Positions 1 through 40,087 of a DNA stretch of 40,087 bases are shown in pieces; position 1 is the first letter of the stretch, and each line of letters starts with the position of its first letter. The DNA lies in NCBI GenBank assembly GCA_018262475.1, contig JAGSYW010000004.1, positions 1 to 40,087 of the forward strand, in the 5' to 3' direction. The translations under genes and the position numbers were made by a program. The notes under the pieces were generated by a model. The model did no database searches. It saw only the letters and a list, made by a program, of their open reading frames with translations, and had not been told where the DNA came from. Origin of the DNA: Burkholderiaceae bacterium. Lineage in GTDB: Bacteria > Pseudomonadota > Gammaproteobacteria > Burkholderiales > Burkholderiaceae_D.

Positions 1-450
1 GCGGAAATCGCGCAGCAGCACGTTCAGTCTTTTGGATTCGGGGATGAACACCGCCGGGCGCAGCATGTCGCGCACGTCGAAGGTTTCATCCACATGCAGG
101 TGCAGCAAATCTTTCGCCAGCAGGATGCCGATTACCTTGTCGCGGTCGCCTTCTATGACCGGATAGCGCGAATGTTCGGCTTCGACCGCTTCCGGCATCC
201 ATTCGTCAAAAGGTTTGTTGATGTCAATGACCGACATTTGCGAACGCGGCACCATCACGTCACGCGCGCACAGATCGGATACCTGGAACACGCCTTCGAT
301 CATCGATAGCGAATCGGCATCAATCAGGTTGCGCTCATGCGCTTCCTGCAGGATTTCCAGCAGTTCGGCCCGGTTTTCCGGTTCGGGTGAAATCAGCGCG
401 GATAGCCGCTCAAGCAGCGACGGCTTGGCTTCACTAGGGTGGTCAGGCAT
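1..450 (-). CDS. ybeX: CorC/YbeX-family CBS-domain protein (C-terminus beyond window)
   Basis: The first 150 codons are visible, starting at the ATG at 448-450 (reads MPDHPSEAKPS); the gene runs off the left edge. The N-terminal linker is followed by the typical CorC start of a CBS pair: an EGVFQVSDLCARDVMVPR-type segment near residues 45-62, then YPVIEGD and GILLAKDLL. The missing part should hold the end of the second CBS domain and the CorC/HlyC C-terminal domain. The family is linked to magnesium/cobalt homeostasis and, in enterobacteria, to ribosome maturation together with ybeY and phoH, the genes just upstream here. It is separated from ybeY by 188 bases holding a dispersed palindromic element and a possible promoter of its own, so it may be transcribed partly independently. 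Confidence 0.93.
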   Translation of the reverse strand, partial: MPDHPSEAKPSLLERLSALISPEPENRAELLEILQEAHERNLIDADSLSMIEGVFQVSDLCARDVMVPRSQMSVIDINKPFDEWMPEAVEAEHSRYPVIEGDRDKVIGILLAKDLLHLHVDETFDVRDMLRPAVFIPESKRLNVLLRDFR

Positions 451-476
451 GGGGTGGTAACCCGAAGTGGCGATGT

Positions 477-504
477 TTTATAGGATACACGAAAAGGCCG
501 CCAA
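477..504 (-). promoter_or_regulatory. Possible sigma-70 promoter for ybeX
   Basis: On the minus strand TTGGCG and TATAAA are separated by 16 bases, about 30 bases upstream of the ybeX start codon. The match to the consensus is fair but not decisive. It lies between the palindromic element at 552-619 and the gene. Confidence 0.35.
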
Positions 505-551
505 TGCGACCGGTTCGCATCAATCTCGCCGTCAAAACAGCGTTTTCCGAC

Positions 552-619
552 GGGTATGTGCCAAAAGAACTGGGTTCGGCCACTGTTTGCTAGGCTTGCT
601 GAAATACTGCCGGGAGTAT
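552..619 (-). repeat. Dispersed palindromic element, copy A (upstream of ybeX)
   Basis: The palindrome ATACT-GCCGGG-AGTAT lies at 604-619. On the minus strand it is followed after 43 bases by the box CACATACCC (552-560), which points toward ybeX. On that strand the palindrome is preceded by a run of A residues, as in copies C and D. Just after the box is a hairpin with arms CCGTC/GACGG and AAAAC/GTTTT. The same palindrome, spacing and second box recur at 16188-16256, 17592-17660 and 37817-37884. Confidence 0.7.
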
Positions 620-638
620 TTTTTTGCGTCCTGGTCGC

Positions 639-1085
639 CTAATTTTCTTCGTACGGGTTGGCAAAGCCGAGCCGGGCCAGGATTTCGGCTTCCAGCGTTT
701 CCATTTCGTCCGCTTCCTCGTCGGTTTCGTGTTCATATCCTTGCGCATGCAGGACGCCATGCACGATCAGGTGCGCCGCGTGCGCTTCCAGCGTCTTGCC
801 CTGTTCGGCCGCTTCCGCCAGCAGCACGTCGCTGCACAGGATGATGTCGGCGATCACCAAATCATTGTCGTACGGGAAGGTCAGCACGTTGGTGGCGTAA
901 TCCTTGCCGCGATAGTCGCGGTTCAGTTCGCGCCCTTCATCCGCATTGACGAAGCGCAGCGTCAGTTGCGCCGGCGCCAGCAACGCCGCCTGCACCCAGC
1001 GCCGCAGCAGCGGCCGGGCCAGAACGTCCTTTAGCCGTTCATCCGCATATTGCACCGATAACGAGAGCTTATGATTTGTTGCCAT
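639..1085 (-). CDS. ybeY: Endoribonuclease YbeY (rRNA maturation factor)
   Basis: A 148-residue protein with the diagnostic zinc motif H-x3-H-x5-H (HGVLHAQGYEH) near its C-terminus, in the usual length range of YbeY. In other bacteria YbeY is a single-strand metallo-endoribonuclease needed for 16S rRNA 3'-end maturation and late 70S quality control. The open frame extends upstream to 1205, but the start at 1085 (MATNHKLS) is preferred because it gives the family length and only a 17-base overlap with the end of phoH. That overlap suggests translational coupling. It is co-directional with phoH and ybeX, the conserved ybeZYX order. Confidence 0.96.
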   Translation of the reverse strand: MATNHKLSLSVQYADERLKDVLARPLLRRWVQAALLAPAQLTLRFVNADEGRELNRDYRGKDYATNVLTFPYDNDLVIADIILCSDVLLAEAAEQGKTLEAHAAHLIVHGVLHAQGYEHETDEEADEMETLEAEILARLGFANPYEEN

Positions 1086-2070
1086 GTTTTTCCGCTGCTT
1101 CGTATGCATCGACAATGCGCGCCACCAGCGGATGGCGCACCACGTCGGCGCTGGTAAATTGTGAGAATGCGATGCCGCGCACGTCCTGCAGCACCTTGAT
1201 CGCATCGATCAGGCCGCTTTTTTGGCCGCGCTGCAGGTCGATTTGCGTCACGTCGCCAGTGACCACAGCCTTGCTGCCGAAGCCGATCCGGGTCAGGAAC
1301 ATTTTCATCTGTTCCGGTGTGGTGTTTTGCGCCTCGTCCAGAATCACGAACGCATGGTTCAGCGTGCGGCCGCGCATGTAGGCCAGCGGCGCGATTTCAA
1401 TCGCCTGCTTTTCGAACATCTTTTGCGTTTTTTCGAAGCCGAGCAAGTCGTACAGCGCGTCGTACAGCGGGCGCAGATATGGATCGACCTTTTGCGCCAG
1501 ATCGCCAGGCAAAAAGCCGAGCCGTTCGCCTGCTTCGACCGCCGGGCGCGTCAGCACGATGCGCTGCACCGCGTCGCGTTCGAGCGCATCGACCGCGCAC
1601 GCGACTGCGAGGTAGGTCTTGCCGGTGCCGGCCGGGCCGACGCCGAAGGTGATGTCGTGTTCCAGTATCGCTTTCAGGTAAGCGGTCTGGCGCGGCGTGC
1701 GGCCGCGCAAGTCGCTTTTGCGGGTTTTCAGCACCGGGCTGGTGAGTTCGGATTCGACCAGTTCGCTGGCCGGCATGCCGGCGGCGAGATTCGCATCGAC
1801 CGCGCGCTGCTCTACCAGCGCGAGCTGGATGTCGTCCACCGAAATCGGTTTGTCGGCCAGCGCGTAGAACTCGTCCAGGATGTCGATTGCGCGCAGCGCG
1901 GCATCGCCGCTAACGTGGAACTTGTCGTTGCGCCGCGTGATGGTGACATCCAGCGCGGCCGAAATCTGCCGCAGGTTTTCGTCCAGCGGCCCGCACAGGT
2001 GCGCAAGCCGGGTGTTATCGAGCGGTTGCGGCAGGAATTGCAGCGTTTGCTTGGCTGGCTTCGGTTTCAA
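1069..2070 (-). CDS. phoH: PhoH-like ATPase (YbeZ)
   Basis: A 333-residue PhoH-family P-loop ATPase. It shows Walker A GPAGTGKT near residue 145, Walker B VILDEAQN near 243, and the family-typical [14 protein letters not shown] stretch. An N-terminal KH-like segment of about 110 residues precedes the ATPase core, as usual for this family. The protein partners YbeY in rRNA metabolism in other bacteria. The initiation codon appears to be TTG (2068-2070): no ATG fits, and a GAGGA Shine-Dalgarno sequence lies 7 bases upstream of the TTG. It starts 20 bases after the miaB stop codon and overlaps ybeY by 17 bases, so the genes form one operon. Confidence 0.94.
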
Positions 2071-2090
2071 ATTGTGGTCCTCGGGTAGGT

Positions 2091-3413
2091 TTAAACCAGT
2101 TCGCCGCGCACCGAATGCGCGTAGGCTTCGGTGATGCGCACGTTCACGAATTGCCCGACCAGCGAAGCGCTGCCGGCAAAGTTCACTACGCGGTTGTTGT
2201 CGGCGCGGCCCTGCAGATCTTTCGGATCCTTTTTCGCCGGTCCTTCGACCAGCACGCGCTGAATCGAACCGACCATCTGTTCGCCGAACTGGCGGTAATT
2301 CGCTTCCAGTTTCGCCTGCAGCCGTTGTAGTCGTTCGCGCTTTACTTCCAGCGGCGTGTCGTCGTGCAGTTCGGCCGCCGGCGTGCCGGGGCGAGGGCTA
2401 TACAGGAAGCTGAAGCTGCTGTCGTGACCAACGTCTTCGACCAGCTTCATCATTGCTTCGAAATCGGCATCGGTTTCGCCGGGGAAGCCGACGATGAAAT
2501 CGCTGGAAATCGAAATGTCTGGCCGCACCGCGCGCACCTTGCGGATGATCGATTTGTATTCGAGTGCGGTATAGCCGCGTTTCATCGCCGCCAGCACGCG
2601 GTCGGAACCGTGCTGCGCCGGCAGATAAAGCTGGCTCGCCAGCTTCGGTACTTTTGCATACACATCGATCAGCCGCTGCGTAAATTCGCGCGGGTGGCTG
2701 GTGACAAAACGGATGCGCTCGATGCCTTCGAATTCAGCCACTACTTCCAGCAGCAGCGCAAAATCGGCAATTTCACCATCGGCCATCGCGCCGCGGTAGG
2801 CATTCACGTTTTGCCCCAACAGCGTGATTTCCTTCACGCCTTGAGCTACCAGCCCGGCCACCTCATCCAGCACATCCTCGAACCGGCGCGAGACTTCCTC
2901 GCCGCGGGTGTAAGGCACGATGCAGTAGCTGCAATACTTGCTGCAGCCTTCCATGATTGAGACAAAGGCGGTCGCGCCTTCAACCTTGGCTGGCGGCAGG
3001 TGATCGAATTTTTCGATTTCGGCGAAACTGGTGTCAATTTGCGCCTCGCCCTTTTCGCGCCGGTCGCGGATCATCTGCGGCAACCGGTGCAGCGTTTGCG
3101 GGCCGAACACCAGATCGACATATGGTGCACGGTCGATAATGGCCGCGCCTTCCTGCGACGCCACGCAGCCGCCGACGCCAATCACCAGCCCCGGTTTTTG
3201 CAGTTTCAGTTCACGAATGCGACCGAGTTCGGAAAATACCTTTTCCTGTGCCTTTTCGCGCACCGAACAGGTGTTGATTAGCACCACATCGGCTTCTTCG
3301 AGCGTGTTCGTGCGAACGATGCCATCGCTGGCGTTGAGCAAGTCTGCCATCTTGTCCGAGTCGTACTCGTTCATCTGGCAGCCATAGGTCTTGATAAATA
3401 CTTTTTTCTGCAT
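2091..3413 (-). CDS. miaB: tRNA-2-methylthio-N6-dimethylallyladenosine synthase MiaB
   Basis: A 440-residue methylthiotransferase. The N-terminal UPF0004 domain begins [19 protein letters not shown] and holds the three cysteines of the auxiliary cluster (YGCQ, NTCSVR, GGCVA). The radical SAM domain has the Cx3Cx2C motif in [16 protein letters not shown], and a C-terminal TRAM domain ends the protein. It adds the methylthio group to i6A37 of tRNAs reading UNN codons; the i6A precursor is made by MiaA, encoded at 12033-13004 in this window. It starts 5 bases after the end of the exported-protein gene and is followed by phoH. Confidence 0.98.
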
Positions 3414-3418
3414 GCGGT

Positions 3419-3826
3419 TTACTGCGTGGTTCCGGTGGTCGTGCTGGTGGTTGTTGTGGTCGTCGTTGTGGTAGAGGTGCTGCTTGACGAAGTTGAACTG
3501 GATGATGGGGCATTGGCCAGCGCTTTTTGCGCTTCTTCTTCCGTCAGAATCCAGATGCGGTCAACATCCCCCATCAGGTTCTTGGTGTATTTCCCCAAAA
3601 ATTTGCTGCCTGTCAGCGAAGCAGGCACCTGAATCAGGTTGTTCGTGTTCCAGATGCGCAGTGCCGCCGACACCGCTTGCGTAGTGCCGTCGATTGCGAT
3701 CGTCGGATAGTTTTCGAGCGACACAGTGCCGAATTTAGTGTTCGGCGGAAACATGCGTTCATATGCCATCGCCGAAAGCGTGGTCAGCGCCAGCAACAGG
3801 CCTGCCAGGAGTTTTCTGGTTTGCAT
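3419..3826 (-). CDS. Exported protein of unknown function with Ser/Thr-rich tail
   Basis: A 135-residue protein from the ATG at 3826 ([11 protein letters not shown]). It has a clear signal peptide: basic start, hydrophobic core [12 protein letters not shown], and an AMA-type cleavage site near residue 23. The mature part (about 80 residues) has no domain I recognise. It contains [19 protein letters not shown] and an [13 protein letters not shown] segment. The last 30 residues are almost only serine and threonine, likely a disordered linker or a modified tail. An in-frame extension to 3895 is open but would bury the signal peptide, so the shorter start is preferred. It is the first gene of the miaB operon and ends 5 bases before miaB starts. 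Confidence 0.75.
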
Positions 3827-4055
3827 TGAATCGGGAAGGTAAAGGATGGTGAAACCCAATTGGGGAGTGTAGCGGAAATTGTGCCGCTTTGCCAAAAATG
3901 GCTGTTTCGTTGCCTGTTTCTTGCGCTATTGCGGTGCGCTGCACGTTTCGTACGCGCCGATCTGGTGCGTATTGCTTGAGTTTCCGCGTCAAAGCTATTG
4001 GCACGCCATCTGCTTAATGATTGAAATAACCATAATCCCATGTAGTCAGAGTCCT

Positions 4056-6467
4056 ATGTATCTCATCCTTAAGTATGAAGGCCAGTATCCTCCAGATGTA
4101 TGGGCTGACACAGGCGCGGAGCGGGTTGCGCGCACTTTGTGGCGTTTTCACATTGCCGGCGGCATCGGGCTGGATCAGATGCTTGGTCAACTGGCTGCTG
4201 TAACCGACAGTCAGACGTTGAGGGATACTTTGGCGCTGACGGTGTCGAGTCAGAGTCGTTCCCTGGCGCTTGAGGCGCTGGAATCGGCGATGCCGTTCAA
4301 TGCAATGTATGCCCGTTATCGCTATCCATGGATGCTTGGGCCATTGGAGGAAAGGCTGGAAATCCATTTTCAGCCGGTGGTCGATATGCAATCCGGCGGA
4401 CAGATTTTTGCCTACGAGGCGCTTTGCCGTTTGCGCGATCCATCCGGTTCGCTGCTTTCCGGCTCGCAGGCTTTTCAACTGGCTTACCAGCTGCGGCGGC
4501 GGGACGACATGGATATCGCCTGCCAGTTGCTGGCACTCAAGCGCAAGGCAGAGGAAATTCCGGCAGGCGTGCCGCTGTTCCTGAACGTGATGCCGACCAC
4601 GTTACTGCACGATAGCTGGGCTTCGCAATGCATCGAATGGTTGCACACATTCGGCATCGAGCCGCGCGATGTGATTGTTGAGGTGGTAGAGAGCGAACGG
4701 GTTGATGCGGCCTTGCTGTCGGCGCGTTGCGAAGCGCTGCGTGCGGCCGGTTTGCGCATTGCTTTGGACGACATGGGCGCTGGTTTCAATGGCTTGGCGA
4801 CATTGGCGATGGTGCGTGCCGATTTCATCAAGATAGATCGCACGCTGGTACATGAAGCGCAGGGCAGCCGGGTGCGCGGCGTGCTGCTCGATGCGCTGGT
4901 GTCGATGTCGGAACGGTTGGGTGCGGCGGTAATTGCCGAAGGGCTGGAGCGCGCGGAAGACATCGGTTTTTGCCGCAGTATGGGAATCAGCCTGGGGCAG
5001 GGCAATTTTTTTTCCCCGCCACGACCGGATGTGTGTGCGCATCAGGTATCGATGCCTGAACTGGACGATGCCTGGCGCGCCCGACCGCAGGACCGCTTCC
5101 GTTTGAACGATTTGGTCGAGCCTGGACGGAACATCGAATTGCATTCTTCGATCGATGATGCGCGGCAAATGTTCGAGGACAATCCATCCTTGCCGTGGCT
5201 GGTGGTGCTGGATCAGGGCTATCCGCTTGGTTTGCTGGCGCGGGGACAGGTGATGCAGCGCAGCGCGCGCAAGATTGGCATGGCTTGCGAACCGATCAAG
5301 CGCGTAGTGTCGAACACTATTAGCCTGAGTTCGCTCGCAAGGTCGCTTTACATGACCCGCGACGGCATTGAACCGTGGGTTGTGACCGGATCGGATGGGC
5401 AGTATGTCGGAACGGTGCAGCCGATGAATCTGGTGGCGCAGATCCTTACCCATCGCGAGCATGGCACCAACCTGCACCCGTTGTCGCAATTGCCGACGGG
5501 GCCAAGCCTGCGCCAGAGCATAGAGAAGCGGCTGGCCGGCTCAAGAAGGATGAGGCTGGTGTATATCGATCTCGATCACTTCAAGGCGTTCAATGACCGC
5601 TACGGTTTCATTCGCGGCGATGCAATGATCCGCACGCTGGCCGAAATCCTGCGTCATGTATTCGTCGGCAAGCCGAACCAGATGCTGGGTCACATCGGCG
5701 GTGACGATTTCATCCTGATTCTAGACGACCAGGGCGAAAGCAGCGCTGAACTGGTTTCAGTGCTGGAAACGGCTATTGTGCAGTTTCACTCGCTGGCTTT
5801 TCACCTGTACGATGTGGAAGACATCCAGCGCGGTTATTTCATGACTGAAGGCGGATTGCAGCATCCGATCGCCAGCGTTTCGGTAGCGGTGGTCAATGGC
5901 AGCACAGGCGAATTGTTCAACAGCCTGATGGCGGCTGAACGGGCGGCTTATCTGAAAAAACTGGGCAAGGCCGAGTGGGGCAGTGTGATTGTGCTCGAAA
6001 ACACGCCGCATCAAGTGTATCCGGTGAAAACTTTTGGTGATCTGGATGCATGGCGCGCCAATGCATTTGCTGCGCTGGCGGTGCTGGCGCGGCACGAGCG
6101 AGGGAAAGATCCACATTGCCTAGACGCGGCCTTCCGTGCATTTCCGTTTTTTGAAATGGTGTTCGAGCTCGATGCACAAGGGCAGCAGCGGTATCCGAAC
6201 TGGATCAATCCGCAGATGTATGGACGCATCCGCGCAGGCGGTGTTGGCGTTGATCGCAGTCGGCTGGACTACTATACCGAAGTGATGCGAACCGGCACCC
6301 CCTACGTTTCTCCAATTTATCTGTCTACCGCGTCCGAGGATTTCTGTTTGACGGTGGCAAGTCCGTTAAATGATGACGCAGGCCGAATCAATGGTTTGCT
6401 GATCGCCGATCTCAACCTGTCTTCAATGGCAGCTCTGATAGATCGGCGTGCCGTGACGGCCAACTGA
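4056..6467 (+). CDS. EAL-CBS-GGDEF cyclic-di-GMP signalling protein
   Basis: An 803-residue multidomain protein. An unassigned N-terminus (1-100) is followed by an EAL domain (about 101-335): EALCR at 121-125, N177, E209/E212, DD at 238-239 in a DDMGAG variant, K259, E295 and Q315. Residues 345-465 look like a CBS pair. The GGDEF domain (about 497-640) has GGDDF at 548-552 and no obvious RxxD inhibitory site just before it. A C-terminal sensor-like module (about 695-795, ending GLLIADLNLSSM) resembles a Cache/PDC fold. No transmembrane helix is evident. The EAL residues needed for c-di-GMP hydrolysis appear present, so a phosphodiesterase with a regulatory or active cyclase half is likely. 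Start choice is uncertain: the ATG at 4017 is also in frame. Confidence 0.88.
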   Translation: MYLILKYEGQYPPDVWADTGAERVARTLWRFHIAGGIGLDQMLGQLAAVTDSQTLRDTLALTVSSQSRSLALEALESAMPFNAMYARYRYPWMLGPLEERLEIHFQPVVDMQSGGQIFAYEALCRLRDPSGSLLSGSQAFQLAYQLRRRDDMDIACQLLALKRKAEEIPAGVPLFLNVMPTTLLHDSWASQCIEWLHTFGIEPRDVIVEVVESERVDAALLSARCEALRAAGLRIALDDMGAGFNGLATLAMVRADFIKIDRTLVHEAQGSRVRGVLLDALVSMSERLGAAVIAEGLERAEDIGFCRSMGISLGQGNFFSPPRPDVCAHQVSMPELDDAWRARPQDRFRLNDLVEPGRNIELHSSIDDARQMFEDNPSLPWLVVLDQGYPLGLLARGQVMQRSARKIGMACEPIKRVVSNTISLSSLARSLYMTRDGIEPWVVTGSDGQYVGTVQPMNLVAQILTHREHGTNLHPLSQLPTGPSLRQSIEKRLAGSRRMRLVYIDLDHFKAFNDRYGFIRGDAMIRTLAEILRHVFVGKPNQMLGHIGGDDFILILDDQGESSAELVSVLETAIVQFHSLAFHLYDVEDIQRGYFMTEGGLQHPIASVSVAVVNGSTGELFNSLMAAERAAYLKKLGKAEWGSVIVLENTPHQVYPVKTFGDLDAWRANAFAALAVLARHERGKDPHCLDAAFRAFPFFEMVFELDAQGQQRYPNWINPQMYGRIRAGGVGVDRSRLDYYTEVMRTGTPYVSPIYLSTASEDFCLTVASPLNDDAGRINGLLIADLNLSSMAALIDRRAVTAN

Positions 6468-6501
6468 TTTTCCGCTCAGGATCGGTTGGTCATGGCAGAA
6501 A

Positions 6502-7602
6502 TTACGGCAGGGATAGGTCCTGTCTTTCGCCCTGTTCGTAAATCACGTTTGCGCGCCCGACCAGCAGAGGATCCATTGCGCCAATGTTGTCCAGATCCTT
6601 GCCGTGATAGGCGAACTTGTGCAGCACGTGGCGCATCGCGTTCAGGCGAGCCCTCTTCTTGCAGTCCGACTTGACCACGGTCCACGGCGCTTCGGTGATG
6701 TCTGTGTGATAGAACATCGCTTCCTTGGCCTTGGTGTAGTCATCCCATTTGTCGAGCGAGGCCAAGTCAATGGGCGACAGTTTCCATTGTTTCAGCGGGT
6801 GCGATTTCCGTTCCTTGAAGCGTGCGCGCTGCTCCTGCTGGCTGACGGAGAACCAGAACTTGATCAGGTGTATGCCGCTGCGCACCAAGTTGCGCTCGAA
6901 TTGCGGGCACTGGCGCATGAATTCGTCATATTCGTCCTGCGAACAAAAGCCCATCACGCGTTCGACCCCGGCGCGGTTGTACCACGAGCGGTCAAACAGC
7001 ACCAGTTCGCCGGTTGATGGCAGGTGCTGGATATAACGCTGGAAATACCATTGGCCGCGTTCGATGTCCGAGGGTTTCTGCAGCGCCACCACTTGCGCTC
7101 CGCGCGGGTTCATGTGCTCCATGAAACGGCGGATGGTTCCTCCCTTGCCGGCGGCATCTCGCCCTTCGAACAGGATGATCACGCGCTGGCCAGTTTCCTT
7201 GATCCATGCCTGCAGCTTCAGCAGTTCCATTTGCAGCATGTATTTCTGCTTTTCATACGTCTTGCGCTGCATCCGGTTCTTGTACGGGTAACCGCCGTTG
7301 CGCCATTCGTCCGACAGTTCATCATCCGGCTTGATGTTCACCAGATTACGACGGATGTTGTGCTTCATGAAGGTTTCATGCAGCAGCGCGACATCATTTT
7401 TCGAGGCGCTAGGGATGACGGCATCCAGCGTGCGGATGATGTTCTTGATCTTGTTTTTGGGCGAAGGCGCGGAATCGCCTGCTTCGGCCTGCGCATTATC
7501 TGGTGCAGCATCTGCGCTTTTGATGGAAACCAGTTGTGCCGGAGCTTGTGCGTCGGTCGAATTTTGCTCCGTGCTGAGGGAATCTTGTTTTTGAGTGGCC
7601 AT
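6502..7602 (-). CDS. ppk2: Polyphosphate kinase 2 (class I PPK2)
   Basis: A 366-residue protein from the ATG at 7602. After a low-complexity N-terminus (about 75 residues rich in Ala, Gln and Ser) comes the PPK2 core: Walker A GRDAAGKGG, DRSWYNRAGVERVMGF, the lid motif KERKSHPLKQWKLSPID, and DKWDDYTKAKEAMF. Class I PPK2 enzymes transfer phosphate between polyphosphate and nucleoside diphosphates, often making ATP or GTP from polyphosphate in the cytoplasm. The open frame extends about 110 codons further upstream but without family similarity. It converges on the EAL-GGDEF gene and is divergent from gldA. The 258-base divergent region shows no site I can name. Confidence 0.94.
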   Translation of the reverse strand: MATQKQDSLSTEQNSTDAQAPAQLVSIKSADAAPDNAQAEAGDSAPSPKNKIKNIIRTLDAVIPSASKNDVALLHETFMKHNIRRNLVNIKPDDELSDEWRNGGYPYKNRMQRKTYEKQKYMLQMELLKLQAWIKETGQRVIILFEGRDAAGKGGTIRRFMEHMNPRGAQVVALQKPSDIERGQWYFQRYIQHLPSTGELVLFDRSWYNRAGVERVMGFCSQDEYDEFMRQCPQFERNLVRSGIHLIKFWFSVSQQEQRARFKERKSHPLKQWKLSPIDLASLDKWDDYTKAKEAMFYHTDITEAPWTVVKSDCKKRARLNAMRHVLHKFAYHGKDLDNIGAMDPLLVGRANVIYEQGERQDLSLP

Positions 7603-7860
7603 GGTCGCGTTGCGGTGTTTTGCAGGGAGTTGGTGGGTTCGGTCGATGCGGCCTATCCAGGGCGGCACCCGATACAGCGTACACGCCAGTGTAACAAACG
7701 AGCTACATGATGAAAAGGTGCTGCCATTGATGCTCGCCATAACACCGAGCTTGAATCGGACATCAAAACAGGCATACACTCGTTCTGGCGCATCGTGTTG
7801 CATGGCAACGCAGAGCGAGGACGATGCCGCAGCATTTACCACATGATTGGGGAATAGACT

Positions 7861-8967
7861 ATGCACAAGGTTATTCAATCGCCGGGGAAATATATCCAGG
7901 GGGCGGGTGTGATCGGCCAGGTTGGCTATCATGCCGGTCTGCTGGCCGCGAAGTTTCTGGTCATCGCAGACGGATTGGTGCTGGGGCTGGTCGGCAAGTA
8001 CCTAGCGGATAGTTTTGCTGCCAGTCAGACCGGCGTTGCGATTGAAACATTTGGCGGCGAATGCAGCCAGAATGAAATTGCCCGTTTGCGCGAGATCGTT
8101 AGCCGCGAGAATTGCAGCGGTGTCGTCGGTATTGGTGGGGGCAAGACGCTCGATACGGCGAAAGCGGTTGCCTATCACGCCAGGGTGCCGGTTGTTATCG
8201 TGCCAACGATCGCATCCACCGATGCGCCGTGCAGCGCGCTGTCCGTGATTTATACCGATGACGGCCAGTTCGAATCGTATTTGCTTTTGCCGCGCAATCC
8301 GGATGTGGTGCTGGTCGATACCGAAATTGTCGCTGCAGCTCCCGCAAGGCTGCTGGCGGCCGGGATTGGCGATGCGCTGTCAACCTACTTCGAGGCGAGG
8401 GCATGCAGCCAGAGTCATTCGGTCACGATGGCTGGCGGGGAATCGACGCAGTCGGCTCTGTGCCTGGCGCGGCTGTGCTACGACACCCTGCTGGCCGAAG
8501 GGCGCAAGGCGATGCTGGCGGTGGGGAGCAAAGTGGTGACCGAAGCGGTCGAGCGCGTGGTTGAAGCAAACACTTACTTGAGCGGTGTCGGCTTCGAAAG
8601 CGGCGGGCTGGCGGCGGCACACGCCATCCACAACGGGCTGACGGTGCTGCCAGATGCGCATCATATCTACCACGGCGAGAAAGTTGCATTCGGTACGCTG
8701 GTGCAACTGATGCTGGAGAACGCGCCGACATCCGAACTCGATACGGTGTGCCAGCTTTGCACTCAGGTCGGCTTGCCGATCACGCTGGCGCAACTGGACA
8801 TCAGGGAAAACATCGAGCAAAAAATGATGCAGGTGGCGCAGGCAGCGTGCGCGCAAGGCGAGACCATCCATAACATGCCATTCAAGGTAACGCCGGACAA
8901 GGTGTACGCGGCGCTGATTGCGGCTGATCGGTATGGGGCTGCTTATTTCGAAGCCAGCGGAAGGTAG
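7861..8967 (+). CDS. gldA: GldA-type glycerol dehydrogenase (iron-containing alcohol dehydrogenase family)
   Basis: A 368-residue NAD-dependent polyol dehydrogenase. The N-terminus carries the GldA-like [12 protein letters not shown]. The nucleotide-binding loop is [12 protein letters not shown] near 105-115, followed by the family [17 protein letters not shown] segment. The metal ligands fit the family: Asp in GIGDALSTY, His in AAHAIHNG and His in [10 protein letters not shown]. GldA enzymes interconvert glycerol and dihydroxyacetone or reduce small hydroxyketones; the real substrate here is not determined by sequence. It stands alone, with ppk2 divergent upstream and the autotransporter convergent downstream, and no dihydroxyacetone kinase nearby. 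Confidence 0.93.
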
Positions 8968-9090
8968 CGAACTGGCTGGCAAAACGGCAAAGAAAAAGCC
9001 GCACGATCAGCAAAAACTGACGTCATTTCTGCTGTCAAAGTGAAAATAGCACGACAGGATCGCTAAAAAACCGATTTGTTCAGTGTTTCC

Positions 9091-11325
9091 TTAAAACCGG
9101 TATTCCAAACCGAGATAAGCGGTGATGGAGTGAACGCTGTTATTAGAGCGGAAGAGTTCCACGTCGCCGACGAGGTTAAGTGATTTTTTCCATTGCATGA
9201 ACCCTCTTGCTCCGACATAAGCACCAGTGATATTACCGGTACCCGTCATGCCATAACGGGCACTGCCCACACCTGCCAAGGAAATGGCGATGTCATCATC
9301 GCCATAACGCGTGTGGCTCACGCCGCCGCGTCCTTCAACGCTGCCCTTCTTGTCTGCCAGTTCCTGACGCGCAGCGAGTTGCAAACGCATGTTGAGCACT
9401 TGCGCGGTGCGAGAGCCTACAGACAGGTTGGAACGGGTGGTGCCCGATTCGTCGTAACTGTCCATCCGTCCGTAGGTGTAATTCAACTCACCCGAAGGGC
9501 GAAGACTGAACCCCGCGCCCTGATCGAAGATGCGCGTGATCGCCACCGAAGGGCTCAAATACCAGCCGTGATAATCCGCCGTCGCCTTCTCCACGCCGTA
9601 CAAGTTGTCGGTCACCGTGCGATCGGTGTTGTAATTGGCATAGCCCAAAGCCAGCGCCGCATTCACGCGCCACTGATCCCAAGCGTACTGACCGTACACC
9701 CCGGCGAATGCCGAATTGCTGCCCGTGCTGGCCAAAGAAGCACTCGCATCCATGTTCGAGTGTGCGAAGCCGCCAAAGACCCCGGCACGATGATCGCCGA
9801 GGCGTTGTTCGTAACCGCCGATCACGCCGTAAGTGCGATCCTGAAAAGAAAGGGCAGCGCCATCGCTGCCGTGTTTCGTATATTTGCCGAAGACATGACC
9901 CCATCCGACAGGCTGCGTGTCATTGGCCCAGATGCCAGAAACCGGTTCCGAAGCAGCGACCTTGACGGGGCGATGCAAAGAAGGCGTGCGGCCCAGTTGC
10001 TGATTGATGTTCTGGAAGATGTTTGAAGAGAGACTGCCCAGCGACGCTTGCGAGGCGGTAATGTTGGTGGTGTCGACCATCGCAACCGTACTGCCATTGA
10101 CAAACGACAAACCGGAACCGGATTGATTGATCGTGCTCGCATTGGCAATCGTCATCGTCGCCGACGGCCCTGCGCCGTTCGATATAACATTCACGACGTT
10201 CGTGCCGCCGCCCAAATCGACCGTGCCGATCACTCTCGCACCGGGATACAGGTTCAATGTTTCGTCACCGCCGCCGCCGCGAATCGCTTGCGTGGCCGAA
10301 CCAGAGGCTGTCACGCGGCCGTTCAGATTGATCGTGTTCGCGACGGTGCCGATGACGTCGATACCAATGGCACCAGAACCACCTACGGTGATGCTGCCGC
10401 TGTGCGCGAGCGTCACGCTGATGCCGGTGGCCTCAATGCCATGCGCGTTTGCGCCTGTGGTTGAGAGATTGCCGCTGTTGTTGAGGGTGTTGCTGGTCGT
10501 GTAGATGGCGTGCGAGCCATCACCTATTGTCGAGATGGTGCCGTTATTGGTGAGCGTGGCGGCGTCTGAAAAAATGCCGTGTGATTGCGTACCCGCTGTG
10601 GTGATGGTTCCATTGTTGGTTAGGATGGTGTTGGTGCCTTGCGACCAAATGCCTACCGCAGAATTTCCAGTGGTAGAAATGCTGCCACTATTGGTAATGG
10701 TAGCATTCGCGCCTGACGCGTGGATACCGTGGGCTTGCCCCCCCAATGTGGCGATGGATCCGCTGTTGGTGATAACTGTATAAGCAGCAGTGAAGGCGGA
10801 TTCAATGCCATATGCAGAGGTTGCTGTCGTGATAATTTTGCCGCTGTTAGTGATGATGGCACTGGGAGCGCTGGAAAAAATTCCGGGAGCCCTCGCTCCC
10901 GTTGTTAAAATCGTGCCACTGTTGGTAATTGTGGCATTTTCGCCGCGCGAGTATATGCCGTACGCATCTTCTCCCGCAGTCGAAATGCTGCCGTTGTTGA
11001 TGAGGGTGGCATTGCGCATAGTTGATGCTATTCCCGCCGCAACATCTCCAGAGGTTGAAATGGAGCCGTTGTTGGTGACGGTGTTATTGAGGCCCAATGC
11101 CCTGATGGCAGTTTTGGAAGTGTTCAACGCACCGCCAGTCTCAACACTTCCAGTTTCATTGTCGTTGAGCGTTTGTCGGATCGTGACGATTTCGCCATTT
11201 TCAATCGTGAAGCTGTCTGCGTAAGCAGTCGGCGAAAAGAGCACGGCGATCAGTGCGACGAGAGGTGCGAGACGAAAGTTAGCGTGAAAGGATGCCCACT
11301 GTTGTGTGGTGAGTAAGTTTGACAT
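9091..11325 (-). CDS. Autotransporter (type V secretion) with repeat passenger
   Basis: A 744-residue surface protein. The signal peptide (1-36) ends in an AYA site. The passenger (about 37-475) carries eleven repeats of 23-27 residues at 83-357, with consensus TNSGSISTTGxxAxGI, typical of a right-handed beta-helix. A linker and a beta-barrel of about 265 residues follow, starting around GWGHVFGKY and ending in LGLEYRF with the terminal Phe recognised by the Bam machinery. Such proteins are exposed on the outer membrane and often act as adhesins; the ligand is unknown. No protease triad or lipase motif is visible in the passenger. No strong Shine-Dalgarno sequence precedes the ATG. It sits alone between gldA and an IS remnant. 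Confidence 0.92.
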   Translation of the reverse strand: MSNLLTTQQWASFHANFRLAPLVALIAVLFSPTAYADSFTIENGEIVTIRQTLNDNETGSVETGGALNTSKTAIRALGLNNTVTNNGSISTSGDVAAGIASTMRNATLINNGSISTAGEDAYGIYSRGENATITNSGTILTTGARAPGIFSSAPSAIITNSGKIITTATSAYGIESAFTAAYTVITNSGSIATLGGQAHGIHASGANATITNSGSISTTGNSAVGIWSQGTNTILTNNGTITTAGTQSHGIFSDAATLTNNGTISTIGDGSHAIYTTSNTLNNSGNLSTTGANAHGIEATGISVTLAHSGSITVGGSGAIGIDVIGTVANTINLNGRVTASGSATQAIRGGGGDETLNLYPGARVIGTVDLGGGTNVVNVISNGAGPSATMTIANASTINQSGSGLSFVNGSTVAMVDTTNITASQASLGSLSSNIFQNINQQLGRTPSLHRPVKVAASEPVSGIWANDTQPVGWGHVFGKYTKHGSDGAALSFQDRTYGVIGGYEQRLGDHRAGVFGGFAHSNMDASASLASTGSNSAFAGVYGQYAWDQWRVNAALALGYANYNTDRTVTDNLYGVEKATADYHGWYLSPSVAITRIFDQGAGFSLRPSGELNYTYGRMDSYDESGTTRSNLSVGSRTAQVLNMRLQLAARQELADKKGSVEGRGGVSHTRYGDDDIAISLAGVGSARYGMTGTGNITGAYVGARGFMQWKKSLNLVGDVELFRSNNSVHSITAYLGLEYRF
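10255..11079 (-). repeat. Tandem repeat region encoding the autotransporter passenger
   Basis: Eleven imperfect units of about 70-80 bases encode the TN(S/N)G-SI-STTG-AxGI repeat. The central units (ITNSGSI, ITNSGTI, LTNNGTI) are the most alike. Edge units are degenerate. Such arrays can gain or lose units by slippage. Confidence 0.8.
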
Positions 11326-11591
11326 GGTTGTCTATATTGGCAGGTAGGTGGAAAAGCAAACGGCGGCCCCCTCTTTTCACATATTTATGCGAGGGTTCAA
11401 ATTTGAAGTGCAACGCATGATTTGAAGAATACCTGACGGGGTGTCAAGAAATCAAGGGAACCACTGATTTAATCTCTGAAATTGCGTTCCTGCACCGATC
11501 TTGCGCCCAAATTGGCGACAATGATGTGTTATCCAAGGCAGCTGGAGCATCCATGCAAAAGACATTCTCTGATCTTTTCACCCGGCAATTA
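11326..11591. other. Intergenic DNA without recognised gene
   Basis: This covers the autotransporter 5' region and AT-richer DNA up to the IS remnant. An ATG at 11553 opens a short frame (MQKTFSDLFTRQL) that runs into the IS end and stops there. It slightly resembles the N-terminus of IS5-type transposases, but it is too short to call. No promoter is assigned. Confidence 0.4.
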
Positions 11592-11720
11592 GGGCCTGTC
11601 CAGAATTTTGTGTAAACGGACAATTGGCAGGAAACTGTCGCTTTGTCCGGAGTCCACATGATAACCAAGAAACACAACATCCCAGATGAACTCGTTGCCC
11701 AACTACTGGGGAACTACGGT
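11592..11720 (+). mobile_element. Truncated left end of an IS256-like insertion sequence
   Basis: The 99 bases from 11592 match 39989-40087 with only four mismatches. They begin with the presumed inverted-repeat start GGGCCTGTCCAG and include the upstream region and first codons of the transposase gene. After about codon 20 (near 11720) the similarity to a mutator-type transposase is lost, and no right end is seen. This is therefore a deletion remnant. The exact 3' limit is my estimate. Confidence 0.75.
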
Positions 11721-11777
11721 AGCTTGGTACTGGAAGGGGCCGCGGTAGATGATACTTGCCATACTTGTTCCTTTTGA
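11658..11777 (+). pseudogene. Remnant of IS256-like transposase N-terminus
   Basis: The reading frame starts MITKKHNIPDELVAQLLGNYG, the usual kind of start for IS256/mutator-family transposases, then switches to unrelated sequence and stops at 11775-11777 after 39 codons. The first 11 residues are the same as those of the element that begins at 40055. It cannot be functional. Confidence 0.7.
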
Positions 11778-11869
11778 AGAAAACCCAAGCGGACAATTCC
11801 CCTTGGAACAAGGTATATCTCAAATTTGCTGCATGACTGAAAATTGCAGCAAAAATGCAGCAAAAAAGC

Positions 11870-11912
11870 CATAAAAAGCAAAAAGGACTTACATCTTTCG
11901 ACGTAAGTCCTT
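11870..11912 (-). terminator. Rho-independent terminator of tRNA-Met
   Basis: A perfect 10-bp stem (AAGGACTTAC/GTAAGTCCTT, 11883-11892 with 11903-11912) has a 10-base loop and on the minus strand is followed by a T-rich run (TTTTTGCTTTTT). It begins 8 bases after the CCA end of the tRNA gene. Confidence 0.85.
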
Positions 11913-11920
11913 GAATTTAT

Positions 11921-11997
11921 TGGTGGTGATAGGTGGACTTGAACCACCGACCCCAGCATTATGAGTGCTGTGCTCTAACCAGCTGAGCTATATCACC
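11921..11997 (-). tRNA. tRNA-Met (CAT), elongator type
   Basis: A 77-nt tRNA with encoded CCA. The acceptor arms GGTGATA/TATCACC pair perfectly. The D-arm is TAGCTCAGCTGGTTAGAGCA, the anticodon stem CAGCA/TGCTG encloses loop CTCATAA (anticodon CAT), and the T-arm is GGTGG-TTCAAGT-CCACC. The D-arm and anticodon region closely follow the elongator tRNA-Met of enterobacteria rather than initiator tRNA. A lysidine-modified Ile tRNA also has a CAT anticodon, but the body fits Met better. Confidence 0.95.
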
Positions 11998-12007
11998 GAA
12001 GCCCTAA

Positions 12008-12036
12008 ATTATCTTTGGTTTGAATAGGCTTGTCAA
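12008..12036 (-). promoter_or_regulatory. Strong sigma-70 promoter of tRNA-Met
   Basis: On the minus strand TTGACA (perfect -35) is separated by 17 bases from GATAAT, with the tRNA 5' end about 11 bases beyond the -10 box. The miaA stop codon TGA (12033-12035) lies inside the -35 hexamer. Confidence 0.8.
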
Positions 12037-13004
12037 GCGGCGGATGATTTTTCTGCATTTGCCCTGAGCGCTGCCTGAATGTGCTGCAACGCGATTTGTG
12101 CGGCATCGGGCGCAAGGCAGTCGATCGCAATGCGATCTGGCATTGCACGCAGCCAAGTGAGCTGGCGTTTCGCCAGTTGGCGGGTGGCGGCGGTGCCCTT
12201 GTCGCGCAGCGTTTTCTGGTCGAACTGGGCGTCGAGATATTCCCACGCCTGTCGGTAACCGACACAGCGCATCGACGGCAGGCCGAGGTGCAGGTCGGTG
12301 CGCGCGCGCAGGCGTTTGACTTCGTCCAGCAGCGCGCCGCCGGCCAGCATCGCGTCGAAACGATCGGCGATGCGCTGATGCAGCACGCTGCGATCGGACG
12401 GTTCCAGCGCAAGCGGCAGCAGTTCAAACGGCAATTCGGTTTGTTCCCGTTTGGCCAGCAGTTGCGACATCGGCTGCCCGGTGAGTTCGATGATTTCCAG
12501 TGCGCGCTGAATCCGTTGTGCATCATTCGGTTTCAGCCGTTCTGCTGTTGGCGGATCGAGTTGCGCCAGCCTGGCGTGCATGCCCGGCCAGCCGATTTGC
12601 GCCGCTTCCTCGTCCAGCCTGACGCGGATGGCGGGATCAGCGGATGGCAGATCGTCCATTCCTTGCATCAGCGTCTTGAAATACAGCATCGTGCCGCCGA
12701 CCAGCAGCGGCAGCTTGCCGCGACTGATGATTTCCATCGCCAGGCGTTGTGCGTCATCGCGGAATTGCGCCGCCGAGTAGGCTTGCGCCGGGTCGATGAT
12801 ATCGATCAGGTGATGCGGCACGGCTGCCAGTTCTTCGGCACTTGGTTTTGCTGTGCCGATGTCCATACCGCGATAGACCAGCGCCGAATCGACCGAGATG
12901 ATTTCGCTCGGAATATGTTGCGCGATGAACAGCGCGGCGGCGGTTTTGCCGGAGGCCGTTGGGCCCATGATGGCGACCGCGAGTGGTTTGCGAGTGGTTT
13001 CCAT
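12033..13004 (-). CDS. miaA: tRNA dimethylallyltransferase MiaA
   Basis: A 323-residue enzyme that attaches the dimethylallyl group to A37 of tRNAs reading UNN codons, the step before MiaB. The Walker A-like GPTASGKT is at residues 14-21, followed by the family motifs [36 protein letters not shown] and the C-terminal [11 protein letters not shown]. The reading frame stays open upstream to 13934, but the ATG at 13004 ([13 protein letters not shown]) gives the family N-terminus. Its ATG shares one base with the MFS gene stop (TGATG), implying translational coupling. The stop overlaps the tRNA-Met promoter. Confidence 0.98.
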
Positions 13005-14221
13005 CAGGCTTCCTTTTTTTGTCGCAGCTCGGGAAATGCGCGCACGCAAATGAACAGCACGATGCCGTTGAACAGCGAAATGATCGCTAGCGGATACAGC
13101 GTGCCGTTGAAGGTCGAGCCGACGATCGAGCCGATGATGAACGCCATCACCATGTACATCCCGCCGGACAGCCCGGCCGCAGTGCCTGCCTGCGTCGGAA
13201 ATGGTGTCACTGCTCCTGCCTGCGACAGCGGCGAGTTGATGCCGTGCGCGGCAAAGGTCAGGAACATTGCGACGACGACGATGGCCCAGTGGTGCAGGCC
13301 AGTGAGCACGCAGCCGAAAAACAGCAGTCCGGCGCAGAGCGAGGCGGCAGTGCCGATGCGGAAAGCCGCGCCGGCGTTCATTTTGCGCAGCAGCCGCTGG
13401 CACAGCATCGTCGCCAGCATGTAGCCAAGCGTGCCGAACGAGAAGCAGTAGCCGAACCAGGTGACGGGCAGGTGCAGGATGCGGATCAAGACCATCGAAG
13501 CGCCGGAAATGAAGGTGAAGATCGAGCCGTAAGACAGCGCGCCGGGCAGTGCATAGGCCCAGAACACGCGTGCGCCCAGCACTTCGCGGTAGCTGGCCAG
13601 CAGGCCGCGAAGGTTGGTTGCGTCCGGGTTCTTGTTGCTGTTGGTTTCCGGCAGGCGCAAAAATACTGCGGTTAGCAGGCAGCTTGCCACGATCGCATGG
13701 AACGCAAAGGTGGCACGCCAGCCGAACCAGACTTCGAAATACGAGCCGACGATCGGCCCCAGAAGGGGCGTCAGCGACAGCCACGAGCTGGCTTTCACCA
13801 TCACGCGCATGCCGTCTTCTGGCGCATAGGCATCGCGGATGATGGCACGACCGATGATGAAGGTTGAGCAGCAGCCGAGTGATTGCAGCAGGCGCGCGGC
13901 GATCAGCAGCCAAATTGACGGCGCCAGTGCGCACAGCAGGCTGGCGGCGAGATACAGCGACAGGCCGGCCAGCAGCACAGGACGGCGACCGAAACGATCG
14001 GACAGGGGGCCGACCGCGAGCTGTGCGGAGCCGAAACCGATGACAAAAATCGACAGCGTTAGTTGTACCGCCGAAGCGGGCACAGCGAAATAGCTGGCCA
14101 GGCTCGGCATTGATGCAACGTACATGTCAGTCGACAGCGACTGCATCATCAGGAAAATCGAAATCAGCGTCAAGAGCGGCGCCTTTCGATAAGGCAGCAA
14201 TGGGCGCAGTCTGGTACTCAT
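13004..14221 (-). CDS. MFS drug-resistance transporter, Bcr/CflA family
   Basis: A 405-residue protein with about 12 hydrophobic helices. The loop 2-3 motif [14 protein letters not shown] (motif A) and the [22 protein letters not shown] start with its Asp in helix 1 are typical of the DHA1 Bcr/CflA group, which exports drugs such as bicyclomycin or other small molecules by proton antiport in the inner membrane. The start at 14221 gives an ATGA overlap with the mutL stop; the open frame further upstream lies within mutL. It is placed between mutL and miaA in one overlapping operon. The substrate cannot be told. Confidence 0.92.
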
Positions 14222-16047
14222 TGGCCGCGCAGGAACAGATTGTCGAGATCGACGGCGGACAGTTGCACCCAGGTTGGACGGCCGTGGTTGCACTGGCCGG
14301 CGCGTTCGGTTGCTTCCATTTGCCGCAACAGCGCGTTCATCTCTGGAATGGTGAGACTGCGGCCGGCGCGCACCGAACCGTGGCAGGCGGCGGTGGCCAG
14401 GAGCGCATTGCGTTTTTCAGTCAGGATACGTGAGTGATTCAGCTCGCGCAGTTCGCGCAGCAGTTCGCGTGCAAGTGCCTGTGCATCGGCATGTTTCAAT
14501 GGCGCTGGCAGGGCGCGCACCGCCAGCGTTTCCGGCGACAGCGCGGCGATGTCGAAACCGAAATCCGCCAGCGTGCTGCGGTGTTCTTCTGCCGTGCCGA
14601 CCTCGATCGGATCGGCAAAAAACGTGACCGGAATTAGCAGTTCCTGCACCGGCATTGCCTGCTGATCGAGTGCGGTTTTCATCTGTTCGTACACGATGCG
14701 CTCATGCGCGGCGTGCATGTCCACCAGCACCAGTCCTTTCGCATTCTGCGCCAGGATGTAGATGTTGTGCAGTTGCGCCAGCGCGAAGCCGAGCGGGTGT
14801 TCTTCCTGGGGGGCCTGTTCTGTCGGGGTGATGTCAGCCGTCCAGTTCGGCGCTGCGGCCTGTGGCGAGAAAAGCGCGCCGTAATCTTCGGTTTTCTGTG
14901 CCACGCCGAACGAGGAGCTGAATGTCGCGCCGAAGGATGCTTGCCGCGGCTCGGGAATCCATCTGGTCGAAGTCGAATTCGCGCCTGCGGGCGACGGTAG
15001 CGAAGCTGGTGGCGTGTCAGCCGAAGACGCGGCTGTTTGCGCCAGCGTGCGGCTGATGGCGTGGAACACGAACTGGTGCACCGCGCGGCTGTCGCGGAAG
15101 CGCACTTCGATTTTCGATGGGTGGACGTTGACATCGACCAGCGCCGGGTTCAGCTCAAGCTGCAGCAGATAGGCCGGATAGCGGTCTCCGTGCAGCACGT
15201 CCTGATAGGCGGCGCGTACCGCGTGCGTCAACAGCTTGTCGCGAACGAAGCGGCCATTGACGTAGAAATATTGCGCATCGGCGCGGTTGCGGGCGGCGGT
15301 CGGCAGGCCGACGAAGCCGGAGAGCCGCAGGCCGTCTTGCTCATTGCCGGCAGCGTGTTCCAGCGGCAGGCGCGCCTCGGCGAACTCGTCGCCAAGGATT
15401 TGTGCGCTGCGCTTGGCCGTTTCGCTTGCGTTCCATTGCGCAGTGGCTTTGCCGTTATGCGACAGCGTGAAGCTGACATCCGGCCGAGCCAGCGCGATCC
15501 GGCGCACGACTTCGGCGCAGTGGCCGTATTCGGTCTGTTCGGATTTCAGGAACTTGCGCCGCGCCGGCGTGTGCGCATACAGATCCTGCACGTCAACCGT
15601 GGTGCCGATGGCGCCGGACGACGGGCTGACCGCGGTCTGGTCGCCGGCATGGCGGATTTCCCACGCGTGCGGCGCATCAGCGGTGCGCGTGGTGAGCGTG
15701 AGGTTGGCCACCGAGGCAATCGACGCCAGCGCTTCGCCGCGAAAGCCGAGCGTGGCCACGTTTTCCAGTTCGGCCAGTGACGCGATTTTCGAAGTTGCAT
15801 GCCGCTGCAGCGCCAGTGGCAGCTGTTCGTGCGGGATGCCGCGGCCATTGTCGCTGATGGCGATGCGCTTTACACCGCCGTTTTCCAGTCGGATAGCGAT
15901 TTGGGTTGCGCCCGCGTCGAGCGCGTTTTCCAGTAATTCCTTGACCACGGCGGACGGGCGTTCAATCACCTCGCCGGCGGCGATTTGCGAAATCAGTTGA
16001 TCCGGGAGTGCCTGTATCGGGCGCGGGGAAAGACTTGCGTTGACCAT
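14218..16047 (-). CDS. mutL: DNA mismatch repair protein MutL
   Basis: A 609-residue MutL. The N-terminal GHKL ATPase shows ELLENALDAGA (catalytic Glu), DNGRGI and GFRGEALASI. A Pro/Ser/Ala-rich linker (about 345-400) leads to the dimerization domain. That domain carries DMHAAHERIVYE, matching the endonuclease motif DQHA(x2)E(x4)E, plus ACHGSVRAG and CNHGRP near the C-terminus. It is therefore likely to be a nicking MutL, as in bacteria without MutH. The ATG at 16047 follows the divergent region with dedA, which contains the palindromic element copy B. It is first gene of mutL-MFS-miaA. Confidence 0.98.
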   Translation of the reverse strand: MVNASLSPRPIQALPDQLISQIAAGEVIERPSAVVKELLENALDAGATQIAIRLENGGVKRIAISDNGRGIPHEQLPLALQRHATSKIASLAELENVATLGFRGEALASIASVANLTLTTRTADAPHAWEIRHAGDQTAVSPSSGAIGTTVDVQDLYAHTPARRKFLKSEQTEYGHCAEVVRRIALARPDVSFTLSHNGKATAQWNASETAKRSAQILGDEFAEARLPLEHAAGNEQDGLRLSGFVGLPTAARNRADAQYFYVNGRFVRDKLLTHAVRAAYQDVLHGDRYPAYLLQLELNPALVDVNVHPSKIEVRFRDSRAVHQFVFHAISRTLAQTAASSADTPPASLPSPAGANSTSTRWIPEPRQASFGATFSSSFGVAQKTEDYGALFSPQAAAPNWTADITPTEQAPQEEHPLGFALAQLHNIYILAQNAKGLVLVDMHAAHERIVYEQMKTALDQQAMPVQELLIPVTFFADPIEVGTAEEHRSTLADFGFDIAALSPETLAVRALPAPLKHADAQALARELLRELRELNHSRILTEKRNALLATAACHGSVRAGRSLTIPEMNALLRQMEATERAGQCNHGRPTWVQLSAVDLDNLFLRGQ

Positions 16048-16187
16048 GCCGGATTATATCAACCCGGCGTGCGCTTCGTCTGCGTGGAAACAGTCGCTTC
16101 GGGCGCGGCAATAGGGTAAAGTGGACGGTTACGGCAAATGCGCGGCTGGCAAGTTTGCCGCCGTGCGGATTTTTGCTGTTCTGGCAT

Positions 16188-16256
16188 GGGTATGTGGAAA
16201 AAATCATGCTTTTGGCCAGAACTTCCGCAGCAGTTTTTAAATACTGACCCCAGTAT
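16188..16256 (-). repeat. Dispersed palindromic element, copy B (upstream of mutL)
   Basis: The palindrome ATACT-GACCCC-AGTAT lies at 16241-16256. On the minus strand it is followed by TTTAAAA and, 44 bases after the palindrome, by CACATACCC (16188-16196), pointing toward mutL. The half-site spacing and distance to the second box match the other copies. The sequence between the boxes is the least conserved of the four. Confidence 0.65.
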
Positions 16257-16302
16257 GAGAACAGGCTCGAAGGCCTGCCGCTGGTGGCGACTGGATGAAG
16301 AA

Positions 16303-16944
16303 ATGGATCTTATGCAATTTTTCGACATGATCCTGCATGTCGACAAGACTTTGGGCGTGGTGATCGCGCAGTACGGCACCTGGGTGTACGTGGTGCTGGC
16401 GGCGATCATCTTTTGCGAAACCGGGCTGGTGGTGATGCCGTTCTTGCCGGGCGATTCGCTGTTGTTCATCGCAGGGGCGTTCTGCGCCACCGGCGCGATG
16501 GACATCTGGCTGCTGATGGCCTTGCTTACTGTGTGCGCGATTGTCGGTGATTCGCTGAATTATTCGATTGGCAAGGCGATCGGCAAAAAAGTGTTTACGC
16601 GCAATTACCGCTGGCTGGACAAGAAATCGCTGCTGATTACGCATGAATTTTTCGAAAAGCATGGTGGCAAGACCATCGTGATTGCGCGCTTCGTGCCAAT
16701 CGTGCGCACATTCGCGCCGTTCGTCGCCGGCGTGTCTGAAATGAACTACGGTCGCTTTCTTCTATATAACATTGTCGGTGCGCTGCTGTGGGTGGTCGGT
16801 CTGGTGGTGGCTGGTTATTTCTTCGGCAATATCCCGATCGTCCGCGACCATCTGAACACCATCGTGCTGATTGGCATTGCTGGTGCCACCGTGCCGCTGA
16901 TTCTGGGCGGAATGTGGAAACTTTTCAGGAAAATCCGGGCATGA
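16303..16944 (+). CDS. DedA-family inner-membrane protein
   Basis: A 213-residue protein of the DedA/SNARE-associated family. It shows the conserved FLPGDSLLF segment and the amphipathic motif RFVPIVRTFAPFVAG with its two essential-type Arg residues, plus about five hydrophobic segments. DedA proteins are thought to act as lipid-carrier flippases or to support the proton-motive force, affecting undecaprenyl phosphate recycling and envelope stress tolerance. The start at 16303 is preferred; 16312 is also possible. The open frame further upstream runs through the divergent promoter region and looks non-coding. The stop overlaps the next gene start by ATGA. Confidence 0.93.
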   Translation: MDLMQFFDMILHVDKTLGVVIAQYGTWVYVVLAAIIFCETGLVVMPFLPGDSLLFIAGAFCATGAMDIWLLMALLTVCAIVGDSLNYSIGKAIGKKVFTRNYRWLDKKSLLITHEFFEKHGGKTIVIARFVPIVRTFAPFVAGVSEMNYGRFLLYNIVGALLWVVGLVVAGYFFGNIPIVRDHLNTIVLIGIAGATVPLILGGMWKLFRKIRA

Positions 16945-17402
16945 AATTCTGGGGCAAAACCAAGCTGCTGCTGTTGGTGGCCGCATCGGCGCTGACAGCC
17001 TGTTCCGATCCGGTGATGGTGTCGCTTGGCGGTGCGCCGACCGACAATGCGCAATCAGTGGCGCGGATACGCGAAGGGTCGATGTTCGTGCGCGGCTTCG
17101 ACCAGCGCCGGCTGGAGTTGAAGGAAATCCGCAACCCGATCGGCAATTTCGTGTTTGCCGTCACGCCCGGCACGCATTCACTGTTGGCGATGAACGTGCA
17201 GTCCGGGCACGTGATTCCGACCGAAGCGATGCGCTGCTATGCGATCGAGGCGGAGATGAAGGCTGGCGTGATCTACCGCCTTGACGAAGACAAGGGCATG
17301 CGGCTGGCGGTGCTCAAGCGCGAAGATACCGGCGAACGCGTGGCGGTGGGCGCGCTGGTGTCGGAACAATCCGCCTATTCCGATGTGTGCCGGTGGAAGT
17401 GA
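16941..17402 (+). CDS. Lipoprotein of unknown function
   Basis: A 153-residue protein with a lipoprotein signal: MKFWGKTKLLLLVAASALTAC, lipobox LTAC with the modified Cys near residue 21. The mature region has no domain I recognise. It includes SLGGAPTDNAQSVARIREG, a RGFDQRRLELKEIRNP stretch and a likely beta-rich segment FAVTPGTHSLLAM, ending SDVCRWK. This layout (GTHSL after a basic strand) resembles small periplasmic PEGA-like or carboxypeptidase-fold lipoproteins, but that is a guess. The start overlaps the dedA stop by four bases, so it is probably coupled to dedA. Confidence 0.85.
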   Translation: MKFWGKTKLLLLVAASALTACSDPVMVSLGGAPTDNAQSVARIREGSMFVRGFDQRRLELKEIRNPIGNFVFAVTPGTHSLLAMNVQSGHVIPTEAMRCYAIEAEMKAGVIYRLDEDKGMRLAVLKREDTGERVAVGALVSEQSAYSDVCRWK

Positions 17403-17566
17403 TCGCTGCTCACGCCTGCCGGTAGCGGTGCAGCGGCCGTTTTCGTTTGTGGGCGGCTGCCGTGCCTGAGATTCGCTGCGCTCATGTCAACTCGCGCCGC
17501 GCCTGCTTTGCATACGCTGCGCGAGGGGTGGGGGCGCTGGCGCCAAAATAATTGAACGAAAATGAC

Positions 17567-17661
17567 TTTTGGGTCAATAAGCTCAAAAAATATACTCCCT
17601 CCAGTATTTAAAATTGGCCAGTAAAAATGTGGCCTGGATGCCTGTTTTGGCTATATACCCC
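17567..17661 (+). repeat. Dispersed palindromic element, copy C (upstream of hsp20 operon)
   Basis: The palindrome ATACT-CCCTCC-AGTAT lies at 17592-17607, preceded by CAAAAAAT and followed after 44 bases by TATATACCC (17652-17660). It aligns over about 95 bases with the reverse complement of 37817-37910, sharing CAAAAAATATACTCC, AAATGTGG, TGTTTT and ATATACCCC blocks. Just downstream a hairpin with 8-bp arms GCATCATC/GATGATGC occupies 17671-17706. The rest of the 449-base gap 17403-17851 holds the promoter and leader listed separately; 17403-17566 shows nothing recognised. Confidence 0.8.
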
Positions 17662-17727
17662 GTTAAAACAGCATCATCTCATCATTTTGTGCGATGAAGA
17701 TGATGCAGGATTGGGGAAAATCAAGGC

Positions 17728-17756
17728 CTTGAAATTCGCCGTTCCTATCCTTACCT
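17728..17756 (+). promoter_or_regulatory. Candidate sigma-32 heat-shock promoter of hsp20 operon
   Basis: A perfect CTTGAAA -35 box (17728-17734) is followed after 14 bases by CCTTACCT, a partial match to the CCCCATNT -10 consensus. The position, about 95 bases before the first Hsp20 start, and the nature of the genes support it. Confidence 0.5.
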
Positions 17757-17774
17757 CTGGTTCCATCGGCAGTT

Positions 17775-17821
17775 AAGGAAACTCTGAATAAGCCGATCGT
17801 GACGGTTATTCAGCGTTCCTT
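17775..17821 (+). promoter_or_regulatory. Long 5' UTR hairpin before hsp20, possible RNA thermometer
   Basis: The arms AAGGAA..CTGAATAA..CCG and CGG..TTATTCAG..GTTCCTT fold into a stem of about 18 pairs with small bulges and a 7-base loop. There is no U-tract, so it is not a standard terminator. It ends 17 bases before the GGAGGA ribosome-binding site at 17839-17844. The CCTTC of its descending arm (17818-17822) could alternatively pair with that site. Confidence 0.45.
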
Positions 17822-17851
17822 CGTCAATCAACCAGAATGGAGGAGCATCTC

Positions 17852-18289
17852 ATGTACCGGTCCCTGTTTTCCCGCGACATGTTCGCGGAACTGGAGCGCC
17901 TGCAGCGCGAAATGCAGCGGGCGTTCGACCTTTCCCCCAGCATTCGCGGGGGCGCGCGCGGCGGTTATCCGGCGCTGAATGTCGGCAGCACGCCGCAGTC
18001 GGTCGAGATTCTTGCGTTCGCGCCCGGCATTGACCCGGCCAGCATCGAAGTTAACGTCGAGCGTGGCGTGCTGACGATCGCCGGCGAGCGCAAGAGCGAT
18101 TTGCCGGGCAAGGAAGAGAAAGCCAATGTGCATATCGATGAACGCTTTGCCGGCCGCTTCCGCCGCGTGGTGTCGCTGCCGGATGACGTCGACGGCACCA
18201 GCGCCGATGCGCATTACCGCGATGGCGTGCTGCACGTCAGTCTCAAGCGTCGCGCCGCCGCACAGCCGCGCCGTATCACTGTTCAGTAA
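17852..18289 (+). CDS. Small heat shock protein Hsp20, first of three
   Basis: A 145-residue alpha-crystallin protein that binds unfolding proteins to prevent aggregation. The core has VGSTPQSVEILAFAPGIDP, GVLTIAGERK, FRRVVSLPDDVDG and YRDGVLHVSLKRR, with a C-terminal RITVQ (I-x-V) oligomerisation motif. The N-terminal arm is short and rich in basic and acidic residues. The start at 17852 is chosen because GGAGGA lies 7 bases upstream; the ATG at 17837 lies before that site. The next hsp20 begins 15 bases after its stop. Confidence 0.95.
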   Translation: MYRSLFSRDMFAELERLQREMQRAFDLSPSIRGGARGGYPALNVGSTPQSVEILAFAPGIDPASIEVNVERGVLTIAGERKSDLPGKEEKANVHIDERFAGRFRRVVSLPDDVDGTSADAHYRDGVLHVSLKRRAAAQPRRITVQ

Positions 18290-18304
18290 TCGCAGGAGGA
18301 AATC

Positions 18305-18688
18305 ATGAGCGAACAGAAAAACGCCGTTGCGCAACCGTCCCGTCAAGCCAGCGAAGAGCGTGTGATGCTGCCGCCGGTGAACGTGACCGAAGACAGTGCG
18401 GGCATTACGTTGATGGCCGATCTGCCCGGTGTACCGAAGGATAAATTGCTGCTGAATATCGAAGCCGATACGCTGACGATTGAAGGCGAAGTCAGTCTCG
18501 ATCTGCCGTCGGGAATGGAGGCGACGCACGCCGAAATCAGCCTGCCGCGCTATCGGCGCTTGTTTTCGCTGTCGAAAGAACTGGATGCAGACAAGATTTC
18601 GGCCGAATTCAAGCAGGGCGTGCTGAAGCTGCGCATTCCGAAGGCGGAGCACGCACAGCCGCGTCGGGTCGAGATCAAGGTTGCCTGA
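18305..18688 (+). CDS. Small heat shock protein Hsp20, second of three
   Basis: A 127-residue alpha-crystallin protein with an AGGAGGA ribosome-binding site 4 bases before its ATG. The core shows PPVNVTEDSAGITLMADLPGVPKD, DTLTIEGEV, RRLFSLSKELD and FKQGVLKLRIPK, and the end is RRVEIKVA. The N-terminal region is only about 25 residues and polar, so it probably works in mixed oligomers with its neighbours. It differs considerably from the first copy, which points to old duplication with division of roles. Confidence 0.95.
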   Translation: MSEQKNAVAQPSRQASEERVMLPPVNVTEDSAGITLMADLPGVPKDKLLLNIEADTLTIEGEVSLDLPSGMEATHAEISLPRYRRLFSLSKELDADKISAEFKQGVLKLRIPKAEHAQPRRVEIKVA

Positions 18689-18703
18689 AGACAGGAGGTC
18701 GCA

Positions 18704-19210
18704 ATGAAACTGGATGAAATCAAGCAGGGATTTAATTCATTTCTGGATTCGGTGACTGATGGCTGGCAGCGGTTGCGCCAGTCCGCGGCAGGGGCGCTGA
18801 TTCGTTTCCAGCCGGGCGAAAACGCGAATCTGCCGGAGAAAAGCCAGGTGGACGATGATTTTTATCTGGCGTCTCAAGGTTGGGCAATGCTCGGCGGTGA
18901 TGTGTTTGAAGATGAGCGGCGTCTCGTGGTGCGCATCGAGGCGCCGGGGATGGAAAAGGAAAATTTCGTGGTCGAGGTCAAGGATAATGCACTGGTAATC
19001 CATGGCGAAAAGCGTTTCGAGCGCGAGGCAACCGAAGGCCGATGGCGGGTTTTGCAGTGTGCCTACGGCAGCTTCAGCCGCGTTGTGCCGTTGCATGTGC
19101 CGGTGATGGCCGATAAGGCCAGCGCCGCATACCGCAACGGCGTGCTGCGAGTCGAATTGCCGAAGGTCGAGCCGGGCCAGCCAAGGGGACGCACCATTAG
19201 GGTGGATTGA
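18704..19210 (+). CDS. Small heat shock protein Hsp20, third of three
   Basis: A 168-residue alpha-crystallin protein preceded by AGGAGG and an ATG 6 bases later. It has the longest N-terminal arm of the set (about 65 residues, starting MKLDEIKQGFNSFLDSVTDGW). The core is VRIEAPGMEKENFVVEV, ALVIHGEKRFE, FSRVVPLHVPV and YRNGVLRVELPKVE, and the end is RGRTIRVD. It is last of the operon; two small hairpins follow at 19214-19258. Confidence 0.95.
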   Translation: MKLDEIKQGFNSFLDSVTDGWQRLRQSAAGALIRFQPGENANLPEKSQVDDDFYLASQGWAMLGGDVFEDERRLVVRIEAPGMEKENFVVEVKDNALVIHGEKRFEREATEGRWRVLQCAYGSFSRVVPLHVPVMADKASAAYRNGVLRVELPKVEPGQPRGRTIRVD

Positions 19211-19213
19211 GGC

Positions 19214-19258
19214 GCTGCTATGCAGCATCCGGGGCACAGGACAATGTGAAATGTGCCC
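19214..19258 (+). terminator. Weak hairpin pair after the hsp20 operon
   Basis: GCTGC-TAT-GCAGC (19214-19226) and GGGCACA/TGTGCCC with a 13-base loop (19232-19258) follow the last hsp20 gene and precede the convergent rmlD. A short T-run (CCTTTTAG) comes several bases later, so it is not a classical terminator. Confidence 0.3.
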
Positions 19259-19268
19259 AGCAGTCCTT

Positions 19269-20174
19269 TTAGCACGCTTTGCCGTAATCGATTTGCATTA
19301 GCATCCGGTCAACATGCACTTTCCAGTGCGGCAGCGCGAGGCCGAGTTTTTCCGTCAGCTTGCGGCAATCCAGGCGCGAGTTGCGCGGCCGGATGGCCGT
19401 GCCCGGATGAGCACGCTGATAGTCGGCCGAACGTACCGCGCGAATGCCGCTGACGTCGAGTTTCAATGGCGCGCCGTGTGCCTGCGCTTGCTGCACCACG
19501 TAGCAGGCCAGGCCGTACCAGCTGGTCGAGCCGGAGGCGGTCAGGTGGTACAGGCCTTCCGGCAGCGCGTCCGCATGGAACGCGGCCAGCGCCAGCGCGG
19601 TCACATCTGCCACCAGTTCGGCTGAGGTTGGCGCGCCGATCTGGTCTGAAACCACGTCGATGGTTTTCCGTTCCCGCGCCAGTTTCAGGATGGTGCGGAT
19701 GAAATTCCGGCCATGCGATGAAAACACCCAGCTGGTGCGGAAGGTCAGCGCATGGCAGCCGCCCTGCTGTATCGCCAGTTCGCCCGCCAGTTTGCTTCGG
19801 CCATAGGCGTTTTGCGGATGCGGCACATCGAGTTCGGTATAAGCGCCTGATTGCATGCCATTGAACACGTAATCGCTCGAATAGTGCACCAGGAGCGAGC
19901 CGTTGTAGCGCGCATAACGCGCCAGTGCCTCGACCGCGGCGGCATTCACCGCCAGCGCCGTGCTCTCGTCGCGTTCCGCCGGATCGACTGCGGTGTATGC
20001 AGCCGCGTTGACGATGACGTCCGGCGCGTGCTGTTGCAAGACTGCGCGCAAGCCGTCGGCATTGGTGAAATCCGCCTCGCTGCGAGCGGGCGCAACGATG
20101 TTGCCGAACGGCGCCAGCGTGCGTTGCAGTTCATGCCCGATTTGACCGTTGCCGCCGAACAGCAGAATTTTCAT
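19269..20174 (-). CDS. rmlD: dTDP-4-dehydrorhamnose reductase
   Basis: A 301-residue short-chain dehydrogenase that reduces dTDP-4-keto-L-rhamnose to dTDP-L-rhamnose for surface polysaccharides. The N-terminal nucleotide-binding motif is GGNGQIGHEL, followed by PDVIVNAAAYTAVDPAE, the YSSDYVFNG segment and the catalytic YGRSK (YxxxK). The C-terminal RPRNSRLDCRKL is typical of RmlD. Start at 20174 (MKILLFGG); the open frame further upstream has no similarity. The usual partners rmlA, rmlB and rmlC are not in the neighbourhood. Confidence 0.95.
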   Translation of the reverse strand: MKILLFGGNGQIGHELQRTLAPFGNIVAPARSEADFTNADGLRAVLQQHAPDVIVNAAAYTAVDPAERDESTALAVNAAAVEALARYARYNGSLLVHYSSDYVFNGMQSGAYTELDVPHPQNAYGRSKLAGELAIQQGGCHALTFRTSWVFSSHGRNFIRTILKLARERKTIDVVSDQIGAPTSAELVADVTALALAAFHADALPEGLYHLTASGSTSWYGLACYVVQQAQAHGAPLKLDVSGIRAVRSADYQRAHPGTAIRPRNSRLDCRKLTEKLGLALPHWKVHVDRMLMQIDYGKAC

Positions 20175-20360
20175 CGCGTATCCCGTTGCGTGTTGTCCTG
20201 CCGGGATTATTGCAGTTGCGGCCTGTGCTGTCAGCATCGGCTGCCGTACACGCCAGGCAGTTGCCTGATTGCCGCTAGCCGTTGATAAACATCATGGCTT
20301 GCCGGTGCTACATGCGCACAATGGTGGCAACGGTGAAGTTTGCCCACAACGGAGGAAATC

Positions 20361-20810
20361 ATGGCAATAGGTTTTTACTGCAACCGTGAGGTGGTGATTA
20401 CCGAACCTGGCACGAATGTGCTGGAGGCAGCGCAACTGATGCGCCAGTATCATGTGGGAACGCTGGTGGTTGCGGAGAAGGTGGACGGGATTGTGCGTCC
20501 GAAAGGCATCGTGACCGACCGCGATTTGGTGCTGGGCGTGATGGCGGCGGATCTCAAGCCGGACACGATTCTGGTTTCGGACATCATGCCTGATTCGCTC
20601 TATACGGTGCGCGACGAGGAAAGTGTCAGCGAAACGATGCGCATCATGCGCAGCCATGGCGTCCGGCGCATTCTGGTGGTTGACTGGCAGGGGGGATTGC
20701 AGGGAATCGTGTCGGTCGACGATTTGATTGCGCTGCTGACCGAAGAAATGCAGGAACTGGCCAAGTTGATAGCGCGCGAGCAGGAACGGGAACGCGCAAC
20801 ACGGAAATAA
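20361..20810 (+). CDS. CBS-pair domain protein
   Basis: A 149-residue protein that is little more than two CBS motifs: [29 protein letters not shown] (first) and [32 protein letters not shown] (second), then a charged C-terminal helix ([18 protein letters not shown]). CBS pairs bind adenine nucleotides or related ligands and act as energy or redox sensors; partner unknown. The start at 20361 is supported by GGAGGAAATC directly upstream. Archease begins 28 bases after its stop, so it may belong to the RNA-repair cluster. Confidence 0.9.
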
Positions 20811-20838
20811 CAGACCAATAGCGCGCTGCAGGATAAAC

Positions 20839-21309
20839 ATGCGGGAAAATTGTGCGCAGGATAATCCGGCTGGTGGTGGCGAGGCAGGTGCGCCGGGGCG
20901 GTGGGAGCATTTCGAGCATCGCGCCGACATCGGCGTGCGCGGTCTCGCGGCTTCGATGACGGGGGCGTTCGAACAGGCTGCGATGGCGATGACCGCCGTC
21001 ATTACCGATCCAGCGCTAGTCGAGGCGCGAGGACGGATCGATTTGCATTGTCAGGCGCCGGACGATGAAATCCTGCTGGCCGATTGGCTCAACGCGCTGA
21101 TTTTCGAGATGGCGACGCGGCGGATGCTGTTCTCTCGTTTCGAAGTACACATTGACAACCACATACTCGACGCTGCGGCGTGGGGCGAGCCAGTGAACGA
21201 AACGCGGCACCAGCCGGCGGTCGAGGTGAAGGGAGCAACATTCACCGAACTAAAGGTTGGCCAGGATTCTGGTGGTATGTGGTTTGCACAGTGTGTGGTC
21301 GATGTCTGA
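20839..21309 (+). CDS. Archease
   Basis: A 156-residue archease. After a Gly/Pro-rich N-terminal extension of about 20 residues, it shows the family motif HRADIGVRG with the metal-binding Asp, then [16 protein letters not shown] and the C-terminal [14 protein letters not shown]. Archease is the activating cofactor of RtcB: it helps guanylylation and allows multiple turnover. The RtcB gene follows after 144 bases in the same direction, which supports the call. An AGGATAAAC ribosome-binding region precedes the ATG. The 144-base gap contains no gene I can identify. Confidence 0.95.
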
Positions 21310-21453
21310 GGCGCCTGCCAATAACCCGCTGCGGCCGATGGCGCGCTGTGCGAAATAACGATGGATATCAGGCACTTGCGGCCTTGGACGCACCTTGCAC
21401 TTTGCCCAGCAAACATATGCAACTGTTTTTCAAAAGTTTTCGGAGCTTGATTC

Positions 21454-22881
21454 ATGGATGCAGGCCTGAAGCAGCGCGATGAATGCGAATGGGTGATCGA
21501 ACCGCACGCCGGGATGCGCGTGCCGGCGGTGCTGTATGCATCGCGCGAACTGGTCGATGCAATGGATGCGAAAGTGTTCGAGCAGCTGCGCAATGTCGCG
21601 ACCTTGCCGGGCATTGTCGGTGAGGCGTATGCGATGCCGGATGCACACTGGGGCTACGGCTTTCCGATCGGCGGGGTGGCTGCGTTCGACCCGGAACAGG
21701 GCGGTGTGGTGTCGGCCGGTGGGGTTGGTTTTGATATTTCGTGCGGCGTACGCACGATGCTGTCCGGGCTGAAAAAGGATGACATCGAAAAAGTGAAGGA
21801 ACGGCTGGCGGACAGCTTGTTTCGCCATATTCCTGCTGGTGTCGGCAGTACCGGTTCGATGAAACTGTCGCCGACAGAAATGCGCGCGATGCTGTTGGGT
21901 GGCGCGCATTGGGCGGTCGAACGAGGTTATGGTCATGCAGCCGATCTGGCGCGGATTGAGGAGCATGGCTGCATTGCCGGTGCCAATCCAGATGCGGTGT
22001 CGGAGCGGGCAAAGGCAAGGCAGCAAGAGGAAATGGGCACGCTCGGTTCGGGCAACCATTACCTTGAGGTGCAGTATGTGGCGCAAGTGTTCAACAATGG
22101 TATTGCCAAGGTATTTGGCCTCAGCGAGGGCGATGTGGTGGTTAGCATCCACTGCGGTTCGCGCGGGCTTGGGCATCAAATCGGTACCGAATTCCTGAAG
22201 GACATGGCGGTCGGCGCAGCGCAGGCAGGCATTCATCTGCCCGATCGTGAACTGGCGTGCGCGCCGGTTAAATCTGATCTCGGACAGCGCTACCTAGGTG
22301 CAATGCGCGCGGCAATCAATTGCGCGCTGGCGAACCGCCAGATCATTACGCACCTGACTCGGGAAACCTTTGCCAATGTGCTGCCAGGCACGACGCTGCC
22401 GCTGCTGTACGACGTATCGCACAATACCTGCAAGGAAGAAATGCACATGGTCGATGGCAAGCGGCGCAGGCTGTTCGTTCATCGCAAGGGCGCGACGCGC
22501 GCGTTCGGTCCTGGCCATTCTGAACTTCCGGCCGAGTTCAATCGTACCGGACAGCCGGTGCTGATTGGCGGCAGCATGGGGACGTCGTCATACATTCTGG
22601 CCGGAGCCAGCGCTGGTGAGGAGCGGGCATTCGGTTCTGCTTGCCACGGTGCCGGCCGGGCAATGAGTCGCAGTCAGGCGATGAAGCGATGGAAGGGGCG
22701 AAGCGTGATCGATGAACTGGCTGCACGCGGCATTTTGATCCGCAGCCCCAGCCTGCGCGGCGTGGCCGAGGAGGCGCCACTGGCGTACAAGGATGTCAGC
22801 GCAGTGGTCGAGGCATCGCAACGTGCCGGTTTGGCGAAAATTGTGGCCCGGCTGGAACCGATGGTTTGCATCAAAGGGTGA
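21454..22881 (+). CDS. rtcB: RNA-splicing ligase RtcB
   Basis: A 475-residue GTP- and Mn-dependent RNA ligase that joins 2',3'-cyclic phosphate (or 3'-phosphate) and 5'-hydroxyl ends. All key elements are visible: metal Cys in DISCGVRTM, His in GSGNHYLEV, His in SIHCGSRGLGH, His in YDVSHNT, the guanylate-binding GGSMGTSSYIL, and the His of CHGAGRAMSR that is guanylylated. It is longer than the E. coli enzyme (about 408 residues) and paired with archease. No rtcA or rtcR gene is nearby, so its induction differs from the E. coli system. CGGAG lies 8 bases upstream of the ATG. Confidence 0.97.
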   Translation: MDAGLKQRDECEWVIEPHAGMRVPAVLYASRELVDAMDAKVFEQLRNVATLPGIVGEAYAMPDAHWGYGFPIGGVAAFDPEQGGVVSAGGVGFDISCGVRTMLSGLKKDDIEKVKERLADSLFRHIPAGVGSTGSMKLSPTEMRAMLLGGAHWAVERGYGHAADLARIEEHGCIAGANPDAVSERAKARQQEEMGTLGSGNHYLEVQYVAQVFNNGIAKVFGLSEGDVVVSIHCGSRGLGHQIGTEFLKDMAVGAAQAGIHLPDRELACAPVKSDLGQRYLGAMRAAINCALANRQIITHLTRETFANVLPGTTLPLLYDVSHNTCKEEMHMVDGKRRRLFVHRKGATRAFGPGHSELPAEFNRTGQPVLIGGSMGTSSYILAGASAGEERAFGSACHGAGRAMSRSQAMKRWKGRSVIDELAARGILIRSPSLRGVAEEAPLAYKDVSAVVEASQRAGLAKIVARLEPMVCIKG

Positions 22882-22885
22882 AGCG

Positions 22886-23527
22886 GTGGACATTGTTCGT
22901 TCGAATGTTGAAATCCCGGCAGGAAACATAGAGCTGCCGGGCACATTGACGGCACCGGTCGTTGCGCACGGTATGGTTCTGTTTGTCCATGGCAGCGGCA
23001 GCAGCAGGTTTTCGCCGAGAAACAATTTTGTTTCCGGCATCCTGCATCAAGAAGGGATTGCGACCCTGTTGTTCGATTTGCTGACCGAAGATGAAGATGC
23101 CGATGCACACGCACGCTTCGATATTCCTTTGCTGGCCGATCGTTTGCTTGCGGCAACGGAGTGGGTTGCATCGCGCCCGGATTTCGCGAACCTTCCGCTA
23201 GGCTATTTCGGCGCCAGCACAGGCGCCGCCGCGGCACTGATGGCAGCGGCCATCAGCAGCCACCGAATCGCAGCCATTGTTTCGCGTGGTGGCCGGCCAG
23301 ATCTTGCGGGGAAAAAGCATCTCGAGGCGGTGACTGCGCCGACGCTGCTTATCGTCGGAGGGAACGATGATGTTGTCATCGAGCTGAATCGGCGGGCATT
23401 GGCGTTGATGCGCGGCGAGAATGAGCTGGTGATCGTGCCGGGAGCAACACATCTGTTCGAAGAACCTGGAACGCTGGAGCAGGTTGCGAAATTGGCGGCC
23501 GGGTGGTTTTCTCGCCGCTTTTCTTGA
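22886..23527 (+). CDS. Dienelactone-hydrolase-like alpha/beta hydrolase
   Basis: A 213-residue alpha/beta hydrolase. It has an oxyanion region VHGSGSSRFSPRN, the nucleophile elbow GYFGASTGA (Ser as nucleophile), an acid region VGGNDDVV and the catalytic His in GATHLFEEPG. The start is taken as GTG at 22886, 4 bases after the rtcB stop with AAGGGTGA just upstream; the frame extending into rtcB has no similarity. In related bacteria this hydrolase is often found fused or next to a phosphoribosyltransferase domain, which is absent here. The close spacing suggests co-transcription with rtcB. The substrate is unknown. Confidence 0.88.
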   Translation: MDIVRSNVEIPAGNIELPGTLTAPVVAHGMVLFVHGSGSSRFSPRNNFVSGILHQEGIATLLFDLLTEDEDADAHARFDIPLLADRLLAATEWVASRPDFANLPLGYFGASTGAAAALMAAAISSHRIAAIVSRGGRPDLAGKKHLEAVTAPTLLIVGGNDDVVIELNRRALALMRGENELVIVPGATHLFEEPGTLEQVAKLAAGWFSRRFS

Positions 23528-23548
23528 CGATTTCTGATGGAGGCAGGC

Positions 23549-23575
23549 ATGAAACAGTCTGTACCGGAATGCTGA
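23549..23575 (+). CDS. Eight-codon mini-ORF ahead of the CapA-like gene
   Basis: MKQSVPEC-stop has a strong ribosome-binding site (GGAGG at 23539-23543, 5 bases before the ATG) and its TGA lies just after the ATG of the next gene. The downstream gene itself lacks a good site. Either ribosomes start here and re-initiate on the CapA-like gene, or the two frames were once one gene and a single-base change split them. Confidence 0.4.
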   Translation: MKQSVPEC

Positions 23576-24555
23576 CAATTGCATTTGCAGGTGATGTCAT
23601 GCTGGGAAGAGGTGTGAACCAAATTCTGGCCGGCATGATGCCGGAAGAGCCGTGGGGTGACACGCTACCGTTGCTGAAATCAGCCGACTTGCGCATGGTT
23701 AATCTGGAGTGTGCAATTACCAATCACAAGCAGGAGTGGGAGCGCACGCGCAAGGCATTCCATTTTCGTGCCGACCCTGCCGCAGTTCGGGTGTTGAGGG
23801 CAGGGCATATCGATATTTGCTCCTTGGCGAACAACCACACGCTCGATTTTGAGGAACAGGGGCTGCTGGATACGATGTCCATCCTCGATGCGAACGGCAT
23901 TGCTTATGCTGGTGCTGGCTGCAATGATGAAGAAGCGGCGCGTCCGGCAATCGTTACGGCTGGCAAGAAGGGAGTCAAGGTCGCCATGATTGCGTTTACC
24001 GACAATGAACCAGCTTTTGCGTCAGGGAGAGTGCAGCCGGGCACCAATTACATGCCGGTGGGGCTGGACGTAGAGACATTCAATCGCATAGAAACCGCTA
24101 TTCAGGCGGCGCGCAAACAAGGCGCGGAAATTGTCGTGTTTTCCAACCATTGCGGGCCAAACATGGTGCAGCGCCCGATAGTCGAGTTTCGGGAATTTGC
24201 GCGCGCTGTGATTGCGCTGGGCGCTGACATTTACTACGGTCACAGCGCGCATGTTTTTCAGGGCGTTGAAATTTTCCGGGGAAAGCCGATCCTTTACGAC
24301 ACTGGCAATTTCATCGACGACTATGCGGTAGACCCATTCATGCGCAACGATTGGTCATTTCTGTTTCGAGTGACGATGGATGGCAGGAAACTGAAGCGTC
24401 TTGAGCTGTTTCCGGTCAAGCTGAGTTTGGCGAAAGTCGAACTTGCTCACGGGAATCAATGGACATCGATCGTCCAGCGCATGGAACTGTTGTGCGCTGA
24501 AATGGGAACGAAGCTGTTGCGCGATGGCCGGCATCTGGTATATCAGTCATCATAA
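23569..24555 (+). CDS. CapA-like metallophosphoesterase family protein
   Basis: A 328-residue protein of the CapA/PgsA (PGA_cap) family. The N-terminus is FAGDVMLGRGVN with the metal-binding Asp, then NLECAIT, the SLANNHTLDFEEQGL motif (Asn-His pair), VVFSNHCGPN, GHSAHVFQGVEIFRGKPILYDTGNF. Members relate to poly-gamma-glutamate capsule synthesis or are cytoplasmic phosphoesterases of unknown role. There is no signal peptide or membrane anchor here and no capB or capC nearby, so a capsule role is doubtful. It ends the archease-rtcB gene string and converges on the efflux operon. Confidence 0.85.
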   Translation: MLTIAFAGDVMLGRGVNQILAGMMPEEPWGDTLPLLKSADLRMVNLECAITNHKQEWERTRKAFHFRADPAAVRVLRAGHIDICSLANNHTLDFEEQGLLDTMSILDANGIAYAGAGCNDEEAARPAIVTAGKKGVKVAMIAFTDNEPAFASGRVQPGTNYMPVGLDVETFNRIETAIQAARKQGAEIVVFSNHCGPNMVQRPIVEFREFARAVIALGADIYYGHSAHVFQGVEIFRGKPILYDTGNFIDDYAVDPFMRNDWSFLFRVTMDGRKLKRLELFPVKLSLAKVELAHGNQWTSIVQRMELLCAEMGTKLLRDGRHLVYQSS

Positions 24556-24571
24556 TGGCAGTGAGCGTGGG

Positions 24572-26035
24572 TCATGGGGCTGCGGTTTTAGGCTTTTGCT
24601 CCCATCCGCCGCCGAGCGCAAGGAATACGGCAATCTGATCGCTCGCCAGTTTGGCAGTTGAGGCGGCCAGCGCGCTTTCATCACTGGCCAAAGTCCTTTC
24701 CGCGTCCAGTGCCGTCAGGAAGTCCGTGCGGCCGGCGCGATACAGGCGGTTTGCCTGTTGTGCTGCGTTGGCGCTCTGGTTTCGGGCAGCTTTTAGCATC
24801 GCATTCCGATCCAGTTCACGAGCGTAAACTGTGAGCGCATTTTCAGTCTCGCGCAATGCGTTCAGCACGGTGGCATCAAACTTTGCCAGCGCGGCCTGAG
24901 TTCCTGCTTCGGCTTGCGCAATGCGGCTGCGCGTGGTGCTGGTGTTGGGCAGGGTCCACGAGATCAGCGGCCCCAGGCTCCAGCGGAATGCGTGCGATTC
25001 TCCCAGAGTTGACATGGATCCGGTGCTGCCGGCGGACAAGCCGATGTTGATGCCGGGGTAAAGGTCGGCTGTGGCAACGCCGATGCGGGCGGTGGCGCTA
25101 GCCAGTGAGCGTTCCGCCTGGCGAATGTCAGGTCGGCGGCGCAGCAGCCCGGCGCCGTCGCCAACAGGAATCGGCTGCGCGAGTTGTGGTGGCCGCTTGC
25201 ATTGTCCGGTGGTTGCGATCAGTGCGTTCGGTACTTCGCCGGTCAGGACAGCCAGGCGGTACAGTGCTCCTTTTTGTTGGGCATGTAATGGTGGCAGCGC
25301 GGCGCGCAGTTTTTCGAATTGCGCTTTGGCGCGGGCGATGTCCAGCGTGGTGCCGCGCCCAAGCTTGGTCAACCGCTCGGTCGTTTGTACGAACTGCCGC
25401 TGCAAGTCGATCGAGCGCTGTGCAATATCTATTTGCTGCGCCGATGAGCAGGCTTCAGCGTAGGCTTTCGCCGTGTCGGCGGCCACCGTCACCCGGGCGA
25501 GATCGTAGGCAGCTTGCGCTGCGTCGGCATCGGCGCTGGCAGCTTCGATGCCGCGAGCGATTTTGCCGAACAGGTCGAGCTGGTATGACACGCCGACGCC
25601 ACCATCGTGCGACCAGCCATCGGCCAGACGGTGCTCAATGCCCTTGGCTGCGCCCGATGCGCGGCCGTAAGACGGTGCGGCGCTTAGGCTGACTGCCGGC
25701 GTTTCTCCCATCCGTGCTTCATCGAGCATTGCGCGTGCGCGCGCCAGATTGGCGGAAGCCAGCCGTAAATCGGTATTGGCGGCCAGCGCTTTTTCAATCA
25801 GTCGGTCGAGGGCAGGGGATTCATACAGGCGCCACCATTGTGGCGGCAGGGGGGCGTTCCGAAAAGTGGTTTCGCGCGCGGCGGCAAAAGGTGCGTGGGC
25901 TTCGGTGCGGTTGAATGCTGCATCCTGCGGCAAGACATAATCCGGCCCGACTGTGGTGCAAGCGGCGATGTTGGTCACAACGATGGTGGCGACAACTGTT
26001 TTGCCCAATGGATGGCGAAGTATGTGACGAAACAT
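24572..26035 (-). CDS. Outer-membrane efflux lipoprotein, NodT family
   Basis: A 487-residue TolC-like outer-membrane factor. The lipoprotein signal ends in IAAC (Cys near residue 27) followed by TTVGPDY, typical of NodT/OprM proteins. Two OEP repeats are visible: LYESPALDRLIEKALAANTDLRLASANLARARA (first) and RPDIRQAERSLASATARIGVATADLYP (second). It forms the outer-membrane channel for the HlyD-type adaptor and FUSC transporter encoded just upstream; its ATG comes 3 bases after the adaptor stop. Confidence 0.95.
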   Translation of the reverse strand: MFRHILRHPLGKTVVATIVVTNIAACTTVGPDYVLPQDAAFNRTEAHAPFAAARETTFRNAPLPPQWWRLYESPALDRLIEKALAANTDLRLASANLARARAMLDEARMGETPAVSLSAAPSYGRASGAAKGIEHRLADGWSHDGGVGVSYQLDLFGKIARGIEAASADADAAQAAYDLARVTVAADTAKAYAEACSSAQQIDIAQRSIDLQRQFVQTTERLTKLGRGTTLDIARAKAQFEKLRAALPPLHAQQKGALYRLAVLTGEVPNALIATTGQCKRPPQLAQPIPVGDGAGLLRRRPDIRQAERSLASATARIGVATADLYPGINIGLSAGSTGSMSTLGESHAFRWSLGPLISWTLPNTSTTRSRIAQAEAGTQAALAKFDATVLNALRETENALTVYARELDRNAMLKAARNQSANAAQQANRLYRAGRTDFLTALDAERTLASDESALAASTAKLASDQIAVFLALGGGWEQKPKTAAP

Positions 26036-26038
26036 GGC

Positions 26039-26956
26039 TTACCCCGGCTGTTTGCCATTATGGCTTTGGGCAGTGCGTTCCTTCTTCGCGGACTTGACCA
26101 CGACCGTGACGGTTTGGCCGGCAATGAGCCGAACGTCGTCCGGCACGTGGTCGAGCTTGATGCGCACGGGAATGCGCTGCACCAGGCGTACCCAGTTGAA
26201 GGCGGGATTGATGTTTTGCAGCAGGTTGCTGCTGGTGGTGCGTTCGCGGTCGGCAATGCCACGGGAAACGCTTTCAACATGTCCTTCCAGCACGGCATCG
26301 TCGCTCATCAGCCTGATCGAAACCGGGGCACCATCGTGGATACCGGACAGCTTGGTTTCTTCGAAATAGCCTTCGATGAAGTACGAATCGCTATCCACCA
26401 GCGCCATCACGGGTTTGCCGCTGGTGACATAGGACCCGGCCTGAAGGTCGAGGTTGGTGACCGTTCCATTGACTCCGGCGATGACACGCGTGCGCTGCAG
26501 GTCGAGCTTGGCCTTGTCGCGGTTGACGATGGCTTGCGCGAGCGCGGCGCGCAACTGTTCGACTTTGGAGTCGCCCTGTTCGCGAATCTCCGCCGAAACC
26601 AGTTCCTTCAGTTCATTATTGCGCTTGGCTTCGCGCACGGCTTGCGTTAGCGATGCCTTCGCCGCCAGTTCGGCTGCTTCCGCCTGTCTGAGCGCCAGTT
26701 CGAAACGTGCACGGTCGATTTCAAACATGATCTGTCCGGCTTTTACATGCTGGTTGTCGTGCACGTTGATTTGCGTGACCTGGCCGGTCACGTCGGGAGC
26801 GATCTGGACGACGTTCGCCTTGATGCGCCCATCGCGCGTCCAAGGATCGTTTTCATAGTGGTGCCACAGCAGCCAGCCGATCACGACGGCAATGGCAACG
26901 GTCGCGCCAGTGATGGCATAGCGGCGCAGTTCACGCAGGGAAAAATTTGAAAACAT
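26039..26956 (-). CDS. HlyD/AaeA-type periplasmic adaptor subunit
   Basis: A 305-residue membrane-fusion protein. One N-terminal transmembrane helix (about 14-31) is followed by the biotinyl-lipoyl half VVQIAPDVTGQVTQINVHDNQHVKAGQ, a coiled-coil hairpin (about 85-155) and the second lipoyl half VIAGVNGTVTNLDLQAGSYV. It matches the AaeA/EmrA type that works with FUSC transporters rather than RND pumps. It starts 2 bases after the DUF1656 gene. Confidence 0.94.
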   Translation of the reverse strand: MFSNFSLRELRRYAITGATVAIAVVIGWLLWHHYENDPWTRDGRIKANVVQIAPDVTGQVTQINVHDNQHVKAGQIMFEIDRARFELALRQAEAAELAAKASLTQAVREAKRNNELKELVSAEIREQGDSKVEQLRAALAQAIVNRDKAKLDLQRTRVIAGVNGTVTNLDLQAGSYVTSGKPVMALVDSDSYFIEGYFEETKLSGIHDGAPVSIRLMSDDAVLEGHVESVSRGIADRERTTSSNLLQNINPAFNWVRLVQRIPVRIKLDHVPDDVRLIAGQTVTVVVKSAKKERTAQSHNGKQPG

Positions 26957-26958
26957 GT

Positions 26959-27168
26959 TCAGAATCTGCTGAAAGAAAATACGGAGATTGACAGGCCAAG
27001 CACGATGACGAACAGCGCCAGGTCAAACAGCGCCGGATGCCAGATGTGGCGGTAAAGTCCCTGGCGCGCCAGCCAGAGGCGAACGATGCCTGTGGCGCCG
27101 AACGACAGTAATGAGGTCAGAAACAGCCACGGAAAGGACATGCCCAGAAAATTGAATTCGCCAATCAT
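26959..27168 (-). CDS. DUF1656 small membrane protein
   Basis: A 69-residue protein with two hydrophobic segments (about 12-32 and 46-66) and the family start MIGEFNFLGMSFPWL. DUF1656 genes typically lie between FUSC and HlyD genes of aromatic-acid efflux operons; in E. coli the counterpart is AaeX, function unknown. It overlaps the FUSC stop by four bases and is tightly coupled to its neighbours. Confidence 0.92.
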   Translation of the reverse strand: MIGEFNFLGMSFPWLFLTSLLSFGATGIVRLWLARQGLYRHIWHPALFDLALFVIVLGLSISVFSFSRF

Positions 27169-29228
27169 GAAAGTTGCTCGTGCGGGGATGTGACGGGTTG
27201 ATACGGAAGTGCTTGCGGAAACAGGTCGCGCCGGATGCCGGCGAGTGCTGCCACGGCTTCGTTTCGCATCGGGAACGAGCCGGCATCGCAGATTGCGTGC
27301 AGCGTCCGGTCGAGGGTGACCAGCAGTTCCTGCTTGTGTGCACCAATGTCGCCGGAACGGTGGCGGAAGTGAGCGGACAGCCGACTCAACAACGGCTGGA
27401 TTGATACGGCTCGACGTTCCAGACGCGAGCGCACGCGCAGCAGATAGCTCATGTTCATGCCGACGCGTAAATCCTGTAGCGCGCGTATGGCAGCAATGTC
27501 GTCGCCCGGTCGAGAGGCCGCCAGGCGAGGGAGTAGCAGGCTGACGCGATCGACCATCCGTACAGTGATCGCCATGATCGATGGCACTTTAACTGCTTCA
27601 GCCAGTTGCACGATTTCATTCCAGGCGGCCCGCAGCAAACGCTGCGCCACCCACTCCGCGTTGACCGAGCGGAACAGGTTGGTACATAGCACGGCAATGC
27701 CGATGCCGATGACCTGGCTGATCTGGCTGTTGATGAAAGATGTCATGTCGGAAGTGCCCATGTCGAACATCATCAGGCTGGCCAACGGCGTGAAGCATAG
27801 TGGTACCGCGTACAGAATGGTGTTCGGCCGCGCCAGAAAGATGCCGCCGGTCAGGAGGAAAGGCGCCATCACCAGCATTAGCATTTCAAAGCTGTGAGCA
27901 CTCGGCAGCAGCCACAGCAGGTAGATGCCGGTAAAGATGCTGGACAGTGCGGTGCAGATCAGTTGGACTTTTAGCGCAGGCACCGGGTTGTCCAGCGTCG
28001 AAAAAAATGCGCAGAACATGCCAGCCATCATCGGTGCCGCAAAGCCCAGCGGCCAGCCGGAAAGAATCCAGAAGGCCGAGGATGCACACATCGCCATCGC
28101 GGCCGAGAAGCCAGACATCAGCGCCAGTCCGCGATCGGCATGGAGTTCTCGTGTAGGGATGCGGTCAAGCCGCTGCTGTTCGGTGGGAACGATGCCGTCG
28201 AAGCCAAGCCTGATTTGCTGCCGTTGGTGAAAGCAGTTTTCGCAGGTGTCAATCAGCTTGCCAAGATGCGCCAGCAGGTTGACCTCAAGAATTTGAATCC
28301 ATGACGACTCGCCATTCATTGCCGGAGTCATGTCGGCTATCCGTCTGCGCAGTTGAATGGCGCTTTCGGCAGCGCTCTCGGTGCCGGCGCGACACCATGC
28401 TGCGATGTCTTCAAGCAGCAGTTGCCATGATGGTGTCAGTTGGCCATCGTAGGCCTTGCGCAGCATGTCCAGCCGGTCTTCGATCGAGGTCATGAACAGC
28501 ACGATCGATGATAAACGATCCTGCAGTACGCGAATCGTGTTGGCGGTCCACTTGAGGTTCGAGGTGTCAAATGGCAGATGGGTGGACATCAGGCGCAAGT
28601 CGGTAATGTCCTGCGCCAGCTTGCGATGGTTGGCCGCATTTTGCGACGCATTGGTTTGCAGCAGCGCCTGCTGCATCCACGATTGCGCATCTTCAAGCGC
28701 CTGATCCATCCGTTTGAGGATGACCGGGCCTATGCTTTGCGGCAGAATCAGGCCATGCACCAGCGCAGCACAGCCTACGCCGAGGGATATTTCTTCGACG
28801 CGCGCCAGTGCGGTGTCGAACATCGTGAGCGCATTGAACGCCGAGGTGTCGACAAGGGATGGAATGCCGATCAGGATCGGGGTGTAGCCGGCCAGCATGA
28901 AGGTATAGGAACGAGGGGTGCGATCCAGCAGCGAGATATACAGGCAGGTCCCCAGCCAGACGGCCAGCGCGAGCGTCAGCAGGACGGAATAATTCACCAG
29001 GCGCGGTATGGCAACGACAGCAAACGTCGCTCCGATCAGCGTTCCCAGGAATCGGTACATTGCTTTCGACCTCACCGCACCGGACAATGGTTGCGCAACG
29101 ACATACGCGGTCAAAAGCGACCAGAACGGGCGCGGCAATCCGATGCGCATCGCCAGATAGAGCGCCAGCATGCCGGCGGCAAAGCTTTTTACGGAAAACA
29201 AAGCTTCCGCTGCAGTGGGCGACTTCAT
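27165..29228 (-). CDS. FUSC-family (AaeB-like) efflux transporter
   Basis: A 687-residue inner-membrane protein with the FUSC layout: two blocks of about five transmembrane helices (20-165 and 365-510), each followed by a cytoplasmic domain. The N-terminus has MRIGLPRPFWSLLTAYVVAQPLSGAVRSKA, a hallmark of the family. AaeB-type pumps export aromatic carboxylic acids such as hydroxybenzoates; related proteins export other compounds, so the substrate is open. It sits downstream of a marR gene (8-base gap) and upstream of DUF1656, HlyD and NodT genes. Confidence 0.95.
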   Translation of the reverse strand: MKSPTAAEALFSVKSFAAGMLALYLAMRIGLPRPFWSLLTAYVVAQPLSGAVRSKAMYRFLGTLIGATFAVVAIPRLVNYSVLLTLALAVWLGTCLYISLLDRTPRSYTFMLAGYTPILIGIPSLVDTSAFNALTMFDTALARVEEISLGVGCAALVHGLILPQSIGPVILKRMDQALEDAQSWMQQALLQTNASQNAANHRKLAQDITDLRLMSTHLPFDTSNLKWTANTIRVLQDRLSSIVLFMTSIEDRLDMLRKAYDGQLTPSWQLLLEDIAAWCRAGTESAAESAIQLRRRIADMTPAMNGESSWIQILEVNLLAHLGKLIDTCENCFHQRQQIRLGFDGIVPTEQQRLDRIPTRELHADRGLALMSGFSAAMAMCASSAFWILSGWPLGFAAPMMAGMFCAFFSTLDNPVPALKVQLICTALSSIFTGIYLLWLLPSAHSFEMLMLVMAPFLLTGGIFLARPNTILYAVPLCFTPLASLMMFDMGTSDMTSFINSQISQVIGIGIAVLCTNLFRSVNAEWVAQRLLRAAWNEIVQLAEAVKVPSIMAITVRMVDRVSLLLPRLAASRPGDDIAAIRALQDLRVGMNMSYLLRVRSRLERRAVSIQPLLSRLSAHFRHRSGDIGAHKQELLVTLDRTLHAICDAGSFPMRNEAVAALAGIRRDLFPQALPYQPVTSPHEQLS

Positions 29229-29236
29229 GTTGCTGC

Positions 29237-29698
29237 TCAGGATTTGCTGGTTTCGTCGAAACGTTTGACAGAGGTGTTTAATGCTTCAAATACACGCAGG
29301 CAGGCGTCGAGGTCGGCTTGGCTGACCCCTTTGAGCATTTTGCGGCGGAATGGAACAAGCGCATCTTCGATTTTTGCCACCCTGTTTTTCCCTTCGGCAG
29401 TCAGGCGCAGCAGTTTTGCACGCCGGTCTAACGGGTCTTCGTGGCGTTCTACCAGTCCCCCATCGATCAACTGGTCGATAACACGGACGACCGAAGACGG
29501 TTCCAGTCCGAGCATGTCGGCCACGGTGCCAGGCCTGACGCCGCTTTCTCCGAGACGGCCAATCATTGCCGCCGGCCAGGCGGTTGCCTGCGAGAGGTCG
29601 AATTCCGAAGCCAGCTTGTCGGCTGCCGATTTGTAGGCGCGAGATACCTGCATCAGAGCCATGGTGACGCGCATCAAGGTTTGGTCATGCTTGTTCAT
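29237..29698 (-). CDS. MarR-family transcriptional regulator
   Basis: A 153-residue winged-helix regulator from the ATG at 29698 (MNKHDQTLMRV); a second in-frame ATG at 29707 is possible. It shows the MarR recognition helix region VADMLGLEPSSVVRVIDQLIDGGLVERHEDPLDRRAKLLRLTAEG with the DRR wing. MarR proteins are usually repressors released by aromatic ligands, so it probably controls the efflux operon that follows in the same direction and its own promoter. Confidence 0.95.
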   Translation of the reverse strand: MNKHDQTLMRVTMALMQVSRAYKSAADKLASEFDLSQATAWPAAMIGRLGESGVRPGTVADMLGLEPSSVVRVIDQLIDGGLVERHEDPLDRRAKLLRLTAEGKNRVAKIEDALVPFRRKMLKGVSQADLDACLRVFEALNTSVKRFDETSKS

Positions 29699-29700
29699 GC

Positions 29701-29738
29701 TATGCATATAAATATTACGCAAGCAAAATATTAGCATA
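29701..29738 (-). promoter_or_regulatory. Candidate MarR operator/promoter region
   Basis: An AT-rich stretch directly upstream of marR contains TATGC and GCATA arms (29701-29705 and 29734-29738) around two AATATT blocks (29711-29716 and 29727-29732). The dyad is imperfect in spacing. Its position over the start region fits an autoregulatory operator. Confidence 0.35.
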
Positions 29739-29858
29739 CAAATTAAATGGCGGAAAACTGCCGTAGAAAGCGTGATTCTCTGGACGATTTGCCAAATTAT
29801 GCGAAATTTACAGTTAGAATCTGCGGATTGATTTCTAGCCCTTGGAGAACAGGAAACA

Positions 29859-30878
29859 ATGTCGGAACTCAGCTATCCCTTTGACCGGCAGATGCCGGAA
29901 GTTGCGGCGACGATGGAAGTCGCTCCCGGCGTACTGTGGCTGCGCATGCCGCTGCCCTTTGCGCTGAATCATGTGAATCTGTGGCTGCTCAAGGATGGCG
30001 ACGGATGGTGCGCGGTCGATACTGGCTTGACGACGGATGCCATCAAGGCCGCTTGGGAAAAGTTGCTGCCACAGTATCCGCTCTTGCGCCAGATTGTTAC
30101 CCATTATCATCCCGATCACATTGGCCTGTCCGGCTGGTTGGAGCAAAAGACTGGTGCGCAGATGTGGACCACGCAGGGTGAATACACTGGTGCACTGTGC
30201 TTTGCCGAGGAAGCCGGCAGTTATTGCGTTGATGGCATGATTGAACTGTTTCGTCACCATGGCTTGGATCGCAAGCGGCTGGATGCGCTGAAGATGCGCG
30301 CGAATGTTTACCGCCAGGGTTTTCCGATCATTCCGCCAACCTACCATCGCCTGTTCGACAACCAGACATTCAAGGTTGGTGATCACGACTGGCGCGTGAT
30401 TGTTGGCTATGGCCACGCGATGGAACACATCTCTCTGTATTCCGCTTCGCTGAAGGTGCTGATTTCGGGTGACATGCTGCTGCCGAGCATTTCGACCAAC
30501 ATCCCAGTGATTGCAGCTAATCCGCTTGGCAATCCGTTGCAGTATTTCCTTGATTCGATTCAGCGTTACCGCGATTTGCCGGAAGACACGCTGGTACTGC
30601 CGTCGCACGGACGGCCGTTCCGTGGCATCAATGCGCGTGTCGACCAGCTGGAGAAGCACCACGAAAACCGCTGCAATGTGCTGTTGGCGGCGGCGCCAAC
30701 GCCGAAGACCGCGTGCGAATTGCTGCCGTCCCTGTTCGACCGCGACGTAACCGATACGCACCAGTCGATGTTCGCGATGAGCGAAACCATTGCGCACCTG
30801 AACTATCTGGAAGTGCAGGGCAGGCTCAAGCGTGCAGTTGGCGCGGACGACGGTGTTGCGCGCTTTGTTGCCGTCTGA
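29859..30878 (+). CDS. MBL-fold metallo-hydrolase
   Basis: A 339-residue metallo-beta-lactamase-fold protein. The zinc motif HxHxDH is in THYHPDHIGLSG, with further ligands in GYGHAMEHISLY, SGDMLLPSIS and PSHGRPFRG. A C-terminal helical winged domain (about 265-325, AHLNYLEVQGRLKRAV) resembles that of LACTB2/RNase-like or thioesterase-like members, so it may act on a thioester or nucleic-acid substrate; which one cannot be told. It has the ribosome-binding sequence AGGAAACA before the ATG. It stands as a single gene with a strong terminator and is divergent from marR. Confidence 0.92.
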   Translation: MSELSYPFDRQMPEVAATMEVAPGVLWLRMPLPFALNHVNLWLLKDGDGWCAVDTGLTTDAIKAAWEKLLPQYPLLRQIVTHYHPDHIGLSGWLEQKTGAQMWTTQGEYTGALCFAEEAGSYCVDGMIELFRHHGLDRKRLDALKMRANVYRQGFPIIPPTYHRLFDNQTFKVGDHDWRVIVGYGHAMEHISLYSASLKVLISGDMLLPSISTNIPVIAANPLGNPLQYFLDSIQRYRDLPEDTLVLPSHGRPFRGINARVDQLEKHHENRCNVLLAAAPTPKTACELLPSLFDRDVTDTHQSMFAMSETIAHLNYLEVQGRLKRAVGADDGVARFVAV

Positions 30879-30894
30879 CGGTGTTCTGCTGAAT

Positions 30895-30924
30895 AAAAAA
30901 GCCGGGAAAGCCCCGGCTTTTTTT
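30895..30924. terminator. Bidirectional Rho-independent terminator
   Basis: GCCGGG-AAAGC-CCCGGC is flanked by A6 on the left and T7 on the right, so it can end transcription of the MBL gene and of the convergent ABC operon. Confidence 0.92.
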
Positions 30925-30944
30925 GTGTAATTTGACGCACGACC

Positions 30945-32246
30945 TTACTCTTCTTCATTCGCTGGCAGGGTCAGGCGACCGGTGTGGTAGTCGTATTCGT
31001 AAACCTCGCCATAGCGGCCCCATTCGATCGCGACCTTGAGCACGCGCTCTGCTTCGTCTGCCTTGAGATTTTCTTCCAGCAGGTTCAGGAAGGCCGTTTC
31101 GGAAATTGCACCAGTCATTTCCGCTTCCAGCGTGCGCCGGATATGCGCCGCTAGCGGTACGTTGGCCAGCAGTTGCTTGCCGAAGATTTCCTGCCGTTCC
31201 GACTGTTCTGCCTGAGCATAGCGGAAACCCAGCGGCGTCAGCAGCAGATCCCCCTTTTCGACTTGCGCCAGACCAAGCAGGCCAAGCGCATCGAACGCTG
31301 GGAACAGCTTTTCGTCCGGTAGCTCGGTTTCTTCGGATAGTTTTGGCAGGTCGGCGCGGCCGTGGAATGGCGCATCCGCCACCCAGTCGAGCACGCCTTC
31401 CATCTGAACGATATCGGTATCAGGCAGGCGGTAGCTGAATGCGGCAGCAGCGGGTACGCCAGCGGCTGCATGTTGTATGGCGCGCATCGTCATCAGCCCG
31501 TAAATTTCATCGATCAGCTTGCGTACTTCCGGTGATTCAATATCGCGCGGGCGCGGCAGCGTGATCTTAACTTCGTTGCGGATGCGCCCAGGATCGCTCG
31601 ACAGGATGATGATGCGGTCGGCCATCATCACCGCTTCTTCAATGTTGTGCGACACGATCAGAATGCCTTTTGTCGGGATGCGATCCTCTTCCCATAGTTC
31701 GAGGATGTCGTCGCGCAGTGTTTCTCCCGTCAGCACGTCAAGTGCGGAGAACGCTTCATCCATCAGCAGCACGTCCGGGCCGGTCACCAGTGCGCGTGCG
31801 ATGCCAACGCGCTGGCGCATGCCGCCAGACAATTCGCGCGGCAGCGCACCGCCGAAACCGGCCAGGCCGATCAGTTCCAGCACTTCGTTGGCGCGTTTCT
31901 CGCGTTCTTCCGGTGGAACGCCTTGCGCTTCTAGGCCCAGTTCTACGTTTTGCTGCACCGTAAGCCACGGAAACAGTGCAAACGACTGGAAAACCATCGC
32001 CACATTGGTGACAGGTTCGTAAATTTCCTGCCCGCGATAGCGGACAGAACCCTTGTCAGCCGGAATCAGCCCGGCCAGAATCCGCAACAGTGTTGATTTG
32101 CCGGAACCGGAACGGCCGAGAAGGGCGACAATCTCGCCTTCTGCCAGTTCGAAATCGACATCTTCAAGCACCATGCGCGAGGTGCCGTCGGCCGTCTGGA
32201 AGGTTTTTGCTACGTCGTGCAGTTCGATCAATACGTTTTGTTCCAT
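30945..32246 (-). CDS. NitT/TauT-type ABC transporter ATPase with C-terminal AAA-associated domain
   Basis: A 433-residue ATPase. The nucleotide-binding domain shows Walker A GRSGSGKST near 44-52, the Q-loop in VFQSFALFPW, signature LSGGMRQR, Walker B VLLMDEAFSALD and the switch His in VSHNIEEAV. It matches the nitrate/sulfonate/taurine importer class. An extra C-terminal domain of about 150 residues (after residue 275) is the AAA-associated type, often found when the permease is a fused dimer. It follows the permease gene by 15 bases. No substrate-binding protein is encoded nearby. Confidence 0.93.
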   Translation of the reverse strand: MEQNVLIELHDVAKTFQTADGTSRMVLEDVDFELAEGEIVALLGRSGSGKSTLLRILAGLIPADKGSVRYRGQEIYEPVTNVAMVFQSFALFPWLTVQQNVELGLEAQGVPPEEREKRANEVLELIGLAGFGGALPRELSGGMRQRVGIARALVTGPDVLLMDEAFSALDVLTGETLRDDILELWEEDRIPTKGILIVSHNIEEAVMMADRIIILSSDPGRIRNEVKITLPRPRDIESPEVRKLIDEIYGLMTMRAIQHAAAGVPAAAAFSYRLPDTDIVQMEGVLDWVADAPFHGRADLPKLSEETELPDEKLFPAFDALGLLGLAQVEKGDLLLTPLGFRYAQAEQSERQEIFGKQLLANVPLAAHIRRTLEAEMTGAISETAFLNLLEENLKADEAERVLKVAIEWGRYGEVYEYDYHTGRLTLPANEEE

Positions 32247-32261
32247 CGTATTATCCTTTCA

Positions 32262-33992
32262 TCAGCGGCGGCTTTCGGCCAGCAGGTAGAGTTTTCGCCA
32301 GAAATAGCGGTTCAATAACGTGACGTAGATGCACATTACGCCGATGCCGAGCGCGATGCGGTGGAAATCGCCTGCGTCGGTCATTTGCTTGATGTAGCTG
32401 CCAAGACCGTCAGCCATCAGCGACGTGCTGCCCCAGGTAACGTATTCAGCCACGATGCTAGCGTTCCAGGAACCGCCACTGGCGGTGATGGCGCCGGTGA
32501 TATAGCTCGGGAAGATGGCTGGCAGATAAACGCGTTTCCATTTCAGCCAGCCTTTCAGGCCGAGATTGTCTGTCGCCAGCCGCAATTCGTTCGGGATGGC
32601 GGAGGCGCCGGCGACCACGTTGAACAGGATGTACCATTGCGTGCCGAACACCATCAGTGGGCTGAGCCAGATGTTTGGCTCCAGCTGGTAGGTGACCAGC
32701 ACGAACACGACCAGCGGAAACATCAGGTTGACTGGGAATGCTGCCAGGAATTGCGCAACCGCCTGGACCTTCTGTGAATATTGCGGCCGAAACCCAATCC
32801 AGACCGCAATTGGCACCCAGATCAGCGATGCCAGGCCGATCAGTAATAGCACGCGCAACAGCGTGATCATGCCAAGCGATACGACATGCAGCACTTCGCG
32901 CCAGCCTGCTTTGGCAAAGACAAAGGTCATTAGTTCGTAGCACGCGAATAACACAGCGACGATCAATATTGCATCCCACAGGCGCGCCCAGATCGGACTG
33001 GAAAACCGTGCTTTTGTGGGTTCGGTCACGTTGTTTCTGTCGAGCGCGAACCAGCCGAGTGCGGAGCTCAACTTGTTCCAGAAACTGTCGGTCAATGCGC
33101 GCACCCAGCGGCTCCGGCGGCCCCAGTCGAGCAGCCATGAATGTTGCGCCGTTTCACCCTGAGTTTCCTCGAAACGGAATTTGTCGGCCCAGGCCAGCAG
33201 CGGGCGGAAGAACAACTGGTCATACAGCAAAATGCCGCCTAGCATCGCGCCGATGGCCCATGCAATCGCGCTGCCGTTTTCGGTTTCAATCGCGACCGCG
33301 ATGTAGGCGCCAATGCCGGGTAACTTGATGTCCTGGTTCGCGACTGAAATGGCTTCTGCCGCGACCAGGAAGAACCAGCCGCCGGACATCGACATCATCA
33401 TGTTCCACAGCAGGCCTGGCATCGCGAATGGCAGTTCCAGCCGCCAGAATCGCTGCCAGGCAGACAGGCGGAAGATGCGCGACGCTTCGTTCAGTTCCGG
33501 CGGCACGGTGCGGAACGACTGGTACAGGCTGAATGCCATGTTCCACGCCTGCGAAGTGAAAATCGCAAAAATGGCCGCGCATTCGACGCCGAGCAGATTT
33601 CCAGGGAACAGCGCGATGAATGGTGCGATGGCGATTGCCTGAAAGCCGAGAATCGGCACCGATTGCAGGATGTCGAGCATCGGAACCATGATTTTCTCAG
33701 CCGCACGGTATTTGGCGGCAATAGCGGCGAAAACAAAGCTGAACAGCAGCGAGAAGAACAGTGCGGTGAACATCCGCAACATCGTGCGCAGCAGGTAATA
33801 CGGCAGGTTGACCGGGTCGAGGCTGATCGGCGTCGGTTCGCCCACGATGAACGGACGGCTCATTTGCATGGCACCGAAAGCAATGCCAAGAATGACCGCC
33901 AAAATCAACGGCATCAGGAACCAGTCCCAGCGATTGGGCGAGTGGCTGATGAGCGAGCGGCTGACCCGCTGCGAATCAAAGATTCCGAGCAT
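32262..33992 (-). CDS. Fused double ABC transporter permease (NitT/TauT type)
   Basis: A 576-residue protein with two binding-protein-dependent permease domains in tandem, about 12 hydrophobic segments in total. Both coupling-helix regions are seen: SRIFRLSAWQRFWRLELPFAMPGL in the first half and NLGLKGWLKWKRVYLPAIFPSY in the second. The start at 33992 has AAGGAAG 5 bases upstream; the open frame beyond lies in the leader. It forms a complete transporter core with the ATPase gene. The lack of a periplasmic binding protein leaves substrate and even direction of transport open. Confidence 0.93.
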   Translation of the reverse strand: MLGIFDSQRVSRSLISHSPNRWDWFLMPLILAVILGIAFGAMQMSRPFIVGEPTPISLDPVNLPYYLLRTMLRMFTALFFSLLFSFVFAAIAAKYRAAEKIMVPMLDILQSVPILGFQAIAIAPFIALFPGNLLGVECAAIFAIFTSQAWNMAFSLYQSFRTVPPELNEASRIFRLSAWQRFWRLELPFAMPGLLWNMMMSMSGGWFFLVAAEAISVANQDIKLPGIGAYIAVAIETENGSAIAWAIGAMLGGILLYDQLFFRPLLAWADKFRFEETQGETAQHSWLLDWGRRSRWVRALTDSFWNKLSSALGWFALDRNNVTEPTKARFSSPIWARLWDAILIVAVLFACYELMTFVFAKAGWREVLHVVSLGMITLLRVLLLIGLASLIWVPIAVWIGFRPQYSQKVQAVAQFLAAFPVNLMFPLVVFVLVTYQLEPNIWLSPLMVFGTQWYILFNVVAGASAIPNELRLATDNLGLKGWLKWKRVYLPAIFPSYITGAITASGGSWNASIVAEYVTWGSTSLMADGLGSYIKQMTDAGDFHRIALGIGVMCIYVTLLNRYFWRKLYLLAESRR

Positions 33993-34340
33993 GGTTGCTT
34001 CCTTTGCTGGGGGGAATGTTGGCCGTTGAGATACGCAGAAATGGCACGCTATATTCCGGTGCCAGCTTGTTCGACGCAAATGCTGTTTTTACGGCGCAAA
34101 AGCCGAAGAGTTGTGTGGTTTCTTGCTTGCAATTCATGTCAACATTTTCCGGCTGATAAACAGCCGTCATGCAGTCTAGCGGCCGAATATGTCAGCCGGA
34201 TGACGCGATGAGATTCAAATGAGGACGCAGAAACAGCGGGCACAAACCGCCCGGAGATGCCGCACCCCGCCAAATGGCAAGGCGCTGCGAAAGACGCGGA
34301 CTACCTTGCCGGAGTATTTTCGATACAAGATCGACTGCCG

Positions 34341-34460
34341 GAACTGTCCATATTGTTGAAACCTGAGAAAGGAATGCCGGCACTTTAGCACTGGGTGAAA
34401 TGGCTGGCAATAGCGCAGCGCTAATTGCCGCCTTCGGTGCAATAGTTTGCTCCTGGTTTC
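34341..34460 (-). promoter_or_regulatory. Candidate degenerate glycine-riboswitch (gcvT) aptamer
   Basis: On the minus strand, in order: CCAGGAGC, a short hairpin GCAA-ACTA-TTGC, ACCGAAGG, CGGCAA, a strong hairpin (GGCAA..TAGCG/CGCTA..TTGCC), TTTCTCAGGT, then TGGACAG. This is the motif order of glycine aptamers (GGAGAG, CACCGAAGG, GCAA, CTCAGG, GGAC). Departures are a one-base insertion after AAGG, a 45-base insertion before CTCAGG, a 12-base CTCAGG-GGAC loop and a poor P1 stem. A further hairpin GGCAAGG/CCTTGCC follows downstream. The rest of the 528-base gap 33993-34520 shows no gene. Confidence 0.35.
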
Positions 34461-34520
34461 ATATGTCGTTACGCTTCCGATATACTCTTGCTTCACACCT
34501 GAACTTCCATACTTGATGCC

Positions 34521-35159
34521 ATGAAGTCGCTCGCGGATTTGCGCAAGAACTACGCCAGGGAATCACTGAGCCAGTCAGCAGTTGACCCTGACCCGATTGT
34601 CCAGTTCAAAACCTGGATGAACGAAGCACTCGATGCCGAATTGCCGGAACCGAATGCGATGACGCTGGCTACGGTTGACGCCGAGGGCAAGCCATCGGCG
34701 CGCGTAGTGCTGATCAAGGGGGTGGATGAGCGCGGGTTCGTGTTTTTCACCAATTATGATAGCCACAAGGGGCACGACCTTGAGGACAATCCGCGCGCGG
34801 CGCTGGTTTTTTACTGGATTGAACTTGAACGACAGATCCGCATCGAAGGGCGAGTCGAGAAACTGCCGGATGCGGAAAGCGATGAGTATTTCGCCTCGCG
34901 TCCGCTGGAATCGCGCATTGGTGCCTGGGCATCCGAGCAGAGCAAGGAACTGCCAGGCCGCACCACCCTGGTCGCGCGGGCGGCGAAGTTCGCGGCGAAA
35001 TTCGCGCTGAATCCGCCACGACCACCGCATTGGGGCGGGTATGTAGTCATCCCTGATCTGGTCGAATTCTGGCAGGGTAGGCCATCAAGGCTGCACGATC
35101 GCATCGCATACACACGGCAGCCCGACAGCACGTGGAAAATATCGCGGCTGTTTCCCTGA
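34521..35159 (+). CDS. pdxH: Pyridoxamine 5'-phosphate oxidase PdxH
   Basis: A 212-residue FMN enzyme that oxidises pyridoxamine or pyridoxine 5'-phosphate to pyridoxal 5'-phosphate. It shows the family start [26 protein letters not shown], the FMN-binding [25 protein letters not shown], the [12 protein letters not shown] motif and the C-terminal signature [19 protein letters not shown]. Length is normal. The ATG at 34521 has a weak ribosome-binding site. Its upstream region is shared with the divergent ABC leader. Confidence 0.98.
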
Positions 35160-35168
35160 TGATATCTT

Positions 35169-36263
35169 TCAGCGCACCCAGTCGATGCCGGTGTTGATGG
35201 CAATTGGGATGCGTTTGCGGCCAAATTCATCCGGCTTGTCATCATAGCGGCCGGCGAGTTGAGCGCCGCAGTCCGGGCATTTGCCTTCTGGCGCAAGACG
35301 ATAACGGTTGATCTGGAACCAGTCGCGAACGATCAGCGGCGCATGGCATTGCGGGCAAAAGGTGGTGTCGCCATCCTGATGGCGCACATTGCCGGTATAA
35401 ACGTAATGCAGCCCTGCCTGCTGCGCGATGTTTCTGGCGCGAACCAGCGTTGCCGTCGGCGTCGGCGGCACGTCGGCCATCCGGTAATCCGGACGGAAGG
35501 CCGAGAAATGCAGCGGCACATCCGGCCCCAGTTCAGTGCGAATCCATTCGGACAGCGCGGTCAGTTCCTCGTCTGAATCGTTTTTGCCGGGAATCAGCAG
35601 CGTGGTGATTTCCAGCCATACGTTCGTTTCGTGCCGGACATATTTCAGCGTATCGAGTACCGGTTGCAGGTGTGCGCCAGTGAGCTTGAAATAGAAATCT
35701 TCGGTGAAGGCCTTCAGATCGATGTTGGCGGCATCCATTTTGGCGTAGAAATCGCGCCGCGATTGCTCGTGCATGTAACCGGCGGTGACGGCGACCGTCT
35801 GGATGCCGAGCGCATGGCAGGCATCGGCCACGTCCATCGCGTATTCGGCGAAGATTACCGGATCGTTGTAAGTGAAAGCCACGCTTTTGCAGTGGTGCCG
35901 TCTGGCCGCCTGCGCCACGGCTTCGGGCGATGCTTCATCCAGCAGCCGATCTATGTCTTTCGATTTGCTGATATCCCAGTTCTGGCAGAACTTGCAGGCC
36001 AGATTGCAGCCGGTGGTGCCAAACGACAGGATGCTGGAGCCGGGGTAGAACTGGTTCAGCGGTTTTTTTTCAATCGGGTCGATGCAAAAGCCGGATGAGC
36101 GGCCATAGGTGGTCAGGATCATCTGCTCGCCGTCGCGCATCCGCACGAAGCAGGCGCCGCGCTGGTTATCATTGAGCTTGCAGTCGCGCGGACACAGGTC
36201 GCACTGCATCCGGCCATCGTCGGCCCAGTGCCAGTATCTTGCCGGGTAAGGTGCGTTTTTCAT
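35169..36263 (-). CDS. amrS: AmmeMemoRadiSam system radical SAM enzyme
   Basis: A 364-residue radical SAM protein. Near the N-terminus CDLCPRDCKL and GACFVR hold extra Cys residues; the radical SAM Cx3Cx2C is CNLACKFCQNW (about 87-97), followed by SVAFTYNDPVIFAEY. The C-terminus has a zinc-ribbon-like pair (FCPQCHAPL and GKCPDCGAQL). This is the family that accompanies AMMECR1 and Memo proteins; the reaction is not established. The gene follows amrA by 3 bases, so the three genes amrB, amrA, amrS form one operon on the minus strand, ending convergently with pdxH. Confidence 0.95.
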   Translation of the reverse strand: MKNAPYPARYWHWADDGRMQCDLCPRDCKLNDNQRGACFVRMRDGEQMILTTYGRSSGFCIDPIEKKPLNQFYPGSSILSFGTTGCNLACKFCQNWDISKSKDIDRLLDEASPEAVAQAARRHHCKSVAFTYNDPVIFAEYAMDVADACHALGIQTVAVTAGYMHEQSRRDFYAKMDAANIDLKAFTEDFYFKLTGAHLQPVLDTLKYVRHETNVWLEITTLLIPGKNDSDEELTALSEWIRTELGPDVPLHFSAFRPDYRMADVPPTPTATLVRARNIAQQAGLHYVYTGNVRHQDGDTTFCPQCHAPLIVRDWFQINRYRLAPEGKCPDCGAQLAGRYDDKPDEFGRKRIPIAINTGIDWVR

Positions 36264-36266
36264 CGG

Positions 36267-36842
36267 CTATTCCTTCCCTTTTTCATCATATTTCTCTGCC
36301 CATTTGCTGACCCGGTAGCGGTAGATGGCAAGCTCTTCCGACCAGAAATCGCCCGGCAAACCGGCTTTCTGTTTCAGGTGCAGCATGAATTCGGCGACGG
36401 ACGGCAGTTGTTCCCACACTTGCGGCAGGAAGGTGCTGCGATGGCGGCCATATTCGATGATCACGCCGTCGACGTCGGGCTGCAGTTGTTCCAGCGCATG
36501 CGCTTCGCTGGTGAATTGCAGCGTTTCTTTCGGCGTCAGCAGTGACACTTCGATCTGGATTTGGCTGAATTCGGCCCGCTTCAATGGTGAAAATCGCGGG
36601 TCGCGCAATGCGGCTGCCTGCGCGTTGGCTTTCACGTCCTGCAGTAGCGGACGGTAGGCTTCAAGCGTGCCGATGCAACCGCGCAGTTGCCGGTTTTGCC
36701 TGAGCGTGACGAAACACGCGCCCGGTTCTGCCAGCCACGGGGCGGATTCGTCGGCATCCGCTGGTTGACCCAGCGCGGTCGAAATCGACGAGCGTGCTAT
36801 CGGCAGCAGCACCCGGCCGCGATCTTCGGTGTCATCATCCAT
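36267..36842 (-). CDS. amrA: AmmeMemoRadiSam system protein A (AMMECR1 domain)
   Basis: A 191-residue AMMECR1-domain protein with the invariant LRGCIGTLEAYRPL motif (RGCIG), then AALRDPRFSPL and the C-terminal WAEKYDEKGKE. The start at 36842 (MDDDTEDRG) overlaps the end of amrB by 8 bases; the longer open frame lies inside amrB. The domain is widespread in all kingdoms but its biochemical role is not settled. Confidence 0.95.
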   Translation of the reverse strand: MDDDTEDRGRVLLPIARSSISTALGQPADADESAPWLAEPGACFVTLRQNRQLRGCIGTLEAYRPLLQDVKANAQAAALRDPRFSPLKRAEFSQIQIEVSLLTPKETLQFTSEAHALEQLQPDVDGVIIEYGRHRSTFLPQVWEQLPSVAEFMLHLKQKAGLPGDFWSEELAIYRYRVSKWAEKYDEKGKE

Positions 36843-37668
36843 TGCCGGGTTCCTCGAAAAAGGCGAACGATGCATAGCCGACCACGCGGTGTTTGTCGCC
36901 AGCAGTATCGCCCGAATTGCACTGCGCAATCAGTTGCGGGCGAAGATGATGGCGTTTTGCCGCCAGCAGCAGCCCGTTGATGGGAACCGCGCCGCAGGCT
37001 TGCTGGTAATCCTGCAACGGCTGCAGAGACAGGATGTTTTCCATCGTTGCGCGGTCGATGGCGGTCGCCTGGTCGTAAGCCAGGAAATGCGACAGATCGG
37101 AACTGATGACAATCAGCGTTTCATCACCGCCCCACAACCGGTCGAGCACTTCGGCTACTTCGTCGGCGCTGGCGTTGCCAACCGCCAGTGGCAGCAGTTT
37201 GAATTCACCCAGCAGGCTTTGCAGAAACGGCAATTGCACTTCGAGCGAATGTTCGGCCGCATGGGCGGCCGCGCTGATGCCGATCTGCGGCATGTCGGCC
37301 AGGCTGGCGATGGCATCGCGGTCGAGTTCAATCGTGCCCAGCGGCGTGGCGAAGGCGTTTGCGTCCGGCAGCGCAAGTCCGCGAACCGCAACCCGGTGCG
37401 CAGGGCCGAGCAGGATGACGCGGGTAATCGTCGTCGCGTATTTCGCCAACCCGGCATAAGCGGCGGCGGCCGTTGTACCGGAATAAATGTAGCCGGCGTG
37501 AGGCACAATCAGCGCTTTCGGGGCGGGGGCCACAGTCGGACGGGTAGCAGCCAGCATCGCGCGCACGTCGCTGGCCAGCGCGGCGGGCTGCGCTGGATAA
37601 AAGGTTCCGGCAACTGCGGGTGGGCGGATGTTATGCACGCGTCGTCCCAGGTGGTTGGTCAAGGCCAT
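36835..37668 (-). CDS. amrB: AmmeMemoRadiSam system protein B (Memo family)
   Basis: A 277-residue Memo-family protein, related in fold to extradiol dioxygenases. It has the conserved RPPAVAGTFYPA start, the metal-type VPHAGYIYSG, LLGPAHRV and the AEHSLEVQLPFLQ and ISSDLSHF segments. The start at 37668 (MALTNHLGRR) matches the family N-terminus closely; upstream in-frame ATGs at 37701 and beyond have no similarity. No clear ribosome-binding site is seen. It is first of the amr operon, with palindromic element copy D about 150 bases upstream, pointing toward it. Confidence 0.94.
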   Translation of the reverse strand: MALTNHLGRRVHNIRPPAVAGTFYPAQPAALASDVRAMLAATRPTVAPAPKALIVPHAGYIYSGTTAAAAYAGLAKYATTITRVILLGPAHRVAVRGLALPDANAFATPLGTIELDRDAIASLADMPQIGISAAAHAAEHSLEVQLPFLQSLLGEFKLLPLAVGNASADEVAEVLDRLWGGDETLIVISSDLSHFLAYDQATAIDRATMENILSLQPLQDYQQACGAVPINGLLLAAKRHHLRPQLIAQCNSGDTAGDKHRVVGYASFAFFEEPGNG

Positions 37669-37816
37669 ATATCGGCATGAATGAACGGATTTTAAAGGCA
37701 TGTGGAGGGGCAAAGCTTTGTGAATCATCAGACAACCGCCCGCATGGCTCACACGCTCAGGCGTCCCGCAGCTGGCTTGCTGCGCCACGGTTTGTGAGTT
37801 GAAAGTAAAAGTGGTG

Positions 37817-37910
37817 GGGTATATGGCTAAAACATGCTTCTGCTCCACATTTTGCTGGCTGTTTTTAGATACTAGGTGGAGTATATTTTTTGGCCTTAAT
37901 GACTAAATAT
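37817..37910 (-). repeat. Dispersed palindromic element, copy D (upstream of amrB)
   Basis: The palindrome ATACT-AGGTGG-AGTAT lies at 37869-37884. On the minus strand it is preceded by CAAAAAAT and followed after 43 bases by CATATACCC (37817-37825). It aligns over about 95 bases with copy C. Next to it is a direct repeat TTTTTGGCCTTA at 37887-37898 and 37927-37938. The remaining part of the 437-base gap 37669-38105 holds a TATAAT at 38034-38039, probably the -10 box of ssb, without a good -35 box. Confidence 0.8.
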
Positions 37911-38105
37911 TAATTTCGGTCAGTTATTTTTGGCCTTATTACGCGAAATTGGCATCGGGGTCATTTATTCAGAGATTGTGGCGGCATTGCAGACAAAAGT
38001 GGTTTGGCGGTATCTGCCGTTGCGGCGATAACATATAATCGCTCATTACACGAAAATTTGATGCGCAGTGGCTGTTTGCGCCACGGCCGGTTAACAGGAG
38101 AGCAT

Positions 38106-38591
38106 ATGGCATCGATCAACAAGGTCATCATCGTCGGCAACCTCGGGCGCGATCCGGAAACCCGCTATACCACCGGCGGCGACGCGATTGCCAACATCGC
38201 GATCGCAACGTCGGATCGCTGGAAGGACAAGGCGACAGGCGAGCAGAAGGAGGCGACCGAATGGCACCGCGTGACCTTCTTTGGCAAGCTGGCGGAAATT
38301 GCCGGCCAGTACCTGAAAAAGGGCTCGCAGGTGTACGTCGAAGGCAGGTTGCGTACGCGCAAGTACACCGACAAAGATGGCATTGAGCGTTATGCGACTG
38401 AAATCATCGCGGATACGATGCAGATGCTTGGCGGCCGGCAGGGTGCTGGTGAGCCGATGGATGAAGGCTATAGCCGTCCGCCGGTACGCCAGAATACGGG
38501 AGCGGCTAGTGGTGCAGGCGGGTCTGGCGGCCGTCCGGCGCAGCGTCCGTCGTCGAACCTGTCGGATATCGATGACGATATACCGTTCTAG
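38106..38591 (+). CDS. ssb: Single-stranded DNA-binding protein
   Basis: A 161-residue SSB. The OB-fold spans about 1-110, starting [21 protein letters not shown] and including [31 protein letters not shown] Gly/Pro/Arg-rich disordered linker follows, and the acidic tip DIDDDIPF recruits partner proteins. The start at 38106 has AACAGGAG 6 bases upstream. It protects ssDNA during replication, repair and recombination. A clear terminator follows. Confidence 0.98.
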
Positions 38592-38630
38592 GATTTACCT
38601 TGGACTGTAAACGTAAAGTTTTCTATTTAG

Positions 38631-38656
38631 AAGCCCTGCTAGTCAGGGCTTTTTTG
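38631..38656 (+). terminator. Rho-independent terminator of ssb
   Basis: AAGCCCTG-CTAGT-CAGGGCTT followed by TTTTTT, 40 bases after the ssb stop codon. Confidence 0.92.
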
Positions 38657-39053
38657 ATTTTTATGGGGTGTTACTAAGCTGGCGACCAAACTCCTTTTTA
38701 ATCAAAAGGTTAGTGCAACTGAAACTTGGGTTTATCAATTTCTGCAGCGAGTGGTTGTTATCAAAATAGAATTTTATTGAGTTTTATTGGATTCCACTAA
38801 TTAGTGAAATCCAATAATTCCTTATAAAAATATGGCCAAGGCTTAGGTCTGCTTGCCTTGCGGAGGAAGCGGCCACGTCCGCCAACGGTTGGTATCCATG
38901 TCGGATGCAGAAAGGCTGTTTAGTTTCGTGCGATCATATTCCTCATCGCAGCATGGTCCTGTTCCGCGCCAAGGCCATGCTTGACGAGCTGATCGCCGGC
39001 TTTCCGCCGCGCTCGCCCATCCACCGCAAGACGTCACCGGAACGTTCGACAGC
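38657..39053. other. Gene-free stretch between ssb and the IS481-type gene
   Basis: The left part (to about 38830) is AT-rich with no ORF. The right part is GC-rich and differs in composition, so the join near 38830 may be the edge of acquired DNA. A 34-codon frame at 38953-39057 (MVLFRAKAMLDELIAGF..) overlaps the transposase start and may be a fragment of another gene. I cannot fix the IS481 left end. Confidence 0.45.
38785..38816. repeat. 32-base near-perfect inverted repeat
   Basis: Two 16-base arms (TATTGGATT.. and ..AATCCAATA, meeting at CACTAATTAGTG) pair with one mismatch and no loop. There is no T-run, so it is not a standard terminator. It lies in AT-rich DNA close to the composition change before the IS481-type gene. 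Confidence 0.6.
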
Positions 39054-40058
39054 ATGAGTACACGCATCCATCCGCAGGCCCGGACGACCCCAAAGATCAG
39101 GCAGGAGATCAAAGACTCCGGGCTGTCCGACCGCCAGGCGGCCAAGGTCTTCAACATTACCCGCGCCACCGCCGCCAAGTGGCTCAAGCGCGACGATGTG
39201 CAGGATCGCTCACACTGCGCGCACACCCTGCACACGACCTTGAGCGCGGTGCAGGAGGTCATCGTGCTGTCGCTACGCCAGTCGCTGTATCTGCCGCTCG
39301 ACGACCTTCTCTTCATCACACGTCAGTACATTAATCCGGACGTATCGCGCTCCGGCATAGCCCGCCTGCTCAAGCGCGAAGGCATGGCACGCCTGGAGGA
39401 CGTCATTCCCAAGGCCGAGGGCGAAACGATCCCGGCCAGGAAGACTTTCAAGGACTACGAGCCGGGCTTCCTGCACGTCGACATTAAATATCTGCCGCAG
39501 ATGCCTGACGAGACCTCGCGCCGCTACCTGTTCGTAGCCATCGATCGCGCCACGCGCTGGGTATTCCTGCACGTCTACGGCGACATGACGGAGCGCAGCA
39601 GCGTGGATTTCCTGCGCCGACTCAAGCTGGCTTCGCCGATCAAGATCGCCAAGATCCTCACCGACAACGGTTCGCAGTTCACCGACCGCTTCACGGCGAA
39701 GGATAAGAAACCCAGCGGCCAGCACGCCTTCGATAAGGGCTGCGCTAGCAGGGGCATCGAACACCGCCTGGCGCCACCGCGTCATCCGCAGACCAACGGC
39801 ATGGTGGAGCGCTTTAACGGACGCATCAGCGAGCTGCTGCAGCAGACCCGCTTCGACAGCCGAGCTGATCTGGAGGCGACCTTGCTCAATTATTTGAAGC
39901 TTTATAACCACCACATTCCGCAGCGCGCCATCGGCTCGACGACGCCGATCCAGGCCCTCAAGGAATGGCAACGTCGCAAGCCAGAATTGGGCCTGTCCAG
40001 AATTTTGTGTAAACGGACATTTGGCAGGAAACTGTCGCGTTGTCCGGAGTGCACATGA
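39054..40058 (+). CDS. IS481-family transposase, 3' end replaced by an inserted IS
   Basis: A 334-codon frame. The N-terminal helix-turn-helix (GLSDRQAAKVFNITRATAAKWLKR) is followed by an rve-type DDE domain with Asp in FLHVDIKYLP, Asp in ILTDNGSQFT and Glu in NGMVERFNGRI. The native part runs to 39988 (..WQRRKPEL). The last 22 codons plus the stop come from the left end of an IS256-like element and replace the usual C-terminal residues. The DDE triad is intact, but the altered tail and lost right end of the host IS make transposition unlikely. Confidence 0.88.
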   Translation: MSTRIHPQARTTPKIRQEIKDSGLSDRQAAKVFNITRATAAKWLKRDDVQDRSHCAHTLHTTLSAVQEVIVLSLRQSLYLPLDDLLFITRQYINPDVSRSGIARLLKREGMARLEDVIPKAEGETIPARKTFKDYEPGFLHVDIKYLPQMPDETSRRYLFVAIDRATRWVFLHVYGDMTERSSVDFLRRLKLASPIKIAKILTDNGSQFTDRFTAKDKKPSGQHAFDKGCASRGIEHRLAPPRHPQTNGMVERFNGRISELLQQTRFDSRADLEATLLNYLKLYNHHIPQRAIGSTTPIQALKEWQRRKPELGLSRILCKRTFGRKLSRCPECT

Positions 40059-40087
40059 TTACCAAGAAACACAACATCCCAGATGAA
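39989..40087 (+). mobile_element. Left end of an IS256-like element, continuing beyond window
   Basis: It begins GGGCCTGTCCAG and matches 11592-11690 with four mismatches in 99 bases. It lies within the 3' end of the IS481-type transposase gene, so it is a nested insertion. The right end and target duplication lie outside the window. Confidence 0.8.
40055..40087 (+). CDS. IS256-like (mutator-type) transposase, first 11 codons
   Basis: It reads MITKKHNIPDE and runs off the right edge. The ATG overlaps the stop of the interrupted IS481 gene (ATGA). The family call rests on this short start and on the longer, 20-residue start in the remnant at 11658. Confidence 0.65.
   Translation, partial: MITKKHNIPDE

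Follow-up and report, generated by a model that had tools for sequence, protein, structure and literature searches.

Pneumococcal BOX elements are modular, with a variable number of one module beside a core, and their sequence is not known to be related to that of the element described here. The matS sites of MatP are many conserved, dispersed sites for one small protein. CsoR, RcnR and FrmR belong to a family (DUF156, PF02583) of small metal- or formaldehyde-sensing repressors. The available text of PMC3902906 describes operators of this family as TAC..GTA inverted repeats (TACT-G6-N-AGTA for RcnR) and gives ATATACCCCTNAGGGGTATAT as the CsoR type 2 consensus; the FrmR operator has a C6 tract inside a T/A-rich inverted repeat (available text of PMC5016687), and type 1 and type 2 operators are defined in the available text of PMC12724321. 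REP and REPIN sequences are defined by a GTAG or CGTC tag beside a palindrome of 20-40 bp (available text of PMC3733652).

The two stretches compared here lie in a window of 40,087 nucleotides (the whole stretch of DNA that was analysed) and are copies of a dispersed extragenic element of about 115 bp. Like BOX, the element is modular, and the number of its 5' modules varies beside a core. It resembles matS and MatP in its way of working only, as many conserved dispersed sites with one small candidate binder, and differs in being longer and composite, in having a putative binder, and in spreading over more than a single macrodomain in the complete chromosome G153 (best 150 copies). As in ERIC/IRU, RUP, Correia and other small MITE-like repeats (available text of PMC2229807), it is shorter than 200 bp and non-coding, with many dispersed extragenic copies. 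Unlike in those repeats, full copies have no terminal inverted repeat, no target duplication was seen by eye (at copy flanks and at the empty sites of one relative), and the boxes are conserved at fixed places between species as the spacers drift. With REP and REPIN sequences and their RAYT transposases the element shares palindromes and an extragenic position between co-directional and convergent genes (as far as PMC3733652 and PMC8049555 describe them), but it is longer, contains several different palindromes without the tag defined there, and lives in genomes whose resident RAYT has other ends. Common to the element and to CsoR/RcnR/FrmR operators are a TAC..GTA inverted repeat, A/T-rich flanks, a G/C tract, and a last box that is half of the type 2 consensus. 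Known operators of this type are single or paired and lie in promoters, whereas the element occurs a hundred or more times, mostly at gene ends, with its boxes inside a larger repeat. A literature search, in which coverage of subscription journals was thin, found no description of such an element and no genome-wide role for this metal- and aldehyde-sensor family.

Copies within the window and anatomy of the element

Copy C, delimited by BLASTN and by a sequence profile, is a full element (5' palindrome module plus core) at 17546..17661 on the forward strand. Copy D, delimited by alignment to C and by the profile, is a full element at 37816..37929 on the reverse strand. The original prediction held that the two are homologous in opposite orientation over about 95 bases, beyond a shared palindrome and box. 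The homology is confirmed: no inverted-repeat pair of the window exceeds in length the one made by C and D (85 nt, 72%), and a 37-base right-hand pattern, taken from both copies outside the palindrome, matched the window only at C and D, even with up to 3 mismatches allowed, and occurred in 0 of 100 dinucleotide shuffles. The predicted limits were slightly short and left out one arm, the left-hand one, of another palindrome, AACTGACC..GGTCAGT. Both copies have an ortholog in the sister genome G068, at L201 18093-18208 for C (same place) and L201 1146-1260 for D.

Box 1 of C, TATACTCCCTCCAGTAT, lies at 17591..17607 (forward strand) and has the form of a CsoR/RcnR-type operator palindrome, ATACT-N6-AGTAT; box 1 of D, TATACTCCACCTAGTAT, lies at 37869..37885 (reverse strand). 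The last box is ATATACCCC in both copies, at 17653..17661 (forward) and 37816..37824 (reverse). A possible degenerate second 5' palindrome module precedes D at 37930..37970 on the reverse strand, likened by eye to the tandem module of locus L064. Two further copies on the reverse strand are core-only, without the 5' palindrome module: copy A at 552..629 (E 3.3e-11) and copy B at 16188..16256 (E 1.1e-9), the latter between mutL and a divergent VTT-domain gene. Outside the element, an Hsp20 gene lies downstream of C (17837..18289, forward) and a Memo-family gene downstream of D (36835..37680, reverse).

Full elements are about 114-117 bp long and start with the palindrome AACTGACC..GGTCAGT, whose loop is variable. 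Then come box 1, AAAAAATATACTCC-N2-CCAGTATTTAAAA (that is, ATACT-N6-AGTAT), a further palindrome GCCA-N9-TGGC, a stretch that varies between copies, TGTTTT, and finally the last box ATATACCCC, about 45 bp beyond box 1. Core-only copies such as A and B do not have the first palindrome, and some copies carry two 5' modules in tandem (e.g., L064 3652-3694 before 3692-3806). The 59 aligned copies contain both invariant and near-random columns, at fixed spacing. Full copies end in AAATAACTGAC and ATATACCCC and have no terminal inverted repeats; in G153, by contrast, most copies do have such ends, ATATACTC / GGGGAGTATAT.

Two other features of the window were recorded. An integrase-core IS-type gene at 39054-40058 (region 39054-40087) ends in a 99-base stretch that recurs at 11592-11690 with 96% identity, which probably marks 11592-11690 as a remnant of that insertion sequence. 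An A/T-rich palindrome lies upstream of this gene at 38772-38829, with overlapping 34-nt arms that are 82% complementary.

Spread among genomes and position relative to genes

BLASTN of the C segment against its own genome (G000, a 2.18-Mb draft, 91% complete) revealed a dispersed family: 40 of 122 candidate places were scored, with E-values from 1.7e-30 to 5.6e-19 besides C itself and apart from six short extra alignments. A profile built from 59 copies of two genomes found at least 150 places in G000, where the best 150 comprised 112 full-length copies, as judged by eye, and 38 partial ones, mostly core-only with the left third missing. The sister genome likewise held at least 150 places, with 128 full copies among the best 150. 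No element was found at E up to 1 in G041, a third genome of the genus. Run over a collection of 84,980 species genomes, an exact box pattern matched 51 stretches. Of these, 48 belong to one soil MAG, Burkholderiaceae bacterium CTSoil_111, and two to Undibacterium; the last, found elsewhere, looks like a chance match. Family samples of 294 and 392 genomes contained 13 and 16 genomes with matches, together 20 different genomes clustered in 3 of 44 genera; the weakest bearers, G053 and G281, rest on one or two matches. The other two bearing genera have core forms with their own consensus. G153 has at least 150 places, and a 400-kb sample of it gave 39 matches at 32 distinct places, with the last box inverted (GGGGAGTATAT) in 23 of the 39, direct in 4 and unassigned in 12. 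Plasmids, phages and viral contigs gave no match at the settings used. In both G322 (C1 1785158 and 1790092) and G292 (C1 1007618 and 1012552), two elements lie 4,934 bp apart, which suggests positions common to another species pair.

C and D are thus more than isolated binding sites, as had been proposed: they belong to a dispersed family in their own genome and in the sister genome. The proposal of a small mobile unit, possibly MITE-like, is likewise favored by the dispersed family, by empty counterparts in a genome of the same genus and by a distant relative with its own version elsewhere.

Gene contexts were taken from a simple purpose-written gene caller that tends to late starts, and distances to starts are rough. 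All 81 full copies examined, at partly pattern-picked loci, were intergenic. Convergent genes flank 40 of them, co-directional genes 31 (19 in one orientation and 12 in the opposite one) and divergent genes 4, and the remaining 6 have a neighbor off the locus. In a 400-kb sample of G068, chosen blind to copies, gaps of at least 100 bp contained an element in 10/22 cases between convergent genes, 27/89 between co-directional genes and 5/46 between divergent genes, with 0 elements inside genes; the occupied gaps of G153 were 4/23, 22/103 and 3/31, respectively. Thirty single loci of G153 comprised 8 convergent, 21 co-directional (11 and 10) and 1 divergent; this 11/10 split is preferred to a separate orientation count of 14 vs 12, which includes 7 elements matched on both strands. 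G103 had 11 co-directional, 5 convergent and 0 divergent positions, and one weak match within a gene. The element tends to avoid divergent promoter regions and has no clear direction relative to genes. A duplicated promoter cassette, as first suggested, does not fit full copies that lie mostly between convergent or co-directional genes, although C and D, like A and B, each stand upstream of a same-strand gene.

The preference for gene ends would also suit an RNA element, such as a terminator, a stabilizer of mRNA 3' ends or a small RNA. The 59 full copies fold more stably than shuffles (mean z -2.3 forward, -1.4 reverse), and paired cells show a weak excess of two-sided changes (14 vs 7.8 in shuffles, with 2 of 500 shuffles as high). 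Against this, both strands fold and the direction relative to co-directional genes is near even (19/12; 11/10). Pair 8-34 is open in 15 of 59 copies, the ATACT/AGTAT stem is nearly without variation, and paired columns generally are mostly invariant or broken on one side. The Rfam search of the window returned a tRNA only. We consider an RNA element quite improbable, and the small RNA gene of the original prediction is not supported.

A REP/REPIN family mobilized by a resident RAYT (Y1 transposase) was entertained on account of the single PF01797 gene in each of G000 and G068, with an element about 800 bp off, across an Hsp20-like gene. These RAYT loci (L234 1286-2390 in G000 and L232 1286-2390 in G068) consist of a single PF01797 gene between inverted repeats of its own, GGGGTCGGAGT and ACTCCGACCCC. 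Two PF01797 genes and a genome-specific repeat, GGGGTCAG..CTGACCCC, are present in G041, which lacks the element; the element consensus contains neither the GTAG nor the CGTC tag that the available text of PMC3733652 describes for REPs. Six further RAYT loci of genera g33 and g13 had no good element match within about 1.5 kb. With resident RAYT ends that differ from those of the element, the link was rejected, and we regard it as highly implausible.

Replication polarity was also dropped. The first 63 matches in G153 gave 43/63 (p 0.005), but the best 30 gave 19/30 (p 0.2), and with a better model 85 of the best 150 agreed (p 0.12); local GC skew in G000 and G068 revealed no element polarity. 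Regular spacing was absent among the best 150 copies of G153 (CV 1.03); the CV in G068 was lower (0.66, contig ends uncorrected). The closest two of the best 150 copies in G153 are 3,058 bp apart and a lower-scoring pair 2,351 bp apart; by an unsimulated estimate, random placement would give about 14 pairs closer than 3,058 bp.

Conservation between relatives

Thirteen elements of G000 have both flanking genes as neighboring orthologs in the G068 sample, and all 13 places are occupied there. The G041 sample permitted the comparison for seven G000 elements in six regions, and each of these places was empty. Three of these six regions hold a different, G041-specific repeat, GGGGTCAG..CTGACCCC (G041 loci L209, L211, L216, L217, L218 and L221), and GGGGTCAG occurs 27 times in 400 kb. 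Nine different G153 elements have a flanking gene whose ortholog is in the G103 sample, and no element accompanies any of these orthologs. The positions are therefore not ancient; like a mobile element, the family has spread afresh in separate lineages.

Column-by-column comparison of full pairs, with six aligned core pairs left out, separates the boxes from the spacers. In seven unbiased pairs, in which G000 copies were matched to contiguous G068 sequence, 415 of 440 positions in strongly conserved columns were identical (94%), as were 148 of 209 in intermediate columns, 80 of 154 in variable columns (52%) and 463 of 793 in the 60-bp flanks (58%). Fourteen pairs using loci L031-L081, which were picked by the exact box pattern and so favor intact boxes, gave 842/895, 292/403, 171/308 and 847/1488 for the same four classes. 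Fourfold-degenerate sites of 39 genes were 73% identical between the two genomes. Over the 21 pairs, conserved columns agreed in 94.0% of positions between orthologs vs 94.4% between non-orthologs, and variable columns in 52.4% vs 41.0%. Since the boxes are unchanged while the spacers have nearly lost the memory of their descent, we read the pattern as purifying selection at each element site.

The same data bear on a purely selfish, non-autonomous MITE-like element, whose boxes would serve a transposase, with no host use and with a likeness to operators arising by chance or convergence. Lineage-specific versions at different places (G153 vs G103, 0/9 shared), the empty counterparts in G041 and the tandem modules are all in keeping with it, and avoidance of divergent pairs is also expected from insertion followed by removal of harmful copies. 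It fares worse with the 13 of 13 places common to G000 and G068, where boxes are fixed and spacers drift; selfish residents would be expected to decay evenly. The search for a transposase with matching ends, which covered PF01797 only, found none, and the full copies lack terminal inverted repeats. We consider a purely selfish element unlikely, though a serious contender.

Operator likeness and the clade-type PF02583 gene

Box 1 and the last box match published CsoR/RcnR operator types in sequence. Box 1 reads ATATACTCC-N2-CCAGTATTT, and the last box is half of the CsoR type 2 consensus as given in the available text of PMC3902906. Known operators are usually TAC-X9-GTA, whereas the element in genus g1 has TAC-X8-GTA (57 of 59 full copies). 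In G153 elements the box 1 palindrome is mostly one base longer (X9, 16 of 27 copies) than that of the clade-type promoter of that genome, and the tract inside it is not G/C-rich. The motif ATACY-N6-RGTAT occurs 177 times in G000, 203 times in G068 and 132 times in G103, compared with 5, 2 and 2 for the reversed control; the excess is smaller in G153 (38 vs 14) and G094 (32 vs 10). In the element-free G041 there are 5 occurrences vs 2 in the control, and one of the five is the promoter of a PF02583 gene.

PF02583 genes were present in 18 of 18 tested bearers, in G041 and in 4 of 10 other non-bearers. By protein search, 126 of the 392 family genomes, from 9 of 44 genera, have the clade-type PF02583 gene; among them are all 20 bearers, G041 and 105 other element-free genomes of the sample. 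The gene is common to bearers and not sufficient for elements, and the association is confounded by descent. Among 16 clade-type promoters, 10 contain exact ATACY-N6-RGTAT and four, from genus g13, have one base changed; the palindrome is one base longer in G252 and missing in G003. The clade-type protein is identical in G000 and G068 at 103 of 103 residues; the genes differ silently at 25 of 312 bases, with fourfold sites the same at 45 of 61, and 0 of 71 other orthologs in the sample had identical proteins. A core element precedes the gene by 217 bp in G000 (weak, E 7e-4) and by 216 bp in G068 (E 1e-15). Inspection by eye shows similar cores ahead of the gene in four g13 genomes, and another core lies before the FrmR-like paralog in G153 (E 4e-7). 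The remaining PF02583 loci examined had no upstream core match, except that of G032, where the match begins inside the promoter palindrome itself. In NCBIfam the clade-type protein scores far below the cut-offs for FrmR, RicR and RcnR; among solved sequences its nearest matches, all weak, include InrS, CsoR and FrmR. In PF02583 genes of genus g33 (L322, L324, L328, L331, L333 and L301), the first codons (M-A/S-D-T-P-P) contain ATACTCCCCC or ATACCCCCCC. By eye, this is a half operator about 70 bp after the promoter palindrome, which mimics the two-box layout of the element.

The element may instead consist of conserved host sites bound by one or more other proteins, with an incidental likeness to DUF156 operators. 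Many regulators use palindromes of similar size, just one of the three palindromes here has a match, and a PF02583 gene is found in many element-free genomes. The half-site, spacing and flanks nevertheless match both the published operator and the PF02583 promoter of the same genome, and we judge another binder improbable.

With about even confidence, we favor a network of candidate sites for a clade-specific CsoR/RcnR/FrmR-family protein, which would have arisen by mobile-like spread. We infer the operator identity of the boxes from the sequence match and the co-occurrence with the gene. In such a network, MITE-like spread in separate lineages would have been followed by purifying selection that kept the existing copies. 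The clade-specific DUF156 protein (103 aa) would bind box 1 as tetramers and also contact the last box, and the tetramers could bend or bridge DNA at a hundred or more places. The sites might then serve nucleoid organization or protein buffering in place of promoter control. Several observations speak against a network of this kind: most elements lie at gene ends, where a repressor would have little to repress; neither box 2 nor the 5' module has a candidate binder; the gene also occurs in element-free genomes; the spacing in G153 elements mostly differs from that in the promoter of the same genome, and the motif excess is small there and in G094; and the G153 positions recur nowhere in the G103 sample. 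More tentatively, a CsoR/RcnR/FrmR regulator may have turned into a sequence-specific chromosome organizer, whose tetramers would bridge or wrap sites that were spread by mobility and fixed by selection, with release perhaps under metal, formaldehyde or thiol stress.

From a single genome it is difficult to tell selfish copies of small extragenic repeats from useful sites; here, sister species separate them by shared places, frozen boxes and drifted spacers. If the boxes are operators of one family of 103-aa repressors, a single protein would suffice to test directly why bacteria keep such repeats, and a family of metal or aldehyde sensors would acquire a role across the genome.
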